Source: Rheinheimera texasensis DSM 17496 (GTDB taxonomy: Bacteria > Pseudomonadota > Gammaproteobacteria > Enterobacterales > Alteromonadaceae). Taken from it: DNA of 64,000 bases. The notes beneath the pieces were generated by a model, which made no database searches, had not been told where the DNA came from, and worked only from the letters and a program-made list of their open reading frames with translations. The translations under genes and the position numbers were made by a program. Positions 1-64,000 of the stretch are shown here, in pieces (position 1 is the stretch's first letter; each line of letters opens with the position of its first letter). The stretch spans positions 124,001-188,000 of the forward strand of contig NZ_JONU01000007.1 in NCBI RefSeq assembly GCF_000711985.1, written 5' to 3'.

Positions 1-76
1 AGTGCAGCAGCTGGATGCGCAGAACCGGGTCGATGTTGAAGTCGAAGCGGATACCGCGGACGACTCAGAAGAGTAA
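1..76 (+). CDS. gyrA: DNA gyrase subunit A, C-terminal end (partial)
   Basis: Only the last 24 codons and the stop are inside the window, read from base 2. The tail is acidic (…EVEADTADDSEE), as is usual for the extreme C-terminus of proteobacterial GyrA. The identification rests on this tail and on position: gyrA lies immediately upstream of serC in many gammaproteobacteria. A strong terminator follows directly, so serC does not seem to be in the same transcript. Confidence 0.6.
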   Translation, partial: VQQLDAQNRVDVEVEADTADDSEE

Positions 77-83
77 ATTCGAA

Positions 84-106
84 AAGGCACCTGCGGGTGC
101 CTTTTT
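84..106 (+). terminator. Rho-independent terminator after gyrA
   Basis: GGCACC and GGTGCC arms around a short loop, followed by a run of six T. It sits eight bases after the stop codon at 74-76. Confidence 0.85.
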
Positions 107-289
107 TCTGTCTGCGGGTTTCTGCCGGTCGTAAAATGCGATACAGTGAGCCTCATAAATTGAGCCATCCAGATGGCGAAAATTGCTGCAGTGCCGGTAC
201 TTCGATAATAACAAAACCGTCAAAGTCTGCCGCCAGGTCCCAAGCCCGTTTTAATCCGCGAATATTATGTTTGACGCAATGAGGTAAAA

Positions 290-1372
290 ATGACGACCTA
301 TAACTTTTGTGCCGGTCCGGCAATGTTGCCGGTGGAAGTGATGCAGCAAGCGCAGGAAGAGCTGATCAACTGGCATGGCCGGGGTTGTTCCATTATGGAA
401 ATGAGCCATCGTGGCAAAGACTTTATTAAAGTCGCGGCACAGGCAGAGCAAGACTTACGCGATTTATTACAGGTGCCGGCCAATTATAAAGTGCTGTTTA
501 TGCACGGTGGTGGCCGCGGCCAGTTTTCTGCGGTGCCGCTGAATTTACTCAAAGCCGGCCAAAGCGCTGACTACATCGTTTCCGGCGCCTGGTCGAAAGC
601 TGCCGCTGAAGAAGCGCACAAATTTGGCACTATTGCCGTTCAGGGTATTGCGCAGAAAACCGAAGATGGCCTGCGTAGCCTCAAAGCTGCAGCCGACTGG
701 CATCTGGATGCAAAATCGGCTTTTGTGCATTTTTGTCCGAACGAAACCGTCGACGGCCTCGAATTTACTGATTTGCCGCAAACACAGGTGCCACTGGTAG
801 CCGACTTATCTTCAACGATTTTATCGCGGCCTATCGATGTTAGCCGTTATGGCGTCATTTATGCCGGCGCGCAGAAAAATATCGGCCCTTCAGGCCTGAC
901 GTTGGCGCTGGTGCGCGAAGATTTGTTACCGCCAGCCGGAGCGGCAATTCCGGCCGTGCTGGATTATCGTCTGGCGGCCGAAAACGACTCAATGTTTAAC
1001 ACACCGCCGACTTATGCCTGGTATCTGGCCGGGCTGGTCTTCCAGTGGCTAAAGCGTCAGGGCGGCGTCGAAGCAATGGGCAAGCTGAATCAGCTGAAGG
1101 CGCAAACGCTATACAACTATGTCGACCAAAGCGATTTTTATCGCAATGACGTGGATACGCGTTACCGTTCCTGGATGAATGTGCCGTTTTTGCTGGCCGA
1201 TGAGCGCCTCAATGACAAGTTCGTTGCTGAGGCTGAAGCCAACGGTTTATTGGCCTTGAAAGGCCACCGAATGGTGGGGGGCATGCGCGCCAGCATTTAC
1301 AATGCTATGCCGCTGGAAGGCGTGCAGACGCTTGTCACTTTTATGCGTGAATTTGAGCGGGTGAACGGCTGA
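290..1372 (+). CDS. serC: Phosphoserine aminotransferase
   Basis: PLP enzyme that converts 3-phosphohydroxypyruvate plus glutamate to phosphoserine, and acts on the analogous pyridoxine-pathway substrate. It has 360 residues, the normal family length. It opens with [11 protein letters not shown], the class V aminotransferase start typical of SerC, and the PLP lysine lies in [11 protein letters not shown] near residue 196. The ATG at 290 has a GAGG Shine-Dalgarno at 281-284. Its TGA overlaps the aroA ATG by one base (TGATG), so the two genes are translationally coupled, as in the classical serC-aroA operon. Confidence 0.97.
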
Positions 1373-2649
1373 TGAAGACCTTAACCCTGCAGAAAATCAA
1401 CGGCGTACAAGGCACAGTACATTTACCGGGTTCAAAAAGTATCTCTAACCGGGTGTTGCTGCTGGCCGCACTGGCAAAGGGCGAAACTCGGATCAGCAAT
1501 CTGCTGCACAGCGACGATATCGAACATATGCTCAATGCACTGACGGCGTTGGGTGTGTCCTATCAGCTGTCTGATTGTAAAAGTAAATGTGTGGTTCAGG
1601 GCCTCGGTGGGTTATTCCATCATCCGGCGCCACTGGAGCTTTTTCTCGGTAATGCCGGCACAGCGATGCGGCCATTAACGGCTGCGCTGGCAGCGTCAAA
1701 TGTGGATGTCACTTTGACTGGCGAGCCACGGATGTACGAGCGGCCTATTGGGCACTTGGTTGACGCGCTGCGCCAGCTTGGCGCCGATATCAGCTATTTG
1801 CAGCAAGACGGTTTCCCGCCGCTGCAGATCCGTGGCAAAGCCTTAAGCGGTGGCACTGTAAAAATTGATGGTAGTATTTCCAGCCAGTTTTTAACTGCTG
1901 TGCTGATGGTTGCACCTTTATTAGCAGATGACAGTGAAATCGAGATCGTGGGTGACTTGGTATCTAAACCCTATATCGATATCACACTGGCACTGATGAG
2001 CCGCTTTGGTGTGACTATCGATAACCAGAATTATCAGAAGTTTGTCATTGCCGGCCGCCAACAATATGTCTCTCCGGGCAACTGGCTGGTTGAAGGCGAC
2101 GCATCGTCTGCCAGTTATTTCCTTGCCGCAGCGGCCATTGGCGGCAGTGTCAAAGTCACTGGTATCGGCAAACACGCAGTGCAAGGCGACATTCGCTTTG
2201 CTGATGCGCTGGAAGCGATGGGCGCGACCGTGGAATGGGGCGATGACTATATTTCGGTTACGCGAAACCAATTAAATGGCATCGATCGTGATTACAACGC
2301 CATTCCTGATGCGGCTATGACCATTGCTACGACAGCGTTATTCGCTAAAGGACCGACGCTGATCCGAAACGTCTATAACTGGCGCGTCAAAGAAACAGAC
2401 CGTTTGCATGCGATGGCGACGGAACTGCGTAAAGTCGGTGCCGAAGTGGAAGAAGGCGAAGACTACCTGAAAGTGACGCCACCGGCTCAGATCCAACACG
2501 CCAGTATCGCCACTTACAATGACCATCGCATGGCCATGTGTTTCTCAATGTTGGCTTTTGCCGATTGTGGTGTGACTATTGAAGATCCGGATTGCACCCG
2601 CAAAACATTTCCGCAGTATTTTGAAGTGTTTAACGGCTTAGCAACCTAA
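1372..2649 (+). CDS. aroA: 3-phosphoshikimate 1-carboxyvinyltransferase (EPSP synthase)
   Basis: Sixth step of the shikimate pathway: transfers enolpyruvyl from PEP to shikimate-3-phosphate. It has 425 residues, the usual class I length. Visible signatures are [10 protein letters not shown] near residue 19, [11 protein letters not shown] near 92 and NDHRMAM near 385, which include the substrate-binding Lys and Arg residues. It is coupled to serC through a one-base overlap and ends before a strong hairpin terminator. Confidence 0.97.
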
Positions 2650-2679
2650 AACGCGTAACCAATATCAAGTGACGCTAAG

Positions 2680-2713
2680 GCGCGGTTTTTCTTAGAGAAA
2701 CCGCGCTTTTTTT
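2680..2713 (+). terminator. Rho-independent terminator after aroA
   Basis: GCGCGGTTT pairs with AAACCGCGC around a nine-base loop and is followed by a run of seven T. Confidence 0.9.
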
Positions 2714-2725
2714 AACATTTGTCTG

Positions 2726-2731
2726 TATAAT
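2726..2731 (+). promoter_or_regulatory. Probable -10 element of cmk promoter
   Basis: A perfect TATAAT lies 39 bases before the cmk start and just after the aroA terminator. The matching -35 position is poor, so this is a tentative call based on the -10 box and its placement. Confidence 0.45.
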
Positions 2732-2770
2732 GCCGGCCTTTAGTGGTTTTACCAGTTATCTGGAGGCAGC

Positions 2771-3454
2771 ATGCAGAGTATTCCGGTCATCACGATTGAC
2801 GGCCCCGGCGGTTCCGGTAAAGGCACAATTTGCCGTCTGGTCGCCCAACAATTAGGCTGGCACCTGCTCGACAGCGGCGCAATCTACCGGGTACTGGCGC
2901 TTGCAGCTATTCATCACGACATCGCTGCCGATGACGAAGAAGCACTGCAACCACTGGCTGCACACCTGGATGTTCAGTTTAACTCGGACGATGCCGGCAA
3001 TGTGCGTATTACGCTCGAAGGCGAAAACGTCACTCATACTATCCGCACCGAAGAAGTCGGCTCCGTTGCCTCAAAAATTGCCTCATTACCACGCGTCCGA
3101 GAAGCCTTATTACGCCGCCAACGCGCCTTCCGCGAAGCTCCGGGTTTAGTCGCCGACGGCCGTGATATGGGGACTGTGGTTTTCCCTGGTGCTGAAGTAA
3201 AAATCTTCTTGACCGCCGCGGCTGAAGAGCGCGCCAGACGGCGTTATTTAGAGTTGAAACAAAAGGGCCATGATGTTAACATCGGCGACCTTTTGAGCGA
3301 AATTCAGGCAAGGGACGAGCGCGATATGAATCGTGCGGTGGCGCCGCTGAAACCGGCTGCTGATGCGTACCTGCTGGATTCGACCGATAAATCTATTGAA
3401 CAAGTGTTGGCAGAAGTCCTGAGCTTCATGAAGAAGCAGTTGAACCAGGCCTGA
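2771..3454 (+). CDS. cmk: Cytidylate kinase
   Basis: Phosphorylates CMP and dCMP with ATP. It has 227 residues, typical for the long proteobacterial form. The P-loop GPGGSGKGT is at about residues 11-19, and [13 protein letters not shown] in mid-protein is the CMP-binding signature of the family. The Shine-Dalgarno TGGAGG precedes the ATG by four bases. cmk directly upstream of rpsA is a conserved arrangement. Confidence 0.97.
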
Positions 3455-3554
3455 CATTACTTTGGACAGCCGCAGACATGGATGCCTCGCGGTAAATTAA
3501 GCAACCCCACCCAATATGGACCTAAGGTGGAGCAACTAACCGAAACAGTGAAAA

Positions 3555-5228
3555 ATGACTGAAAATTTTGCACAATTATTTGAGGAAAGCCTCAAGACTA
3601 TCGAAACTCGCCCAGGTTCAATCGTTAAGGGCACTATCGTAGCAATCCACAAAGACGTAGTACTGGTTGACGCCGGTCTGAAATCTGAAGCTGCGATCCC
3701 GGTTGAACAATTCAAAAACCTGGCTGGCGAAGTTGAAGTGAACGTTGGTGACATCATCGACGTAGCTCTGGACGCAGTTGAAGATGGTTTCGGTGAGACA
3801 TTACTGTCTCGCGAAAAAGCCAAACGTCACGAGTCCTGGGTACGCCTGGAAAAAGCTTGTGAAGAAAAAGCCACCGTTATCGGTGTTATCACTGGCAAAG
3901 TTAAAGGCGGTTTCACTGTCGAAGTTGACGGTATCCGTGCATTCCTGCCTGGTTCATTAGTCGATGTCCGTCCAGTACGTGACACGCTGCACTTAGAACA
4001 CAAAGAACTTGAGTTCAAAGTCATCAAATTAGATCAGAAGCGTAACAACGTTGTAGTTTCTCGCCGCGCTGTTATCGAATCTGAAAGCTCAGCTGAGCGC
4101 GATACTCTGCTGCAAAACCTGGAAGAAGGCATGGAAGTCAAAGGTATCGTTAAGAACCTGACTGACTACGGTGCATTCGTTGACCTGGGTGGCGTAGACG
4201 GCTTACTGCACATCACTGACATGGCTTGGAAACGCGTTAAGCACCCAAGCGAAATCGTCAATGTTGGCGACGAAATCCCGGTAAAAGTTCTGAAGTTCGA
4301 CCGCGAGAAGCAACGTGTTTCTCTGGGTCTGAAACAGATGGGCGAAGATCCATGGGCAGCTATCGCTTCTCGTTACCCAGAAGGTGCTCGCATCACTGGT
4401 CGCGTAACCAACCTGACCGATTACGGCTGCTTCGTTGAAATCGAAGAAGGCGTTGAAGGTCTGGTACACGTTTCAGAAATGGACTGGACCAACAAAAACA
4501 TCCACCCATCTAAAGTTGTTAACTTAGGTGATTCAGTGGAAGTTATGGTTCTGGAAATCGACGAAGAACGTCGTCGTATTTCTTTAGGTCTGAAACAGTG
4601 CAAAGCCAACCCATGGGAAGAGTTTGCTAAAGGCTTCAACAAAGGCGACCGCGTTTCCGGTAAGATCAAGTCAATCACTGACTTCGGTATCTTCATTGGT
4701 CTGGACGGCGGCATTGACGGCCTGGTTCACCTGTCAGACATCAGCTGGAATTCAACAGGCGAAGACGCCGTACGTGAATTCAAGAAAGGCGACGAAGTGT
4801 CTGCCGTTGTTCTGCAAGTTGACCCAGAGCGCGAGCGTATCTCTTTAGGCATCAAGCAATTAGACGAAGACCCGTTCAACGGCTATCTTGCTGATAACAA
4901 AAAAGGTGCTATCGTTAAAGGTACAGTAACTGCAGTTGACGCGAAAGGCGCGACAGTATTACTGGAAGGCGGCGTAGAAGGTTATGTTCGCGTTTCTGAT
5001 ATCGCTCGTGAGCGTATCGAAGACGCAACTACTGCGCTGAAAGTAGGTGAAGAAGTTGAAGCTCGCCTGATGGGTGTTGACCGCAAAAACCGCGTGATCA
5101 GCCTGTCAATCAAAGCCAAGTTCGAAGCTGAAGAGAAAGAAGCGTTAGAATCAATCAAGCAGGACGATTCTGCTTTTGGTGGTAACGCAATGGCTGAAGC
5201 ATTCAAAGCAGCTCAGAAATCTGAGTAA
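3555..5228 (+). CDS. rpsA: 30S ribosomal protein S1
   Basis: Large RNA-binding ribosomal protein needed for translation of mRNAs with weak Shine-Dalgarno sequences. It has 557 residues, like E. coli S1. Six S1 (OB-fold) repeats follow in tandem, and the central four each carry the [20 protein letters not shown]-type strand pattern with a GLVH or GLLH motif. The start [13 protein letters not shown] matches the family. No clear Shine-Dalgarno lies before the ATG. In E. coli this unusual leader lets S1 repress its own translation, and I infer the same here. Codon choice appears strongly biased, as expected for a highly expressed gene. Confidence 0.98.
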
Positions 5229-5238
5229 TTGATGCAAG

Positions 5239-5274
5239 CCGGTCGGTTGGGGCATTTGCCTCAACCGGCATTTT
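5239..5274 (+). terminator. Hairpin between rpsA and ihfB
   Basis: CGGTTGGGGC pairs with GCCTCAACCG, with one G:T wobble, followed by TTTT. It is a modest terminator or attenuator that would lower ihfB relative to rpsA. Confidence 0.55.
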
Positions 5275-5300
5275 CCAGCAACAGTGTAAGCGGAGTCCTT

Positions 5301-5585
5301 ATGACCAAATCTGAGTTGATCGAAAAGTTAGCAACTGATTTTCCTCATATCCAGGTAAAAGATGTTGAGTCCGCCGTTAAAGAAATTCTCGAGCAAATGG
5401 CCGGTTCTCTCGCTGCGAACGAGCGCATTGAGATCCGCGGTTTCGGTAGTTTCTCCTTACACTTCAGAGCTCCACGGGTAGGTCGCAATCCGAAAACCGG
5501 CGACAAAGTTGAACTTGACGGTAAATACGTCCCGCATTTTAAACCAGGTAAAGAATTACGCGACCGCGTCAAAGAAAATACCTGA
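5301..5585 (+). CDS. ihfB: Integration host factor subunit beta
   Basis: DNA-bending HU/IHF-family protein that pairs with IHF-alpha. I start it at the ATG at 5301 ([11 protein letters not shown], 94 residues), which matches E. coli IhfB in length and sequence and has CGGAG five bases upstream. An in-frame start at 5229 would add 24 unrelated residues that run through the intergenic hairpin. The beta-arm motif GRNPKTGD, including the intercalating proline, is at about residues 61-68. It lies between rpsA and lapA, the conserved order. Confidence 0.96.
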
Positions 5586-5629
5586 GTCTTGTCCGCGCTG
5601 ATGCAGCGACGGTGCTAACGGAGCCGAGT

Positions 5630-5872
5630 TTGAGAAAGCTGATTTTTTTCCTGTGTTTTTCTGTGCTCATCCTGATTGGTCTGTTTTTCGGCTCAATCAA
5701 CCAGCAAGTCGCTGAATTAAACTATTTTATTGCCAAAGCTGAGCTGCGGGTTGTCGATATCGCCCTGTTATTTTTACTGCTCGGCTTTGCCATCGGTCTG
5801 AGCCTGTCTTTGACAATTCTGGTGAAGTTGCGTACCAAACGCTGGATTAACCGGGCGATGAGCAAGACCTGA
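5630..5872 (+). CDS. lapA: Lipopolysaccharide assembly protein A
   Basis: Small inner-membrane protein that works with LapB in controlling LpxC and LPS synthesis. It has two hydrophobic segments, at about residues 2-20 and 38-62, joined by a short polar loop, followed by a basic tail: the DUF1049/YciS layout. I choose the TTG at 5630 (LRKLIFFLCF) because CGGAG at 5619-5623 sits six bases ahead of it. A GTG at 5612 is in frame but would precede that Shine-Dalgarno. The next gene starts four bases after its stop. Confidence 0.85.
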   Translation: MRKLIFFLCFSVLILIGLFFGSINQQVAELNYFIAKAELRVVDIALLFLLLGFAIGLSLSLTILVKLRTKRWINRAMSKT

Positions 5873-5876
5873 TCCT

Positions 5877-7007
5877 ATGCTTGAACTGCTATTTCTGTTG
5901 TTGCCTGTTGCCGCCGCTTATGGCTGGTTTTTTGGCCGCAACAGTCTGCGGCAGGAAGAGCTGAAAAACAAAGCAAACGTCGCGAAAAACCTGTCCTCCG
6001 GGTTAAATTTCCTGCTGACCGATCAGGAAGACAAAGCGATTGAGCAGCTGCTGCAATTGCTCGATATCGAAGCTGCGACTATTGATACCTATCTGGCACT
6101 GGCCAACTTATTCCGGCGCAAGGGCGATTGGGATAAAGCTATCCGCATTCATGAAAAATTACACCAGTTAAAGCTCCCCAAAGCACAGGCCCAGCAGATT
6201 CAGCTGGAACTGGCGAAAGACTATTTTTCCGCCGGTTTGTATGACCGCGCTGAAAGTTTATTGCGAAAGCTGGTTGATAGCGACCCGTTGCAGGAAACCG
6301 CGTTAAAACAACTATTTGCCATTTTTGTCGTGACGCATGACTGGCATAAGGCTGCTGATTTTGCGCCGCAAGTGGATAAAACTGATTCGCGTTCGTTGCG
6401 GATTGCGCTCGCCAATATGCGCTGCGAAGACCAGAAAAAGCCGATGGATGTGATGGCGCTACGTATTTTGGCGCAAAAATATCCGCAGGCAATTAGGCCA
6501 AGGCTGCAGCTGGCAAGAAAACTATTAGCCGAGCAGTCATTGGCCGACGCCGCTGTGGCCTATAAATCGGTGCTGACACAAAAACCACAGTGGGCTGCTG
6601 ATATTCTGCCGGAACTACAACGCTGCCAATTGCCGGAAGACGAGTGGTATCCGTTGTTAAGCCAGCTGGTACACAAAAATAAAAACATCACAGCCACTAT
6701 CTTTATGTGCGACTGGCTGGTGCAGACCGGCTCGCCTGCGGCGGGTGAACAGCTGCTGCTGGAAAAACTGCAGCAACAGCCGAATATTCGTTTATTCCAG
6801 CGGTTGCTGCAAATCAGGCAGCTAAATCAGCCAACGCAGATGGAAGCCCTACAGGCCATCGACGGCCTGGTGCGCGCCTATCTTGATACGAAAATCCTGT
6901 ATAGCTGCCGCAATTGCGGTTTTAAAACCCGGCAGCAATACTGGTTATGTCCGTCCTGCCAGCAATGGGAGACGGTTGAACCTCTGGGCGGCATTGACGG
7001 CCGCTAA
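5877..7007 (+). CDS. lapB: Lipopolysaccharide assembly protein B
   Basis: Membrane-anchored TPR protein that brings LpxC to FtsH, so setting LPS levels. It has 376 residues, slightly shorter than E. coli LapB. An N-terminal hydrophobic anchor (about residues 1-19) is followed by tetratricopeptide helices through about residue 330. It ends in a rubredoxin-type zinc site, CRNCGF…CPSC, near residues 342-362, the signature of the family. It is directly downstream of lapA, as in E. coli yciS-yciM-pyrF. Confidence 0.95.
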
Positions 7008-7038
7008 TCTTGCCCTTTCTGTTAGTGGAATTATCGTT

Positions 7039-7740
7039 ATGCAATTAAGCCCTGTTGTGGTGGCGCTGGATTATGAAGACCAAGGCGCAGCATTAAATCT
7101 GGTGAGCCAGCTTGACCCAACTCTGTGCCGGTTAAAAGTCGGCAAAGAGATGTTTACCCATTTCGGCCCCGATTTTGTCCGTGAACTACAACAACGCCGC
7201 TTTGACGTGTTCCTCGATTTAAAATTTCACGATATTCCAAACACAGTAGCAAAAGCGGTAAAAGCCGCGGCAGATCTTGGCGTCTGGATGGTCAACGTGC
7301 ATGCCAGTGGCGGTAGCCGGATGATGGTGGCGGCACGTGAAGCACTGCAAAGCTATGGCGCTGACAAGCCACTGCTGATTGCCGTGACTGTGTTGACGTC
7401 GATGGAGCAGGCTGATTTACTCGAATTGGGCATCACCTTGACGCCTGAACAGCAGGTGCTGAAACTTGCGGGCCTGACGCAGCAAGCGGGCTTGGACGGC
7501 GTGGTCTGTTCAGCGCATGAAGCAAGCCTGCTGAAACAGCAATTTGGTAAAGAATTTCAATTAGTTACGCCTGGTATTCGCCCGGCATTTGCCGGTGCGG
7601 ATGACCAAAAACGCGTGATGACGCCGGCACAAGCTGTCGCTGTGGGTGTTGATTATATGGTGATTGGCCGGCCTATTACCAAAGCGGCTGATCCGCTGGC
7701 CGCTTTACAGGCGATTTATCGGGAATTAAGCGCGGTTTAA
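7039..7740 (+). CDS. pyrF: Orotidine 5'-phosphate decarboxylase
   Basis: Last step of UMP synthesis, decarboxylating OMP. I use the ATG at 7039 ([12 protein letters not shown]), giving 233 residues, the E. coli size. An in-frame start further upstream would run through the end of lapB. The catalytic signature [12 protein letters not shown] (Asp-x-Lys-x-x-Asp) is at about residues 58-69, and the phosphate-binding end VIGRPIT lies near 211. The order lapA-lapB-pyrF is conserved. Confidence 0.97.
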
Positions 7741-7763
7741 ACCGCTCTCAGAAGGATGTTTTA

Positions 7764-9482
7764 TTGGATGCAGTCAACCTCAATATTCTGATATTCGGTG
7801 CGCTGTTCACGGTCAGTATCATTGCAACCTTGATCTCAGCGCGCTTTGGCGCGCCTTTGTTGCTGATCTTTCTGGTGATGGGCATGCTGGCTGGTGAAGA
7901 TGGGGTCTTGGGCATTCAATTTGCAAATCCCGATGTGGCGCTGCTGATTGGTTCAGTCGCGCTGGTCATTATCTTATTTGACGGCGGGATGCGCACGCAT
8001 CCTGACCGGGTCAAAGTTGTGTTAGCGCCTTCGGCGGCGCTCGCGACTGTCGGCGTTGTCATTACCTGTCTGATTTTGGGCCTTGCGGCCATGTATCTGT
8101 TTAAGCTCACCTTGTTAGAAGGCTTGTTGCTTGGGGCTATTTTAAGCTCGACCGACGCTGCTGCGGTGTTTTCTATTTTTCAGTCGGCCGGGCTTAATAT
8201 CAAAGAGCGGGTGGCGTCGACACTGGAAATAGAGTCGGGCAGTAACGACCCGATGGCGGTGATGCTGACATTTACACTGGTCAGTGTGGTCGCAGGTGAA
8301 GCAGCGCTTGGCTGGAGCACCATGCTGGTTTTTGTGCAGCAGGCGTTGGTTGGCGCTTTGTTCGGCTGGGGCGGTGGCAGGTCGCTGATTTGGCTTTGCC
8401 GTAAGTTACCGTTAAGCCCGGCGTTCTTCCCGTTATTTGCTATTTCCTGTGCTTTGTTGCTGTACGGTCTGACTAACCAGTTTGGCGGTAGTGGATTTTT
8501 GGCCGTGTACCTTGCTGGTTTTCTGGTGGGCAATGCGCGGCTTGCCCCAGTTCAACATATTCTGCGTTTGCAGGATGGTTTGGCATGGCTTAGTCAAATC
8601 ATCATGTTTTTGATGTTGGGTTTGCTGGTGACACCAACGGATCTGCTGGACTATCTGCTGCCAGCTATCGCACTGGCGCTGGTGATGATTTTCGTCGCGC
8701 GGCCGCTTGCTGTGGTGCTGAGCCTGCTGCCGTTTCATTTCCCCAAACGTGACCAGATTTTTATCAGCTGGGTAGGGCTGCGCGGCGCTGTGCCGATTAT
8801 CCTCGCTTTAATTCCCTGGCTTGCCGGCGTGCCGAATAAAGATTTGTACTTTAACGTGGCGTTTTTCGTAGTGATTGTATCGCTGTTAATTCAGGGTTGG
8901 TCGATAGCACCGGTCGCGCGTTGGTTAAAACTGGAAGTACCAAAAGCCCCTGGTGCAGATTATGTGATGCCGCTGGAAGTCGCACAAAGCAAAGACGTGC
9001 TGCAGGTGTTGGCGTATCAGGTCAACGCCGATTCACCGGTACTCGATACCGACTGGACCATGTTACCGGTGCCATCCTCAGTGCAGTTTTTAGGCATAGT
9101 TCGAAATGGTGAATGGATCCAATGTCTGGATTGCACGCGTTTTAAAGCCAACGACACACTGATGGTGATGGCTAAGGCTGCCGACAGCGCTGTAGTCAGT
9201 GAAGTGCTGTCTAGTTACGCGGCTGAAGCCAGCCAGAGCAAACAAGACTTCTTCGGTGAATTTGTCCTCAACGGTCAAATCACACTGGCCGATTTGGGCG
9301 CGTTCTACACCATAGATTTTGGTCAGTTAGACCCAACACAATCCATTTCAGATTATATCAGCGCGCGCTTTTTCCGCCGCGTCGTGGTTGGTGACGACGT
9401 CCAGCTCGACCAACTCATTCTGACTGTGCGGCAAATCGATGAACAAGACCGTATTTTGCAGGTTGGTATTAAACCGGCTTGA
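7764..9482 (+). CDS. nhaP2: K+/H+ antiporter, NhaP2/CvrA type
   Basis: Inner-membrane cation:proton antiporter of the CPA1 family, probably exporting K+. It has 572 residues, against 578 in E. coli CvrA. About twelve membrane segments cover residues 8-385 and include SSTDAAAVFS and ESGSNDPMAV, with the conserved Asp residues of CPA transporters. A TrkA-C-like domain and a CorC-like C-terminal domain follow. It starts with TTG at 7764, supported by AGAAGGA at 7750-7756. The ATG at 7768 is out of frame. It stands alone after pyrF. Confidence 0.9.
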   Translation: MDAVNLNILIFGALFTVSIIATLISARFGAPLLLIFLVMGMLAGEDGVLGIQFANPDVALLIGSVALVIILFDGGMRTHPDRVKVVLAPSAALATVGVVITCLILGLAAMYLFKLTLLEGLLLGAILSSTDAAAVFSIFQSAGLNIKERVASTLEIESGSNDPMAVMLTFTLVSVVAGEAALGWSTMLVFVQQALVGALFGWGGGRSLIWLCRKLPLSPAFFPLFAISCALLLYGLTNQFGGSGFLAVYLAGFLVGNARLAPVQHILRLQDGLAWLSQIIMFLMLGLLVTPTDLLDYLLPAIALALVMIFVARPLAVVLSLLPFHFPKRDQIFISWVGLRGAVPIILALIPWLAGVPNKDLYFNVAFFVVIVSLLIQGWSIAPVARWLKLEVPKAPGADYVMPLEVAQSKDVLQVLAYQVNADSPVLDTDWTMLPVPSSVQFLGIVRNGEWIQCLDCTRFKANDTLMVMAKAADSAVVSEVLSSYAAEASQSKQDFFGEFVLNGQITLADLGAFYTIDFGQLDPTQSISDYISARFFRRVVVGDDVQLDQLILTVRQIDEQDRILQVGIKPA

Positions 9483-9620
9483 TAACCGGTGTTTTACAGG
9501 TATCTGTAAGTGGTGCTTTAGGAAAGTTATTCATTGGTTTCCTTAGCCTTGCATTTGGCAGCATCATACATTTTGTTTTTAATCAATCTCGATGAAAATT
9601 AAAGGTCATATTTTTTCAGT

Positions 9621-9710
9621 GAGGAAGCTTCGCTTCAGCGGCCAGCTGCACTGGCCTTGGGTTACCGCGCTCCGCGCTTCATCAGGGGGCTTTGCCCCCT
9701 AATAACCCCA
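9621..9710. repeat. Multi-hairpin intergenic element
   Basis: Several perfect short stems follow one another: GAAGC/GCTTC (9624-9636), GGCCAG/CTGGCC (9640-9656), and AGGGGGC/GCCCCCT (9684-9700). The last is enclosed by GGGTTA/TAACCC (9659-9664 with 9703-9708), with a GC-rich palindromic patch between. It has no coding potential that I can see. It resembles dispersed intergenic repeats, but no second copy is visible in this window, so its class is unknown. The rest of 9483-9775 holds only the terminator that follows. Confidence 0.5.
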
Positions 9711-9744
9711 GCCCGTTTTCGTTGATACCTCAGACCCAGAAGCA

Positions 9745-9773
9745 AAAAAGGCCCGATTGGGCCTTTTTGTTTG
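9745..9773. terminator. Bidirectional terminator between nhaP2 and brnA
   Basis: AAAAAGGCCC pairs with GGGCCTTTTT around GATT. It is A-rich on the left and T-rich on the right, so it can stop both convergent genes. Confidence 0.85.
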
Positions 9774-9775
9774 AG

Positions 9776-10069
9776 TCACTTTATGCGGATTTCGTTCGGG
9801 TCATGCTCAGCTAACCAGTCCAGCAAGGCTTTATCCATCCTAGTCTGCCAGCCAGTACCGGTGGCCTTGAACTTATTAATCACTTCCTGACTATAACGAA
9901 CAGACACCAGTTGCTTTACAGGCTCTTTTTGCTGACCGCGTCCGCGGCCAGACAAAGTCGAGCGTAAAGCCGCAGGCAAACCAGCAAAAGACACTGATTT
10001 TTCCACATCACCGGCAGACCACTCTGGATTCTCGCCCAGTGGCAGGTCAGACACTGCTGGTTTTTTCAT
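9776..10069 (-). CDS. brnA: BrnA-family antitoxin
   Basis: Antitoxin and autorepressor of BrnT/BrnA type II toxin-antitoxin systems. It has 97 residues. The C-terminal half, VSVRYSQEVINKFKATGTGWQ then MDKALLDWL, is the ribbon-helix-helix signature of BrnA (about residues 54-90). The N-terminal part is polar and would be the toxin-binding segment. The ATG overlaps the end of the adjoining toxin reading frame, as in intact brnTA operons. The toxin gene here is broken, so this is probably an orphan antitoxin. Confidence 0.82.
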   Translation of the reverse strand: MKKPAVSDLPLGENPEWSAGDVEKSVSFAGLPAALRSTLSGRGRGQQKEPVKQLVSVRYSQEVINKFKATGTGWQTRMDKALLDWLAEHDPNEIRIK

Positions 10070-10260
10070 ATTCGACTACCTCTCGCTTATTCGCTTTGCG
10101 AAAGCTGATGACGCGAATGCCACCGGCGATTTCAGTAAACACAAGGGCATGCACACGGCCAACACATCCGATTTGGCAGGCCCAGCGCCCGAATTCGGGT
10201 TTCGCCATAGTCTTGGCGCTCATCAATCAGATAACGCGCTGACTAGAATTCAAATTCAAC
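10047..10260 (-). pseudogene. brnT: brnT toxin remnant (internal deletion and frameshift)
   Basis: Degenerate gene for a BrnT (DUF497) ribonuclease toxin. Reading leftward, a piece encoding YLIDERQDYGETR is followed, in a frame shifted by one base at about 10191-10196, by VHALVFTEIAGGIRVISFRKANKREVVEYE. These are the typical C-terminal motifs of BrnT. An in-frame stop (TAG) at 10243-10245 precedes the first piece. At 10246-10260 a short EFEF-coding stretch resembles the BrnT N-terminus, so about 40 central codons seem deleted. The frame ends inside brnA. Confidence 0.75.
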
Positions 10261-10273
10261 AGCTTTTGACAAA

Positions 10274-10285
10274 TTGTAGCTACAA
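10274..10285. promoter_or_regulatory. Palindrome upstream of brnT remnant, probable BrnA operator
   Basis: Perfect 12-bp palindrome TTGTAGCTACAA just upstream of the toxin remnant. BrnA-type antitoxins repress their own promoter, so an operator role is inferred from placement. Confidence 0.45.
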
Positions 10286-10356
10286 ATAAATGGTGCTTGT
10301 AATGCGCTTGTGGCTGTGTAAAAAGCTGGCAAAAGCGAAGCAGGGCGCTGATTTTA

Positions 10357-10860
10357 TTAGTCTTTTAAAGACAGTTCTGTCTGGATTTTCTGTTGAATTT
10401 CAGTCACCTGATAGCTGGCTTGTGCCGCGAACCGTATCAATGGTAAACCTGCGCTGGCACATGCGGATGCTATCACTAAATCTCGTTTTTGGGTTTTACC
10501 TTTTTGATGGCTTTTGTCATCCAGTTCAATCACGGCAATCACTTCAAGCGTTTGTTTGTTGCACAGCACAAAATCAAAATGCTTGGCGGCAATTTTATTA
10601 AAGGCAATTTTCCAGTGACTTTTGTTCAGGCCTTTGCCTGGTAACAAAATATCGGCAACCCGGACTTTGCCGAAGATCCGGTATTGATCGGCAACGGCTA
10701 AATCCAGCACACCAAGAAAAGAACGCTCAGCAGGACTAAACAGCGTTTTGTTCAGAACATAAGGATAAGGCTGGCCAGCAGCGTTGTTTTTGCCAAATAA
10801 CAGCTTCAGCACAATAAGCAGCAAAATAACGCCGAAAAAAATCATTACAGCATCAGACAT
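10357..10860 (-). CDS. DUF2726 domain protein with N-terminal membrane anchor
   Basis: Unknown function. One hydrophobic segment (about residues 4-20) anchors a cytosolic domain. The domain FSPAERSFLGVLDLAV…RIFGKVRVADIL…FDFVLCNKQTLEVIAVIELDDKSH is the DUF2726 pattern. Its core (DFVL…AVIELDD) resembles a restriction-endonuclease-like fold, but activity is not shown. I start at MSDAV (ATG at 10858-10860) because GGAGAG lies five bases upstream, giving 167 residues. A more distal TTG start is possible but has no Shine-Dalgarno. It stands alone. Confidence 0.7.
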   Translation of the reverse strand: MSDAVMIFFGVILLLIVLKLLFGKNNAAGQPYPYVLNKTLFSPAERSFLGVLDLAVADQYRIFGKVRVADILLPGKGLNKSHWKIAFNKIAAKHFDFVLCNKQTLEVIAVIELDDKSHQKGKTQKRDLVIASACASAGLPLIRFAAQASYQVTEIQQKIQTELSLKD

Positions 10861-11165
10861 AAAGCTCTCCATTGCAGTGAAAATTCCACAGTGCTTGGGA
10901 CGCAAACCAGCACAGCACTAAATGCAATTTGCCATAGATCATCAGCAGAGAAAAGTCGTTAACTTTGATTAAGTTAGCTAGCAGAAGCCAGGTAAGCATT
11001 TCACATAATCAACACATTAGCGGACATAAGGTGGCGCTGATTCTCAGCGGTGATTGTGTAAAATGAAAAACTGCAGATAGCTGCATCAGCTGTGGATAGT
11101 TTGGTAGTTATTTCCTAAATTAGAGCAATACATATAACATTGATATTAATGAAAATATCGACATT

Positions 11166-11193
11166 TTGACAGTGTACATAATAACCCATAATG
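11166..11193 (+). promoter_or_regulatory. Strong sigma-70-like promoter
   Basis: TTGACA (11166-11171), a 16-base spacer, then CATAAT (11188-11193), five of six matches. An AT-rich inverted repeat GATATT/AATATC lies just upstream (11142-11159) and could be an operator. No convincing protein gene follows. Confidence 0.55.
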
Positions 11194-11199
11194 TATATT

Positions 11200-11300
11200 A
11201 TGTTAAATCGAATTATGCGGGAGTGACCGCATCACTCTGGCTTGGTGAACTCGCTAGGTTTAACGTCAGCACCAAGGCCGCGAACACTCCCGCTAATCTA
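11200..11300 (+). ncRNA. Candidate structured small RNA
   Basis: Starting just after the promoter at 11166-11193, the sequence can form nested stems. An outer GCGGGAGTG (11217-11225) pairs with CACTCCCGC (11285-11293), and an inner CTTGGTG (11241-11247) pairs with CACCAAG (11270-11276). GAGTGA/TCACTC is an alternative hairpin at 11221-11236. The outer stem is followed by a T-rich but not classical tail. No known RNA family was recognised. The rest of 10906-11372 shows nothing else. Confidence 0.4.
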
Positions 11301-11372
11301 TTTGAGTTTCTAACTTCAGCACTCAACCAGTCTGTCAGCAACATTTGATGCTATGTACAGTGCATCAAGCGC

Positions 11373-12077
11373 CTAATCTGGCTCTATTTCAATCGCTTCT
11401 GCGATTGGTTGATACAAGCTCGGTTTATTGATTGGAATTGCCAGGAGCCCTGTGTCGATTTTTGGCTGCAGTAAGCAATCGAATTCGTTGATACTGCTGT
11501 GTGGATCAAGCCACGCATCAAAAGCACTTGATGGCAGCATCATCGGCATGGCTTTACTGTGATATGGCATTAGCTTTGGATGTGGAGCTAACGTGATGAT
11601 TGAACACGAATATGTGAGTTCGCCGGTGCTTTTATTGAGCCAGGTGCGGTACAGGCCGGCGAAAGCCAGGGCGCGCTTTCCCATAAAGTCCGTGTAACGG
11701 TTGACGCCTTGCAGAGTTTCAGTTTCACCAAAGCCACTGGCCGGGATGATGCAACGTTGTTGGCGAAATGGCTGGAAGCCGGCGCTGCCACGTACATGGA
11801 GTTTGTCAGCTCTGGTATTAAAACTGGTATATGGGCCTGGTTTAAAGCCCTGTTCTGTCGGTTCCAGTAACAGCCACCAGACGGCGTCTTGCAACCTGCG
11901 CTGACCGTCTTGTTGTAACACGATTGAAACCAGATTGGTGGCACAGATAAAACGCCCTGTTCTGATTGGCAAGTCCAGCTGCATTTGCGCGGGAGCAGCG
12001 GAAAACAATTGTATGCCAAGCTGCTCCAGTAGTTCGATGAGCAATGGATTATCGGTTACATTCAGACGCCCACACAT
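11373..12077 (-). CDS. SRAP/YedK (HMCES-like) abasic-site protein
   Basis: SOS-response-associated peptidase family. These proteins form a thiazolidine cross-link to abasic sites in single-stranded DNA. It has 234 residues and opens with MCGR, whose Cys2 is the catalytic residue after Met removal. The conserved SFNTRAD (near 84), CIIPASGF followed by a Glu (near 110) and MPYHSKAMPMML (near 175, catalytic His) are all present. The ATG has GGGGAAG six bases upstream. No LexA box is obvious in the 5' region. It is transcribed alone. Confidence 0.9.
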   Translation of the reverse strand: MCGRLNVTDNPLLIELLEQLGIQLFSAAPAQMQLDLPIRTGRFICATNLVSIVLQQDGQRRLQDAVWWLLLEPTEQGFKPGPYTSFNTRADKLHVRGSAGFQPFRQQRCIIPASGFGETETLQGVNRYTDFMGKRALAFAGLYRTWLNKSTGELTYSCSIITLAPHPKLMPYHSKAMPMMLPSSAFDAWLDPHSSINEFDCLLQPKIDTGLLAIPINKPSLYQPIAEAIEIEPD

Positions 12078-12241
12078 GCTCTTCCCCGTAAACCATCAGC
12101 GATGCACCACTATAACCGCAGCTGCTAATGGACCGCCAGTACACAGGTATTTGGGACTGGTGTGCAGGCCGAATGGGCAGCTCACACTGCCCTGACTCAT
12201 TTAATTGCCGTCCTTTCTAGCCGTTTTTACGATGTTTGAGC

Positions 12242-12421
12242 TTAAAAGATCTGCAGGATCAGTAGTCCAATGGCTGCTCCAAAAGCAAAAACGCCAGATT
12301 CTATACGTTGCTCTAATGAGTCACGCTTAGGATCCGCTGGTGAAATGACATAGATAAATGCCGTCAGCATTGATACCAGCAACAGGAAACGAAGGACAAA
12401 AACCACATTTTCTACCAGCAC
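12242..12421 (-). CDS. Small putative membrane protein
   Basis: Not recognised. A GTG at 12421 with a CTGGAG motif seven bases upstream opens a 59-residue frame. It has two hydrophobic segments (about residues 8-27 and 42-58) joined by a charged loop (DPKRDSLEQR). The frame extends further upstream without a good start, and that extension is polar and resembles non-coding translation. It could be a real small membrane protein or a chance frame. Confidence 0.35.
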   Translation of the reverse strand: MLVENVVFVLRFLLLVSMLTAFIYVISPADPKRDSLEQRIESGVFAFGAAIGLLILQIF

Positions 12422-12562
12422 GGCAAACTCCAGGAAAAAGTCCCGCCTGCTTTTGGCTGTCGCCAGCGGGAATTCACGTTGGTCGCGCCTGTGGTTACAA
12501 GGGGGATAAACACAGGCTTGGTCAAAGGCAGCAGCACCCATTGCCACTGCAGTGAGATGATT

Positions 12563-13048
12563 TTAAAGTGACGTCGACTTTGGATGCCGCGCATGTTCCG
12601 CTTGCATAGTCACTGTTGCGCCAAAAGCATCCAGCAATGCCTTGTCTGCTACGCTGACACTTTGCTCGGCATGTTGCAACGCATCGACAACTTCTGCCGC
12701 AGCGGATGGCGTCAGGCCCAATTGCTGCCATAAAGTGCTTTGCAATATGCCGGCGCCGCCGCATAAAATCAGCTGCCATTGCTGATTACTGCGCTTAAAC
12801 ACCGCGCGGCCACCCTTCCCTTGGTGCCACCAGTCAGCAACCGCAAAATCACCTGCGATATGGGTCGGCCCCAGCCTTAACGGGTGTTCGCTGCTATGCC
12901 AGGTTTTTCGCATAAAGCCGTGAATTTGTTCCAGATCCGTACCTGCCATGCTTTGGCTATGACTGTCTGCGGCAACATGCTGCGCCGTTGCGATCGGCGC
13001 GAGCATAAATAAACCACAGAAAAACAACGCACTGTGCAACGTGCGCAT
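12563..13048 (-). CDS. Exported copper-uptake-associated protein
   Basis: Small secreted protein of the family annotated as 'copper uptake system-associated'. A signal peptide spans about residues 1-22 (basic MRTLHS, hydrophobic core, cut near ATA-QH). The mature part has HIAGDFAVADWW…GGRAVFKR…WQLILCGG, the family signature, with several His and Met residues. I start at ATG 13046-13048, which overlaps the stop of the TonB receptor (TGATG). This ties it to copper acquisition. An upstream GTG would extend into the receptor gene. Molecular role unproven. Confidence 0.7.
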   Translation of the reverse strand: MRTLHSALFFCGLFMLAPIATAQHVAADSHSQSMAGTDLEQIHGFMRKTWHSSEHPLRLGPTHIAGDFAVADWWHQGKGGRAVFKRSNQQWQLILCGGAGILQSTLWQQLGLTPSAAAEVVDALQHAEQSVSVADKALLDAFGATVTMQAEHARHPKSTSL

Positions 13049-15135
13049 CAGAAATGACCGTCCCAGTTCCACTGCGCTTTTAACCAGGCGGTGCGGCCCG
13101 GTTCATTAACGCGTAGCGTCTGGACATAACCCGGGATGCCGCCACCCATACCATTACCGGCGGCGCGGCTGACAAATTCGGCATAAGTGCGGTCGAGCAA
13201 ATTGTCGACGCCAGCGGTGAACAATAAGCTCTGCACCGGCCGCCAACTGGCGTTTAGTGAAAGGACTGAGAAACCTGATGTTGCGCCTAAATCTTTTCCG
13301 ACAATATTACCCTTGTTGCGGTCAAAGTGGCTTTGTGGACCAACAATCCGCACCAAAGAACCCACTGACCAGTTATCCTCGGCATAGCTCAGGCCTAGTT
13401 TGATCTCCAGCGGTGATACTTGCGGTAAAGCAGTACCGTCAGTGTCGTTATCGCCGCGGGTGTATGCCAGCGTCGCATCAGCTTGCCAGTGGTGGGAGAA
13501 TTTTTGCTGTACACCAAATTCAGCACCATAACTGCTGGCGTCGATGTTTCTGACAAAACCATTTGATTTCATCATGTTGCTGTAATCTACCAAGATATAG
13601 TCACTGATCTCATTGTAAAAAGCCGAAGCTGACCACTCGGTGTCTGCGTCTTTAAACAAATAACCTACATCCAGCTGTGTGGTTTGTTCCGGCGCTATCT
13701 CCTGAAAAGCACTCTTCGATTTGATACCTTCTTTGGCAATCAATTCCCAATAATCCGGGAAGCGCGCAGTGCTGCCAACGCCAATGTACCAACTGGCCGG
13801 AATGCTACTGAATTGATGTTCATATCGGGCAAAACCACTGTGCAGGTCATCGTCGCGCTGCTGCCCGGCCGTTGGGTTTGGCATGGCACTCATCATGCCG
13901 GCGATTTTCAGCCGTTCGTCTGTTGCCTGCCATTGGTCCAGCCGATAGCCGGCCACGACAGTATCAAATTGCGCCAGCTGATAACGCCATTCTGCGAATA
14001 CGCCGACCTGAGAGATCTTGGCATCGTCGAGTAAAGCGCTGTAAATACCAGACGCGGGCGCCGAGCGTGAACTATGCCCACTGTCTTGTTGGTCCGCGCC
14101 CAGTGTCACTTTGTAGTTCATTGACGGCGTAAAAACGGCACTGAGGCGCCCGCCTTTGGTATCGCGCAATAAATTGGCATAGCCCATCATGCCGGGTTTG
14201 CGTAGTTGTTGGTCATCCATCAAATGGTCGACTTCGTTATCGAACCAGTGGAATTTGACTTGCTCCAACCAGGGCGTGATGTTGTTCTTCTCAATACGCA
14301 GATTCAGACTATCTCGCCGGAAACGGGTACCATCCATGCCCCTGTCGGCATAAGCGGCTTCGCCGTCACTGCGGGCACCAGACAACTCTACTTTCGTATC
14401 GACATCCGGTGTCCAACCGACTGCGATATTGCCGCTGTAACGCTGATACCGGGAGTGGATATCGTTGCCATCGCCGTCTTGATAGTCATCTGCAGCTGAG
14501 TTACTGCCGCTTAATAACACATAGCCATTTTGTTGACCGAACTGTAAATCAGCCAGTTCGTCATGGCGGCCAAAGCTCGCAGTGGTCAGACTGCTGTGAG
14601 TGCGAAAACCGGCTTGTTCAAATGGCGCCACGTTGCGGTCAAACAGAATAACAGCAGCAGAATGCCCGGCCCCGTGAGCGACGGATTGCGGGCCTTTGAT
14701 CACTGTCATCGAATCATGTAATTCCGGATAGATATACGCCGTTGGCGCATCCATGCGGAAATTACAGCCGCCTAAAATATTTTCGCCATCAACCAGAATG
14801 CCAAGGCGAGAACCCGCCATGCCGCGGAACACAGCGTCACCGTCGGCGCCGCCTTTACGGGTGACGGAAAAACCCGGGATAGTTTTCAGGTAGTCAGCAC
14901 CGTCGTGTGCCGGTAATGGCTGACGCGGCGCTTTCGGGTCCATCACCAGCTGGCCAGGGCCGTTCAGCACGACGCCGGTGACCTGGACCCGCTCGATATC
15001 TTTTTCGGCTTTGTTAGCAGCATCAGCATCGGCCACGGTGTTTGCCAGCACTGAAACCGGCAGGCAAAACAGGCTAAGCGCCAGCGTCAAACGGGATAAT
15101 TTATAAGAAACAAGAAATGAATGTTGAATGGTCAC
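13048..15135 (-). CDS. TonB-dependent copper receptor, OprC/NosA type
   Basis: Outer-membrane beta-barrel for copper import. A signal peptide is followed by a plug domain (VLDP-like VQVTGVV, TIPGFSVTRKGGADGDAVFRGMAGSRLGILVDGENILGGC) and a 22-strand barrel ending in aromatic F. The motif C-N-F-R-M is the CxxxM copper-binding pair known from Pseudomonas OprC. I prefer the GTG start at 15135 (AAAGG eight bases upstream). An ATG at 15159 lacks a well-placed Shine-Dalgarno. It is coupled to the copper-associated protein downstream. A 17-bp palindrome lies about 60 bases before the start. Confidence 0.88.
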   Translation of the reverse strand: MTIQHSFLVSYKLSRLTLALSLFCLPVSVLANTVADADAANKAEKDIERVQVTGVVLNGPGQLVMDPKAPRQPLPAHDGADYLKTIPGFSVTRKGGADGDAVFRGMAGSRLGILVDGENILGGCNFRMDAPTAYIYPELHDSMTVIKGPQSVAHGAGHSAAVILFDRNVAPFEQAGFRTHSSLTTASFGRHDELADLQFGQQNGYVLLSGSNSAADDYQDGDGNDIHSRYQRYSGNIAVGWTPDVDTKVELSGARSDGEAAYADRGMDGTRFRRDSLNLRIEKNNITPWLEQVKFHWFDNEVDHLMDDQQLRKPGMMGYANLLRDTKGGRLSAVFTPSMNYKVTLGADQQDSGHSSRSAPASGIYSALLDDAKISQVGVFAEWRYQLAQFDTVVAGYRLDQWQATDERLKIAGMMSAMPNPTAGQQRDDDLHSGFARYEHQFSSIPASWYIGVGSTARFPDYWELIAKEGIKSKSAFQEIAPEQTTQLDVGYLFKDADTEWSASAFYNEISDYILVDYSNMMKSNGFVRNIDASSYGAEFGVQQKFSHHWQADATLAYTRGDNDTDGTALPQVSPLEIKLGLSYAEDNWSVGSLVRIVGPQSHFDRNKGNIVGKDLGATSGFSVLSLNASWRPVQSLLFTAGVDNLLDRTYAEFVSRAAGNGMGGGIPGYVQTLRVNEPGRTAWLKAQWNWDGHF

Positions 15136-15195
15136 GGCACATACCTTTAGAAAATGCATGTGCCTGATTTTACGTAAAAGTTCCTGCAGCCCCTA

Positions 15196-15212
15196 TGCGA
15201 CAAATTGTCGCA
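15196..15212. promoter_or_regulatory. Palindromic operator candidate upstream of copper receptor
   Basis: TGCGACAAATTGTCGCA: two perfect 8-base arms around one central base, in the 5' region of the copper receptor gene. A second palindrome, TTTTACGTAAAA, lies closer to the gene at 15168-15179. The regulator is unknown. A metal-responsive repressor is an inference from context. Confidence 0.5.
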
Positions 15213-15248
15213 GCCGGTGTGACTGCGGGCCGTTCCCCTGGTTTAACA

Positions 15249-15740
15249 TTAGAGCAAGATGTAGTCGTTGCCCTGTTGCGCCTGCGCATAATCGCCGGGT
15301 ATCAGATGGACAAAACGGCCTTCGACGGCATCTATCGGAAGACAGTCGTCGACGTCATACAGATTGTCCGTGTGTGGTTTGTCCCACAGCCGCGGCATCC
15401 GAAGTTTACCAAGTTGCTTGGCTTCAACCGGATCGTGCGCGACCACTAGTAAATACTGATGATCTTCGCCAAAACTACCAGGTAAATAACCGCCTAGGTT
15501 AATGAAATACAGTCGTGGCTCGCCGGCTTTGGGGGCGACGTCGCTAAAATGCAGCTGATAACCATCGACGCCCTGCACTTGCCACCAAGAGTCGATATGC
15601 AGGCCTTTGGCTGTACCAAACCATTGTTGTCTGAGCTGGTCAAAACAATCACTGAGCTGCTGGCCAAAGGCAAATACCACGTCATGTACTTCAATTTTGG
15701 CGGCCGGGTGTTTGCCACCCAGCATCACAATAAATAACAT
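15249..15740 (-). CDS. DUF1543 domain protein
   Basis: Unknown function. The start MLFIVMLGGKHPAAKIEVHDVVFAFG and the later LHIDSWWQVQGVDGYQLHF are signatures of the DUF1543 family, and 163 residues fits it. I start at the ATG at 15738-15740, which matches the family start; a longer frame adds 20 unrelated residues. It is cytosolic, with no signal or membrane segment. It is in the same direction as the copper receptor but separated from it by the palindrome region. Confidence 0.8.
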   Translation of the reverse strand: MLFIVMLGGKHPAAKIEVHDVVFAFGQQLSDCFDQLRQQWFGTAKGLHIDSWWQVQGVDGYQLHFSDVAPKAGEPRLYFINLGGYLPGSFGEDHQYLLVVAHDPVEAKQLGKLRMPRLWDKPHTDNLYDVDDCLPIDAVEGRFVHLIPGDYAQAQQGNDYILL

Positions 15741-15842
15741 CCGGTTGTCCCTGTGCTGTTTGTGTGCGGCCAAGCTTAAAGAAAACTGGCCGCTCGTCAA
15801 CAGTTGTCCACGCCAGATATTTTCTGTTGTCGGGTCTGGAGT

Positions 15843-16475
15843 TTAGCTTTTGTTAAACCGCAGCGATTTGCTGAAAAACATGCCGCTGTTGCAATCGGCG
15901 GCGGTTTTGTCGCCCGGCGTGACCACCCGTAGCTGATCATAACTGCCGGCGGGGAGTTGTGCCGTGACTTGTTGTTCAAACACTTTGGCGACCTGGCCGA
16001 TGTGGTCACCATAGCTACTGATGGCGTCGATATCGCCTTGATAGCTGTCGGTAATATCTTCGATGCGCTCAGCCGTCATGCGGGTTTGCTCCAGCAGTTC
16101 GTCGTCCGGTATGCGGTGACTTTTGGTTTGTTGCTCCAGCTCTGCGCTCAGTTGCTCCATTTTATCCTGATGTGGCTGCAGCGCTTTGCTCATCTGGTCC
16201 AGCGGGATTTGCAGCTGGTCCATTTTAAGTTCGGCCTTTTTTACGTCTTGCCAGGCGCTGACTTCTGCCGGCGTCAGGTCGCGTTCGGACTGCAGTTTGC
16301 AGTCTTTCAGTACCTGAAGTTTGTGCCCGGTCGCCATTGATTGTTTGGCTATGGCTTGCTCCGCTGTGGCCTGCTGTGAGGCAAGCACCAGGCTGCAGCT
16401 GCCCAGTAGTAAAATAGCGAAGGTGAAACGATGAAAATGATGGGTTGGGATTTGGCGTTGAATCTTAGTTTGCAT
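15843..16475 (-). CDS. Exported coiled-coil protein of unknown function
   Basis: Not recognised. A 210-residue protein with a long n-region and a hydrophobic core at about residues 17-33 (FTFAILLLGSCSLVLASQQ). This is a signal peptide, or possibly a lipoprotein-like signal because a Cys lies in the core. The mature part is rich in Gln, Glu and Lys with heptad-like helices (about 60-170). Two Cys, at about 59 and 196, could form a disulfide. The ATG has a GAGG Shine-Dalgarno. A periplasmic location is inferred. Confidence 0.6.
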   Translation of the reverse strand: MQTKIQRQIPTHHFHRFTFAILLLGSCSLVLASQQATAEQAIAKQSMATGHKLQVLKDCKLQSERDLTPAEVSAWQDVKKAELKMDQLQIPLDQMSKALQPHQDKMEQLSAELEQQTKSHRIPDDELLEQTRMTAERIEDITDSYQGDIDAISSYGDHIGQVAKVFEQQVTAQLPAGSYDQLRVVTPGDKTAADCNSGMFFSKSLRFNKS

Positions 16476-16568
16476 GTTGACCTCGGGCTCTTCACAAAAT
16501 GTTGATACCTGTTGGTCGTGATGCTTTTTAAAAAAGTTGGTGAATGCTGGAAAAAATTGCAGAAAGTT

Positions 16569-16600
16569 GCCGGCGAAACACTTGTGGGTATTTCGCCGGC
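16569..16600 (-). terminator. Terminator after malic enzyme
   Basis: Perfect 10-bp stem GCCGGCGAAA/TTTCGCCGGC just past the malic enzyme stop. The T-tract on the minus strand is short, so the termination call is moderate. Confidence 0.5.
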
Positions 16601-16606
16601 CTGGGT

Positions 16607-18298
16607 TTAGCTGCTGACGCGTTTATACAGCCGGTATTCTGGTTTCCAGAAATTGCTGTTAATTTTGCGCAGTAAACGCTCGTCATCCATTTCTAAGGCA
16701 TGGCCTTGCGCCATCGCCATTTTCGCTACCGCAAAGGCAATTTCTTTTGATAACTCAGATAATTGCGTCAATGGTGGCAGAATACCGCCCTCGCCTGTGT
16801 TGGCCAGTGGCGAGGCTGCGGCCAGCGTTTCGCTGGCAACCCGCAGCATCTCGTCACTGATATGGCGGGCTTTACAAGCCAGCACGCCAAGACCGATACC
16901 AGGGAAGATATAGCTGTTGTTACACTGCGCCACCGGATAGGTTTTGCCATTATATTCAATAGGTTTAAATGGGCTGCCGGTCGCGATAATGACTTCACCT
17001 TCAGTCCATTCAATAATTTTTTCCGGCCGGGCTTCAATCTGCTTGATGGGGTTACTGAGCGGCATAATGATGGGGAGCGCACAGTTTTTCTTCATCGCTT
17101 TGACAACTGCTTCAGTAAACAGACCGGCAACGCCGGAGACACCGATTAAAATGTCCGGTTTGGCGCAATTCATCACATCCCGCAGCGAGGCGTAATCGCC
17201 GCTAAACGACCAGTGGCCGATCGCGGCTTTGGTTTGCACTAGCGCTTGCTGGAAATCGCGTAAATCTTCCATGCCCTCGGTCAGCAAGCCATGGCGGTCC
17301 ACCATAAACACCTGACCACGTGCTGTTTTATCATCAATGCCTTCGCTGACCATCTGGCTGATCACTTGCTCGGCAATACCACAGCCGGCTGAGCCTGCAC
17401 CAACAAATACCACTTTTTGATCAGAAAGTTTCACGCCTTTTGAACGACAAGCCGCTAGTAAAGTACCAACGGTGACAGCGGCAGTGCCCTGAATGTCGTC
17501 ATTAAAACAACAGATCTGGTCACGGTAGCGTTTCAGCAGCGGCATGGCATTCGGCTGGGCGAAGTCTTCAAACTGCACCATAGCTTCTGGCCAGCGGCGC
17601 TTCACCGCTTTGATAAATTTGTCGACGAATTCATAGTACTCGTCGCCGCTGATACGACGATGGCGGTTACCCATATAAAACGGGTCGTTCAGCAGCTTTT
17701 CGTTGTTGGTACCGACATCGAGGCAGACCGGCAAGGTATAAGCCGGGCTGATGCCGCCACAGGCGGTATACAGCGACAACTTACCAATCGAAATGCCCAT
17801 ACCACCAATACCCTGATCGCCGAGGCCCAATACACGTTCGCCGTCAGTGACGACGATGACTTTGACCTTTTTCTTGGTGGCGCTACGCAGCACATCGTCT
17901 AACTGGTCGCGGTCGCTGTAAGAAATAAACAAACCACGGGCGCTGCGGTAAATGTCGGAGAAACGCTCACAGGCGTCGCCAACAGTTGGCGTGTAAATAA
18001 TTGGCAGCATTTCTTCGAGATGGTTTTGCAGCAGGCGGTGAAACAAAGTTTCATTATTGTCCTGCACCACCCGCAGATAGATGTGTTTGTTGATTGGCTC
18101 TTCAAACGACGAATACTGCATATATGCACGGGCGGCCTGCTCTTCGATGGTTTCATAACGCGGTGGCAACAGGCCGGTTAAGTTAAATGCGGCGCGCTCT
18201 TCGCGGCTGAAGGCACTGCCCTTATTCAGCAAAGGCGTTTCCAGCAGTGCCGGGCCGGCATAGTGGGTGTACAAAGGGGTGTTATCTGCTTGACTCAT
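16607..18298 (-). CDS. maeA: NAD-dependent malic enzyme
   Basis: Oxidatively decarboxylates malate to pyruvate. It has 563 residues, close to E. coli MaeA (565). Visible motifs are [10 protein letters not shown] near 107, [18 protein letters not shown] near 160 (malate and metal site), the Rossmann [15 protein letters not shown] near 307, and MPLSNP near 412. I start at [10 protein letters not shown] (ATG 18296-18298, GGGAAT upstream); the frame reaches slightly further without need. It is followed by a strong hairpin and is apparently monocistronic. Confidence 0.95.
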
Positions 18299-18457
18299 AA
18301 TATTCCCGGAAATAGCGGCCATCTGGCGAAAAGTGGGCGGATTCTACCGCTGTTCAGACCCTGTAGTAAAATTTCAGACAACTGGTCGGACATTTGCGGC
18401 TACCGGTGGCTATTGGCATTTTGTCGGTGCCGCACCATCATTGTCGTGCATCTGACT

Positions 18458-18886
18458 TTATCGTTTAAATTTGGTTTCGAGGATCACCGAAGAATTAGTC
18501 CGTTCGACGCCGTCCAGATCACCAATCTGATCGAGTAAATGACTGAGCTGCTCGGTACTTTGCGCCTGCACTACGGCAATCAGGTCGTATTCGCCGCTAA
18601 TCGCGTACAACTCTGCAATTTGCGGGATTTGTTTCAACTCGTTATTGGTTTTGACCGTCAGCTTTTGTTTCACTTTGATTGACACGTGAGCGGACACTAA
18701 CGACTTGGTGTAGCTGTCACCGTAGTCCAGCACATAACCGCGAATGACGCCGGTCTGCTCCAGCCGCGCGATACGGGTCTGCACTGTAGAGCGGGATAAA
18801 TCTAACAGCCGCGCCAGATCAGACACGCTGGCCCGGGCATTGGTGCGCAGCAGCGCTAACAGTCTTTCATCTTCTTTGCTTAGCAT
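18458..18886 (-). CDS. Lrp/AsnC-family transcriptional regulator
   Basis: Feast/famine regulator of 142 residues. The N-terminal helix-turn-helix covers about residues 3-60 (DERLLALLRTNARASVSDLARLLDLSRSTVQTRIARLE). The AsnC ligand-binding RAM domain (AELYAISGEYDLIAVVQA…) covers 68-142. I start at MLSKEDERLL, the conserved position. The longer frame upstream crosses the divergent promoter region. It is divergent from the arginine-catabolic astCAD genes, so control of that operon by an amino acid signal is a reasonable inference. Confidence 0.88.
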   Translation of the reverse strand: MLSKEDERLLALLRTNARASVSDLARLLDLSRSTVQTRIARLEQTGVIRGYVLDYGDSYTKSLVSAHVSIKVKQKLTVKTNNELKQIPQIAELYAISGEYDLIAVVQAQSTEQLSHLLDQIGDLDGVERTNSSVILETKFKR

Positions 18887-18968
18887 TTTGTCAAAACACT
18901 CCGTCAATATGGCAAAACAAATCGTATATTTGCTGATTATGATACTGCAGTTTGACTGCCCTGCCCAA

Positions 18969-18974
18969 TATAAT
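18969..18974 (+). promoter_or_regulatory. Probable -10 box of ast operon promoter
   Basis: A perfect TATAAT 115 bases before astC in the region shared with the divergent AsnC-type gene. The -35 region is weak, suggesting activator dependence. Tentative. Confidence 0.4.
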
Positions 18975-19089
18975 AAAGGCATTCCGTCCTGGGATGATGC
19001 ATGCTGCTTTGTTAAATGGCCAATGCAGAACAACACCAGGGCTTCAAAAAGCCGCTATAGACGGCGACAGCACTCACGAGGAATTCTAA

Positions 19090-20301
<1,212 letters not shown>

Positions 20302-20354
20302 TCTATGACTTTGACAAGCCGGCGCCTGGCGTCGGCCTTTGCCAGGATTTAAAC

Positions 20355-22867
<2,513 letters not shown>

Positions 22868-22968
22868 GCCCAGCCGCTTAAAGTAAACAAAGTTTTAGCA
22901 AGATCAAAGTAGTTCCGGCCGTAGCGCTTTAAAATCTGCGGCCTTAGCAGTAAATAACAGGCAAACCC

Positions 22969-23772
22969 ATGCATAGCAATTTTAAAGATTTATTCGCCGC
23001 TCTGTGGCAAGACTACGTGCAACTGACTCCTTCTGCAGAGAAGATCCATGCCCTGCTCGGCTCTGGCCAGCAGGATGATGTGATCAACGACCATATCGCG
23101 CTGCGTACTTTTAATCTGGATAAAGTTGGTCTGGATAAACTGGCTGCCCATTTTCTGGCGGTGGGTTATCGCGAAGCCGGTGAATATCACTTCGAAGCGA
23201 AAAAGCTCTATGCCAAACATTTTGAGCATCCGGACCCAACAGCGCCAAAAGTGTTTATTTCTGAGTTGCTGGTAGAAAAATGCTCGCCAATGCTGCAGCA
23301 AGCCGTGCAGAAGCTGGTTGCTCAAATCCCGGTGGAAGCCGTGACTGCTGAGAATTTTATTTACTCAGGCCGGCACTGGGACATTGATCAGGCAACATAT
23401 CGCCTGCTGCTGGAAGAAAGCGAATATGCCGCCTGGATGGCCGTTTGGGGTTTCCGCGCTAACCATTTCACGGTGTCGGTGAATGCGCTGCAGAACTTTA
23501 CCACCCTTGAAAGTGTGAATCAGGCGCTGAAAGACGCCGGTTTCGCGCTCAATACCTCAGGTGGCGAAATCAAGGGTTCCGCCGACGTGTTGCTGGAGCA
23601 GTCCTCGACGCTGGCTGATGAAGCCGAAGTTGCTTTCACTGATGGTGTGTTATCGGTGCCAAGTTGTTTCTATGAATTCGCGCTGCGTTACCCAACGGCA
23701 GACGGCTCGCTCTATACCGGTTTTGTCGCAGCTTCTGCGGACAAAATTTTTGAAAGTACTAATGCCAGATAA
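22969..23772 (+). CDS. DUF1338 domain protein
   Basis: DUF1338 family, related to the HglS/YdcJ 2-oxoacid dioxygenase-decarboxylases that bind a metal with His and Glu residues. It has 267 residues, the short form. The start FKDLFAALWQDYVQLTPSAEKIHALL and NDHIALRTF (His, near 43) are typical, and FVSELLVE-like FISELLVEKCS follows near 98. It is the last gene of the ast cluster, 101 bases after astD. Adjacency suggests a role in amino acid breakdown, but its substrate is unknown. Confidence 0.8.
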   Translation: MHSNFKDLFAALWQDYVQLTPSAEKIHALLGSGQQDDVINDHIALRTFNLDKVGLDKLAAHFLAVGYREAGEYHFEAKKLYAKHFEHPDPTAPKVFISELLVEKCSPMLQQAVQKLVAQIPVEAVTAENFIYSGRHWDIDQATYRLLLEESEYAAWMAVWGFRANHFTVSVNALQNFTTLESVNQALKDAGFALNTSGGEIKGSADVLLEQSSTLADEAEVAFTDGVLSVPSCFYEFALRYPTADGSLYTGFVAASADKIFESTNAR

Positions 23773-23973
23773 GGTGCCAGATAAGGCGCCATTTAAAGCG
23801 CTTGTGTATGCGAACCATGGACGGTCACATGCCGGTCGAATGGCGCCAACGAATGCTCACTGAGCCTGAAAACTCAGAGCATCCAGACTGCAGGTTTGAG
23901 CTGCCGGGGGGCAGTTCGCTTGTTGGTCTTTAAGAATTCACCTCAAGAGTGTGTCAATTGAAGTGAAGATGTT

Positions 23974-24010
23974 GAAAAAGCCAGCGGGCCTTCGGGCCCG
24001 CTGTTTTTTT
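23974..24010. terminator. Bidirectional terminator after DUF1338 gene
   Basis: AGCGGGCC/GGCCCGCT stem with a TTCG-type loop, A-rich on the left and a run of seven T on the right. It separates the convergent ast cluster and hydrolase gene. Confidence 0.9.
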
Positions 24011-24018
24011 GCCGCAGA

Positions 24019-24615
24019 TTAAAAATCGCCGTTTTGTATCCATTGCTGACAACGCTGCCAGAACAGATCCGCAGCGCTGGCGTCATACCCTGTCGAGTGC
24101 GGGTTAATAAAGCCATGCCGCTGCGACCAGTGCTGTTGTCGCACATTGCCGGACTGGCCGAGCTGTTGTTGCAGCGCTACCACATCAAAATGACTTTCAT
24201 CACTCCACAGGCAAGTCACTGGCCAATGCGGCGTTAATTCACTGTACTGCCGGATTTGGCCGCCATAACAGAGCAACGCTTGCCCGGCTGAATCAGCACA
24301 GTCTGCACGACTTAACGAACACCAGAGTGCTGCAGCACCGGCACTGAAACCCAGCACCAGATCAGGTTGAACCGCTGTCAGCGTTTGCAGCACCTGCTGT
24401 TGATATCGCTCAAGTCCGCCTTGTTGTAAAAATGCGTGGTAGGCCAGCTGGTCATCCGTAAAAACGGTTGTGGTTTTCATGCAGCTGTCCGGCTGACAAA
24501 GCGTGAGTTGTAACTGCCCGCGTAAAATATCTGGCAGTGTTGCCAAAGTTTCCCGCAAGGCTGGCGTTGCACCAAAAATATCGGTGGCTACCAGCAGATG
24601 TCGTGTTGATTTCAT
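24019..24615 (-). CDS. Dienelactone hydrolase-like alpha/beta hydrolase
   Basis: A 198-residue hydrolase. The nucleophile elbow GFSAGAAALW is near residue 89, and the catalytic His lies in QRHGFINP near 168, the RHGF-N/A-NP pattern of dienelactone hydrolases. An acid in LWSDESHFD near 137 would complete the triad. The substrate is unknown. It begins five bases after the stop of the MBL-fold gene, so the two are probably co-transcribed. Confidence 0.7.
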   Translation of the reverse strand: MKSTRHLLVATDIFGATPALRETLATLPDILRGQLQLTLCQPDSCMKTTTVFTDDQLAYHAFLQQGGLERYQQQVLQTLTAVQPDLVLGFSAGAAALWCSLSRADCADSAGQALLCYGGQIRQYSELTPHWPVTCLWSDESHFDVVALQQQLGQSGNVRQQHWSQRHGFINPHSTGYDASAADLFWQRCQQWIQNGDF

Positions 24616-24620
24616 CTTGT

Positions 24621-25487
24621 TTAAAACTGATTCAGTGGCAGCTTCAGGTAACGGATGCCGTTTGCTTCTGCCGTTGGCAATTCACCAGCCTGCATATTGA
24701 CCTGCACGGAAGGCAGCAGCAATTTTGGCATGCTGAGGGTGGCGTCGCGGGTGGTGCGCAAAGTGACAAAATCAGCCTCCATGCGGCCCTGCCCGACATG
24801 AATGTTTTGAGATTTTTGTTCGCCGACACTGGTTTCGTTGGCAACATCAGGCCTGCCAGGAGCGCCATAGTCGTGACACATTAACATCCGGGTACTATCA
24901 GGCAGCGCAAACAGCTTTTGAATGGAGCGATATAAAGTGGCTGCGTCTCCGCCCGGGAAATCACAGCGCGCGGTGCCGTAATCCGGCATAAACAAGGTGT
25001 CGCCGACAAACAACAAATCGCCAATCAGAAAAGATACACAAGCCGGAGTATGACCCGGCGTATGCAACACGCGGATGTTAGCGTCGCCTAATGGCAAAAT
25101 GGTGTCATCGGGGAGTAACAGGTCAAATGGCTTGCCATCGGCCAGAGTCGGCAGCGCAAACAGCGCACCGAATACCTGCTGCACCCGGCAAATTTGGTCA
25201 CCAATGCCGACCGGCACAGTGCCGCCACACAGCGCTTTTAATGCCGCTGCGCCACTTAAATGGTCGGCGTGTACATGGGTTTCCAGAATGTAATTGAGTT
25301 GTAGCTGCTGCGCTTGGATGTCCTGGATGATGCGCTCTACTGCGGCGCTGCTGGTTCGCCCCGACGCCGGATCAAAATTTAGTACCGGGTCAATGACCAC
25401 TGCGGCCTTACTTGCCGACTCCCACACTAAGTAACTAAAAGTATTAGAGTCTTTGTCGAAATAGCTTAAAAACTGCAGTGATGACAT
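24621..25487 (-). CDS. MBL-fold hydrolase, persulfide dioxygenase-like
   Basis: Metallo-beta-lactamase-fold protein of the BLH/ETHE1-like group that oxidises glutathione persulfide to sulfite. Metal ligands are visible: THVHADHLSG near 66-75, HTPGHTPACVSFLIGD near 128-143 and VGDTLFMPDYGTARCDFPGG near 145. It has 288 residues from MSSLQFLSYFD, with GAGG about seven bases upstream. It is first in a two-gene unit with a hydrolase. An AT-rich palindrome lies upstream, as in BigR-controlled BLH genes. A sulfide-detoxification role is inferred. Confidence 0.82.
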   Translation of the reverse strand: MSSLQFLSYFDKDSNTFSYLVWESASKAAVVIDPVLNFDPASGRTSSAAVERIIQDIQAQQLQLNYILETHVHADHLSGAAALKALCGGTVPVGIGDQICRVQQVFGALFALPTLADGKPFDLLLPDDTILPLGDANIRVLHTPGHTPACVSFLIGDLLFVGDTLFMPDYGTARCDFPGGDAATLYRSIQKLFALPDSTRMLMCHDYGAPGRPDVANETSVGEQKSQNIHVGQGRMEADFVTLRTTRDATLSMPKLLLPSVQVNMQAGELPTAEANGIRYLKLPLNQF

Positions 25488-25547
25488 AAGCGCCTCGTCT
25501 GGCAAACGACCTTAGAAAATCTGCGAAAACTATATCAAATTAATTCT

Positions 25548-25568
25548 ATAACTATAAGCACTAGTTAT
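25548..25568. promoter_or_regulatory. Palindrome upstream of MBL-fold gene
   Basis: ATAACTA/TAGTTAT arms with a seven-base spacer in an AT-rich stretch, 61 bases before the MBL gene. It is placed and composed like ArsR-family (BigR/SqrR) operators; that assignment is an inference. Confidence 0.4.
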
Positions 25569-25724
25569 ATGCAAAAAAGTAATATGCTTGTTGTTGTCTG
25601 GTAAACCAGCAATTAAGGTGGTTTAGCCATCTAAATGGCTCGTATGTCACAAATCTGTCATCTAATCCACCTAAGCTCAGCGCGATCCCTGCCGACGGGC
25701 TGGTTTGATGGTGGAACAACGCAG

Positions 25725-27956
25725 ATGAAAATTGCACAAAGACTGATGTGGGTAATGGGTGGTACAACAATTGGCGCCGTAGTGCTGGCTGTTGGGATCA
25801 GTAGTTTTATTGCCGGTAAAAATGCCGAAACGGCGTTGAGCGACAGCATTGAGCAGCGTTTTTTGGCCGTCGCAACAGGCCGGCGTCAGGCGCTGAGTCA
25901 ATATATGGACCAGCAGCGTGATTTGTTGCAGAGTCTGGCATACAACCGCATGACGCAGGAAGCGTTGCAGGCACTGAAAAATCCTTATCAGTCGTATCGT
26001 TACGAAGTCGAAAATCCCGGTATCGATGCACTGCGTACTGAAGTCGGCCAGTGGTATCAAAAGCGTTATCTTCCTTTAGCCAGTAGCTTTGGTGCCCAGC
26101 CAGACGTTGCCAAATGGCTGGAAAAGGCCTCGTTGGAAACCCTCTTGCTGCAGCGTTATTACCTCGCAACTAACCCGCATAACCCCGGTGAACTGGCAAA
26201 AATGACCGACCGTGCCGATGGCTCGGTTTATGGTCAGCAGCACAAGAGATTTCACCAGAGTTTTCGCGAGCTGGTGACGCGACTGCATTATGACGATTTA
26301 TATCTGGTGGATGCACAGTCCAAAGCTGTGTTGTATTCCGTCAACAAAGGCCCGGCCTTTGCCACGTCGCTACAGGACGGTGCTTTCGCTAAAACAGCAC
26401 TGGCGGCTTTAGTGCAGCAGGTGATCAAACAACCCGCAGCAGGCTGGCAAGTTTCTGCTGCTGCGCCTTTTGCTGCGCAGTTTGATCATTTGACGCTGTT
26501 TATGGCTGCGCCGGTGTTAAATCCGCAGGACCAGAAACTAAATGGTGTGCTGGTGCTGCAGCTGCCGCTCGCTACGGTCAGTGCTTTGATGTCCGATCAG
26601 CAAAACTGGAGCGCGATTGGCCTCGGTCATTCCGGCGACAGCTACTTACTGGACGGCAGCGGCCAGCTGCTGACTACCCTGCGCGATAACACGCAGCCGA
26701 CCCCGGTCGCTGCAGATATCCGCGCATTGCTACAGGGTAAACAACAAATCCGGCAGATCACCGGCGCTGATGGCGGGGACTATCTGCAGCGTACCGAAAC
26801 CGTGTCACTCGGTGGCCAGCCAGTGCTACTGGTGACGCAGCAGCAGACTGCTGAGCTCTATCAGTCGCTGCAGGGACTGCAGCAACAACTGTGGTTAGGC
26901 AGCGCGCTGACTGCCATCGGCCTTGCAGTTTTGTTATTCTGGCTGGCCCGCCGTTTAGGTTTCGGTATTGCGAAACCGCTGGAACAGCTGTCAGTGCAGC
27001 TGATGCAGGCCGCCGAACAGCAAGACTTAAGGCAACAATTTGCACCGCAACGTGATACCGAACTCAGTCAGACCACTTCGGCACTGCAGCAACTGTTTAG
27101 CCGTTTATCGCTGCTGCTGCGTGGCGTGCAGCAAGCCGGCCAGCAAAGTCAGGAACTGGCAGCACAGAATCTGCAAATCAGCATGCGCAGCAAAACAGCG
27201 GTCTATCAGCAAAAAGCGGCGCTGACGCAGCTGGACGTTGAAGCGGCCCAGGCTTCCGCTGCGTTGTTACAACTGCAGCAACAAATCACTCTGGCCAATG
27301 ACGATGCCGCCCTGACCCATCAACAAGCGGTGTCGGGTGAGGACAGTGTGAAAACGCTGAATCAGCAGATTGGCCAGTTGGCCGAGCAGGTCAAACATTC
27401 GGCCGGCAGTATGCTGACGCTGGATAAAGCATCGACCGATATTATGCAGGTGTTGGAAACTATTCGTGGCGTGGCGGAGCAAACTAATTTGCTGGCGCTG
27501 AACGCGGCCATTGAAGCGGCCCGTGCCGGCGAACATGGCCGTGGTTTTGCCGTGGTCGCTGATGAAGTACGGCGTCTATCCGCCAATACCGCTAATGCCA
27601 CCGCAGAAATTCAGACGATGTTAAACCGGCTGGCTGGCTCAGTGGCTCAAACCCGTCAGGGGCTGGAGCTGGAGCAGCAAACGGCTGAACATTGTCTGCA
27701 AAGCGCGGCCCATGCCGATACCATGCTGACGCAAATTCGCGCCGCTGCCGCCAGAATTGTGCAGGTGGCCACCGATATCCACCGGCTTGGCAGCGAAGAA
27801 TGCGCACGTAGCCAGCAAATCAGTGCCGCACTGGCGCAAATTCATCAGTCGGCAGTTGAGACTGACAGCGCAATGAGCATGCTGGCCGAGCAATCAGAAG
27901 TGCAGCAACGCCTCAGTGCGCAGTTGTTAACACAGGCCAGCCAGCTTAAGGTTTAA
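25725..27956 (+). CDS. Methyl-accepting chemotaxis protein, membrane type
   Basis: Chemoreceptor of 743 residues. Membrane segment 1 is at about 10-32, followed by a large periplasmic sensor (about 33-395) with a Cache-like pattern ([31 protein letters not shown]), then segment 2 at about 398-418, a HAMP region, and the signalling hairpin. The hairpin tip is [37 protein letters not shown] near 600-637. I start at MKIAQRL (ATG 25725, GGTGGA upstream); the upstream extension is not typical. No CheW-binding anomaly is seen. The ligand is unknown. Confidence 0.92.
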
Positions 27957-28027
27957 ATCGCGGGCAATAGCAGCAAGACTGGCAGGCCACCGGCTATGAC
28001 GGCAGTGGCATCCCGCAAAGAGCCCGG

Positions 28028-29113
28028 TTAAGCCCAAATCTCCTGTTGCAGCTGAGTAATAAGGTCAGTGACTTGTGCACTGGCTTGTTCCATCTGTAAC
28101 AACGCTTGCTGCATGCCTGCAAAATCACCGCGTTGCCCGGCCGCTAAAGCTTCACGTCCGGACTGATGCACTGCTTTGTGCGGCGTGTCTAACTGCTGAA
28201 AACTACGTTGACCGCTGTAACGCTTTTTGCCTTCGCCTTCAAAATACCATTTGCCTAAGCGGCATTCAGTATGCGCATTCACCGTGTCACCGAAGCGCTG
28301 TTGCTGGATCAGCTCATAGACATTGTGTTTCCACACCGCATGGTCGAGCTTCACCGTATTTAAAAACGCCATGGTTGCGCTTTGATTGATGACGCTTTGC
28401 ATATGACTGGATGTATTAATAACCTGTTCGACCACGGCACCAATCTGGCTGCTGGAGGTGGCGACATCGGTCGCGCTGTGCCGGCTCTGCTCGACAGTAC
28501 TGCGAATTTGCCCCGTCTGATCAATGATTTGTTTGACCAGCTGTTCAATCTGGTTGCTGGCCTGATGTGCTTTACCAGCCAGCTGCCGCACTTCATCAGC
28601 GACTACGGCAAAACCACGACCGGCCTCACCTGCCCGTGCTGCTTCAATGGCGGCATTGAGTGCCAGCAAATTGGTCTGGTCGGAAATTTCCTGAATGCTG
28701 GAGATCAGCTGATTAATCGCGTTTGCTGTACCATCCAAAACTGCCGTAACAGAAGCACTTTGCTCGGCATCTTTACTGATTTGACTGGCACGCTGGTCCA
28801 GATTGGCCAGCGCCTGATGGGTCTGGCCGAAAATATCGTCCAGCGCGGTTAAGGCCCGATGTTCGTGTTCCAGCTGGCCGGCATTTTTTGCCAACTCTTC
28901 TCGGATCTGATTCAGCATGGCGCCACCTAACAGCATAGTGGCACAGACAGTCTGTTGATGTGCATCATGTTGCAGTGCCGCTTCGTTTTTCGCCAGTTGC
29001 TGACGGTGCTGATGATGCAGTTGTTCGATTTCCTGTTGATGTTGATTTTGTTGCTGACTGAGTTGTTGTTCGAGTTCGGCAATCCGTTGTTTTAACGCTG
29101 AAGTGAAAAACAT
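28028..29113 (-). CDS. Soluble chemoreceptor with C-terminal CZB zinc domain
   Basis: Cytoplasmic methyl-accepting protein of 361 residues with no membrane segment. An N-terminal coiled coil rich in Gln and His (about 5-55) is followed by the signalling hairpin ([39 protein letters not shown] near 145-185) and a CZB domain. The zinc ligands are all present: [14 protein letters not shown] and HKAVH. CZB domains sense zinc or, in some proteins, hypochlorite at the Zn-Cys. I start at [11 protein letters not shown] (GGAG upstream). It is a close paralogue of the next gene. Confidence 0.9.
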
Positions 29114-29347
29114 AAGTGTTGCTCCGGTACGGTCAGAGGGGGGCTGGCGCATAACACGAAGATCCATCGGTGTTTGCAATGATCAAAATGGGGCATGGTG
29201 AGGTTCTGACATCGTAACTCACCACACAGCTAACCACGCCTTTACTCGCTCACCTTGTCAATTCAGGCGTGGTTTTGTTGTCATCCTGACACAAAAACGA
29301 TTAAGTCGACAGTTCGACTATTGTCTCAGGTCAAAGAGTGCGGAAAT

Positions 29348-30430
29348 TTATTGCGCCCGGACATCCTGCTGCAGCCGCTCTATAGCAACCACCACTTGTT
29401 GGGCAGCATCTTCCATCTGTCCTAGTGCCCGCGCAAGCGCCGAAGTGTCCCCGCTACGCCCTGCCTGAACCGCGTCGCGTGCAGCCTGATGCATGCCGCG
29501 GTGTGGGCTTTCGATACTGCGGAAACTGCTGAGCTGACCATAATGTTTGGCGCCATAACCACCAGCGCCGCACCATTGCTGAAATTTTTGCTCGGCTTGC
29601 GATGCGGGCAAGTCGCGTTGTTGGGCTATCGCCTGATAAACACCGGCTTTCCAGCTGATGTAATCCATTTTCAAACCATCAAGGTAAGTTAACGTGGTTG
29701 TGCTGCGGATAAGTTTTTTCATCGCTTCCGAGCGATTAATCACTTCGTTGACCACAGAATCGATTTGTTTGGACGACAAGGACACATCCGCCGCACTTTG
29801 CTGGCTGTGTGACACCATGGTTTTGATATTGTTGGTTTGTTCTATCACCTTGCGGATCAGGCTTTCGATTTGTTTGCTCGCTTCATTGGCTTTGCCGGCA
29901 AGTTGACGCACTTCATCGGCCACAACAGCAAAACCGCGGCCGGCTTCACCGGCGCGGGCCGCTTCAATCGCGGCATTGAGCGCCAGTAAGTTGGTTTGGT
30001 CGGAAATTTCCTGAATGCTCGAAATCAGCTGATTGATGGAACTGGCGGTACCATCCAGCACTGCAGCTGTCGCCGCGCTTTGGTTGGCATGCTCGGTAAT
30101 TTGTACGGCACGGTCTTCCAGAGTGCGGATGGCACTTTGGGTCTGGCCAAAAATATCTTCCAGTTTGGCCAGTGCAGTGCGTTCGGCGATCAGGTCATCC
30201 GCATGGCGGCTTAAACTTTGCCGCACTGCATTCAACACTTCGCCACCTTGTAGTTGCACTTCCTGCCATTGGTTTTGCTGTTGTGCTGCGGCATGCTGCT
30301 GCAGCTGCTGTTCAAGACCGGCCAGCTGCTGCTCTAAATACTGTGTGCTGTCCCTGGCCTGGCGTTGTGCTTCTTTGAGCTGCTCCCTGAGTTGTTGGTT
30401 TTCTTCTTTCAGCGCACGATTAAAAAACAT
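29348..30430 (-). CDS. Soluble chemoreceptor with degenerate CZB domain
   Basis: Cytoplasmic methyl-accepting protein of 360 residues with the same layout as its neighbour: N-terminal coiled coil, signalling hairpin ([39 protein letters not shown]) and a C-terminal CZB-like region. Here the first zinc ligand is changed: MDYISW replaces LDHAVW, so His becomes Tyr. The Cys (WCGAGGYG) and HxxxH (HRGMH) remain. Zinc binding may be altered or lost. Start [10 protein letters not shown] with GGGGAA upstream. It is probably a duplicate of the gene at 28028. Confidence 0.88.
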
Positions 30431-30555
30431 GAGGTTCCCCGATTTCTTATTATTGAACAACCATCCTAAGACAAGGCTTTGACGCTGAGAAGCCCCTCGG
30501 CAGGTAAATGGATTAAGAAAGCCGGATAATTACCGAACTGGTGGAAAATAGGCGG

Positions 30556-30583
30556 AAAAAAAGCACCCGAAGGTGCTTTTTTT
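30556..30583. terminator. Bidirectional terminator downstream of ybiT
   Basis: AAGCACC/GGTGCTT stem with CGAA loop, flanked by A-run and T-run. It serves ybiT on the minus strand. Confidence 0.9.
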
Positions 30584-30603
30584 CGCAATGTAGGCTGTTA
30601 GGA

Positions 30604-32208
30604 TTATGCCTGCGCCAGTTGTTGTGCCAGATAGTCGTCGTAACTGCCGACGAAGTTGCGCACGTCATGGTCGGTGATCTCAATGATCCGCGTTGCCAGT
30701 GATGAAACAAACTCACGGTCGTGGCTGACAAACAACAAGGTGCCTTTAAACAGCTCCAGCGCCATGTTCAGCGATTCAATCGATTCCATATCCAGGTGGT
30801 TGGTTGGTTCGTCCATGATCAGAATGTTCGGCCGTTGCAGCATCAGCTTACCAAACAACATGCGGCCTTTTTCACCACCGGATAACACTTTAACTTTCTT
30901 CTTGATGTCGTCCTGACTGAACAACAACCGGCCTAGAATACCGCGCACCGCTTGTTCGTCGTCTGATGGTTGTTTCCAGTATGACATCCAGTCAAATAAC
31001 GACATTTCTTTCATGTCGCCGGCGAACTCATATTCGTGGTCCTGAGCGTAATAACCGATATTGACGTTTTCTGACCATTTCACCAGACCGCCATCGACCG
31101 GATATTCACCGACAAGACACTTCAGCAGTGTGGTTTTACCGATACCGTTGGCACCGAGGATGGCCACTTTTTCCCCGACTTCGATCATCATGCTGACTTT
31201 ATTCAGCACTTTTTTACCATCAAAGCCTTTAGATAAATCTTCGACTTCCAGTGCCAGTCGGTACAGCTGTTTTTGCTGTTCAAAACGGATAAATGGATTC
31301 ACCCGGCTTGAGGCTTTCACTTCTTCCAGTTTGATTTTGTCCATTTGCTTGGCACGTGACGTGGCCTGACGCGCTTTAGAGGCGTTCGCCGAGAAACGCG
31401 CAACGAAGGCTTTTAATTCATCAATCTGGGCTTTTTTCTTGGCGTTGTCTGACATCAGACGTTCACGCGCCTGCATCGCTGCCAGCATGTATTCGTCGTA
31501 ATTGCCCGGATATAAGCGCAGTTCACCGTAATCAAGGTCGGCCATATGGGTACAGACGCTGTTTAAGAAGTGACGGTCGTGCGAAATGATGATCATGGTG
31601 CTGTTGCGTTCAGCCAGCGTATCTTCCAACCAGCGAATGGTATTAATATCTAAGTTGTTGGTTGGTTCGTCCAGCAGCATGATATCCGGATCGGCAAACA
31701 GTACTTGCGCCAGTAACACCCGCAGTTTCCAGCCCGGCGCCACTGCCGACATCGGGCCGAAATGTTGTTCAACCGGAATACCAACACCTAATAACAGTTC
31801 ACCGGCGCGGCTTTCCGCGGTGTAACCGTCCATTTCACCAAAAGCGACTTCGAGATCAGCGACCTTCATGCCATCCTCTTCGGTCATTTCGGCGCTGGAA
31901 TAAATCCGGTCACGTTCGGCTTTAACCTGCCACAGTTCGGCGTGGCCCATGATCACGGTATCGATGACACTGTATTGTTCAAAGGCGAACTGATCCTGAT
32001 GCAACTTGGCGACGCGCATATTCGGCTCGACCATCACGATACCGGCGGACGGGTCCAGCTCCCGGCTCAGGATCTTCATAAAAGTGGATTTACCACAGCC
32101 GTTGGCGCCGATCAGGCCATAGCGGTTACCTTGACCGAATTTGACCGAAATGTTTTCAAACAGCGGCTTGGCGCCGAATTGCATCGTAATATTGGCAGTA
32201 GAGATCAC
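30604..32208 (-). CDS. ybiT: ABC-F ATPase YbiT
   Basis: Ribosome-associated ABC-F protein with two ATPase domains. It has 534 residues, against 530 in E. coli YbiT, and shares long matches. Walker A sites are GANGCGKST near 36 and GANGIGKTT near 353. The Walker B/signature regions [10 protein letters not shown] and SGGEKGRML…MDEPTNHLD are intact. I start at a GTG (32206-32208), which aligns with the E. coli Met. A longer frame would run into the terminator of the next operon. The AGGAA Shine-Dalgarno is about nine bases away. It aids translation on stalled ribosomes in the family. Confidence 0.93.
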
Positions 32209-32252
32209 AGTCAGGGGTTCCTGTTGGCCGAGCGGGCCCGTTAGCGTGTTAG

Positions 32253-32280
32253 CAAAAAAAGCCCGGCGCATGGCCGGGAC
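32253..32280 (-). terminator. Terminator after DMT exporter gene
   Basis: On the minus strand CCCGGC and GCCGGG arms around a short loop are followed by seven T. It lies between the DMT gene and ybiT. Confidence 0.8.
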
Positions 32281-32361
32281 AAAAAGCGCGCTATTATAGC
32301 GGCTAACCCAAATTTTGGCTACGCCGTGATGTGGCAGAAGTCACAGTTCACAGAAGTTTTA

Positions 32362-33273
32362 TCAACCAAAACGCCGTCCGAGCACGATACAAAGCACCAC
32401 CAGCGCAGCAATACCCAGCTGCACCACACTGATGTGTTCACCTAGACAAACTGCCGCCCAGCCTAAGCCCAAAAACGGACTCAGCTGCTGCAACTGACTG
32501 ATCTGCGCCACCCCGCCTAATGACAGGCCGCGATACCAGGCAAAAAAGCCGAGAAACATCGAAAACAAAGACAGATATACAAAGCCAAGCCAGGCGGACA
32601 CTGAGATATCTGCTAGCGAAATAGCCGGCAACTGCACCACAGTCAAGGGCAATGACAGTGGCAACGACAGCACCAGTGCCCAGCAAATCACCTGCCAGCT
32701 GCCGAGATCTTTTGCCAGCATGGCGCCTTTGGCATAGGCCAGCCCACAACAAAGACAAGCCAGTAATAGCAAAGCATCAGCCAGTGCCAGAGAATTGATT
32801 TTATGCTGCGCCAGACTGTAACCGAGCACCAATAGCGCCCCGGCGCAGGCAAACAACCAAAAGCCAAGTCTTGGCACCTGAGCACTGAGCCAGGCACCAA
32901 AAACCGCCGTAAACAGCGGCATCAGCGCAGTCACTAAAGTGGCGTGGCTGGCGTCCGTCCACTGCAATGCCAACGCAGATAACAACGGATAAGCGAACAC
33001 AGCACCAAAAGCCACTACCAATAAACCTGGCCAGTAGCGCCGTTCCGGGAGCTGTTGTTTTAGCCCGGCCAACAGCAGCAGGCTTAAAATACCGGCAACC
33101 GCAGCGCGGCCAGCACCTACAAACAGCGCCGGCAGCTCCAGCACCGCAATGCGGGTCGCAACCAGACCGCCGGAAAACATCAACACACCGCTTAGCCCCC
33201 ATAAATAAGCAATCGCCATCGGCGACAACGCCTGAGTGTTGACCGTATTCTTTGGCAAAACCTGCTCTGACAT
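32362..33273 (-). CDS. DMT-superfamily (EamA) transporter
   Basis: Inner-membrane metabolite exporter or importer of 303 residues, with ten predicted membrane segments in two EamA repeats (about 20-150 and 165-300). Typical motifs are ALALQWTDASHATLVTALMPLFTAVFGAWL in repeat 1 and LSPFLGLGWAAVCLGE in repeat 2. GGGAG lies before the ATG. It is divergent from a MocR-type regulator across 146 bases, a common pairing in which the regulator controls the transporter. The substrate is unknown. Confidence 0.85.
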   Translation of the reverse strand: MSEQVLPKNTVNTQALSPMAIAYLWGLSGVLMFSGGLVATRIAVLELPALFVGAGRAAVAGILSLLLLAGLKQQLPERRYWPGLLVVAFGAVFAYPLLSALALQWTDASHATLVTALMPLFTAVFGAWLSAQVPRLGFWLFACAGALLVLGYSLAQHKINSLALADALLLLACLCCGLAYAKGAMLAKDLGSWQVICWALVLSLPLSLPLTVVQLPAISLADISVSAWLGFVYLSLFSMFLGFFAWYRGLSLGGVAQISQLQQLSPFLGLGWAAVCLGEHISVVQLGIAALVVLCIVLGRRFG

Positions 33274-33358
33274 AAAAAACTCCCTGCTTTACAGCGGCAC
33301 GCTGAATTGCTACTGACAATAATGCAGAAAAACCGGTACACTCAGGACAGTTGTTGAG

Positions 33359-33379
33359 ACTGTTATCAAACTGTATTGG
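33359..33379 (+). promoter_or_regulatory. Direct repeats in MocR/DMT shared promoter
   Basis: ACTGTTATCAA and ACTGTATTGG are imperfect direct repeats with an 11-base period, about one helical turn. They lie in the region between the divergent regulator and transporter. MocR proteins often bind direct repeats; the assignment is inferred. Confidence 0.35.
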
Positions 33380-33419
33380 TCGTTTGGCCGTGACAGTTCA
33401 CTAGGGGCGGGAGAGAATT

Positions 33420-34841
33420 ATGCAAGTGGCGCTACAGGATTTTCTGCTCGACAGTGCCGCGGCACAGGGCCTGACGCAGCAATTGCTGCAACAGAGCAAA
33501 CGGCAAATTCAGCAGGGCAGCTGGCCGGCCGGTGCACGCCTGCCCTCAGTTCGTGCGCTGGCGTCGCATTTGGGCATCAGCAAATTTACTGTGGCCGATG
33601 TGTATGAGCGGCTTAATGCCGAAGGGTTAGTGCTAAGCCGGCCCGGCAGCGGTGTGTTTGTTGCGCGGCGTAATCCGGCGCTGCAACTGCATGAAAACAG
33701 CAGCCCCAGTGAGCTCGCCGATGAAGTGGCGCTGATGCGCCAGACGCTGCAGCGCGAGGCGAATTGGCTGAAACCGGCTGCCGGCTGGTTAACCCCAGAC
33801 TTTCTGCCGCAGCAGGAGATCCGCGCGGCATTAAAAGAAATTGCCCGGCAAGAGCAGGCGTTGACTGACTACGGCCCAGCACAGGGTTATCTGCCGCTGC
33901 GGCAATATCTGGTGAACCGCCTGGCGGAACTGCGGATTTCGCTCGCGCCGCAGCAGTTGTTATTGACTCACAGTGCTACTCACGCACTGGATTTAGTTCT
34001 GCGTCTGTTGTTAAAGCCTGGCGACAAAGTCATTGTGGATGACCCGGGCTTTTATAACTTTCAGGCGATGCTGCGGTTGCATCAGTTGGAGCTGCTGTAC
34101 CTACCCCGCACTGCCGATGGCCCTGATTTAACTGCGCTGAGCACTTTACTCAGCAGCCATAAAGTACGCGCTTATCTGACCAATTCAGTGTTGTCGAATC
34201 CGGTCGGCACTTGTGTCAGCCCACCTAAAGCGGTACAGGTATTATCGTTATTGAAACAGCATCAGGTGCTGTTAATCGAAGATGATATTTACGCCGATTT
34301 TGAGCAGCAACCAGCGCTGCGTTATGCCAGTCTGACCGGTTTGCAGGACGGCGTTTATCTGGGCAGTTTGTCGAAAACCATTTCAGCTGACTTACGCGTG
34401 GGTTATATCGCCGCCTCGCCACAGCTCATTGCCTCACTGACCGATTTAAAACTGATCAGCAGTACCTCAACCCCGGCCACTGTGGAACGGGTGGTCTATC
34501 AGGTACTGACCAGCGGTAGCTACCGCCGTCATCTGAAGCAATTACAGCAGCGGTTAGACGGGCTGCGTCGTGACGTCATTGCGGAATTTGTTAAACGCGA
34601 CATTGTGCCATGGTTTGTGCCTGAGGCTGGTTTTGCCCTTTGGCTGCAACTGCCGCCCGGTATCAGCAGTCGCGCGCTGACAGCGCTCGCGGCCAAGGCA
34701 CAAGTGGTACTGGCGCCGGGGCCAAATTTCAGCCAATGGCCGGATGCCGACCGGTTTATGCGGGTTAATATCAGTCAATGTGCCGAGCCGCGGTTGTGGC
34801 AGGTCTTGGATGAGGCTTTGGCACAGCTAAAAGCTAATTGA
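33420..34841 (+). CDS. MocR-type GntR/aminotransferase fusion regulator
   Basis: Transcription factor of 473 residues. An N-terminal winged helix-turn-helix (about 20-85: GARLPSVRALASHLGISKFTVADVYERLNAEGLVLSRPGSGVFV) is linked to a class I aminotransferase-like domain (about 120-470). The PLP-lysine region is YLGSLSKTISADLRVGY near 320. MocR proteins bind PLP or an amino acid adduct to control neighbouring metabolic or transport genes. It is divergent from the DMT transporter, its likely target. The ATG follows GGGCGGGAGAG. Confidence 0.9.
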   Translation: MQVALQDFLLDSAAAQGLTQQLLQQSKRQIQQGSWPAGARLPSVRALASHLGISKFTVADVYERLNAEGLVLSRPGSGVFVARRNPALQLHENSSPSELADEVALMRQTLQREANWLKPAAGWLTPDFLPQQEIRAALKEIARQEQALTDYGPAQGYLPLRQYLVNRLAELRISLAPQQLLLTHSATHALDLVLRLLLKPGDKVIVDDPGFYNFQAMLRLHQLELLYLPRTADGPDLTALSTLLSSHKVRAYLTNSVLSNPVGTCVSPPKAVQVLSLLKQHQVLLIEDDIYADFEQQPALRYASLTGLQDGVYLGSLSKTISADLRVGYIAASPQLIASLTDLKLISSTSTPATVERVVYQVLTSGSYRRHLKQLQQRLDGLRRDVIAEFVKRDIVPWFVPEAGFALWLQLPPGISSRALTALAAKAQVVLAPGPNFSQWPDADRFMRVNISQCAEPRLWQVLDEALAQLKAN

Positions 34842-34871
34842 ACAGCCTGATTATTACTCCTGGGTATCAAA

Positions 34872-34900
34872 ATAAAAAAACCGGCAGTAGCCGGTTTTAT
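34872..34900. terminator. Bidirectional terminator between MocR gene and eda
   Basis: AACCGGC/GCCGGTT stem with AGTA loop, preceded by A7 and followed by TTTT. It fits the two convergent genes. Confidence 0.85.
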
Positions 34901-34916
34901 CATGCTGTTACAGAGA

Positions 34917-35564
34917 TCAAGCCTGAGCTTTAACCACCGCATCTTTACACAGCTGGGTGATACGGTCCCAGTCACCGGCGACAATAGCGTCATCCGGCAC
35001 AATCCAGCTGCCACCAACACAACGCACGTTTGGCAGCGCCAGATACTCGAGGAAGTTTTTCTCGTTGATGCCGCCGGTTGGGCAGAAACGGATATCCGAG
35101 AACGGGCCATGAATAGACTTCAATGTCTTCACGCCACCAGCCGCTTCTGCCGGGAAGAATTTAAAGTGGGTGTAGCCTAAACCTGTGCCTTCCATCAGTT
35201 CTGAGATTGATGCTATGCCCGGGATCAACGGAATTGGCGCTTCTTTACCAGCGACCAGCAATTCACGGGTCAAGCCCGGGCTGATGGCAAATTTAGCGCC
35301 AGCTTCAACCACTTTTTGCAGCTGGTCGGCGGTGGTCACGGTTCCGGCGCCAACAATTGCATCCGGCACTTCTTTGGATAACAAGGCAATGGCTTCCAGC
35401 GCGACCGGCGTGCGCAGCGTCACTTCCAGTACTTTGATACCACCGGCCAACAAGGCCTTCGCCATAGGAACGGCCGTAGCCAGGTCTTTAATCACGATCA
35501 CCGGAACGACCGGGCCTTGCGCAAATAAGGTGTCTGGTTGTAACTGCCAGTTTGAAAACGACAT
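34917..35564 (-). CDS. eda: KDPG aldolase
   Basis: Splits 2-keto-3-deoxy-6-phosphogluconate to pyruvate and glyceraldehyde-3-phosphate, last step of the Entner-Doudoroff route. It has 215 residues. The catalytic Glu lies in [10 protein letters not shown] near 47, the Schiff-base Lys in [13 protein letters not shown] near 133, and CPTGGI follows near 160. It is last in the zwf-pgl-edd-glk-eda cluster, starting two bases after glk, and ends in a strong terminator. Confidence 0.97.
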
Positions 35565-35566
35565 AA

Positions 35567-36541
35567 TCAGCCCGCCAATTTTTGTTTTAAGTAAACTGCA
35601 CAGCCGAGTAAGCCCGGTTGCTCTGCAGTGACGATATAAGTTGCGATTTGCCGGTTGAACGCCGTAAAACGTCCTTTGGCTTCAAATCTGCTACGAAACT
35701 CGCTTTGTTCCAGCAAAGGCAGCAGTTTTGGTGTAATACCCCCGGCGACATAAACCCCACCGAAGGTACTTAAGGTCAGTGCCAAATCACCGGCCAGACT
35801 GCCAAGCGAGGCAAAAAACTGCGCGACAACGGCCTGGCTTAACGCACAACTGCCATCGAGTGCCTGCTGGCCGATTTCTGCGGCAGTTTTGGCCGGCACG
35901 TCCAGCTGCTGATAAGCAGCAAGCGCCAGATACAAACTTTCCAGACCAGGGCCTGATAACAGCCGCTCCGGCGAGACATGGCCATAATGCGCAGCCAGAT
36001 AACGCTGGATAAACCATTCCTGCTCGTTCTGCGCAGTCCAGTCGGTGTGTCCGCCCTCACCAGGCAATGGGATATAACCCTGCTGCGTTGGGATTAAGTG
36101 TGCCACGCCTAAACCAGTACCAGCACCCAGTACAGCCATAGGTTTGGTCAGATCACGCTCACCTGCGCCGGTTTTCACCAGCTCGGCATCACGAATAGCC
36201 GGCAGCGACATCGCCACAGCGGTGAAATCGTTCAGCACGATAAATTCAACAAGACCCAGTTCGGCTTTGATTTGCGTGATGGAAAATTCCCAATGGAAAT
36301 TTGTCATTTTGACAAAGTCACCGGTGACCGGACAGGCAATAGCCACTGCCACATGGGCGATGTCAGTCAGGCTTTGTTGCTCGCGGTAATACTGCAGCGC
36401 TAAGGCCAGCGTGGCGAATTCCGCGCACGGATACACCACGACCTTGTCCAGTTCCAGCGTGGTCAAATCGACCCGGCTAAAACGCGCATTGGTACCGCCA
36501 ATGTCAGCGACTATGGCGAAGCGGATCGCAGCATTAGCCAT
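35567..36541 (-). CDS. glk: Glucokinase
   Basis: Phosphorylates glucose with ATP, feeding zwf. It has 324 residues, against 321 in E. coli Glk. It has the N-terminal phosphate loop [11 protein letters not shown] near 10, the substrate loop [11 protein letters not shown] (Asp base) near 97, GAGTGLGVA near 140 and GEGGHTDW near 160. I start at MANAAIRF (GGAG eight bases upstream). The ATG overlaps the end of edd by eight bases. Its place between edd and eda couples glucose entry to the Entner-Doudoroff enzymes. Confidence 0.95.
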
Positions 36542-38366
36542 TGAGGTGCTCCTCAGTGGTAAACAGACTGCAGGCCCCTTGTTCAGCACCGGTCAGTACT
36601 GTGCGCAGGCCACCGAAAATTTCGCGGCCCATGCCATAATAACTTTCTGACATGTCGCAGGTGGCGAGCGGCCGTGCATTAAATTCCGCTGCTTCGACCA
36701 GCACCTGTAATTCGCCGGTTTGTGCATTCACACGGATCATATCGCCGTCCTGAATACGGGCAATTGGGCCGCCTTCGATAGCTTCCGGTGTGACATGGAT
36801 AGCGGCCGGCACTTTACCGGACGCGCCTGACATGCGGCCGTCAGTGACCAGTGCGACTTTAAAACCTCGGTCCTGCAGCACGCCAAGCGGCGGGGTCAAT
36901 TTGTGCAGTTCCGGCATACCACAGGCTTTTGGCCCCTGGAAGCGCACCACGACGACACAATCTTTATTCAGCGCACCTGCTTTAAAGGCTGCATCCAGCT
37001 GGTGCTGGTCGCTGAATACCACTGCTGGCGCTTCAACAATGTCAGTACCTTCACGCAGTGACGAAGTTTTAATCACGCCACGACCAATGTTACCAGCCAA
37101 TACATGCACACCGCCGGTAGCTTTGAATGGCTTGGCGACCGATGAAATGACTTTGTCGTCCAGTGACTTGGCCGGGCCATCCACCCACACCAGTTCGCCG
37201 TTTTGCAGCTCTGGCACCTGGGTGTAACGACGCAAACCAAAACCAGCCACAGTGTGCACGTCTTCATGCACCAAACCTGCGTCTAACAGTTCACGAATAA
37301 GCACTGCCATACCACCGGCCTGATGGAAGTGGTTGACGTCGGCTTCGCCGTTTGGATAGATTTTTGCCAGTAACGGTGTGGCTTTAGACAAATCTTCGAA
37401 ATCGTCCCAGTTCACGATGAAGCCGGCGCTGCGGGCCACTGCCACTAAGTGCATGGTGTGGTTGGTAGAACCACCGGTTGCCAGCAAACCAACAATACCG
37501 TTGACCACTGCTTTGACATCGACGATTTGGCCGATTGGTGTGTAATTGGCGCCTAAATCAGTCAGACGCGTGACCTGACGTGCAGCGGCTTTGGTCAGTG
37601 CATCGCGCAGCTCTGTACCCGGATTAACAAAAGACGAACCCGGCAAGTGCAGGCCCATCATTTCGACCACTAACTGGTTCGAGTTAGCAGTGCCGTAGAA
37701 AGTGCAAGTGCCCGGTGCGTGGTAAGATTTGGCTTCTGAATCCAGTAACTCGTCTTTACCCACTTTGCCTTCAGCGTAAAGCTGGCGCACCCGGGCTTTT
37801 TCTTTATTCGGAATACCAGATGGCATTGGTCCTGCAGGCACGAACACAAACGGCAGGTGGCCGAAACTTAAAGCTGCCATCAGTAAACCCGGCACGATTT
37901 TGTCACAAATCCCCAGCATCATGGCGCCGTCAAACATATTATGTGACAGGCCGACAGCCGCAGACATCGCAATGATGTCGCGTGATAACAACGACAGCTC
38001 CATGCCCGGCTGGCCCTGGGTGACACCGTCACACATTGCCGGTACACCGCCGGCAAATTGGGCGACACTACCCACTTCAGCACAGGCTTGTTTAATCAGT
38101 GCCGGATAGGTTTCATACGGCTGATGGGCTGACAACATGTCGTTGTAGCTGGAAATAATGCCGATATTGGCTTTGGTCAGACTGCGCAGGTCAGTTTTTT
38201 CCTGTGTACTACAGGCGGCAAAACCATGCGCCAGATTGCCACAGGCTAAAGCGCCGCGATGCGGGCCTTTGCGCCGGGCTTTTTCCATCCGTTGCAGATA
38301 AATAGCCCGACTTTTTTCACTGCGCGCTAAAATCCGTTCTGTAACCTGTTGTATGACCGGGTGCAT
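36534..38366 (-). CDS. edd: 6-phosphogluconate dehydratase
   Basis: Entner-Doudoroff enzyme with an Fe-S cluster, making KDPG from 6-phosphogluconate. It has 610 residues, typical of Edd in the IlvD/Edd family. Cluster cysteines are visible in [16 protein letters not shown] near 110, GICDKIVPG near 152 and [14 protein letters not shown] near 222. [20 protein letters not shown] near 515 is the C-terminal signature. It starts eight bases after the stop of pgl and overlaps glk at its end. Confidence 0.97.
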
Positions 38367-38374
38367 ATAAACCT

Positions 38375-39064
38375 CTATTGATCTGCGTACATAACTGACA
38401 ATTCTGGGTCTGTCAGCTGAATAAAAGCACGGATTGGCATGGCTGCCACGTCAGTACCGGCAGCTGCCTGCTGCAGCACTTGTAATTTTTTGCTGCCAAC
38501 CAGATGCAGAAAAATCGCCCGCCCCTGCGCCAGTCGCTGTTTGCTGAAGCTGATCCGCTGATATGGAGCAGTGGTCGGATTGGTCGCCAGTAAATCCGGC
38601 GCATCGTCGGCAAGGCCAGCATTCAGTTCTTTGCTGCAGGGAAATAACGAAGCGGTATGACCGTCTTCGCCCATGCCCAAAATCACCACATCAAAGCGCG
38701 GTAAATCACGAACGCGGGCTAACAGCTCAGGCACGGCGGCTTCGGCGTCCTCAGCCGGGGCATACAGACTGACAAAGGTCGCTACCGCTGCTTTGTGCTG
38801 TAATAACGCTGATTTTACCAGCCGTTCATTACTGTCCGGCGCATCGTCTGGCAGATAACGGTCATCTGCCAGCGTGATCGTGACTTTTGACCAGTCTAAA
38901 TCTGTGTTCGCCAGCGTCTGAAACAAAGGCAACGGTGTACGGCCGCCGGAGACAACCAACACCGCTGTGCCGCGCTCAATGATCGCCTGTTGCAGTTTAG
39001 CGCTGATGTCAGCGGCAAAAGCTGCGTTCAGCGCTTGTGAGTCAGAAAATTGCTGCAGCTGCAT
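38375..39064 (-). CDS. pgl: 6-phosphogluconolactonase
   Basis: Hydrolyses 6-phosphogluconolactone. A DevB-type protein of 229 residues. Signatures are [16 protein letters not shown] near 38, [17 protein letters not shown] near 66 and [16 protein letters not shown] near 129 (sugar-phosphate isomerase-like fold). One base separates it from zwf upstream, and edd follows after eight bases, so the operon is tightly packed. Confidence 0.95.
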
Positions 39065-39065
39065 G

Positions 39066-40538
39066 TTATTCGTCCCAGTTTCGGTCGTCGCGCGCCAGCA
39101 AAGAGATGGCGGCTACCGGGCCCCAGGTGCCGGCCTGATAGGCTTTTGGCGGCTCATTATTGACGCGCCAGGCGTCGAGAATACCGTCGACCCACTTCCA
39201 GGCTTGTTCTACTTCATCACGCCGCACAAACAAATATTGATTGCCCAACATTGCTTCTAACAACAAACGCTCGTAAGCATCCGCGATCCGTTGTGACTGG
39301 AAAGTTTCATCAAAACTTAAATCCAGTTTGCTTTGTTGCAGTTGCATCGTCTCGCCGAGGCCCGGGATCTTGTTCATGATCTGGATCTCAACGCCTTCAT
39401 CCGGTTGTAAGCGGATGATCAGTTTGTTTGCCGGTAACTGTTTATAAGTTTCATGGAAAATGTTGTGTGGCTGTGGCTTAAAGCAAATCACCACTTCCGA
39501 CACTTTATTTGGCATGCGTTTACCGGTACGCAGGTAAAACGGTACGCCGGCCCAGCGCCAGTTGTCGATATCGACTTTAATCGCGACAAAAGTCTCGGTC
39601 TTGCTGTTCGGCCGTGCGTCCTCTTCTTCCAGATAACCGGGCACTGCTTTACCGCCGACAAAGCCGGCTGCATATTGGCCACGCACGGTTTTTTCCTGCA
39701 CGTTTTGCAGGTTAATCGGCCGCAGCGCTTTGAGAACTTTGAGTTTTTCGTCGCGGATGCTGTCGGCATCCAATCGTGCCGGTGGTTCCATCGCGATTAG
39801 CGACAGCACCTGTAATAAGTGGTTTTGCACCATGTCGCGCATCTGGCCGGCGTCGTCGTAATAACCCCAACGCCCCTCTACGCCTACTTCTTCGGCCACT
39901 GAGATCTGCACATGGTCAATGGCATTGTGGTCCCAGTTGGAAGCGAAAATCGCATTGGCAAAGCGCAGTGCTAACAGGTTCAGTACTGTTTCTTTGCCTA
40001 AGTAGTGGTCGATGCGGTAAATTTGCGATTCTTTGAAATAACGCGCCACTTCGTCGTTGATGACTTTGGACGATTCCAAACAATGGCCGATAGGCTTTTC
40101 CAGCACTACGCGGGATGGCTCAGCTGACAGACCCGCTGAATCGAGCCCCTTACAGATATTGCCAAATAACGAAGGTGCTGTGGCGAAATAACTGACCGGA
40201 ATTCGTTTGGCCGGATTGGTTACTGCCTTTAATTGCAGATAATCTGCTTCTTTTGACAGATCAATCTGCACATAGACCAGCTTAGCCTGCAACCGTTGCC
40301 AGACATCCGCTTCAATCGGCTCTTTAATAAACTTATGTAAATTGGTCTCAACTAACGCGACATAGTCGGCGAGGCTCATGGCGTCACGGGCAACCCCGAT
40401 AATGCGGGAGTCCGTGTGTAACAGGCCGGCGCGTTCCAGTTGATATAAAGCGGGTAATAACTTACGGCGCGCCAGGTCGCCTTTGGTGCCAAACAGAATT
40501 AAATCGCAGGCTTTGTTTGATTGTGCTGTTGCTGTCAT
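39066..40538 (-). CDS. zwf: Glucose-6-phosphate 1-dehydrogenase
   Basis: Oxidises glucose-6-phosphate to the lactone with NAD(P)+, opening both the pentose phosphate and Entner-Doudoroff routes. It has 490 residues. The nucleotide motif GTKGDLARRKLLPALY is near 17; GTKGD replaces the more common GASGD, an allowed variation. The active site RIDHYLGKETVLNL is near 175. First gene of the operon, preceded by a HexR box about 84 bases upstream, so it is probably repressed by HexR and induced by KDPG. Confidence 0.97.
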   Translation of the reverse strand: MTATAQSNKACDLILFGTKGDLARRKLLPALYQLERAGLLHTDSRIIGVARDAMSLADYVALVETNLHKFIKEPIEADVWQRLQAKLVYVQIDLSKEADYLQLKAVTNPAKRIPVSYFATAPSLFGNICKGLDSAGLSAEPSRVVLEKPIGHCLESSKVINDEVARYFKESQIYRIDHYLGKETVLNLLALRFANAIFASNWDHNAIDHVQISVAEEVGVEGRWGYYDDAGQMRDMVQNHLLQVLSLIAMEPPARLDADSIRDEKLKVLKALRPINLQNVQEKTVRGQYAAGFVGGKAVPGYLEEEDARPNSKTETFVAIKVDIDNWRWAGVPFYLRTGKRMPNKVSEVVICFKPQPHNIFHETYKQLPANKLIIRLQPDEGVEIQIMNKIPGLGETMQLQQSKLDLSFDETFQSQRIADAYERLLLEAMLGNQYLFVRRDEVEQAWKWVDGILDAWRVNNEPPKAYQAGTWGPVAAISLLARDDRNWDE

Positions 40539-40621
40539 GCAAATGACCCTTGAATAGATGTAATTTTACAACACTTAGCCGCATACTAGCCGACTGAAAA
40601 GCGCTTGTAAACCTAATAAGA

Positions 40622-40636
40622 TGTAATTAAATTACA
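40622..40636. promoter_or_regulatory. HexR operator upstream of zwf
   Basis: TGTAATTAAATTACA, a perfect 15-bp palindrome with one central base, matching the known HexR consensus of gammaproteobacteria. It lies between the divergent zwf and hexR genes and can control both. Confidence 0.88.
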
Positions 40637-40802
40637 TAATAACTAAAGATTTTGACGGGCCGGTTGCCTTCAGGCAGTCTTTGACAACTATCATCCTGAG
40701 TGTGGTAAATTTAGCACTTTTGATGTAGCCGGCTTTGTCAGACTACAGATAATATTACATCAACCTGCTGTCGCAGGTCTCATAACATGCAGGTAAAAGC
40801 GG

Positions 40803-41660
40803 ATGAATGTGCTGGAAAAAATCGTCAACAGTGTCAACAGCTTTAGTAAGTCAGAGCGAAAAGTGGCAGATGTGATCCTGGCCAACCCGCAAACGACCAT
40901 CCACAGCAGTATTGCAGCACTGGCAAAAATGGCAGACGTCTCTGAGCCGACCGTCAACCGTTTCTGTCGTCGCCTCGATACCAAGGGATTCCCGGATTTT
41001 AAATTACATCTGGCACAAAGCCTGGCGAACGGCACACCTTATGTAAACCGCCACGTCGAAGAAGACGACGGCCCTGAGGCTTATACAGCCAAGATCTTTG
41101 AATCGACGATGGCGGCCTTAGATGCTGCGCGGCAAAACGTTGATATCCCAACGATTAACCGGGCCGTTGACGTGCTGACTCAGGCGAAGAAAATCTCCTT
41201 TTTTGGCCTCGGTGCTTCTGCTTCTGTGGCCCATGATGCGCAGAACAAGTTCTTTCGCTTTAATGTGCCGGTGGTTTGTTTCGACGATATCGTTATGCAG
41301 CGCATGAGCGCCATTAATAGTGCTGAAGGTGATGTCGTTGTCTGTATTTCCCACACCGGCCGCACGAAAAACCTCTGTGACATCGCCGCCATCGCGCGTG
41401 AAAACGACGCCACAGTCATTGGTATCACGGCCTATGACAGTCCGCTGGCGAAAGAATGTACGCTGGTGTTGTCACTGGATGTACCAGAAGACACTGATAT
41501 GTATATGCCGATGGCATCCCGCGTGGCGCAATTGGTGCTGATTGATATTCTTGCCACCGGCTTTACGCTGCGTCGCGGCACTAAGTTCAGGGAAAATCTG
41601 AAGAAAGTAAAAGACAGTTTGCGTGGCTCGCGTTTCGATAAAAAGGATTTTCATAGCTGA
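40803..41660 (+). CDS. hexR: Transcriptional regulator HexR
   Basis: RpiR-family repressor of central carbon genes whose ligand is KDPG. It has 285 residues. The N-terminal helix-turn-helix covers about 1-77 (NSFSKSERKVADVILANP…SIAALAKMADVSEPTVNRFCRRL), and the SIS sugar-phosphate domain covers about 120-260 (FFGLGASASVAHDAQNKF…CISHTGRT). It is divergent from zwf, and two matching operators lie on either side of the gene. Start MNVLEKIVNSVNSFSKSE matches the family. Confidence 0.95.
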   Translation: MNVLEKIVNSVNSFSKSERKVADVILANPQTTIHSSIAALAKMADVSEPTVNRFCRRLDTKGFPDFKLHLAQSLANGTPYVNRHVEEDDGPEAYTAKIFESTMAALDAARQNVDIPTINRAVDVLTQAKKISFFGLGASASVAHDAQNKFFRFNVPVVCFDDIVMQRMSAINSAEGDVVVCISHTGRTKNLCDIAAIARENDATVIGITAYDSPLAKECTLVLSLDVPEDTDMYMPMASRVAQLVLIDILATGFTLRRGTKFRENLKKVKDSLRGSRFDKKDFHS

Positions 41661-41715
41661 TCGGAGCAGTTAAACGGCCAAAATTGTAGTTTTTTTTCAG
41701 ATGCTCGCTATATTC

Positions 41716-41730
41716 TGTAATTTAATTACA
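41716..41730. promoter_or_regulatory. HexR operator upstream of pykA
   Basis: TGTAATTTAATTACA, a palindrome matching the HexR consensus. A possible promoter TTGTAG (41684-41689) and TATATT (41709-41714), with a long 19-base spacer, lies just upstream, so HexR here would cover the start of transcription. Confidence 0.85.
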
Positions 41731-41748
41731 TTAAACTAATGCAGTTCG

Positions 41749-41771
41749 AACCGGGCACCCGCCCGGTTTTT
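41749..41771 (+). terminator. Terminator-like hairpin in pykA leader
   Basis: AACCGGGC/GCCCGGTT with loop ACCC, followed by T-run. It lies downstream of the HexR box and 26 bases before pykA, so it may end hexR transcripts, attenuate pykA, or shield its mRNA. Confidence 0.6.
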
Positions 41772-41796
41772 GCCAATCAACAGGCAGGAGTTGCCA

Positions 41797-43233
41797 ATGC
41801 CAAGAAGAACCAAAATAGTCGCCACGCTAGGTCCAGCCACTAATACCCAGGCCGCCATTGAAAAATTAATTCAGGCCGGCGCCTCAGTTTTTCGTTTTAA
41901 CTTCTCACACGGCACCGCCGACGATCACAAGCAACGCGCGGCCATGGTGCGCGCTGCAGCTGCGGCTTGTAACGCTCATGTCGCTATCTTAGGTGATCTG
42001 CAGGGCCCGAAAATTCGCGTTTCTACTTTCAAAAACAACTGTGTTGAACTGGCTGAAGGCCAGGAATACGTGTTGGACGCAACGCTTGGCAAAGGCCTCG
42101 GTGATGAAACCCAGGTTGGTATCGACTATAAAGAGCTGCCGGGTGATGTATTCCCGGGCGACTTATTGCTGTTAGACGACGGTCGTATTCAACTGGTGGT
42201 GTCTCATGTTGAAGGCAGCCGGATTGTTACCAAGGTCACAGTTGGCGGCAAACTCAGCAATAACAAAGGCATTAACCGCCAGGGCGGTGGTTTATCTGCG
42301 CCGGCTCTGACGGACAAAGACAAAAACGATATCGCGCTTGCTGCCGATATCGATGTGGATTATCTCGCAGTGTCTTTCCCGCGCACTGGTGATGATTTAC
42401 GTTTAGCTCGTCAACTGGCCCGTGCGGCTGGTTCTGAAGCCTTAATAGTGTCTAAAGTAGAACGCGCCGAGGCTGTTGCTGATGACGAAACGCTGGACGA
42501 TATCATTCGGGCATCTGATGCCGTGATGGTTGCCCGCGGTGACTTAGGTGTAGAAATTGGCGACGCCGAATTGGTTGGCCAGCAAAAACGTATTATCGCC
42601 CGCTCCCGTCAGCTGAACCGTGTGGTGATCACGGCGACGCAAATGATGGAAAGCATGATTGAAAGTCCGATGCCTACCCGTGCCGAAGTGATGGATGTGG
42701 CAAACGCCGTTCTCGATGGCACTGACGCCGTGATGCTGTCAGCCGAAACGGCTGCCGGTAAATATCCGACTGAAACCGTCAAAGCGATGGGCCGGGTTTG
42801 TGACGGCGCTGAGAAGCATCCAAAAGTGTTGTCGTCTAAACACCGGATGGACGTTACTTTCACTGAAATCAGCGAAACTATCGCCTTATCAGCGATGTAC
42901 GCGGCAAACCATCTGGCGGGTATCAAAGCCATTATTGCGCTGACTGAATCTGGTTATACCGCCAAACTGATGTCGCGCATCACCTCATCGCATCCGATTT
43001 ATGCGTTATCGCGTCATGTGAAAACGCTGAACAAGATGGCGTTGTATCGCGGTGTTTACCCGGTGTCGTTTGACAGCCATGGCATCAGCAACGACCATAT
43101 CGCCGATGAAGCTGTTGCCGCGGTGAAAAAAGCGGCAGGTCTGCAAAGTGGTGACCTGGTGATCCTGACCCACGGTGATGTGATGGAAACCGTTGGTGCT
43201 TCAAACACCTGCAAAATTGTTACGGTAAAATAA
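41797..43233 (+). CDS. pykA: Pyruvate kinase II
   Basis: Makes pyruvate and ATP from PEP and ADP. It has 478 residues. Motifs are [13 protein letters not shown] near 32, [12 protein letters not shown] near 65, SKVERAEAV near 218, [13 protein letters not shown] near 243 and [12 protein letters not shown] near 275. I start at [15 protein letters not shown] (ATG 41797, with AGGAG upstream); an in-frame start at 41770 lies before that Shine-Dalgarno. The PykA type fits its link to hexR. A long perfect hairpin follows. Confidence 0.95.
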
Positions 43234-43242
43234 CCGCAGCGT

Positions 43243-43284
43243 GAAAAGCAAAAAAGGTCGCAATCGCGACCTTTTTTGCTTTTC
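43243..43284. terminator. Very strong bidirectional terminator
   Basis: A 19-bp perfect stem (arms 43243-43261 and 43266-43284, loop AATC) containing A6 and T6 tracts. It separates the convergent pykA and DMT genes. Confidence 0.95.
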
Positions 43285-43334
43285 AGCATGGCTGACTTAC
43301 AAGTAAACAAGCTGCAAACTCGCAACAGCTGGTA

Positions 43335-44285
43335 TTAGCCAGCCTGTCGTTTCCCAGCCAGATGGTGTTTTAACAACGGTGATAACGCTGTGATGGCGGA
43401 ACCGGCGACCACCAGCAATGCACCAGTCACGGACCAGAAATTCAGTCCCTGCGCTGGCGCAGCATCCGGAAACAACCAGCTGACGATATTGGCGAACAAA
43501 ATAGTCAGCAGCGGCGTAATAGCAAGCACAGCGCTGACCTTCGACGCTTCCCAGTGTTCCAGCGCTTCGGCAAATGCGCCATACGCGATGATGGTGTTGA
43601 GACAACAAAACGCCAGCAAACCCCACTGTAAGCCAGTCAGCTGCAGCACCGGGTTCAAATCAATCAGCGGCAGGAAACATACTGCGCCGGCCAGATAAAT
43701 AAACCACATGATTTGCTGCGAGTTAAAAGTCATCAATAGCTGCTTTTGTGCCAGCGCATAACAAGCCCAGGTCACAGCGGCGATGACCACCAGTAACACA
43801 CCGAGGCTGTCCTGATTAAACTGGGTCAGCAAGATCAGCAGTTTTTCATTAAAAAACAGTAATAATCCCGACACTAACAAGGTTGCACCAATCTTTTGCC
43901 ACAGTAAAAGCTGCTCGCGGAAGATAAAAATGCCGCCCATCATCATCAGAAAAGGCGCCAGCTGGATCACCACCTGTGCTGTTTCTGCCGTTAATAAATG
44001 CAAGCCCATCAGGTATAAGATGTAATTAGACAACAAACCGCCGATAGCGATGATTAAAAGCGTTAGCGCTTTTTTACTCAGACCACGCACCGCTGGCAGC
44101 GCATTTTTTTGCCAAAGCACCAGACTCACAAACAAAGCCGCTACTAAAAACCGCACCCAGGTGATGGTATTGGCGCTGAGATCCATCAATAAATGTTTTA
44201 ATGCAATGGGCAACATACCCCAAAGCACTGCAGTGACTAACGCCAGAATAAAGCCGTAAAAACTGCGGCCGGACGCCTGATGCAT
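43335..44285 (-). CDS. DMT-superfamily (EamA) transporter
   Basis: Inner-membrane transporter of 316 residues with about ten membrane segments in two EamA repeats (about 10-140 and 150-300). Typical patterns are ALVTAVLWGMLPIALKHLL at the start and SAVLAITPLLTILFANIVSWLFPD near the end. It is not close in sequence to the other DMT gene in the window. The substrate is unknown. It is divergent from pfkA across 178 bases and probably transcribed alone. Confidence 0.82.
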   Translation of the reverse strand: MHQASGRSFYGFILALVTAVLWGMLPIALKHLLMDLSANTITWVRFLVAALFVSLVLWQKNALPAVRGLSKKALTLLIIAIGGLLSNYILYLMGLHLLTAETAQVVIQLAPFLMMMGGIFIFREQLLLWQKIGATLLVSGLLLFFNEKLLILLTQFNQDSLGVLLVVIAAVTWACYALAQKQLLMTFNSQQIMWFIYLAGAVCFLPLIDLNPVLQLTGLQWGLLAFCCLNTIIAYGAFAEALEHWEASKVSAVLAITPLLTILFANIVSWLFPDAAPAQGLNFWSVTGALLVVAGSAITALSPLLKHHLAGKRQAG

Positions 44286-44463
44286 ACCCTACCCTTAGTT
44301 AAAAAAAGCGCGCTATTGTCGTTGTTTTTGCCACATTTGTCGCCTGTTATCCGCAGTTATCGCTGCATTTTGTCGCGGATTGTCTGCTGTTTGCGTTATA
44401 TCAACTAAAAATGATTTACGCTGGTTTATGCTGGTGTTAGATGAACGCTTGTGGGTAAAACAA

Positions 44464-45450
44464 ATGAAAAAAATTGGTGTCCTGACTTCGGGTGGTGATG
44501 CGCCCGGGATGAACGCTGCGCTGCGTGCTGTAGTGTTGACCGCCTGCCAGTATGGCATTGAGGTCATTGGTTTTCGCCACGGTTTTAATGGCATTTTTCA
44601 GCGTGACTTCCAAATATTAACTACTGCAGACGTTCGTCAGATAGCTCACATTGGCGGCACTATTCTTAAAAGCGCACGCTGCAAACGTTTACCGGAGCCC
44701 GGCGGCCCACAGCAAGCCGCAGAAATTCTGCATGAGCTTTGCATTGAAGCACTGCTGGTGATTGGCGGTGACGGTTCATTTCGTGGCTGTGTAGCATTAT
44801 CGCAACATTACCGCGGGCAGTTGGTTGGGTTGCCTGGCACCATCGACAATGATTTGGATGGCACTGATCTAACCATCGGCTTTGCCACAGCACTGGAAAC
44901 GGCATTAGAAGCTATCGATAAAATTCGCGACACCGCCGATGCCTTTGAACGGACCTTTTTGGTTGAAGTGATGGGCCGCCACACCGGTTATCTGGCGCTA
45001 TCAGCTGGTATTGCCGGCAGTGCGGAGCAAATTATTTGCCCTGAGTATGGTGAAGTTGTTGATGTCGCAGACATCGCTGCCGACATCCGCAGTTATCAGC
45101 AACAACATGGTGCTTGCAGTTACATTATTGTGCTGGCAGAAACCATGTATCCTGCTGGCGCCGCGACTCTGGCGCAGGAGTTGTCCGTGCAAAGCGGTAC
45201 TGAATGCCGCGCTGTGGTGCTTGGCCACTTACAACGCGGCGGCAGTCCGGTCGGTTCAGACCGTATTCTGGCAACCAAACTGGGCGCATATTCAGTGGAA
45301 CAGCTGGTGGCTGGCCATGCACATATGATGATGGCTGGCGAACAGGCCGGTCAGGCGGTGTTGTTTCCGCTTCGGCTCACTGGTGCCCAGCACAAAAAAG
45401 CGGACCCGTTTTTATTAGCCTGGCAGGACAGAATTTTACAGCAGCATTAA
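44464..45450 (+). CDS. pfkA: ATP-dependent 6-phosphofructokinase
   Basis: Glycolytic kinase of 328 residues. MKKIGVLTSGGDAPGMNA holds the ATP loop. GGDGSFRGC near 100 and GLPGTIDNDLDGTD near 123 (catalytic Asp) fit the ATP-using type, since the pyrophosphate-using type has Asp and Lys at the two diagnostic sites. VEVMGRHTGYLAL follows near 162. I start at ATG 44464, matching family starts. The Shine-Dalgarno is weak. Its presence beside a full Entner-Doudoroff operon means both routes are available. Confidence 0.94.
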   Translation: MKKIGVLTSGGDAPGMNAALRAVVLTACQYGIEVIGFRHGFNGIFQRDFQILTTADVRQIAHIGGTILKSARCKRLPEPGGPQQAAEILHELCIEALLVIGGDGSFRGCVALSQHYRGQLVGLPGTIDNDLDGTDLTIGFATALETALEAIDKIRDTADAFERTFLVEVMGRHTGYLALSAGIAGSAEQIICPEYGEVVDVADIAADIRSYQQQHGACSYIIVLAETMYPAGAATLAQELSVQSGTECRAVVLGHLQRGGSPVGSDRILATKLGAYSVEQLVAGHAHMMMAGEQAGQAVLFPLRLTGAQHKKADPFLLAWQDRILQQH

Positions 45451-45479
45451 AGCAGTTGACAAAGAGCCTTGAAAAACAA

Positions 45480-45502
45480 AACGGCGTCTCAAAGACGCCG
45501 TT
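45480..45502. terminator. Bidirectional terminator between pfkA and response regulator
   Basis: AACGGCGTCT/AGACGCCGTT, a 10-bp perfect stem with a three-base loop, between convergent genes. Confidence 0.85.
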
Positions 45503-45520
45503 ATTGTCTGCAATGCCGGC

Positions 45521-46348
45521 TTAACTGCCAAATACAGTTTTAACCCGATCTTTATAACTGCGGCTGACTTTCACCGACTGGCCGTTGGTCAGCATCAACT
45601 GATGTTCGCCGTTGGCCAGCATCTGCAATTTAGCGATAGTGCCGACATTGACGATCGCCGAGCGATGCACCCGCACAAATAAACGCGGGTCCAGTTCCTG
45701 CTCCAGCTCTTTCATGGTGCGGCGCAAAATGTGGGTTTGACCGTCATTGGTGTGAATACACATATAGTCGCCAGCCGCGTCGACCCAATCGATGTTTGCG
45801 ACCAGCACCCGGGTGATTTCACCGGAATCTTTGATGCTGATGGCGTCCGGGAACTTGTCGTTCATCACCGGTTGTTCATTATCCAGACGGCCTAAGATTT
45901 GCGCGGTATCTTCACCGGTGAGCTTTGCCACCACTTCAGCGAGCTGGCCTTTATGCTTGTGGTCGTCGCGGGCTTCATAAGCCCGCAGCAGTTTTTCCAC
46001 AGCAGCCTGCAGTCTTTCTGTTTCCACCGGTTTTAACACATAATCGACGGCGCTGACATCAAATGCACTCAGCGCATAATGATCAAATGCTGTGACAAAA
46101 ATCACATAAGGCAGCTGTTTCAGTTGTTGCTGTAATTGTTTGAGCACAGCAAAACCATCTAACACCGGCATTTCAACATCGAGAAATAACACATCTGGCT
46201 TGTGTTCCAGTACCGCGTGAATGGCTTCTTCACCATTGCTGCACTGCGCCACTACTTCCAGCTCATTGAATGCAGCAAGCCGCATCAGCATGCCCTTTCG
46301 TGCCAGCGGTTCATCGTCGACTACGACAACTTTAAGCATGTTCTTCAT
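45521..46348 (-). CDS. LytTR-type response regulator
   Basis: Two-component response regulator of 275 residues. The receiver domain (about 4-125) has acidic pair DDEP, phospho-acceptor Asp in DVLFLDVEMPVLDGF near 58, Thr in VTAFDHYA and Lys in YVLKPV near 108. A LytTR DNA-binding domain (about 170-272: DYMCIHTNDGQTHILRRTMKELEQEL…FVRVHRSAIVN) follows. I choose the ATG at 46348, which has GGAAGAG upstream and overlaps the kinase gene by 17 bases. Target genes are not evident here. Confidence 0.88.
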   Translation of the reverse strand: MKNMLKVVVVDDEPLARKGMLMRLAAFNELEVVAQCSNGEEAIHAVLEHKPDVLFLDVEMPVLDGFAVLKQLQQQLKQLPYVIFVTAFDHYALSAFDVSAVDYVLKPVETERLQAAVEKLLRAYEARDDHKHKGQLAEVVAKLTGEDTAQILGRLDNEQPVMNDKFPDAISIKDSGEITRVLVANIDWVDAAGDYMCIHTNDGQTHILRRTMKELEQELDPRLFVRVHRSAIVNVGTIAKLQMLANGEHQLMLTNGQSVKVSRSYKDRVKTVFGS

Positions 46349-47411
46349 TCGTCTCTTCCACCTCAAATGGGATCCGGATATTCACTTTGACACCTTGTGG
46401 CTGATTGTGAGTCAGCACCAGTGAGAAATTCTTGTCATACAATGCAGCCAGGCGCTCGCGGGTATTCACCAGCCCAAGTCCGCTGTTTTCCTTCGGCAGG
46501 CCGGCATCAATTGGCATGCCCGGGCCATTGTCAGCAACTTCTATAAGCAAATCATGACCAAATTTACGTGCCTTAATCGCAATCAGACCACCATTTGCCT
46601 GCCTGGCGACGGCATATTTAATCGCATTCTCTACCAATGGCTGCAAAATCAGGCTGGGTACCAGCGCGGATTCGGTGTTGTCAGCGATGTCGTATTCAAT
46701 CGTCAGGCGTTCAGAAAAGCGGACTTTTTCAATCTCAAGATACAAAGCGGCGGCATGAATTTCCTGCGACAGCGCGACTTTTTTAATCGGGTCTTTGTAG
46801 AGGGAATACCGTAAAAAGTCACTGAGCCGGCTGAGCATTTTATTGGCAGTGTCGGCTTCGCCCAGCATCACCAGTGTAGAAATGGCGTTTAACGTATTAA
46901 ATAAAAAATGTGGATTGAGCTGATAGCGCAACATCTTGAGCTGGGCTTCGTGCGCTTTGTTTGATGCAGTCAGCAGCTTTTGTTTTTCCTGCTGTAGGCT
47001 TTGATAATAGCGCACACCAAAGTATAAGCCGCTCCAGCTCAGCATCACATAAAAAGCGACCGGGGTTTGTTCCAGATATTGCAGCCAGTCTTTTGGCCGA
47101 AAACCATGCCGGTAGATTTCCCAGTAGTTGAAGTTCTTGATAACCGACCAGCAGGCCGCGGTGACCAAAGAAGCCAACAACACTGTGGCAATCAGCGCGG
47201 CCGGATGCCAGCTGCGGATGCGCTGGTAGAAATACCGTAGCGGGATCGTCAACAGCCAGCCGGCGTAGGCATCGAGCGCAACGACTAACAGATAAGCATC
47301 GCGCATTTCCTGAAAGAGCGAACCGAGAAAAGCAACCAACGCAAAACCCAGCCATCCGAGGCTGTGCAAAATCCAAAACTGGCGGTGTCGGTCTTCAAAA
47401 ATTCGCAGCAA
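46332..47411 (-). CDS. LytS/YehU-type sensor histidine kinase
   Basis: Membrane histidine kinase of 359 residues. Four hydrophobic segments (about 12-140) form the sensor region. A short coiled coil leads to the HisKA_7TM-like His_kinase domain with the phospho-His in LRYQLNPHFLFNTLNAIS near 167. The ATPase lobe shows PSLILQPLVENAIKY near 253 and VADNGPGMP, SGLGLVNTRERL near 295-320. The start appears to be TTG (LLRIFED) with GGAAA upstream. It overlaps its response regulator gene, a normal pairing. Confidence 0.86.
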   Translation of the reverse strand: MLRIFEDRHRQFWILHSLGWLGFALVAFLGSLFQEMRDAYLLVVALDAYAGWLLTIPLRYFYQRIRSWHPAALIATVLLASLVTAACWSVIKNFNYWEIYRHGFRPKDWLQYLEQTPVAFYVMLSWSGLYFGVRYYQSLQQEKQKLLTASNKAHEAQLKMLRYQLNPHFLFNTLNAISTLVMLGEADTANKMLSRLSDFLRYSLYKDPIKKVALSQEIHAAALYLEIEKVRFSERLTIEYDIADNTESALVPSLILQPLVENAIKYAVARQANGGLIAIKARKFGHDLLIEVADNGPGMPIDAGLPKENSGLGLVNTRERLAALYDKNFSLVLTHNQPQGVKVNIRIPFEVEETNEEHA

Positions 47412-47522
47412 GCGCAGATTTCCATCTAAATGAGGTGGCCGATTATACCAAAGCTGCCTTCGGATGAATCGGCATTGATCCCGCGCCAGTCTCTGTTAGT
47501 CGCAGCGATAGTCGGCCTTATC

Positions 47523-47921
47523 TTAACCCAGTACCGGAGTTGGCTTGCGATCCGGTCCAAGCGCGACAAAAGTGAAAGACCCGGAAATAGCCCGGTGCTG
47601 GTCGTCGCTGTACATATTTTCAACAAATATATCGACGTTCACACGGATGCTGGTACGGCCGACATGGTCGATACGGGCAACCAGTTCAATGATAGTCCCG
47701 GCCGGGATGGATTCTTTGAAGTCGACACGGTCCGAGCTGACAGTGACCAGTGGCTTGCGACAAAAACGCGTGGCGGCAATAAAGGCGGCCTCGTCCATCC
47801 AGGCCAGAGCTTCACCACCAAACAGTGTATTGTGATGATTGGTGCGGCCCGGAAATACGGTTTTAGTGACGCGGGTGACTGCTTGCTCAATGCGCACTGC
47901 AACTTGTGCTTCGTTCATCAT
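47523..47921 (-). CDS. yciA: Acyl-CoA thioesterase, YciA-like
   Basis: Hot-dog-fold thioesterase of 132 residues that hydrolyses acyl-CoA. FPGRTNHHNTLFGGEALAWMDEAAFIAATRF near 23-53 contains the conserved Asn/His and the Asp of the active site, and VTVSSDRVDF follows near 59. Length and motifs fit YciA. GGGAG lies before the ATG. It is followed by the divergently placed two-component genes and is probably monocistronic. Confidence 0.86.
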   Translation of the reverse strand: MMNEAQVAVRIEQAVTRVTKTVFPGRTNHHNTLFGGEALAWMDEAAFIAATRFCRKPLVTVSSDRVDFKESIPAGTIIELVARIDHVGRTSIRVNVDIFVENMYSDDQHRAISGSFTFVALGPDRKPTPVLG

Positions 47922-47986
47922 ATTGGGAACTCCCTAATGGAAAAGCCGCGCATTCTAGTTGATGTACGGCGTATCCGACAAACGCT

Positions 47987-48337
47987 TCAGCGCGCCAGCA
48001 TCGGGCCTAATGCTTTGCCACCGACTAAATGCATATGTAGGTGAAACACTTCCTGACCACCGTGTTGATTGCAGTTTACAATCAGCCGATAGCCATTCTC
48101 CGCAATACCAGCCTCTGCAGCGAGTTTGCGCGCGACGGTAAAGAGCCGGCCGAGTGCAGCTTCGTGCACTGCTTCGACATCATTCGCGGTCGGGATTAAT
48201 ACATTAGGGATAATCAGAATATGCGTTGGGGCGCGTGGATTGATATCGCGAAAAGCTGTGACCAGTTCGTCCTGATATAAAATGTCAGCGGGGATTTCGC
48301 GGCGGATAATTTTACTGAAAATCGTTTCTTGTGCCAT
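47987..48337 (-). CDS. hinT: HIT-family purine nucleoside phosphoramidase
   Basis: Histidine-triad nucleotide hydrolase of 116 residues. The triad HLHMHLVGG near 99-107 and the N-terminal [20 protein letters not shown], with [13 protein letters not shown] near 33, are classical HinT features. Its ATG overlaps, in the opposite direction, the upstream region of the M61 peptidase gene. Confidence 0.93.
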
Positions 48338-48403
48338 TTCAACTCCTTATTATGCAGCGCCGGCGTTATAATCCGGCGAAACAGCAAGCCGGAAGTATAT
48401 GTG

Positions 48404-50200
48404 ATGAATGAAGTTCGTTACCAGCTGGAACTGGCAGATTTAGCCGGTCACTATGTCGATATTTGCGTGGAACTGATGCCGCATGACAAAGCAGGTGTGC
48501 TTTTGACTCTGCCGGCCTGGATCCCCGGTTCTTATATGATCCGCGACTTTGCCCGCCATCTGCTGGATATCCGGGCATATGACCAGGCCGGGCCGTTGCC
48601 GCTGGTTCAGACCGATAAACAAAGCTGGTTACTTGAACATCGGAGCCAACAGGTCAAAGTAAGTTATCGGCTTTATGCCTTTGATTTGTCAGTGCGCGCT
48701 AATTATCTCAGTGCCGATATTGCCGTTATAAATCCTGCGGCGAGCTGCCTGCAGGTCGTTGGGCAACAGCATCTGCCGCATTTGGTTGAGATCCGGCGCG
48801 GCCAGGCTCCGCAACACTGGCAACTGGCGACAGGCTTACCGCGAGCAGAAGACACGGCGCCGTTGCAATTTGGTTTTTATCGCGCGCCTAATTATGCGCA
48901 GTTAATTGATTGTCCGGTTCTGGCAGGTAAGCTGGATGTCGCCAGTTTTGTCATCGATAAGGTGCCGCATCATCTGGTGTTATGCGGTGCAGTTGCGACA
49001 GACGTGCAGCGTATAGCCACCGATTTACAGCGGCTGTGTCAGGTGCAAAAACAGGTGTTTGGTGCCCTGCCCGCTGATTTAGACGAGTATTGGTTTTTAA
49101 CCTGGGTGGTTGATCAGGGCTACGGCGGTCTGGAACATCGCAATTCAACCTTACTGCTGTGTAACTGCTTTGATTTACCCAATCCGCGTCTGCCTGCTGA
49201 ATATTCAGAGGACTATCAGAATTTCCTCGCATTGTGCAGTCACGAGTATTTCCATACCTGGTGGGTAAAACGCGCCAGGCCCACGCCTTATCTTGACTAC
49301 CAGCTGCAAGCCGAACAGTACAGTACGCAGCTATGGCTATATGAGGGCTTTACCTCTTATTACGACGATTTGAGTTTATTGCGTACCGGCATTCTGACGC
49401 TGGAGCAGTATTTGACCGGCCTTGCCAAAACCATCAGTCGGTTACAACGCGCGCCGGCAAATCAACGGCAAAGTCTGGCCGATAGTAGCTTCAATGCCTG
49501 GACCCGCTTTTACCGCCAGGATGAAAACGCCGTTAATGCGGTGGTCAGCTATTACGCAAAAGGTGCCTTGTTAGCGTTTTGCCTGGACGCCGAACTGCAG
49601 CAACTAAACCTCAACTTAGACGGGCTGATGCAGCTTTGTTGGCAGCAGTATGGTCAGGGCGAGACCGGTAGTGAGGACGACACTTTTTTCCATTTATTGC
49701 AGCAATATTCGCACTCCGAAGTGCTAGTGGAAAAAGTTCGACATTGGGTGCAGTATCCAGCAGCATTGCCGCTGGCAGAGGCGGCACTAGCACTGGGACT
49801 TGAGTTGAGCTGGCGTCAGCCAGAGCATCATCAGGACCACAGTGGTAACAAAGAACTGCCGTTAGCGTCGCTCGAACCAGGTTTTCACTATGAAGTGAAA
49901 ACCGATGGGTTGTTGCTCACTGCGGTGCGTAATAACACGCCCGCGCACCGGGCCGGTTTTAGCAGTGGCGATTTGTTGATTGCTGTCGCGCAGTTAAAAG
50001 CAACAGAAGCAACCCTGAAGCAGCTGTTGTTGCGGGCTGTACCGGGTGATGTGATCAGTTGCCACCTCTTTCGCCAGCAACGCTTAGTAGAGCTCAACCT
50101 GCAACTGGAAGTTGTACCGGCGACGGTGGCAGTGTTGAATGCAGTGTCGCAGCGCACAAGTTGGCCGGGTGTCAGCTGGTCATTAAATAACGCGGAATAA
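48404..50200 (+). CDS. M61-family glycyl aminopeptidase with PDZ domain
   Basis: Zinc metallopeptidase of 598 residues. An N-terminal beta-sheet domain (LTLPAWIPGSYMIRDFARHL near 39) precedes the gluzincin core. The zinc motif HEYFH lies in LCSHEYFHTWWVKR near 283, with the third ligand Glu in WLYEGFTSYYDDL near 317. A PDZ-like domain follows (about 495-560: GLLLTAVRNNTPAHRAGFSSGDLLIAV). There is no signal peptide, so it is cytosolic. I start at ATG 48404 (GGAAG upstream). TATAAT at 48367-48372 is a likely -10. Confidence 0.9.
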   Translation: MNEVRYQLELADLAGHYVDICVELMPHDKAGVLLTLPAWIPGSYMIRDFARHLLDIRAYDQAGPLPLVQTDKQSWLLEHRSQQVKVSYRLYAFDLSVRANYLSADIAVINPAASCLQVVGQQHLPHLVEIRRGQAPQHWQLATGLPRAEDTAPLQFGFYRAPNYAQLIDCPVLAGKLDVASFVIDKVPHHLVLCGAVATDVQRIATDLQRLCQVQKQVFGALPADLDEYWFLTWVVDQGYGGLEHRNSTLLLCNCFDLPNPRLPAEYSEDYQNFLALCSHEYFHTWWVKRARPTPYLDYQLQAEQYSTQLWLYEGFTSYYDDLSLLRTGILTLEQYLTGLAKTISRLQRAPANQRQSLADSSFNAWTRFYRQDENAVNAVVSYYAKGALLAFCLDAELQQLNLNLDGLMQLCWQQYGQGETGSEDDTFFHLLQQYSHSEVLVEKVRHWVQYPAALPLAEAALALGLELSWRQPEHHQDHSGNKELPLASLEPGFHYEVKTDGLLLTAVRNNTPAHRAGFSSGDLLIAVAQLKATEATLKQLLLRAVPGDVISCHLFRQQRLVELNLQLEVVPATVAVLNAVSQRTSWPGVSWSLNNAE

Positions 50201-50227
50201 CGTTGAGAAACTCGCCGGTCAGAAACA

Positions 50228-50254
50228 ATCAGCCCGCGATAACCGCGGGCTGAT
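50228..50254. terminator. Bidirectional terminator after M61 peptidase gene
   Basis: ATCAGCCCGCG/CGCGGGCTGAT, an 11-bp perfect stem with a five-base loop, between convergent genes. T-tracts are short. Confidence 0.7.
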
Positions 50255-50276
50255 GCTATTTAGGAGCTTGAGGTCT

Positions 50277-51131
50277 TCAGGCAAAAGCGATAGCGCCTTT
50301 GCCTACTCCCTCATACGCAACTACTTTGTAGGCCGCAGGTTCCAGTGCCTGCAAAGTGTTAGCAATATATTCAGCCAGACACTCGACCGTAGTGTCGCAC
50401 GGCACGATTTCGCAGTGACTGACCGGCAAAGCGATTTCAAACCAGCCTTGCGGTGCCTGATAGCGGAAAAAATGGCTGTTGTCCTGCGGTTGTAGCCATT
50501 GGCATTCTGCTGCCTGAACCTGATCTTCTGCGGTGCCGAGATAAATATCAGTCCAGCGTTCAGTCCAATATTTGTTCAGGCGTGGGCTCAGCATATTGTG
50601 CTGATAAATTTCGATAGTTGAACGGTGGCCATGTGCGATGCGCTGGCAGTTACCATCATGTTTTTTCAGGCCGTGGCTGTAGTGATAATAAAAGCCATTG
50701 GCTTTTTCCGGCCGCAATACAAACAGCAGTTGCTGCACATTGTCCGGCAACAGTGGTTTAATTTGCTGCTGCAAAAATAATGTCAGGCTGGTTTCATCAA
50801 CCTTGTCTGCAGGAATGGCCACATGAGCATCTGCAGGCGATGCGATCTGCACCTGGCCACGCTGACTTTGCAGTGATAACACTTCGGTTTCGCCGGCCTT
50901 GTGGCTGCTGATTGCTGAATGTAACGCCGGATATGCCAGTTTATGATCAACAAGACTATCAATAGCTTTTTTAATGAGCTTTTTAACGTGAGCAAAATCC
51001 AGCACCATTGAGGTCGCATCAAGGCCGCCATGTAACTCGACATCGACGATAAAACTCTCGCCCAACAAACCGCGCTGCGGGCAGAGGTAAGAAAAATCGA
51101 TCACAGTTAAATCACGGACAAACAGAATCAT
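50277..51131 (-). CDS. Tandem T-fold protein of the 6-carboxytetrahydropterin synthase (QueD) family
   Basis: A 284-residue protein made of two T-fold (QueD/PTPS-like) units. The C-terminal unit keeps the Cys and paired His of the active site (GNCQRIAHGHRSTIEIY near 168) and TTVECLAEYIANTL near 245. The N-terminal unit has the MVLDF…LVDHKLAYP segment near 45-70 but lacks the zinc His motif at its start. The exact reaction is unknown; QueD-like 7-deazaguanine chemistry is only one option. I start at MILFVRDLTV, with GAGAAG upstream. Confidence 0.75.
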   Translation of the reverse strand: MILFVRDLTVIDFSYLCPQRGLLGESFIVDVELHGGLDATSMVLDFAHVKKLIKKAIDSLVDHKLAYPALHSAISSHKAGETEVLSLQSQRGQVQIASPADAHVAIPADKVDETSLTLFLQQQIKPLLPDNVQQLLFVLRPEKANGFYYHYSHGLKKHDGNCQRIAHGHRSTIEIYQHNMLSPRLNKYWTERWTDIYLGTAEDQVQAAECQWLQPQDNSHFFRYQAPQGWFEIALPVSHCEIVPCDTTVECLAEYIANTLQALEPAAYKVVAYEGVGKGAIAFA

Positions 51132-51203
51132 GGTGCTTCTCAACGCAGAAAACGGGCTGACATTATACGGCATCGCGCCCTGACAGTCACAACCGAATCG
51201 ATA

Positions 51204-51461
51204 TCAACGCTGATGTTCGTTCAGCCAGCTGTTCAGCAGGCCAACTTGCCCAAGCTTATGCGCCGCGTACATCAACCGGATGGCATTACTGAGGATTTGG
51301 CTGTCATTCCAATCTGTTTTGCCGACAATTTCCTGATAACAGCTCAGGGCTTCCGGCGTCAGATAGCCGCGCAGTTCCTTTTTGCCGGATTGACGTTGTT
51401 TTTCCCGGTATCTTTGTTGCTTTTCGGCGTTGGTCAGAGCTGGCTGGGCTGATTTGGGCAT
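51204..51461 (-). CDS. Small basic protein, ribbon-helix-helix-like
   Basis: Not assigned. An 85-residue basic protein. TNAEKQQRYREKQRQSGKKELRGYLTPEALSCYQEIVG resembles small DNA-binding proteins that have a basic lead, then a beta strand and helix. The C-terminal half is helical and ends NSWLNEHQR. It lies alone between the T-fold gene and fabA. A DNA-binding role is only inferred. Confidence 0.55.
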   Translation of the reverse strand: MPKSAQPALTNAEKQQRYREKQRQSGKKELRGYLTPEALSCYQEIVGKTDWNDSQILSNAIRLMYAAHKLGQVGLLNSWLNEHQR

Positions 51462-51565
51462 TGCTGGATAATCTCGGTCGAAGCGTCGGTTGGTGCTGTT
51501 GTCATCTGGCTGTCGTCAGTCCGGATTATGTTCAGCCACTGGCGGAAATCGACTAATCGGACTTG

Positions 51566-51589
51566 TTTAGCGTACAACTGTTCGCTAAA
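51566..51589. promoter_or_regulatory. FabR operator upstream of fabA
   Basis: TTTAGCGTACAA and CTGTTCGCTAAA form a near-perfect palindrome (10 of 12 pairs) containing the FabR core AGCG.ACA..TGT.CGCT. It lies 33 bases before fabA, where E. coli FabR binds to match unsaturated fatty acid synthesis to demand. Confidence 0.8.
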
Positions 51590-51621
51590 GTGAGCCGGCA
51601 TTTTTTACGGATTTAACATAC

Positions 51622-52134
51622 ATGACTCAGAATAGCTTTACAAAAGAAGAATTAATCGCGTGTGGTAAAGGTGAATTATTTGGTCCGGGCAACAGTCAGC
51701 TGCCGATTGATAATATGCTGATGATTGACCGTGTGCTGCATATTTCTGAGGAAGGTGGTAAGTACGGCAAAGGCCAGATTATCGCTGAATTCGATATTCA
51801 TCCGGATTTGTGGTTCTTCGCCTGTCATTTCCAGGGTGATCCGGTGATGCCCGGGTGTCTCGGCCTCGATGCGATGTGGCAGCTGGTTGGCTTCTTCCTG
51901 GGCTGGTGTGGTGGTCCTGGTAAAGGACGGGCACTGGGCGTTGGTGAAGTAAAGTTCACTGGTCAAATCCTGCCGACCGCGAAAAAAGTCACTTATACCA
52001 TTGATATGAAACGGGTGATCAAACGCAAATTATTTATGGGCATCGCCGATGGTGTGGTCAGCGTGGATGGCCGTGATATCTATGCTGCGGAAGAATTAAA
52101 AGTTGGCCTGTTCCAGGACACTTCCAGTTTCTAA
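51622..52134 (+). CDS. fabA: 3-hydroxydecanoyl-ACP dehydratase/isomerase
   Basis: Dehydrates 3-hydroxydecanoyl-ACP and isomerises the trans-2 to cis-3 product, starting unsaturated fatty acid synthesis. It has 170 residues, near E. coli FabA (172). The catalytic His is in [27 protein letters not shown] near 70, with the Asp in GCLGLDAM near 84. fabB is not adjacent. It is convergent with rmf, as in related genera. The FabR box upstream suggests normal lipid-responsive control. Confidence 0.97.
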
Positions 52135-52160
52135 GCTGATTTAGTGCCGGCTCTGTAACG

Positions 52161-52186
52161 ACAAACCCCGCGATTGCGGGGTTTGT
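52161..52186. terminator. Bidirectional terminator between fabA and rmf
   Basis: ACAAACCCCGC/GCGGGGTTTGT, an 11-bp perfect stem with loop GATT, between convergent genes. Confidence 0.9.
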
Positions 52187-52217
52187 TCCTTAATTCATCA
52201 GTCTCAGCAGACTGGCA

Positions 52218-52400
52218 TTATTGCCCTTTACTAAACAGACCACCACCGCGGTCTTCCATCGCCTCGCGATAACCCCCTAACCACTGCGAGCGCGCATCGA
52301 TACTCTGATACGGACAAAGCTCCTTTGAACGGCCTGTAACACCTGCACGATAACCTTGAGCATGAGCACGTTCTAAACGATCACGTTTTTGTCTTTTCAT
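52218..52400 (-). CDS. rmf: Ribosome modulation factor
   Basis: Small basic protein of 60 residues that pairs 70S ribosomes into inactive 100S dimers in stationary phase. MKRQKRDRLERAHAQGYRAG, then GRSKELCPYQ and RSQWLGGYREAMEDR match E. coli RMF closely. The C-terminus is five residues longer than in E. coli. Expression is usually ppGpp-dependent. The 295 bases upstream to the next gene are AT-rich and hold no other gene. Confidence 0.96.
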   Translation of the reverse strand: MKRQKRDRLERAHAQGYRAGVTGRSKELCPYQSIDARSQWLGGYREAMEDRGGGLFSKGQ

Positions 52401-52656
52401 ACGGCAGTCTTCCTCAACTCTATGTGTTCTTCACAGAAAGCACCGGCTGCTGGGGTGCAACACCGGCGCACAGTTAATAGATAGACCTGTGGGGCAAAAG
52501 GTTCAACCGAAAATAGCAGAGATACTAATTGACTTTCGCTAAGGAACTGAACTTCATTACAATTTGACGACAAAAAAATTGAAATTTTTTTTGCATACCC
52601 TGCAACTCAACAATACTGACAGCGCTTGGCAGCTGATATAGCAGATTCGGAAACAA

Positions 52657-52679
52657 AAAAACCCGCAAAGCGGGTTTTT
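52657..52679 (-). terminator. Terminator after DUF3466 gene
   Basis: AAAACCCGC/GCGGGTTTT stem with loop AAA and A/T runs, just past the DUF3466 stop at 52696. Confidence 0.9.
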
Positions 52680-52695
52680 CAGCAACGAATTGAAA

Positions 52696-54402
52696 TTAAC
52701 GGCGGCGGCGACGCAACGCCAGTGGCAGCAATGCGAGTAAACCGAACAGACCAAAACTTGCGCCCTGGCGTTCGTAAGTTTGCTCTGCGCTACTATCACA
52801 ATTGTCGATACTGCCATTTGCAATTGGATTCAGTTGCACCGCAACAGCAACTTCTTCTTTTAACACATTACCGGCGCTGTCTTTCATCAGCTCGCCTTTG
52901 ACATCACGCTTTTCCACTTCTTTGATTGCGGTTGCGACAATGACGTTTTTCTCGTTGATGTCGGTCGCTGTCACAATAGTGTAAGCAGAGTTGCAGCTCA
53001 GTAACGTGTTGATATCTTTAAAGGTGTTGGCACTTAAGTCATACAGGAAACCGACATTCCGCCGGATTGAACTTCCGGCAGTTGCTGCTTCTGTGGTACC
53101 AACAACAAGATTGTTATCATTGATGGCTTCAGGTGCTGTCGAAGCTGATGCAAACAAGTCGGCCGGAAAGGTCAGCTTTTGCGTGTTGTAGTCGTAGATA
53201 AAGAAACGATTGCGATCTGCACTGTTGATATTTTTGACGGCATAACCGGTAATAATATTTTTGTTATTGATACCAGTCGCGTAGCTGCTGCTCCATTCCT
53301 TTGTATCAATAAAAGACTTCAGCTCAGTGCCATCAAAAATAGTGGCGTGGAAGGCGTGATAAACTTCGTCTCGGCCGGTGAACTGATCGATCAGATAATA
53401 GCGAATATCATCGCTGTCAGAATACATTGAAGCGCCCACAACAAGGCCACTGTCATTGATGTCATTCGGCGTGCTGGTGTAGGTAACCGCAGGATAATCG
53501 GTACGGGTATGGGCTTTACCAGAATTTTTGTCACCGAGGAAACCCAACAACTGCGGTGTCCCCGGTTTGCCATCGGCATCAAGCTGCCAAACCATACCAC
53601 GGGTCTCATACGCGTTGCCGACTGCATTACGGAAATAACACAGATCTTTTGGCTCCAGGGTGCCATCACAAGCTTTGGCGATAGCGGTCTGGGTGTCTGC
53701 CGCCATGTTGCTGCTGCCATAGCCGATGACTTTGCCGGTGTTATTTAAACCTCTGCCAACGCTATAACCGCCACCGTAATCAGTGTAAGCCGGCGGTAAG
53801 GTATATTTACCTTTGTCAGTGAAAATCACTCCGGCCATATGCATAGGTGCCGGCACCCATAATTGCTGTGTGACCGGATTGGGTGTAGTGGCATTTGCGG
53901 CAGGTGTGAACGATTGACGGGTAAAGGGTGTCGTTGCATAACCAATCATCTGGTTCAGATCGTTAATACCCAGCAAATATTCGTTGTTGGTTTGAACCGC
54001 GGCCGTCTCCCGCACCCGCACCAGTTGTTTGGTGTCTAAGCGGACCGGATAGGTAGCAGCAAAACGTTGTGTGGTATAAACAGCGCTCGCTGATTGCAGA
54101 TAACTGATCAGGACTGTCAGCGCTTTGGCGTTGATATTGCCCTTTTTAACTTCTTCAATTTCAGCAGCTGTTAAATTTGCAACGATGAAGCTATTGGTAA
54201 AATCTACTGAGTTCAGATCGATTGGATAATTAAATCTGTTACTTAAATTGCCGACGACCTGGTTATTGTTATTCAGACCCGAGACGAAACTTGATTTGTA
54301 ACCATCAATAGGTCCAAGTTCCACGACCTGATAAGTGGCTGCCTGCCCCGTAAAGGCCACAACGGCCGGTAACATGGCGACAAACAACGGCGAAAATTTC
54401 AT
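52696..54402 (-). CDS. DUF3466 family exported protein with C-terminal sorting-like tail
   Basis: Exported protein of 568 residues. A signal peptide covers about 1-21 (MKFSPLFVAMLPAVVAFTGQA-A). The body repeats short 'GLNNNNQVVG', 'GINDLNQMIG', 'GLNNTGKVIG', 'DINDSGLVVG' and 'INNKNIITG' units, the HAF/DUF3466 extracellular repeat pattern. It ends with a hydrophobic stretch and an Arg cluster (FGLFGLLALLPLALRRRRR), like GlyGly-CTERM/rhombosortase sorting tails. Function is unknown. The position rmf-DUF3466-uup is conserved in relatives. Confidence 0.85.
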   Translation of the reverse strand: MKFSPLFVAMLPAVVAFTGQAATYQVVELGPIDGYKSSFVSGLNNNNQVVGNLSNRFNYPIDLNSVDFTNSFIVANLTAAEIEEVKKGNINAKALTVLISYLQSASAVYTTQRFAATYPVRLDTKQLVRVRETAAVQTNNEYLLGINDLNQMIGYATTPFTRQSFTPAANATTPNPVTQQLWVPAPMHMAGVIFTDKGKYTLPPAYTDYGGGYSVGRGLNNTGKVIGYGSSNMAADTQTAIAKACDGTLEPKDLCYFRNAVGNAYETRGMVWQLDADGKPGTPQLLGFLGDKNSGKAHTRTDYPAVTYTSTPNDINDSGLVVGASMYSDSDDIRYYLIDQFTGRDEVYHAFHATIFDGTELKSFIDTKEWSSSYATGINNKNIITGYAVKNINSADRNRFFIYDYNTQKLTFPADLFASASTAPEAINDNNLVVGTTEAATAGSSIRRNVGFLYDLSANTFKDINTLLSCNSAYTIVTATDINEKNVIVATAIKEVEKRDVKGELMKDSAGNVLKEEVAVAVQLNPIANGSIDNCDSSAEQTYERQGASFGLFGLLALLPLALRRRRR

Positions 54403-54414
54403 TCAATTCCCCTG

Positions 54415-56331
54415 CTACTGCTGGTTTAATGCTTCTAATTGTTCCCAACGCTCGTATGCGTGCGCCAGCTTCGACTCGACTTGCTGAATTTGGTTCAATA
54501 GAGCTGTGGTGACATCGGCACTTTGGCGGAAAAACTCCGGATCATTGACCTGCGTCTGTAAGGCGCTGAGCTGTTCATCAAGACTTTCGATCTCGGCGGG
54601 CAACAGTTCCAGTTCGCGTTTCTCTTTGTATGATAACTTCTTCGGTGCTGAAGCTGAAGCCTGTGCGGCGGATTGCTCAGCTGGTTTTGTAATTATTTGT
54701 TCATTAGACGGTTTTTTCAGTTCCGTCTTAGTTTGCTGCAACTGCTGGTAGGCCAGTACATCGTCATAACCGCCGGCAATTTCAACGATCCGGCCTGTAC
54801 CGGTGAACCACAACGCACTGGTCACTGTGTTATTGACGAATTCACGGTCGTGACTGACCAGAATAACAGTACCCTGATACTGCTGCAGGATGTCTTCTAA
54901 CAGTTCCAGCGTTTCGACGTCAAGGTCGTTGGTTGGTTCGTCGAGAATAAGCAGGTTACTGGGTTTAGCGAATAACTTGGCTAAAAGCAGCCGGTTTTTT
55001 TCACCGCCGGATAATGCCCGCACTGGCGTACGTGACCGCGCCGGCGCAAACAGGAAATCCTGCAAGTAGCTGAGAACATGGCGGCTTTGGCCATTTTGCA
55101 CAATTTCCTGCCGCCCTTCTGCGACGTTGTCCTGCACTGTCGCGTCTAAGTCCAGAGCCATCCGGTGCTGGTCGAAATATGCTACTTCCAGGTTAGTGCC
55201 ACGTTTAATTTCGCCGCTTTCAACCGGATATTCATCCAGTAACACTTTGATTAAACTGGTTTTACCGACACCATTTGGCCCGACTAACGCCACGCGATCG
55301 CCGCGCATCAACAGGAAGTTAAAATCATGCAGCAGTGTTTTGCCGTCAAAACTCAAATTGAGTTTTTTGCCTTCAAACACCAGTTTGCCGGATTTTGCTG
55401 CCTGTTCAATAGCAAAATCGACTTTACCGAGTTGTTCAACCCGCGCTGCACGCTCTTTGCGCAGCTCTTTTAACGCACGTACCCGGCCTTCATTACGGGT
55501 GCGACGGGCTTTGATGCCCTGACGGATCCAGACTTCTTCTTCCGCCAGTTTTTTATCAAACAGCGCATTGTGCTGCTGTTCAACCTCGAGCATCTTGGCT
55601 TTGCGTTCCAGATACTCGGCATAGTTGCCCGGGTGAGAAGTTAACTGGCCACGATCTAAATCAATGATGCGGGTTGCAACATTGCGAATAAAAGCACGGT
55701 CGTGCGAAACAAAAATAATCGCGCCGGCAAATTGCAGTAAAAACTGCTCAAGCCATTGAATAGCTGCCACATCTAAGTGGTTAGTCGGTTCGTCCAGCAG
55801 CAATATGTTTGGTTTGGCAATCAGTGCACGGGCTAACGCCGCTTTACGTAACCAGCCGCCGGATAAGCTGGCCAAAGTCGCATCAGGCGCCATCACAAAC
55901 TGCTCGCAAAGCTGCAGAACACGTGCTTCTAACTGCCATCCATCGCGGGCGTCCAGTTCGCTTTGTAAGGCGGCAAATTCACGTTGCTGCGCGTCATTAT
56001 CGGCGTCATATTCGTTGGAAATTTGATAAAAACGCTGCAGTTTAGCGGCGAGATCGTCAGCACCCTCGCGGATAAAATCAGCAATAGTTACGTCAATCCG
56101 AGCCGGCGGATCTTGTTCCAGCCGCGCCAGCACCACATTGTTTTCTTTAACAACCTGACCGTCGTCCAGCACCTGCTGACCGGTTAAAACTTTGAGCAGC
56201 GACGACTTCCCGGCGCCGTTGCGGCCGACTAAACAAACCCTTTCGCCGGCAAATAAACTGAAGTCGACATGATCGAGCACCGGATGAGTGCCAAAAGCCA
56301 GACAGGCTTGTTGAAATCTGAGTAATTCCAC
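54415..56331 (-). CDS. uup: ABC-F ATPase Uup
   Basis: DNA/ribosome-linked ABC-F ATPase of 638 residues (E. coli Uup 635). Walker A sites GRNGAGKSS near 36 and GPNGVGKTS near 346, signature motifs LSGGWLRKAALARAL and LSGGEKNRLLLAKL, and two [20 protein letters not shown] Walker B motifs. The C-terminal extension (about 555-638) is a coiled coil of Uup type. I start at GTG 56331, which aligns with the E. coli Met; the frame upstream overlaps the glutaredoxin gene region. Uup limits transposon precise excision and assists stalled ribosomes. Confidence 0.94.
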   Translation of the reverse strand: MELLRFQQACLAFGTHPVLDHVDFSLFAGERVCLVGRNGAGKSSLLKVLTGQQVLDDGQVVKENNVVLARLEQDPPARIDVTIADFIREGADDLAAKLQRFYQISNEYDADNDAQQREFAALQSELDARDGWQLEARVLQLCEQFVMAPDATLASLSGGWLRKAALARALIAKPNILLLDEPTNHLDVAAIQWLEQFLLQFAGAIIFVSHDRAFIRNVATRIIDLDRGQLTSHPGNYAEYLERKAKMLEVEQQHNALFDKKLAEEEVWIRQGIKARRTRNEGRVRALKELRKERAARVEQLGKVDFAIEQAAKSGKLVFEGKKLNLSFDGKTLLHDFNFLLMRGDRVALVGPNGVGKTSLIKVLLDEYPVESGEIKRGTNLEVAYFDQHRMALDLDATVQDNVAEGRQEIVQNGQSRHVLSYLQDFLFAPARSRTPVRALSGGEKNRLLLAKLFAKPSNLLILDEPTNDLDVETLELLEDILQQYQGTVILVSHDREFVNNTVTSALWFTGTGRIVEIAGGYDDVLAYQQLQQTKTELKKPSNEQIITKPAEQSAAQASASAPKKLSYKEKRELELLPAEIESLDEQLSALQTQVNDPEFFRQSADVTTALLNQIQQVESKLAHAYERWEQLEALNQQ

Positions 56332-56347
56332 GCTTAATCTTTCCTGT

Positions 56348-56584
56348 TCACAGCGCTGGCTGTGTAATAAATCTCTGTAAACCGGCCGCATCAAAGGGCC
56401 ATTTTAATTCTGTTGTGACTTCGCCCTGCTGTTTCAGCAGCACCGGGATCTCCGTGCGGTACAAGGCAAAAGCCGCCGTGTCGTCGACAATGTCGACCAG
56501 GATGAACTCAAGACCGGCGGCATGCAGCAAGGCTTCTGCTTCCTCACATAAATGGCAACCCCAGGTGCTGTAAAGCGTCAGCAT
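56348..56584 (-). CDS. Glutaredoxin-like (DUF836) protein
   Basis: Small thioredoxin-fold protein of 78 residues. It has the redox motif CHLC near 10-13 (STWGCHLCEEAEALL) and the cis-Pro in RTEIPVLLKQ near 47. Two-cysteine glutaredoxin-like proteins of this size are common between rlmL and uup. It shares its start base with the end of rlmL, so the two are translated together. Substrate proteins are unknown. Confidence 0.86.
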   Translation of the reverse strand: MLTLYSTWGCHLCEEAEALLHAAGLEFILVDIVDDTAAFALYRTEIPVLLKQQGEVTTELKWPFDAAGLQRFITQPAL

Positions 56585-58704
56585 CAGGCGCCCCGCGTCA
56601 GCTCAAAACACACGTGAATTTGTGGGTTGCGCTTAAAATCTTCCGGTAATGACGCAGCACTGATGTCTTTAATCAACCAGCCGGCCGCTTCAAGTGCAGC
56701 GCGGTCGATTTTAAACTTGCGTTTGTTATTGGAGAAAATCACTTTACCGTTGGGCGCCACCAGTTTACTAATCATCGTTAGTAACTTCACGTGGTCACGC
56801 TGCACATCCCAGGTATCTTCCATCCGTTTTGAGTTGGAAAAAGTCGGTGGGTCGACAAAAATCAAATCAAACTGGTTTTTGCAGTCGGCCAGCCATTCCA
56901 GCACGTTGGCCTGGATAAACTGGTATTGCTTACCAGCGAGATCATTCACGGCAAAATTTCGTTTCGCCCAGTCCAGATAAGTGTTGGACATATCGACAGT
57001 CGTCACGCTGCGCGCACCGCCCAGAGCAGCGTGCACAGAAGCCGAACCGGTGTAGGCAAACAGATTCAGTACCGCTTTGTCTCTGGCTTGTTGCTGGATG
57101 CTGCGCCGGGTCAGGCGGTGGTCTAAAAACAGCCCGGTATCGAGGTAATCGCGCAAATTCACCAAAAATTTGGCGCCGTATTCGCTGACCGTTTTATATT
57201 GGCCGGCCTTGGCGAGTGCCTGATACTGCTCTTTACCTTTTTGCTTTTCGCGCACTTTTAGAACTATGGCGTCGGTCGGCACCTGCAATACTTGCGGCAC
57301 AAGATTCACAATATCAAACAGGCGTTTTTGTGCAATTTGCTCGTCAACATTCGAAGGCGCGGCATATTCGTGGATCACCACTTCGCCGTCGTACCAGTCG
57401 ACCGCGACGTTATATTCCGGAATGTCCGCGTCGTAGAGTCGGTAGCAGCTGACTTGTTCACGTTTGGCCCACTTTTCCAGCTGTTTGACGTTCTTTTTCA
57501 GCCGGTTGGCAAAAGATTCGCTTTCGGTGAAAAACATCGACGGCGTTTTGCTGGTGATTTGAACTTGTTTTTCCGTCAAGTCAAACAGGCTGAATTCACA
57601 GTCCAGCGGGCCGTTGGCAAATTTATAGGATTTGAGTTTTGACAGCTTCAGCGAGCGTAGTAAATCCGTATTGCTGGTAATAATCGCCAGCCGCCAGTTG
57701 GCATAATGTTGCTTCAGGCGCACTGAGAATTCACTGTAGACCGGGAGCAAGGACGGAATGTCGCCAAGGCGCTCACCATAAGGTGGGTTACAAATCACCA
57801 CACCCGGGATTTCAGTGCCGGCAGCTTCTAAAGTGGTGGCATCACCGGCTTTAAATTCAATAAATTCAGCGACACCGGCGCGGGAGGCGTTTTGGCGGGC
57901 TTTGTCGAGTTGGCGCGGGTCTGTATCAAAACCGATGAACTTAGCCGTTGCTGCTAAAGCCCGTCGTTGCCCCAGCGCTTTGGCCCGTAGTTCCTGATAT
58001 AAAGCGGCGTCAAAATCGCTGTCGTTTTCGAAGGCAAACTTTAAACGCTTGAGGCCCGGCGCTAATTGCCGCGCCATCAACACAGCTTCAATTAATAAAG
58101 TCCCGCTACCACAAAATGGGTCGACTAATGGCTGCTCAAACTGCCAGCCGGAACGGATGAGCATAGCCGCTGCTAACTGTTCTTTTAACGGGGCTTCACC
58201 CTGCTCTTTGCGGTAACCGCGCTGATGCAGTGACGGGCCGGAGAAATCTTTTAAGAAATAAAAATGCTGGCGTTCCATGCGCAGCTGAAAACGCACGTCC
58301 GGTTCCAACCGGCTAACGTCCGGCCGCTCGCCAAATTTTGCTCTGAACTGGTCGACGATGGCATCTTTGACCCGCATGGCGCCGAATTGACTGTTGTCGA
58401 TAGTGGCATGTTTGCCGACACATTCGACAGCCAGGCTCTGGCGCAGGCCCATCTGCGATGTCCAGTCCAGCTCGTTTGCGACTGTATAGACATCAGATTG
58501 TTCATTAATAGAGAGCTGATCGAGCTGGCGCATGATCCGGGTGGCGAGGCGCGACCATAAACAGATTTGGTAGCCCTGCTCTAACGTTGCCTCAAACCGC
58601 ACAGCGCCAAGGCTGACTTTACTGACGGTGGCGCCGAGGCTGGTCAATTCGCTGGCCAGGACTTCTTCAACGCCTTTGGAGGTTAACGCCCAGAATTGCA
58701 ACAT
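56584..58704 (-). CDS. rlmL: 23S rRNA G2445/G2069 methyltransferase RlmKL
   Basis: Bifunctional rRNA methyltransferase of 706 residues. A THUMP domain (about 1-155) is followed by the RlmL N2-methylating unit (FCGSGTLLIEAVL near 193 and NPPYGERLGD near 307). The RlmK N7-methylating unit comes last (NLFAYTGSASVHAALGGA near 537, DPPTFSNSKRM near 618). I start at MLQFWALTSKG (ATG 58704). It ends in overlap with the glutaredoxin-like gene, then uup; this order is widespread in gammaproteobacteria. Confidence 0.96.
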   Translation of the reverse strand: MLQFWALTSKGVEEVLASELTSLGATVSKVSLGAVRFEATLEQGYQICLWSRLATRIMRQLDQLSINEQSDVYTVANELDWTSQMGLRQSLAVECVGKHATIDNSQFGAMRVKDAIVDQFRAKFGERPDVSRLEPDVRFQLRMERQHFYFLKDFSGPSLHQRGYRKEQGEAPLKEQLAAAMLIRSGWQFEQPLVDPFCGSGTLLIEAVLMARQLAPGLKRLKFAFENDSDFDAALYQELRAKALGQRRALAATAKFIGFDTDPRQLDKARQNASRAGVAEFIEFKAGDATTLEAAGTEIPGVVICNPPYGERLGDIPSLLPVYSEFSVRLKQHYANWRLAIITSNTDLLRSLKLSKLKSYKFANGPLDCEFSLFDLTEKQVQITSKTPSMFFTESESFANRLKKNVKQLEKWAKREQVSCYRLYDADIPEYNVAVDWYDGEVVIHEYAAPSNVDEQIAQKRLFDIVNLVPQVLQVPTDAIVLKVREKQKGKEQYQALAKAGQYKTVSEYGAKFLVNLRDYLDTGLFLDHRLTRRSIQQQARDKAVLNLFAYTGSASVHAALGGARSVTTVDMSNTYLDWAKRNFAVNDLAGKQYQFIQANVLEWLADCKNQFDLIFVDPPTFSNSKRMEDTWDVQRDHVKLLTMISKLVAPNGKVIFSNNKRKFKIDRAALEAAGWLIKDISAASLPEDFKRNPQIHVCFELTRGA

Positions 58705-58884
58705 AAAAAATTCCACACAAAAAAATTGCGCGAAGTATATCAGAAGTTGCTGTCGGCCCGCTGCCGAATTTGGTTTCTGCTGGCAGTACTTTATCTGATT
58801 ACAGGTAATTCGATGATTTAAAACACAAGATGCTGATAAAACCAGCAGTCAGTGCGTCGCGGTTGTAATTCTGCAAATTGTTGC

Positions 58885-58913
58885 TTGCTATCGAATTCTA
58901 AAAGCAATAAGAT
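58885..58913 (+). promoter_or_regulatory. Promoter of tandem tRNA-fMet genes
   Basis: TTGCTA (58885-58890), a 17-base spacer, TAAGAT (58908-58913), followed by a GC-rich discriminator typical of growth-controlled stable RNA promoters. Confidence 0.65.
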
Positions 58914-58931
58914 GCGCCCCGCAATGACGGA

Positions 58932-59008
<77 letters not shown>

Positions 59009-59092
59009 ATTGTGACTTGTTTTTCCGAAGGTCATCAATTAACGTCTTGCATATCAACTAGTTATCTCACCTGCTCAGGGATAACGCACGGT

Positions 59093-59169
<77 letters not shown>

Positions 59170-59778
59170 ATTTCACGTTTTTATAATCCATTGATAAATA
59201 TAGAGTTCCCTTTATTGGGGATTTTTCTTTTTCCAAAATAGCTACGCTGTGACCAATCTGTGACAAAAATTTATTTCGACCTGCAATTTTTCCAGATTTT
59301 CCGTTCCTAAAAAGTCATATTTTTGACCTTCGGGTTTTTATCCCCAGCAAAAAGCCGTGTCACAAAATTCTGTGACCAGCATCGATGTTAAATGACCTTA
59401 TATGCCATTAAATTGAGCCAGGTTTAAGCGCTTTTTCAATAATGAAATGAATAAGTTACCAGCTGGGGTTGCTTTGAATTTTCGAATTGCCGAATTCGAT
59501 TTCTGTGACAACATTAGATGTCGTTAATGTAAAGGCGGACTGCGGAAAAAGTCATGTTTGGATCTAATTCAACATTTTGTTCGTGCGATGCCAATGCTAG
59601 CGTCGATAAGTCTTGTGTTTGATGTTCCTTATTAAGGAGCATGGGAGTTACCTTTTTGGTTTTGATTAGGGATTCGACACCCACAATCAAAACTGGTAAC
59701 TCCAATCTTTTAAAAACTTTGTATCAGATCGAGTAGAGGCTAATTCACCTACGAATTTCTGAGTTAGATTTTTTCCCT
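59170..59778. other. AT-rich region without a convincing gene
   Basis: About 600 bases of clearly lower G+C than the core genome. There are repeated TCTGTGAC/CTGTGACA-like words at about 59250-59265, 59370-59380 and 59500-59510. A 63-codon frame on the minus strand (59514-59705) has no good start signal or known motif. No integrase or recombinase remnant was found. The region is probably the flank of an acquired island. Confidence 0.6.
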
Positions 59779-61584
59779 TTAAACAAAACTTTGCGAAAGT
59801 AGGTGTATTGTTTGACGCCAACGGCCTGGTTGGCCTCCTTTTATCTCACTGCCAATTTCGTAAATCCATTCAGATCCGTTGTAACGGATTTGCCAGGCGG
59901 CTGAGCACAACTCGCAGTTTGCTTTCAAACCTTTTTCATTTCGAACAATTAAGTTGGATTTAGTCGCTTTACATCCACAGCATGGACAAAACTTCATAAC
60001 TTCAGCAGAAAAATAGCTCTTCAAAACAGCTGCTTTATTCTTAGGCGCTAAATGAAAACTATCAATCCAACGATTAATGTTGAAGCCTTCGTTATCCAAA
60101 GCATAAAATACTCCGCGCGTATGCAACTGCGGCCACTTTGCAAGTATGGCATTTGGTAAGTTTGAAGGCGCCTCACCATACACTGATGCAAAAAGCGTCA
60201 TCCACCATCTTTGAACGAGCACGATTACCGATTCTTCAGAAAACAGGTTGTCTGGAGAACAATTAATAATTCCTTCTGAATCACCTTTCCAATTCAGACA
60301 ACACAAAATTCGCCCAGGCACAGATCTCAGTTCCACTGGGGATTCAATCAACGGTACGAATACAATTTCTCCGACAAAACCAGAATTTTGACTAGATAGG
60401 TGCCAATCTCCACCACATAAACTTAATTCCCCTTCAATTCCGGAAGGATGAGTTAAAACCCAGTTATTATCTGACCGAAACGATATCTTCCAGCCCATTT
60501 TTGTATGTGCGCGCAGCAGAAGCAAACCGATAAAATGTTGATAACATTCGACTTGGAATTGACGTTGTTGAAAAATCTGTACGTAATCTTTAGATCTAGA
60601 AGCTATTTCCTTTACCCATAACTCCCAGAGTTGGCGCACTTCTGTGTAGTGCTGATCATTATGCAAAATGTTTGTATTTTTCAATACCAGAGGAACTGCG
60701 GCATCTCTCGGAATACAGCGATATGTTTCCGTTTGTTTTAGCTGGAGGATTTTTGTTAGTTGTTCTTCCAAGCTGTTTAATTGGGTTTCAGACAGCTGTT
60801 TTATTTTTTCGGCTTCGCCCTGCTTAAAAGATTCGCCCCATGTTTCACAAACTGAATTTCTCAAACTCCGATGAAGGGAAGCACTTCCATCTAGTTCCAA
60901 TCCTTGGCGAAGAGCTTCATCAAGTTCAGAAAACCGTGCGATGAGGTTTCTAATGTATCGTTCTAAGTGGTCGACAAGTCTCGCGAAAACGCGATTTTCG
61001 TAAATGTGGACTTCATCCTCGCTGATCTTCGCCTTAAGTTTATTGGGTACTATTCCAGTGAAAGTCCGCTGCTGCCAACACTCCGAATGTGCAGCCAGAT
61101 GGCGTTGATAATTACTTGCTGTTCGCTTCACTCTAGACACAGGTAAAAGCTCTTCGTCATATCGCATAGTTATACGTGGCGACTTAGCGACAATCTGCAG
61201 ATGACCCAAGCTAAGGACACGGGTTAAAGCCATCTGTAATTCAGATGGCTCTAAACTTTTTGCAATTTCAGCAGGGATAACGGGCGAAACCAAATTTTCA
61301 GCTCTATAAATATCACCATGTGCTCTTATATTCTCGAGTGCGATTAGAGCTAACTCTCTTTTTGCCAATTGTCTGCTATCAAGCTTGGTTGAAACGAATT
61401 TAACAGTGGTAGTTGCTGTATCTAAGAAGCCTCGGCCATCATCAAGTAGGATTGTTCCTGCAGGCCATTTACCATGCAGCGCCAAAGATGTTTCATCAAC
61501 CAGCGCAAAACGCCCTGAAGAAACCGGGATAATAGAATTGTGTTCAACAATAACACCAGTCACACAATCACGAAGTCGCAGCAT
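59779..61584 (-). CDS. McrC/DUF2357-like protein with C-terminal zinc ribbon
   Basis: A 601-residue protein resembling the McrC/DUF2357 partners of McrB-type ATPases. The segment NYQRHLAAHSECWQ…EDEVHIYENRVFARLVDHLE near 165-220 matches the DUF2357 pattern. A helical middle follows. The C-terminus holds CPCCGCKATKSN…NCELCSAAWQIRY (about 533-568), a zinc ribbon. I do not see the PD-(D/E)xK nuclease motif of classical McrC, though divergence could hide it. The ATG overlaps the stop of the AAA+ gene (TGATG), so they are coupled. Confidence 0.7.
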   Translation of the reverse strand: MLRLRDCVTGVIVEHNSIIPVSSGRFALVDETSLALHGKWPAGTILLDDGRGFLDTATTTVKFVSTKLDSRQLAKRELALIALENIRAHGDIYRAENLVSPVIPAEIAKSLEPSELQMALTRVLSLGHLQIVAKSPRITMRYDEELLPVSRVKRTASNYQRHLAAHSECWQQRTFTGIVPNKLKAKISEDEVHIYENRVFARLVDHLERYIRNLIARFSELDEALRQGLELDGSASLHRSLRNSVCETWGESFKQGEAEKIKQLSETQLNSLEEQLTKILQLKQTETYRCIPRDAAVPLVLKNTNILHNDQHYTEVRQLWELWVKEIASRSKDYVQIFQQRQFQVECYQHFIGLLLLRAHTKMGWKISFRSDNNWVLTHPSGIEGELSLCGGDWHLSSQNSGFVGEIVFVPLIESPVELRSVPGRILCCLNWKGDSEGIINCSPDNLFSEESVIVLVQRWWMTLFASVYGEAPSNLPNAILAKWPQLHTRGVFYALDNEGFNINRWIDSFHLAPKNKAAVLKSYFSAEVMKFCPCCGCKATKSNLIVRNEKGLKANCELCSAAWQIRYNGSEWIYEIGSEIKGGQPGRWRQTIHLLSQSFV

Positions 61585-63908
61585 CACGCGATTTCCTTTC
61601 GCTCTAATTCCCTTTCAATTCGATCTTCACATTTGAAAGCCATATCTGCTTTAAATAACCGCTCCCAAACACTATTTAGATTCCCCTGGAGTTCTGATAA
61701 ATGCTCAGGTTTTGTGTCGTATCGTCCAGTTATTTTACCGTCTCGGAATAGCCGAACAGACAAAAGATGATCCAACGCTTGGCTCATTGAGCCTCCCGCA
61801 GCAACAACGACGGGTAAAAATTGCCTAGCTTGGCGCTCCAAGCGGTTTCCCCAGCCGATACCAAATCTTTTTTCCAAAACAGTAGTCAGCTCATGCTCAT
61901 AAAGAGTCTTGAAAACGTTATCTACTTCGGCACGATGAGAGGTGATTGCACTTTGGAAACTGACTCGAAGTGATGAAACGCTATAAATAACTTGTCTTTT
62001 AAGTGTTGACGGTAATTGCTGCATGCAGTTTCGTCCTAACTCTAATACAAAGCTTCGGTCTTGTGTTTTATCCGCAAACTCGAACGTAGTTTCATCATGG
62101 TTTGCGGTACCGATGAACCATACGTTATCTGCCACGGGTATCTTGCGCCCCTCTCTTAAATACCGAGGTGTTTTTGCCGGCGAATCCTCCATCAAAACAA
62201 CCTGTCTATCCTCACCAGACAATTCCATCGCCGAAAGAAACTCAGCAAAATATTGTTCTGGCCGTGAGAGGTTCATTTCGTCAAGGAGAATAATATTTAA
62301 ACGGTCTTGATATGTTGGCGTTTGGGCACGATAGAGAGCCTGTAAACACTCTTTTTCGTAATATCGCTTTTCAAAGGCATTGTAGTGCCCGACAAGGTCA
62401 TCTCGATCTCGCCACCCAGCCTGGACTGGAACCACTGTGCAATGTCCACCAACCGCACTCGCGAACGCTTTAGCTAAAGTCGTTTTTCCTGTACCGGAGA
62501 TCCCTTGAAAGATATGTAGCTGGCTCATCGCCAAGCCACCCAAAAATAACTGTAGCGTTTCTTTGTCAAAGTACAGAGGGTTATTGCGGTCGCTTCGGAA
62601 AATTCTTAACTGAAGTTCGTCGACAAATTCAGTAAGTGAGCCTACAGGTTGTGTTGAAGGGCTTTCGTTATATATCGTGTCCATCCGAGTTAACGCGGGG
62701 AAGACAGCCTGCCCTTGTTGTCGATCTTTTAACTCATCAATTTCTTGCTTTAATTGCGCGGTCGCAATTGAAATTGCATCGTTATGCTGCTGGAGGACGC
62801 GATTTTTCATCATCAAATTTTCGCGTTCCATAATGCCAATGGCTCTTTTATGACGCTCTGCATTTGCCTCATTTAGCTCTTGCTTTGCGTCTCGAAGTTG
62901 CTCTTCGAATGAACGATTTAAATCTCTTAGATGTTCGACTTCATCCTCTAAATCTTCAACAGGACGTCCAGAAAGTTTTTGCCGGTACTCTCTCATTGCT
63001 GATTCAATTTTTTCTACATGAAGTAAAAGCTCCTCAGCTGACTCCATACCTTTTTGCTTGAGTGCTCTTTCCAACTCAGAGAAATCCATTAGTCGCGTCT
63101 TCAAATCGAGCACATTAACTTCGTCACGTTTTCGGTAACTTTTTAATCGACCAATTTCAGATTCTAATTCTGCGATCTGCTGACTAAATTGCTGCTCAAG
63201 CTGAGCTTTCCTTGTTTGAACTGTTGTTTCAAGAAGCGACTCTTTCGCCGATAGTTCTGCTTCGTGCGATATCAGCTCTGCTTTGGCTTTCTCTAGTTCA
63301 AATTTGGTCTGTTGAATTGTCTGGGATGCTGCCAAAAAATCCGCAGACAGAGATCTGAGTTGCTCTTCTTCCATATTTGCGGCTTGCAAAAACTCGCTCT
63401 GACTTTTTGCCAACGACTGCATGTGATCTGCACGAACTTTTGACAATTCTGCTGTCAAGATTGCAAGGGATTGACTATGTTGAGTAATAAAACCAGCTTC
63501 GGCTTCAGCTTCTCGGGCTAAAAGTTCTTCCGCTTTTCTAAGAAGATCTTTTTCCTTTTTCAACAAAGCTGCCCGAATCTCTTGGGTCTCTTTACTACTT
63601 TGATTGTGTTCAGAAATTAAAGCCTCTAATTTTAATTTTTCAGCATCGAGCGAAGCTTTTAAGATATCAGCCTGAGCTCGGGCTTCAGTAATCGCTTGAA
63701 GTTCGGCTTCATAATGTTTTTTAGATTCGGTGAGTTGATCGACTAGTTGATGCAAATTTTCAGTTTGGTCTTTTTCTAACGCACTCAAAACAGAATTGTC
63801 CGGCTTAATTCCGGTCACGGCTTCAATCTTTTCGCCCATAGCAGTTTTTGATGACTTCGGTGTCATGTATGGTGCCGGAATACCAGCTTGTTTGTGTCGT
63901 TTAACCAC
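61584..63908 (-). CDS. Coiled-coil protein with McrB-like AAA+ domain
   Basis: A 774-residue protein. Residues about 40-395 are a long charged coiled coil. The AAA_5/McrB-like ATPase is at about 440-700: Walker A GISGTGKTTL near 469, GWRDRDDLVGHYN near 498, Walker B IILLDEMNLS near 539 and sensor GTANHDETT near 600, with QDRS near 616. Classical McrB has an MNxxD GTP-specificity motif; here the matching region is TANHDET, so nucleotide preference is open. The start is GTG (GAAGGA upstream). It pairs with the McrC-like gene. Confidence 0.75.
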   Translation of the reverse strand: MVKRHKQAGIPAPYMTPKSSKTAMGEKIEAVTGIKPDNSVLSALEKDQTENLHQLVDQLTESKKHYEAELQAITEARAQADILKASLDAEKLKLEALISEHNQSSKETQEIRAALLKKEKDLLRKAEELLAREAEAEAGFITQHSQSLAILTAELSKVRADHMQSLAKSQSEFLQAANMEEEQLRSLSADFLAASQTIQQTKFELEKAKAELISHEAELSAKESLLETTVQTRKAQLEQQFSQQIAELESEIGRLKSYRKRDEVNVLDLKTRLMDFSELERALKQKGMESAEELLLHVEKIESAMREYRQKLSGRPVEDLEDEVEHLRDLNRSFEEQLRDAKQELNEANAERHKRAIGIMERENLMMKNRVLQQHNDAISIATAQLKQEIDELKDRQQGQAVFPALTRMDTIYNESPSTQPVGSLTEFVDELQLRIFRSDRNNPLYFDKETLQLFLGGLAMSQLHIFQGISGTGKTTLAKAFASAVGGHCTVVPVQAGWRDRDDLVGHYNAFEKRYYEKECLQALYRAQTPTYQDRLNIILLDEMNLSRPEQYFAEFLSAMELSGEDRQVVLMEDSPAKTPRYLREGRKIPVADNVWFIGTANHDETTFEFADKTQDRSFVLELGRNCMQQLPSTLKRQVIYSVSSLRVSFQSAITSHRAEVDNVFKTLYEHELTTVLEKRFGIGWGNRLERQARQFLPVVVAAGGSMSQALDHLLSVRLFRDGKITGRYDTKPEHLSELQGNLNSVWERLFKADMAFKCEDRIERELERKEIA

Positions 63909-63947
63909 GGTCCAATCCTTCGAAAAATGTATTTAAAAAATAAGTAG

Positions 63948-64000
63948 TTATCGTTGCAGCCTGTAATGCTGTATTTTTGGAATTATCAGCTCGGCTATCT
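63948..64000 (-). CDS. Possible C-terminus of an upstream gene (partial)
   Basis: An open frame from the right edge ends in TAA at 63948-63950 after about 16 codons (IAELIIPKIQHYRLQR). It lies 39 bases before the AAA+ gene in the same direction, where another island gene would end. It is too short to identify and may be chance. Confidence 0.2.
   Translation of the reverse strand, partial: IAELIIPKIQHYRLQR

Follow-up and report, generated by a model that had tools for sequence, protein, structure and literature searches.

Gene pair and surroundings

The window, a stretch of 64,000 nucleotides from a longer parent contig (C5) of Rheinheimera texasensis, carries near its right end a minus-strand gene pair, referred to below as CnuB and CnuC (Table 1). 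The two intact, overlapping reading frames of the original prediction were recovered there, sharing 4 bases (GTGA). The window stops inside the operon, leaving 92 bases ahead of the first codon of CnuB, and on the parent contig the CnuE gene overlaps CnuB by 8 bases.

The adjacent tandem tRNA-fMet genes claimed earlier are two tRNA-Met (CAU) genes, 610 bases from the CnuC stop. The claim of AT-richness also held, with a GC content of 0.40-0.45 at 59-64 kb against 0.50-0.52 at 55-59 kb and 0.47-0.48 at 52-55 kb. The cluster ends a 77-kb island bounded by tRNA-fMet copies. Its right edge was placed at a tRNA-Met gene (C5:260475-260551, ARAGORN) within an 82-bp exact copy (C5:260471-260552, blastn), and an integrase is encoded in the island at C5:258491-259684. 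An empty site was found in a relative (G018), in which the right-hand gene adjoins the tRNA pair; G009, the closest genome when ranked by rlmKL, could not be used for this comparison because its contig ends there. The flanking copies, the integrase and the empty site bear out the suspected island at a tRNA gene. The same island holds a canonical McrBC pair (GTMNTADR motif; PF10117, E = 2e-98).

Table 1. Features of the locus in window coordinates, with parent contig coordinates where a gene runs past the window.
Feature	Position	Strand	Evidence
tRNA-Met (CAU), chromosomal side of the island	58932..59008	+	ARAGORN
tRNA-Met (CAU), left island edge	59093..59169	+	ARAGORN; blastn
CnuC, McrC/DUF2357-like partner, 602 aa, last operon gene	59779..61587	-	ORF; DUF2357 in 27/51 family members; AlphaFold2 mean pLDDT 89.3
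Zinc-ribbon cysteines C534, C537, C558, C561 of CnuC	59905..59988	-	Kept in 44, 51, 48, 51 of 51 sequences
CnuB, coiled coil and McrB-like AAA+ GTPase, 774 aa	61584..63908	-	ORF; AAA_5 E = 4e-6; PADLOC PDC-M26A E = 1.2e-40; 63 relatives
NxD signature GTANHDE of CnuB, residues 600-606 (shortened McrB motif)	62091..62111	-	Sequence
Walker A GISGTGKT of CnuB	62481..62504	-	Sequence
Coiled-coil-like region of CnuB, residues 37-403	62700..63800	-	1 proline in 367 residues; heptad signal
CnuE 3' end (wHTH, HEPN-type motif, 502 aa)	63901..64000; full gene C5:187901-189409, remainder beyond window	-	ORF; R464/H469 in 43/44

CnuB, CnuC and CnuE

A coiled coil joined to an AAA+ domain had been proposed for CnuB, and the sequence agrees: about 365 residues with coiled-coil-like character lie N-terminal to the AAA+ domain, for which the AAA_5 match was above the Pfam cut-off. 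The coiled coil was judged by heptad periodicity and proline count; 0 of 200 shuffles reached the same heptad signal at residues 45-410. The NxD motif was present in every one of the 60 CnuB reading frames recovered from 64 loci and, according to Bell et al. (2024; PMC11090510), defines the CoCoNuT McrB branch. PADLOC gave CnuB only a candidate name (PDC-M26A), and a PDB sequence search with CnuB returned no useful match. None of the 21 further genomes searched within the genus gave a CnuB match, and sampling 369 genomes from the class brought in just 2 more, which were left out of the promoter test described below.

CnuC was aligned with 50 of 57 extracted ORFs (A2), omitting three whose lengths were outliers, together with L020, L044, L051 and L067. 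Its description as a McrC/DUF2357-like partner stood at the level of the family, where DUF2357 was matched at E ≤ 0.01 (best 6.8e-7); the match of the protein itself was below the cut-off (E = 0.014). Two CxxC pairs form a zinc ribbon. Type II CnuC is described as having an inactivated PD-(D/E)xK domain; at residues 330-499 of the alignment here, E452 was the sole invariant acidic column and every lysine column was below 50%. Foldseek of the CnuC model against the PDB gave no match at E ≤ 0.001, a second fold comparison gave general, mostly helical matches only, and neither McrC nor a PD-(D/E)xK enzyme stood out in these searches; a PDB sequence search with the CnuC profile yielded nothing useful. 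No match to CnuC was found at E ≤ 1 for PF10117 (McrBC), Hsp70 or PADLOC models, and hhalign against the canonical McrC of the island gave a probability of 0.2 of 100.

CnuE was aligned with 43 of 47 extracted ORFs (A1), omitting two short ORFs, L020 and L067. The wHTH family PF24409 was matched at E ≤ 0.01 by 35 of 44 members, the protein studied here not among them; residues 45-115 of its model were superposed on the winged helix 2x4h_A (Z 10.9, rmsd 1.4, 67 residues). Its HEPN-type motif is RDSAAH. The arginine and histidine are kept in nearly all aligned sequences (Table 1), some with five intervening residues; within the last 120 residues of the extracted proteins, R-x4-H occurs in 35 of 47 and R-x4/5-H in 46 of 47. 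The C-terminus of the model is helical, and the HEPN protein Csm6 appeared in the fold search only at E > 1. Foldseek against the PDB gave no match at E ≤ 0.001, with no HEPN protein standing out, and a second fold comparison gave winged helices only. Neither a PDB sequence search with the CnuE profile (nothing useful) nor PADLOC (no match at E ≤ 0.1) named the protein.

Operon and assignment to Type II CoCoNuT

On the parent contig the same strand continues upstream of CnuB with the CnuE, CnuH, kinase, PP2C and TerY genes. Related loci were compared where 8.5 kb or more of upstream sequence was available (56 of 64; the 8 with less were set aside), and 54 of them had the complete set of seven genes in this arrangement; the exceptions were L057, with the CnuE match missing, and L066, with the TerY and CnuE matches missing. 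CnuH matched AAA_11 and AAA_12 as well as the structures of UPF1, NAM7 and SEN1 (E = 6e-16 to 2e-12). Type II CnuH is described with SmpB-like (SPB) and RelE-like (RTL) domains; the CnuH here has about 400 residues N-terminal to the helicase core. The VWA, PP2C_2 and Pkinase matches of the TerY-P triad were all above their cut-offs, and CxxxxC and CPFC follow the kinase domain, as in a zinc-ribbon kinase. Further upstream lie a UvrD-like helicase, more genes, a Type I restriction-modification (RM) system (HsdR, HsdM and HsdS matched) and an RtcR-like CARF/sigma54 activator (PADLOC RtcR_PspF2, E = 1.1e-175), with Druantia III (DruH matched) divergent.

Judged by sequence, the gene pair is the last two genes of a seven-gene Type II CoCoNuT cluster that ends a long predicted defence operon. 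As far as the available account in PMC11090510 extends, the locus agrees with Type II CoCoNuT in gene set, order and overlapping frames, in the NxD motif and coiled coil of CnuB, in a UPF1-like CnuH, in the wHTH and HEPN-type motif of CnuE, in the two-CxxC zinc ribbon of CnuC, in the TerY-P triad, and in the layout of RtcR and Type I RM upstream with Druantia III adjacent, which is the superoperon plan given there; no difference in kind was seen. The TerY-P triad (not core), an RtcR homologue and ancillary restriction genes are described as frequent in Type II, and all are present here. The pair had been related to the CoCoNuTs as a coiled-coil McrB/McrC-like system; the relation was confirmed, the locus being an orthodox seven-gene Type II CoCoNuT. 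The suggestion of an undescribed subtype was not, since this type was described by Bell et al. (2024).

Canonical McrBC (Type IV restriction) likewise pairs a McrB-like AAA+ protein with a McrC-like partner, but its McrB has NxxD where CnuB has NxD (NHD), and carries a small DNA-binding domain (PMC11090510) in place of the coiled coil; the NxD motif and the missing PF10117 match of CnuC ruled this candidate out. Type III-A CoCoNuT shares TerY-P, CnuH and a CnuE of predicted HEPN type. Its CnuC is fused to Hsp70-like and HEAT domains and lacks the zinc ribbon, unlike the CnuC found here, which has the ribbon and no Hsp70 match; CnuE here has 502 aa and one conserved RxxxxH-type motif.

RtcR and the sigma54 site

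The sigma54 consensus is TGGCACG-N4-TTGCW. A promoter-like site of this kind lies 17 bp past the RtcR stop, and in full TGGCAC-N5-TTGC occurs only there on either strand of C5:180001-255000. The genome encodes rpoN.

Conservation was assessed with a rule requiring GG and GC and allowing ≤2 mismatches elsewhere, fixed after a weighted score had been applied to the first 18 loci; the range searched, -60 to +300, was chosen after positions in that range had been seen. The first set comprised loci with RtcR in the fetched flank, on the same strand and 13-1214 bp upstream of TerY (n = 18); 5 of 23 RtcR-matching loci were dropped, namely L017 (opposite strand), L023 and L054 (downstream), and L064 and L066 (no TerY match). 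A site between the RtcR end and TerY was found in 13 of the 18 (0.5 expected). In a second set of 24 RtcR genes, 16 had similar sites (0.4 expected). These counts are not independent, because many loci are related and have identical sites. The 24 were new loci, taken as full-length matches among 33 genomes; 7 had the identical site TGGCACGGTCCTCGCT, and 8 had none at ≤2 mismatches. In the first set, one site type was common to L035, L043-L045, L050 and L051. The 8 loci of the second set without such a site included L114 and L117, which with L120 carry the CnuB proteins most closely related to this one; L120 had a site with 1 mismatch. Two loci were on plasmids, with 1 mismatch in Rhodoferax and none within 2 mismatches in Polaromonas (best 3).

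By its PADLOC RtcR models the activator resembles RtcR of the RtcBA RNA repair operon of E. coli and Salmonella, a CARF-AAA-HTH sigma54 activator. E. coli RtcR requires RtcA and RtcB according to PMC9650030, but neither was matched in this genome (100% complete by tool; E. coli control positive for both). Among 39 related genomes the RtcB match was missing in 28 and the RtcA match in 35. The activator may therefore not work as drawn below: it would either act unlike that of E. coli or get its signal elsewhere. Given the same absence, this RtcR may detect broken RNA on its own. Set against the text of PMC11090510 available to us, the promoter-like site behind RtcR and the missing RtcA and RtcB are new.

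Proposed mechanism and alternatives

The model proposed here builds on what was observed: gene content, order and motifs, the island structure, and the promoter-like site with its conservation. Transcription would run from the RtcR-like CARF activator through the sigma54 promoter to HsdRMS, further genes, TerY-P (VWA, PP2C, kinase), CnuH, CnuE, CnuB and CnuC. Infection or RNA damage would produce RNA ends with 2',3'-cyclic phosphate, which the CARF activator would bind; once oligomerised, it would activate the sigma54 promoter that follows the RtcR gene. The Type I RM products would appear earliest and cleave DNA. CnuB, as an NTPase ring that is probably bound to CnuC, would then load with CnuH on aberrant or phage RNA and release CnuE, the putative HEPN RNase, so that translation would stop if DNA restriction had failed. 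That the proteins form a complex, what RNA they target, what triggers them, in which order they act and that phages are stopped is inferred, for the most part following the proposal of Bell et al. (2024).

The CoCoNuT might instead have its own promoter, the RtcR-like regulator serving only the adjoining Type I RM genes. Gaps of 213 bp before TerY, 265 bp before the UvrD-like gene and 243 bp before a 107-aa gene leave room for internal promoters in the 32-kb gene row, and a clear sigma54 site is missing in some of the closest relatives. Set against this is the recurrence of the site between RtcR and TerY in the first set of loci, and we regard separate control as doubtful. Activation of the operon probably depends on a sensor that detects broken RNA.

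The TerY-P/CnuH module could also be a stress or metal-response device of the tellurite type. TerY-P triads were linked to tellurite resistance in earlier work cited in PMC11090510, and in Salmonella the tRNA fragments that build up after DNA damage elicit an RtcR response. The locus, however, sits amid Type I RM, Druantia III and canonical McrBC genes on an integrated island, and its CnuB is missing from the other genomes of the genus searched, which makes a role outside antiphage defence improbable. A compact two-gene McrBC-like system in which CnuB and CnuC act alone, as originally predicted from a window showing just two overlapping genes, is refuted as to anatomy by the operon extending upstream through overlapping frames and by the seven-gene order of the relatives with enough flank, and is scarcely credible.

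The preferred reading, to which a probability of about 90% is given, identifies the pair as the CnuB and CnuC genes of a Type II CoCoNuT, the last to be transcribed in an RtcR/sigma54-driven superoperon that would act by the mechanism above. The locus is probably a defence system; CoCoNuTs were predicted as anti-virus systems in 2024 (Bell et al., eLife; PMC11090510). No experimental test of a CoCoNuT was found in the literature searched, and PMC12458937 reports tests of ARMADA and Druantia III. The chances seem evenly balanced for a wider proposal, that the RtcR linked to CoCoNuTs senses infection by itself, without RtcA or RtcB, its CARF domain reading broken RNA directly and firing the conserved sigma54 promoter behind its own gene. 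Whatever defence genes follow would be switched on in a single timed cascade that starts with Type I RM and others and ends with the CoCoNuT, and the promoter, not the cargo, would be the conserved organiser of the islands.

CoCoNuTs rank among the more elaborate immune systems predicted in bacteria. An intact copy together with the sigma54 site makes testable an idea already published, that broken RNA may turn on the whole cascade.

CoCoNuT gene row

Both ORFs of the predicted pair were found on the minus strand, overlapping in GTGA: CnuB (774 aa), a coiled coil joined to a McrB-like AAA+ domain, and CnuC (602 aa), its McrC/DUF2357-like partner. The coiled-coil-like stretch of CnuB was supported by a single proline in residues 37-403 and a heptad signal over residues 45-410 (equalled in 0/200 shuffles), and the AAA+ domain by AAA_5 (E=4e-6). 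GC content fell from 0.50-0.52 at 55-59 kb of the window to 0.40-0.45 beyond 59 kb, and two tRNA-Met genes with CAU anticodons adjoin the pair, as the original prediction had held. Its reading of a compact two-gene cassette, possibly an undescribed subtype, did not stand. The window, which covers C5:124001-188000, stops 92 bases upstream of the CnuB start, and the row runs on along contig C5 of this 4.59-Mb genome with a same-strand gene that overlaps CnuB by 8 bases. The seven genes are a TerY-P triad followed by CnuH, CnuE, CnuB and CnuC, the plan of a Type II CoCoNuT, a predicted anti-virus system (Bell et al., 2024, PMC11090510). The solved structures nearest to CnuH were a 5'-3' RNA helicase-like protein, NAM7, UPF1 and SEN1. 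No experimental test of a Type II CoCoNuT was found in a literature search.

Features of the locus and island (positions without prefix, window; C5, own contig; L002, L003, L068, L069 and L104, stretches of C5; same, strand of CnuB)
Feature	Position	Strand	Remarks
CnuC	59779-61587	minus	602 aa
CnuB	61584-63908	minus	774 aa
CnuE-like	C5:187901-189409 (L002)	same	502 aa; 17-base overlap with CnuH
CnuH helicase		same	1103 aa; AAA_11/AAA_12
Protein kinase		same	C-terminal cysteine pairs
PP2C		same	
VWA protein		same	
UvrD/zinc-finger helicase	upstream of TerY	same	
Small genes	upstream of TerY	same	
Metallo-beta-lactamase-like	upstream of TerY	same	by resemblance
Ankyrin-like	upstream of TerY	same	below Pfam cut-offs
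Second large helicase-like	upstream of TerY	same	1123 aa; best PADLOC match MkoA, like CnuH
HsdS, HsdM, HsdR	upstream of TerY, beyond second helicase-like gene	same	
Sigma54 site	C5:215997-215983	minus	
RtcR-type CARF/sigma54 activator	upstream of HsdR	same	PADLOC RtcR_PspF2, E=1.1e-175
DruH, first ORF	C5:217839-219380 (L003:17839-19380)		513 aa
DruH, second ORF (putative)	C5:219377-221134 (L068:377-2134)		585 aa
UvrD-like helicase and PD-(D/E)xK protein	L068:8832-14729		1059 and 904 aa
Canonical McrBC pair	L068:19502 to L069:2794		PF10117
Large ORF	L069:10927-15999		1690 aa
Tyrosine integrase	C5:258491-259684		Arm-DNA-bind_2, Phage_integrase
126-bp repeats	C5:260537-261036 (L104:5537-6036)		four, tandem

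Genes upstream of TerY: a probable superoperon

The 1123-aa helicase-like gene stands with genes of 159, 176 and 346 aa (L003:4163-9599) between the Type I RM genes and the CoCoNuT; the three smaller genes had no strong PADLOC match, and the group is perhaps a separate defence module. Druantia III genes, recognised with PADLOC DruH models, start divergently, and the ORF after DruH is a putative DruE. DruH is split, naturally or by a frameshift, into two ORFs overlapping by 4 bases; the models are ~1100 aa long, of which the first ORF spans about the first 500 positions.

Relatives and conserved motifs

Sixty-three loci were taken from one contig scan (84,980 species) and one (L004) from a separate search, giving 64. 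For 56 loci the flank upstream of CnuB measured 8.5 kb or more, and in 54 of these all seven genes were present in the same order and strand. The 64 loci yielded 60 CnuB ORFs, every one with NxD, mostly as GTANHDE. In CnuE, R464 and H469 (HEPN-type RxxxxH, at times one residue longer) were conserved in 43/44 members, and PF24409 was matched by 35/44, the own CnuE lying outside those 35; its predicted model (mean pLDDT 88.6) contained a winged helix (Z 10.9 to 2x4h_A over 67 residues). The four zinc-ribbon cysteines of CnuC were present in 44/51, 51/51, 48/51 and 51/51 sequences, and the same alignment held no conserved (D/E)xK. DUF2357 was matched by 27/51 CnuC members, with the own CnuC reaching E=0.014 only. 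Fold searches with CnuC and CnuE gave no significant match to McrC, nuclease or HEPN, leaving these as putative folds.

Two annotated plasmid copies (Rhodoferax, Polaromonas) share this gene order. The latter (L109, Polaromonas naphthalenivorans plasmid pPNAP01, typed as conjugative) carries a sigma54 activator with the CoCoNuT, followed by zorA and neighbouring genes on the opposite strand. Between activator and TerY it has a DUF4258 gene, perhaps the BrnT-like gene reported at this position (Bell et al., 2024, PMC11090510).

Island at tRNA-fMet

In the close relative G018 (rlmKL 96% identical), where this site holds no island, the homologue of C5:261055-261996 sits next to the tRNA-fMet pair; the corresponding distance in the own genome is ~78 kb. 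An exact 82-bp tRNA-Met copy marks the far island edge, 77 kb from the left tRNA pair. A search of 21 other genomes from the genus gave no CnuB match. The canonical McrBC pair of the island has NxxD (GTMNTADR) and PF10117, whereas CnuB in the same island has NxD. The four tandem repeats adjoin the distal tRNA-Met copy, contain pieces resembling the tRNA 3' end and are possible attachment-site relics. Next to a PD-(D/E)xK protein of 904 aa stands a UvrD-like helicase (1059 aa) that carries a PD-(D/E)xK domain; the two form a recombination- or exonuclease-like pair. The 1690-aa ORF near the island end had no Pfam match at E<=0.001; parts of it putatively resemble a tyrosine recombinase.

Sigma54 site and RNA repair genes

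TGGCAC-N5-TTGC, a candidate sigma54 promoter site, occurred as a sole full copy in C5:180001-255000 (both strands), 17 bp past the RtcR stop and immediately before HsdR, with a score equalled in 2/1000 shuffles of the RtcR-HsdR gap. A first set comprised the 18 relatives whose fetched flank has RtcR upstream of TerY and on its strand (5 other RtcR-match loci were left out). For a second, RtcR was sought in 33 further genomes, giving 24 full-length matches, of which 23 lie on a contig equal in length to the CnuB contig; judged by coordinates, 22 share the strand and stand 17-36 kb upstream. Both sets are phylogenetically redundant, so that counts include related loci: a site with <=2 mismatches lay between the RtcR end and TerY in 13/18 (0.51 expected in the same loci), and within -60 to +300 of the RtcR stop in 16/24 (0.37 expected), 15 of these 16 at +4 to +14. 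No site was found in that interval at L113 and L118, the only second-set RtcR genes not upstream, and none with <=2 mismatches at L114-L117; the best sites of L110 and L112 have 3 mismatches, at +16 and +10.

RtcR of E. coli requires RtcA and RtcB (Kotta-Loizou et al., PMC9650030), and that of Salmonella responds to tRNA fragments accumulating on DNA damage (2020, PMC7790460). The own genome (listed as 100% complete) has rpoN and one full-length RtcR match; 14 further matches miss most of the CARF part because they begin at query residue 140 or beyond. Neither RtcB nor RtcA was matched in this genome, the E. coli control being positive. Among 39 relatives' genomes with RtcR upstream of CoCoNuT (some of them MAGs, completeness not given), RtcB was matched in 11 and RtcA in 4. 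A complementing role of the CoCoNuT towards RtcAB was suggested by Bell et al. (PMC11090510); most of the 39 genomes gave no such pair. Neither the site behind RtcR nor the lack of RtcAB was found in the text consulted of Bell et al. (supplements aside) or in a literature search; 'promoter' occurs once in that main text, about internal promoters. What is new here are these two features: a sigma54 site conserved behind RtcR, and RtcAB often lacking.
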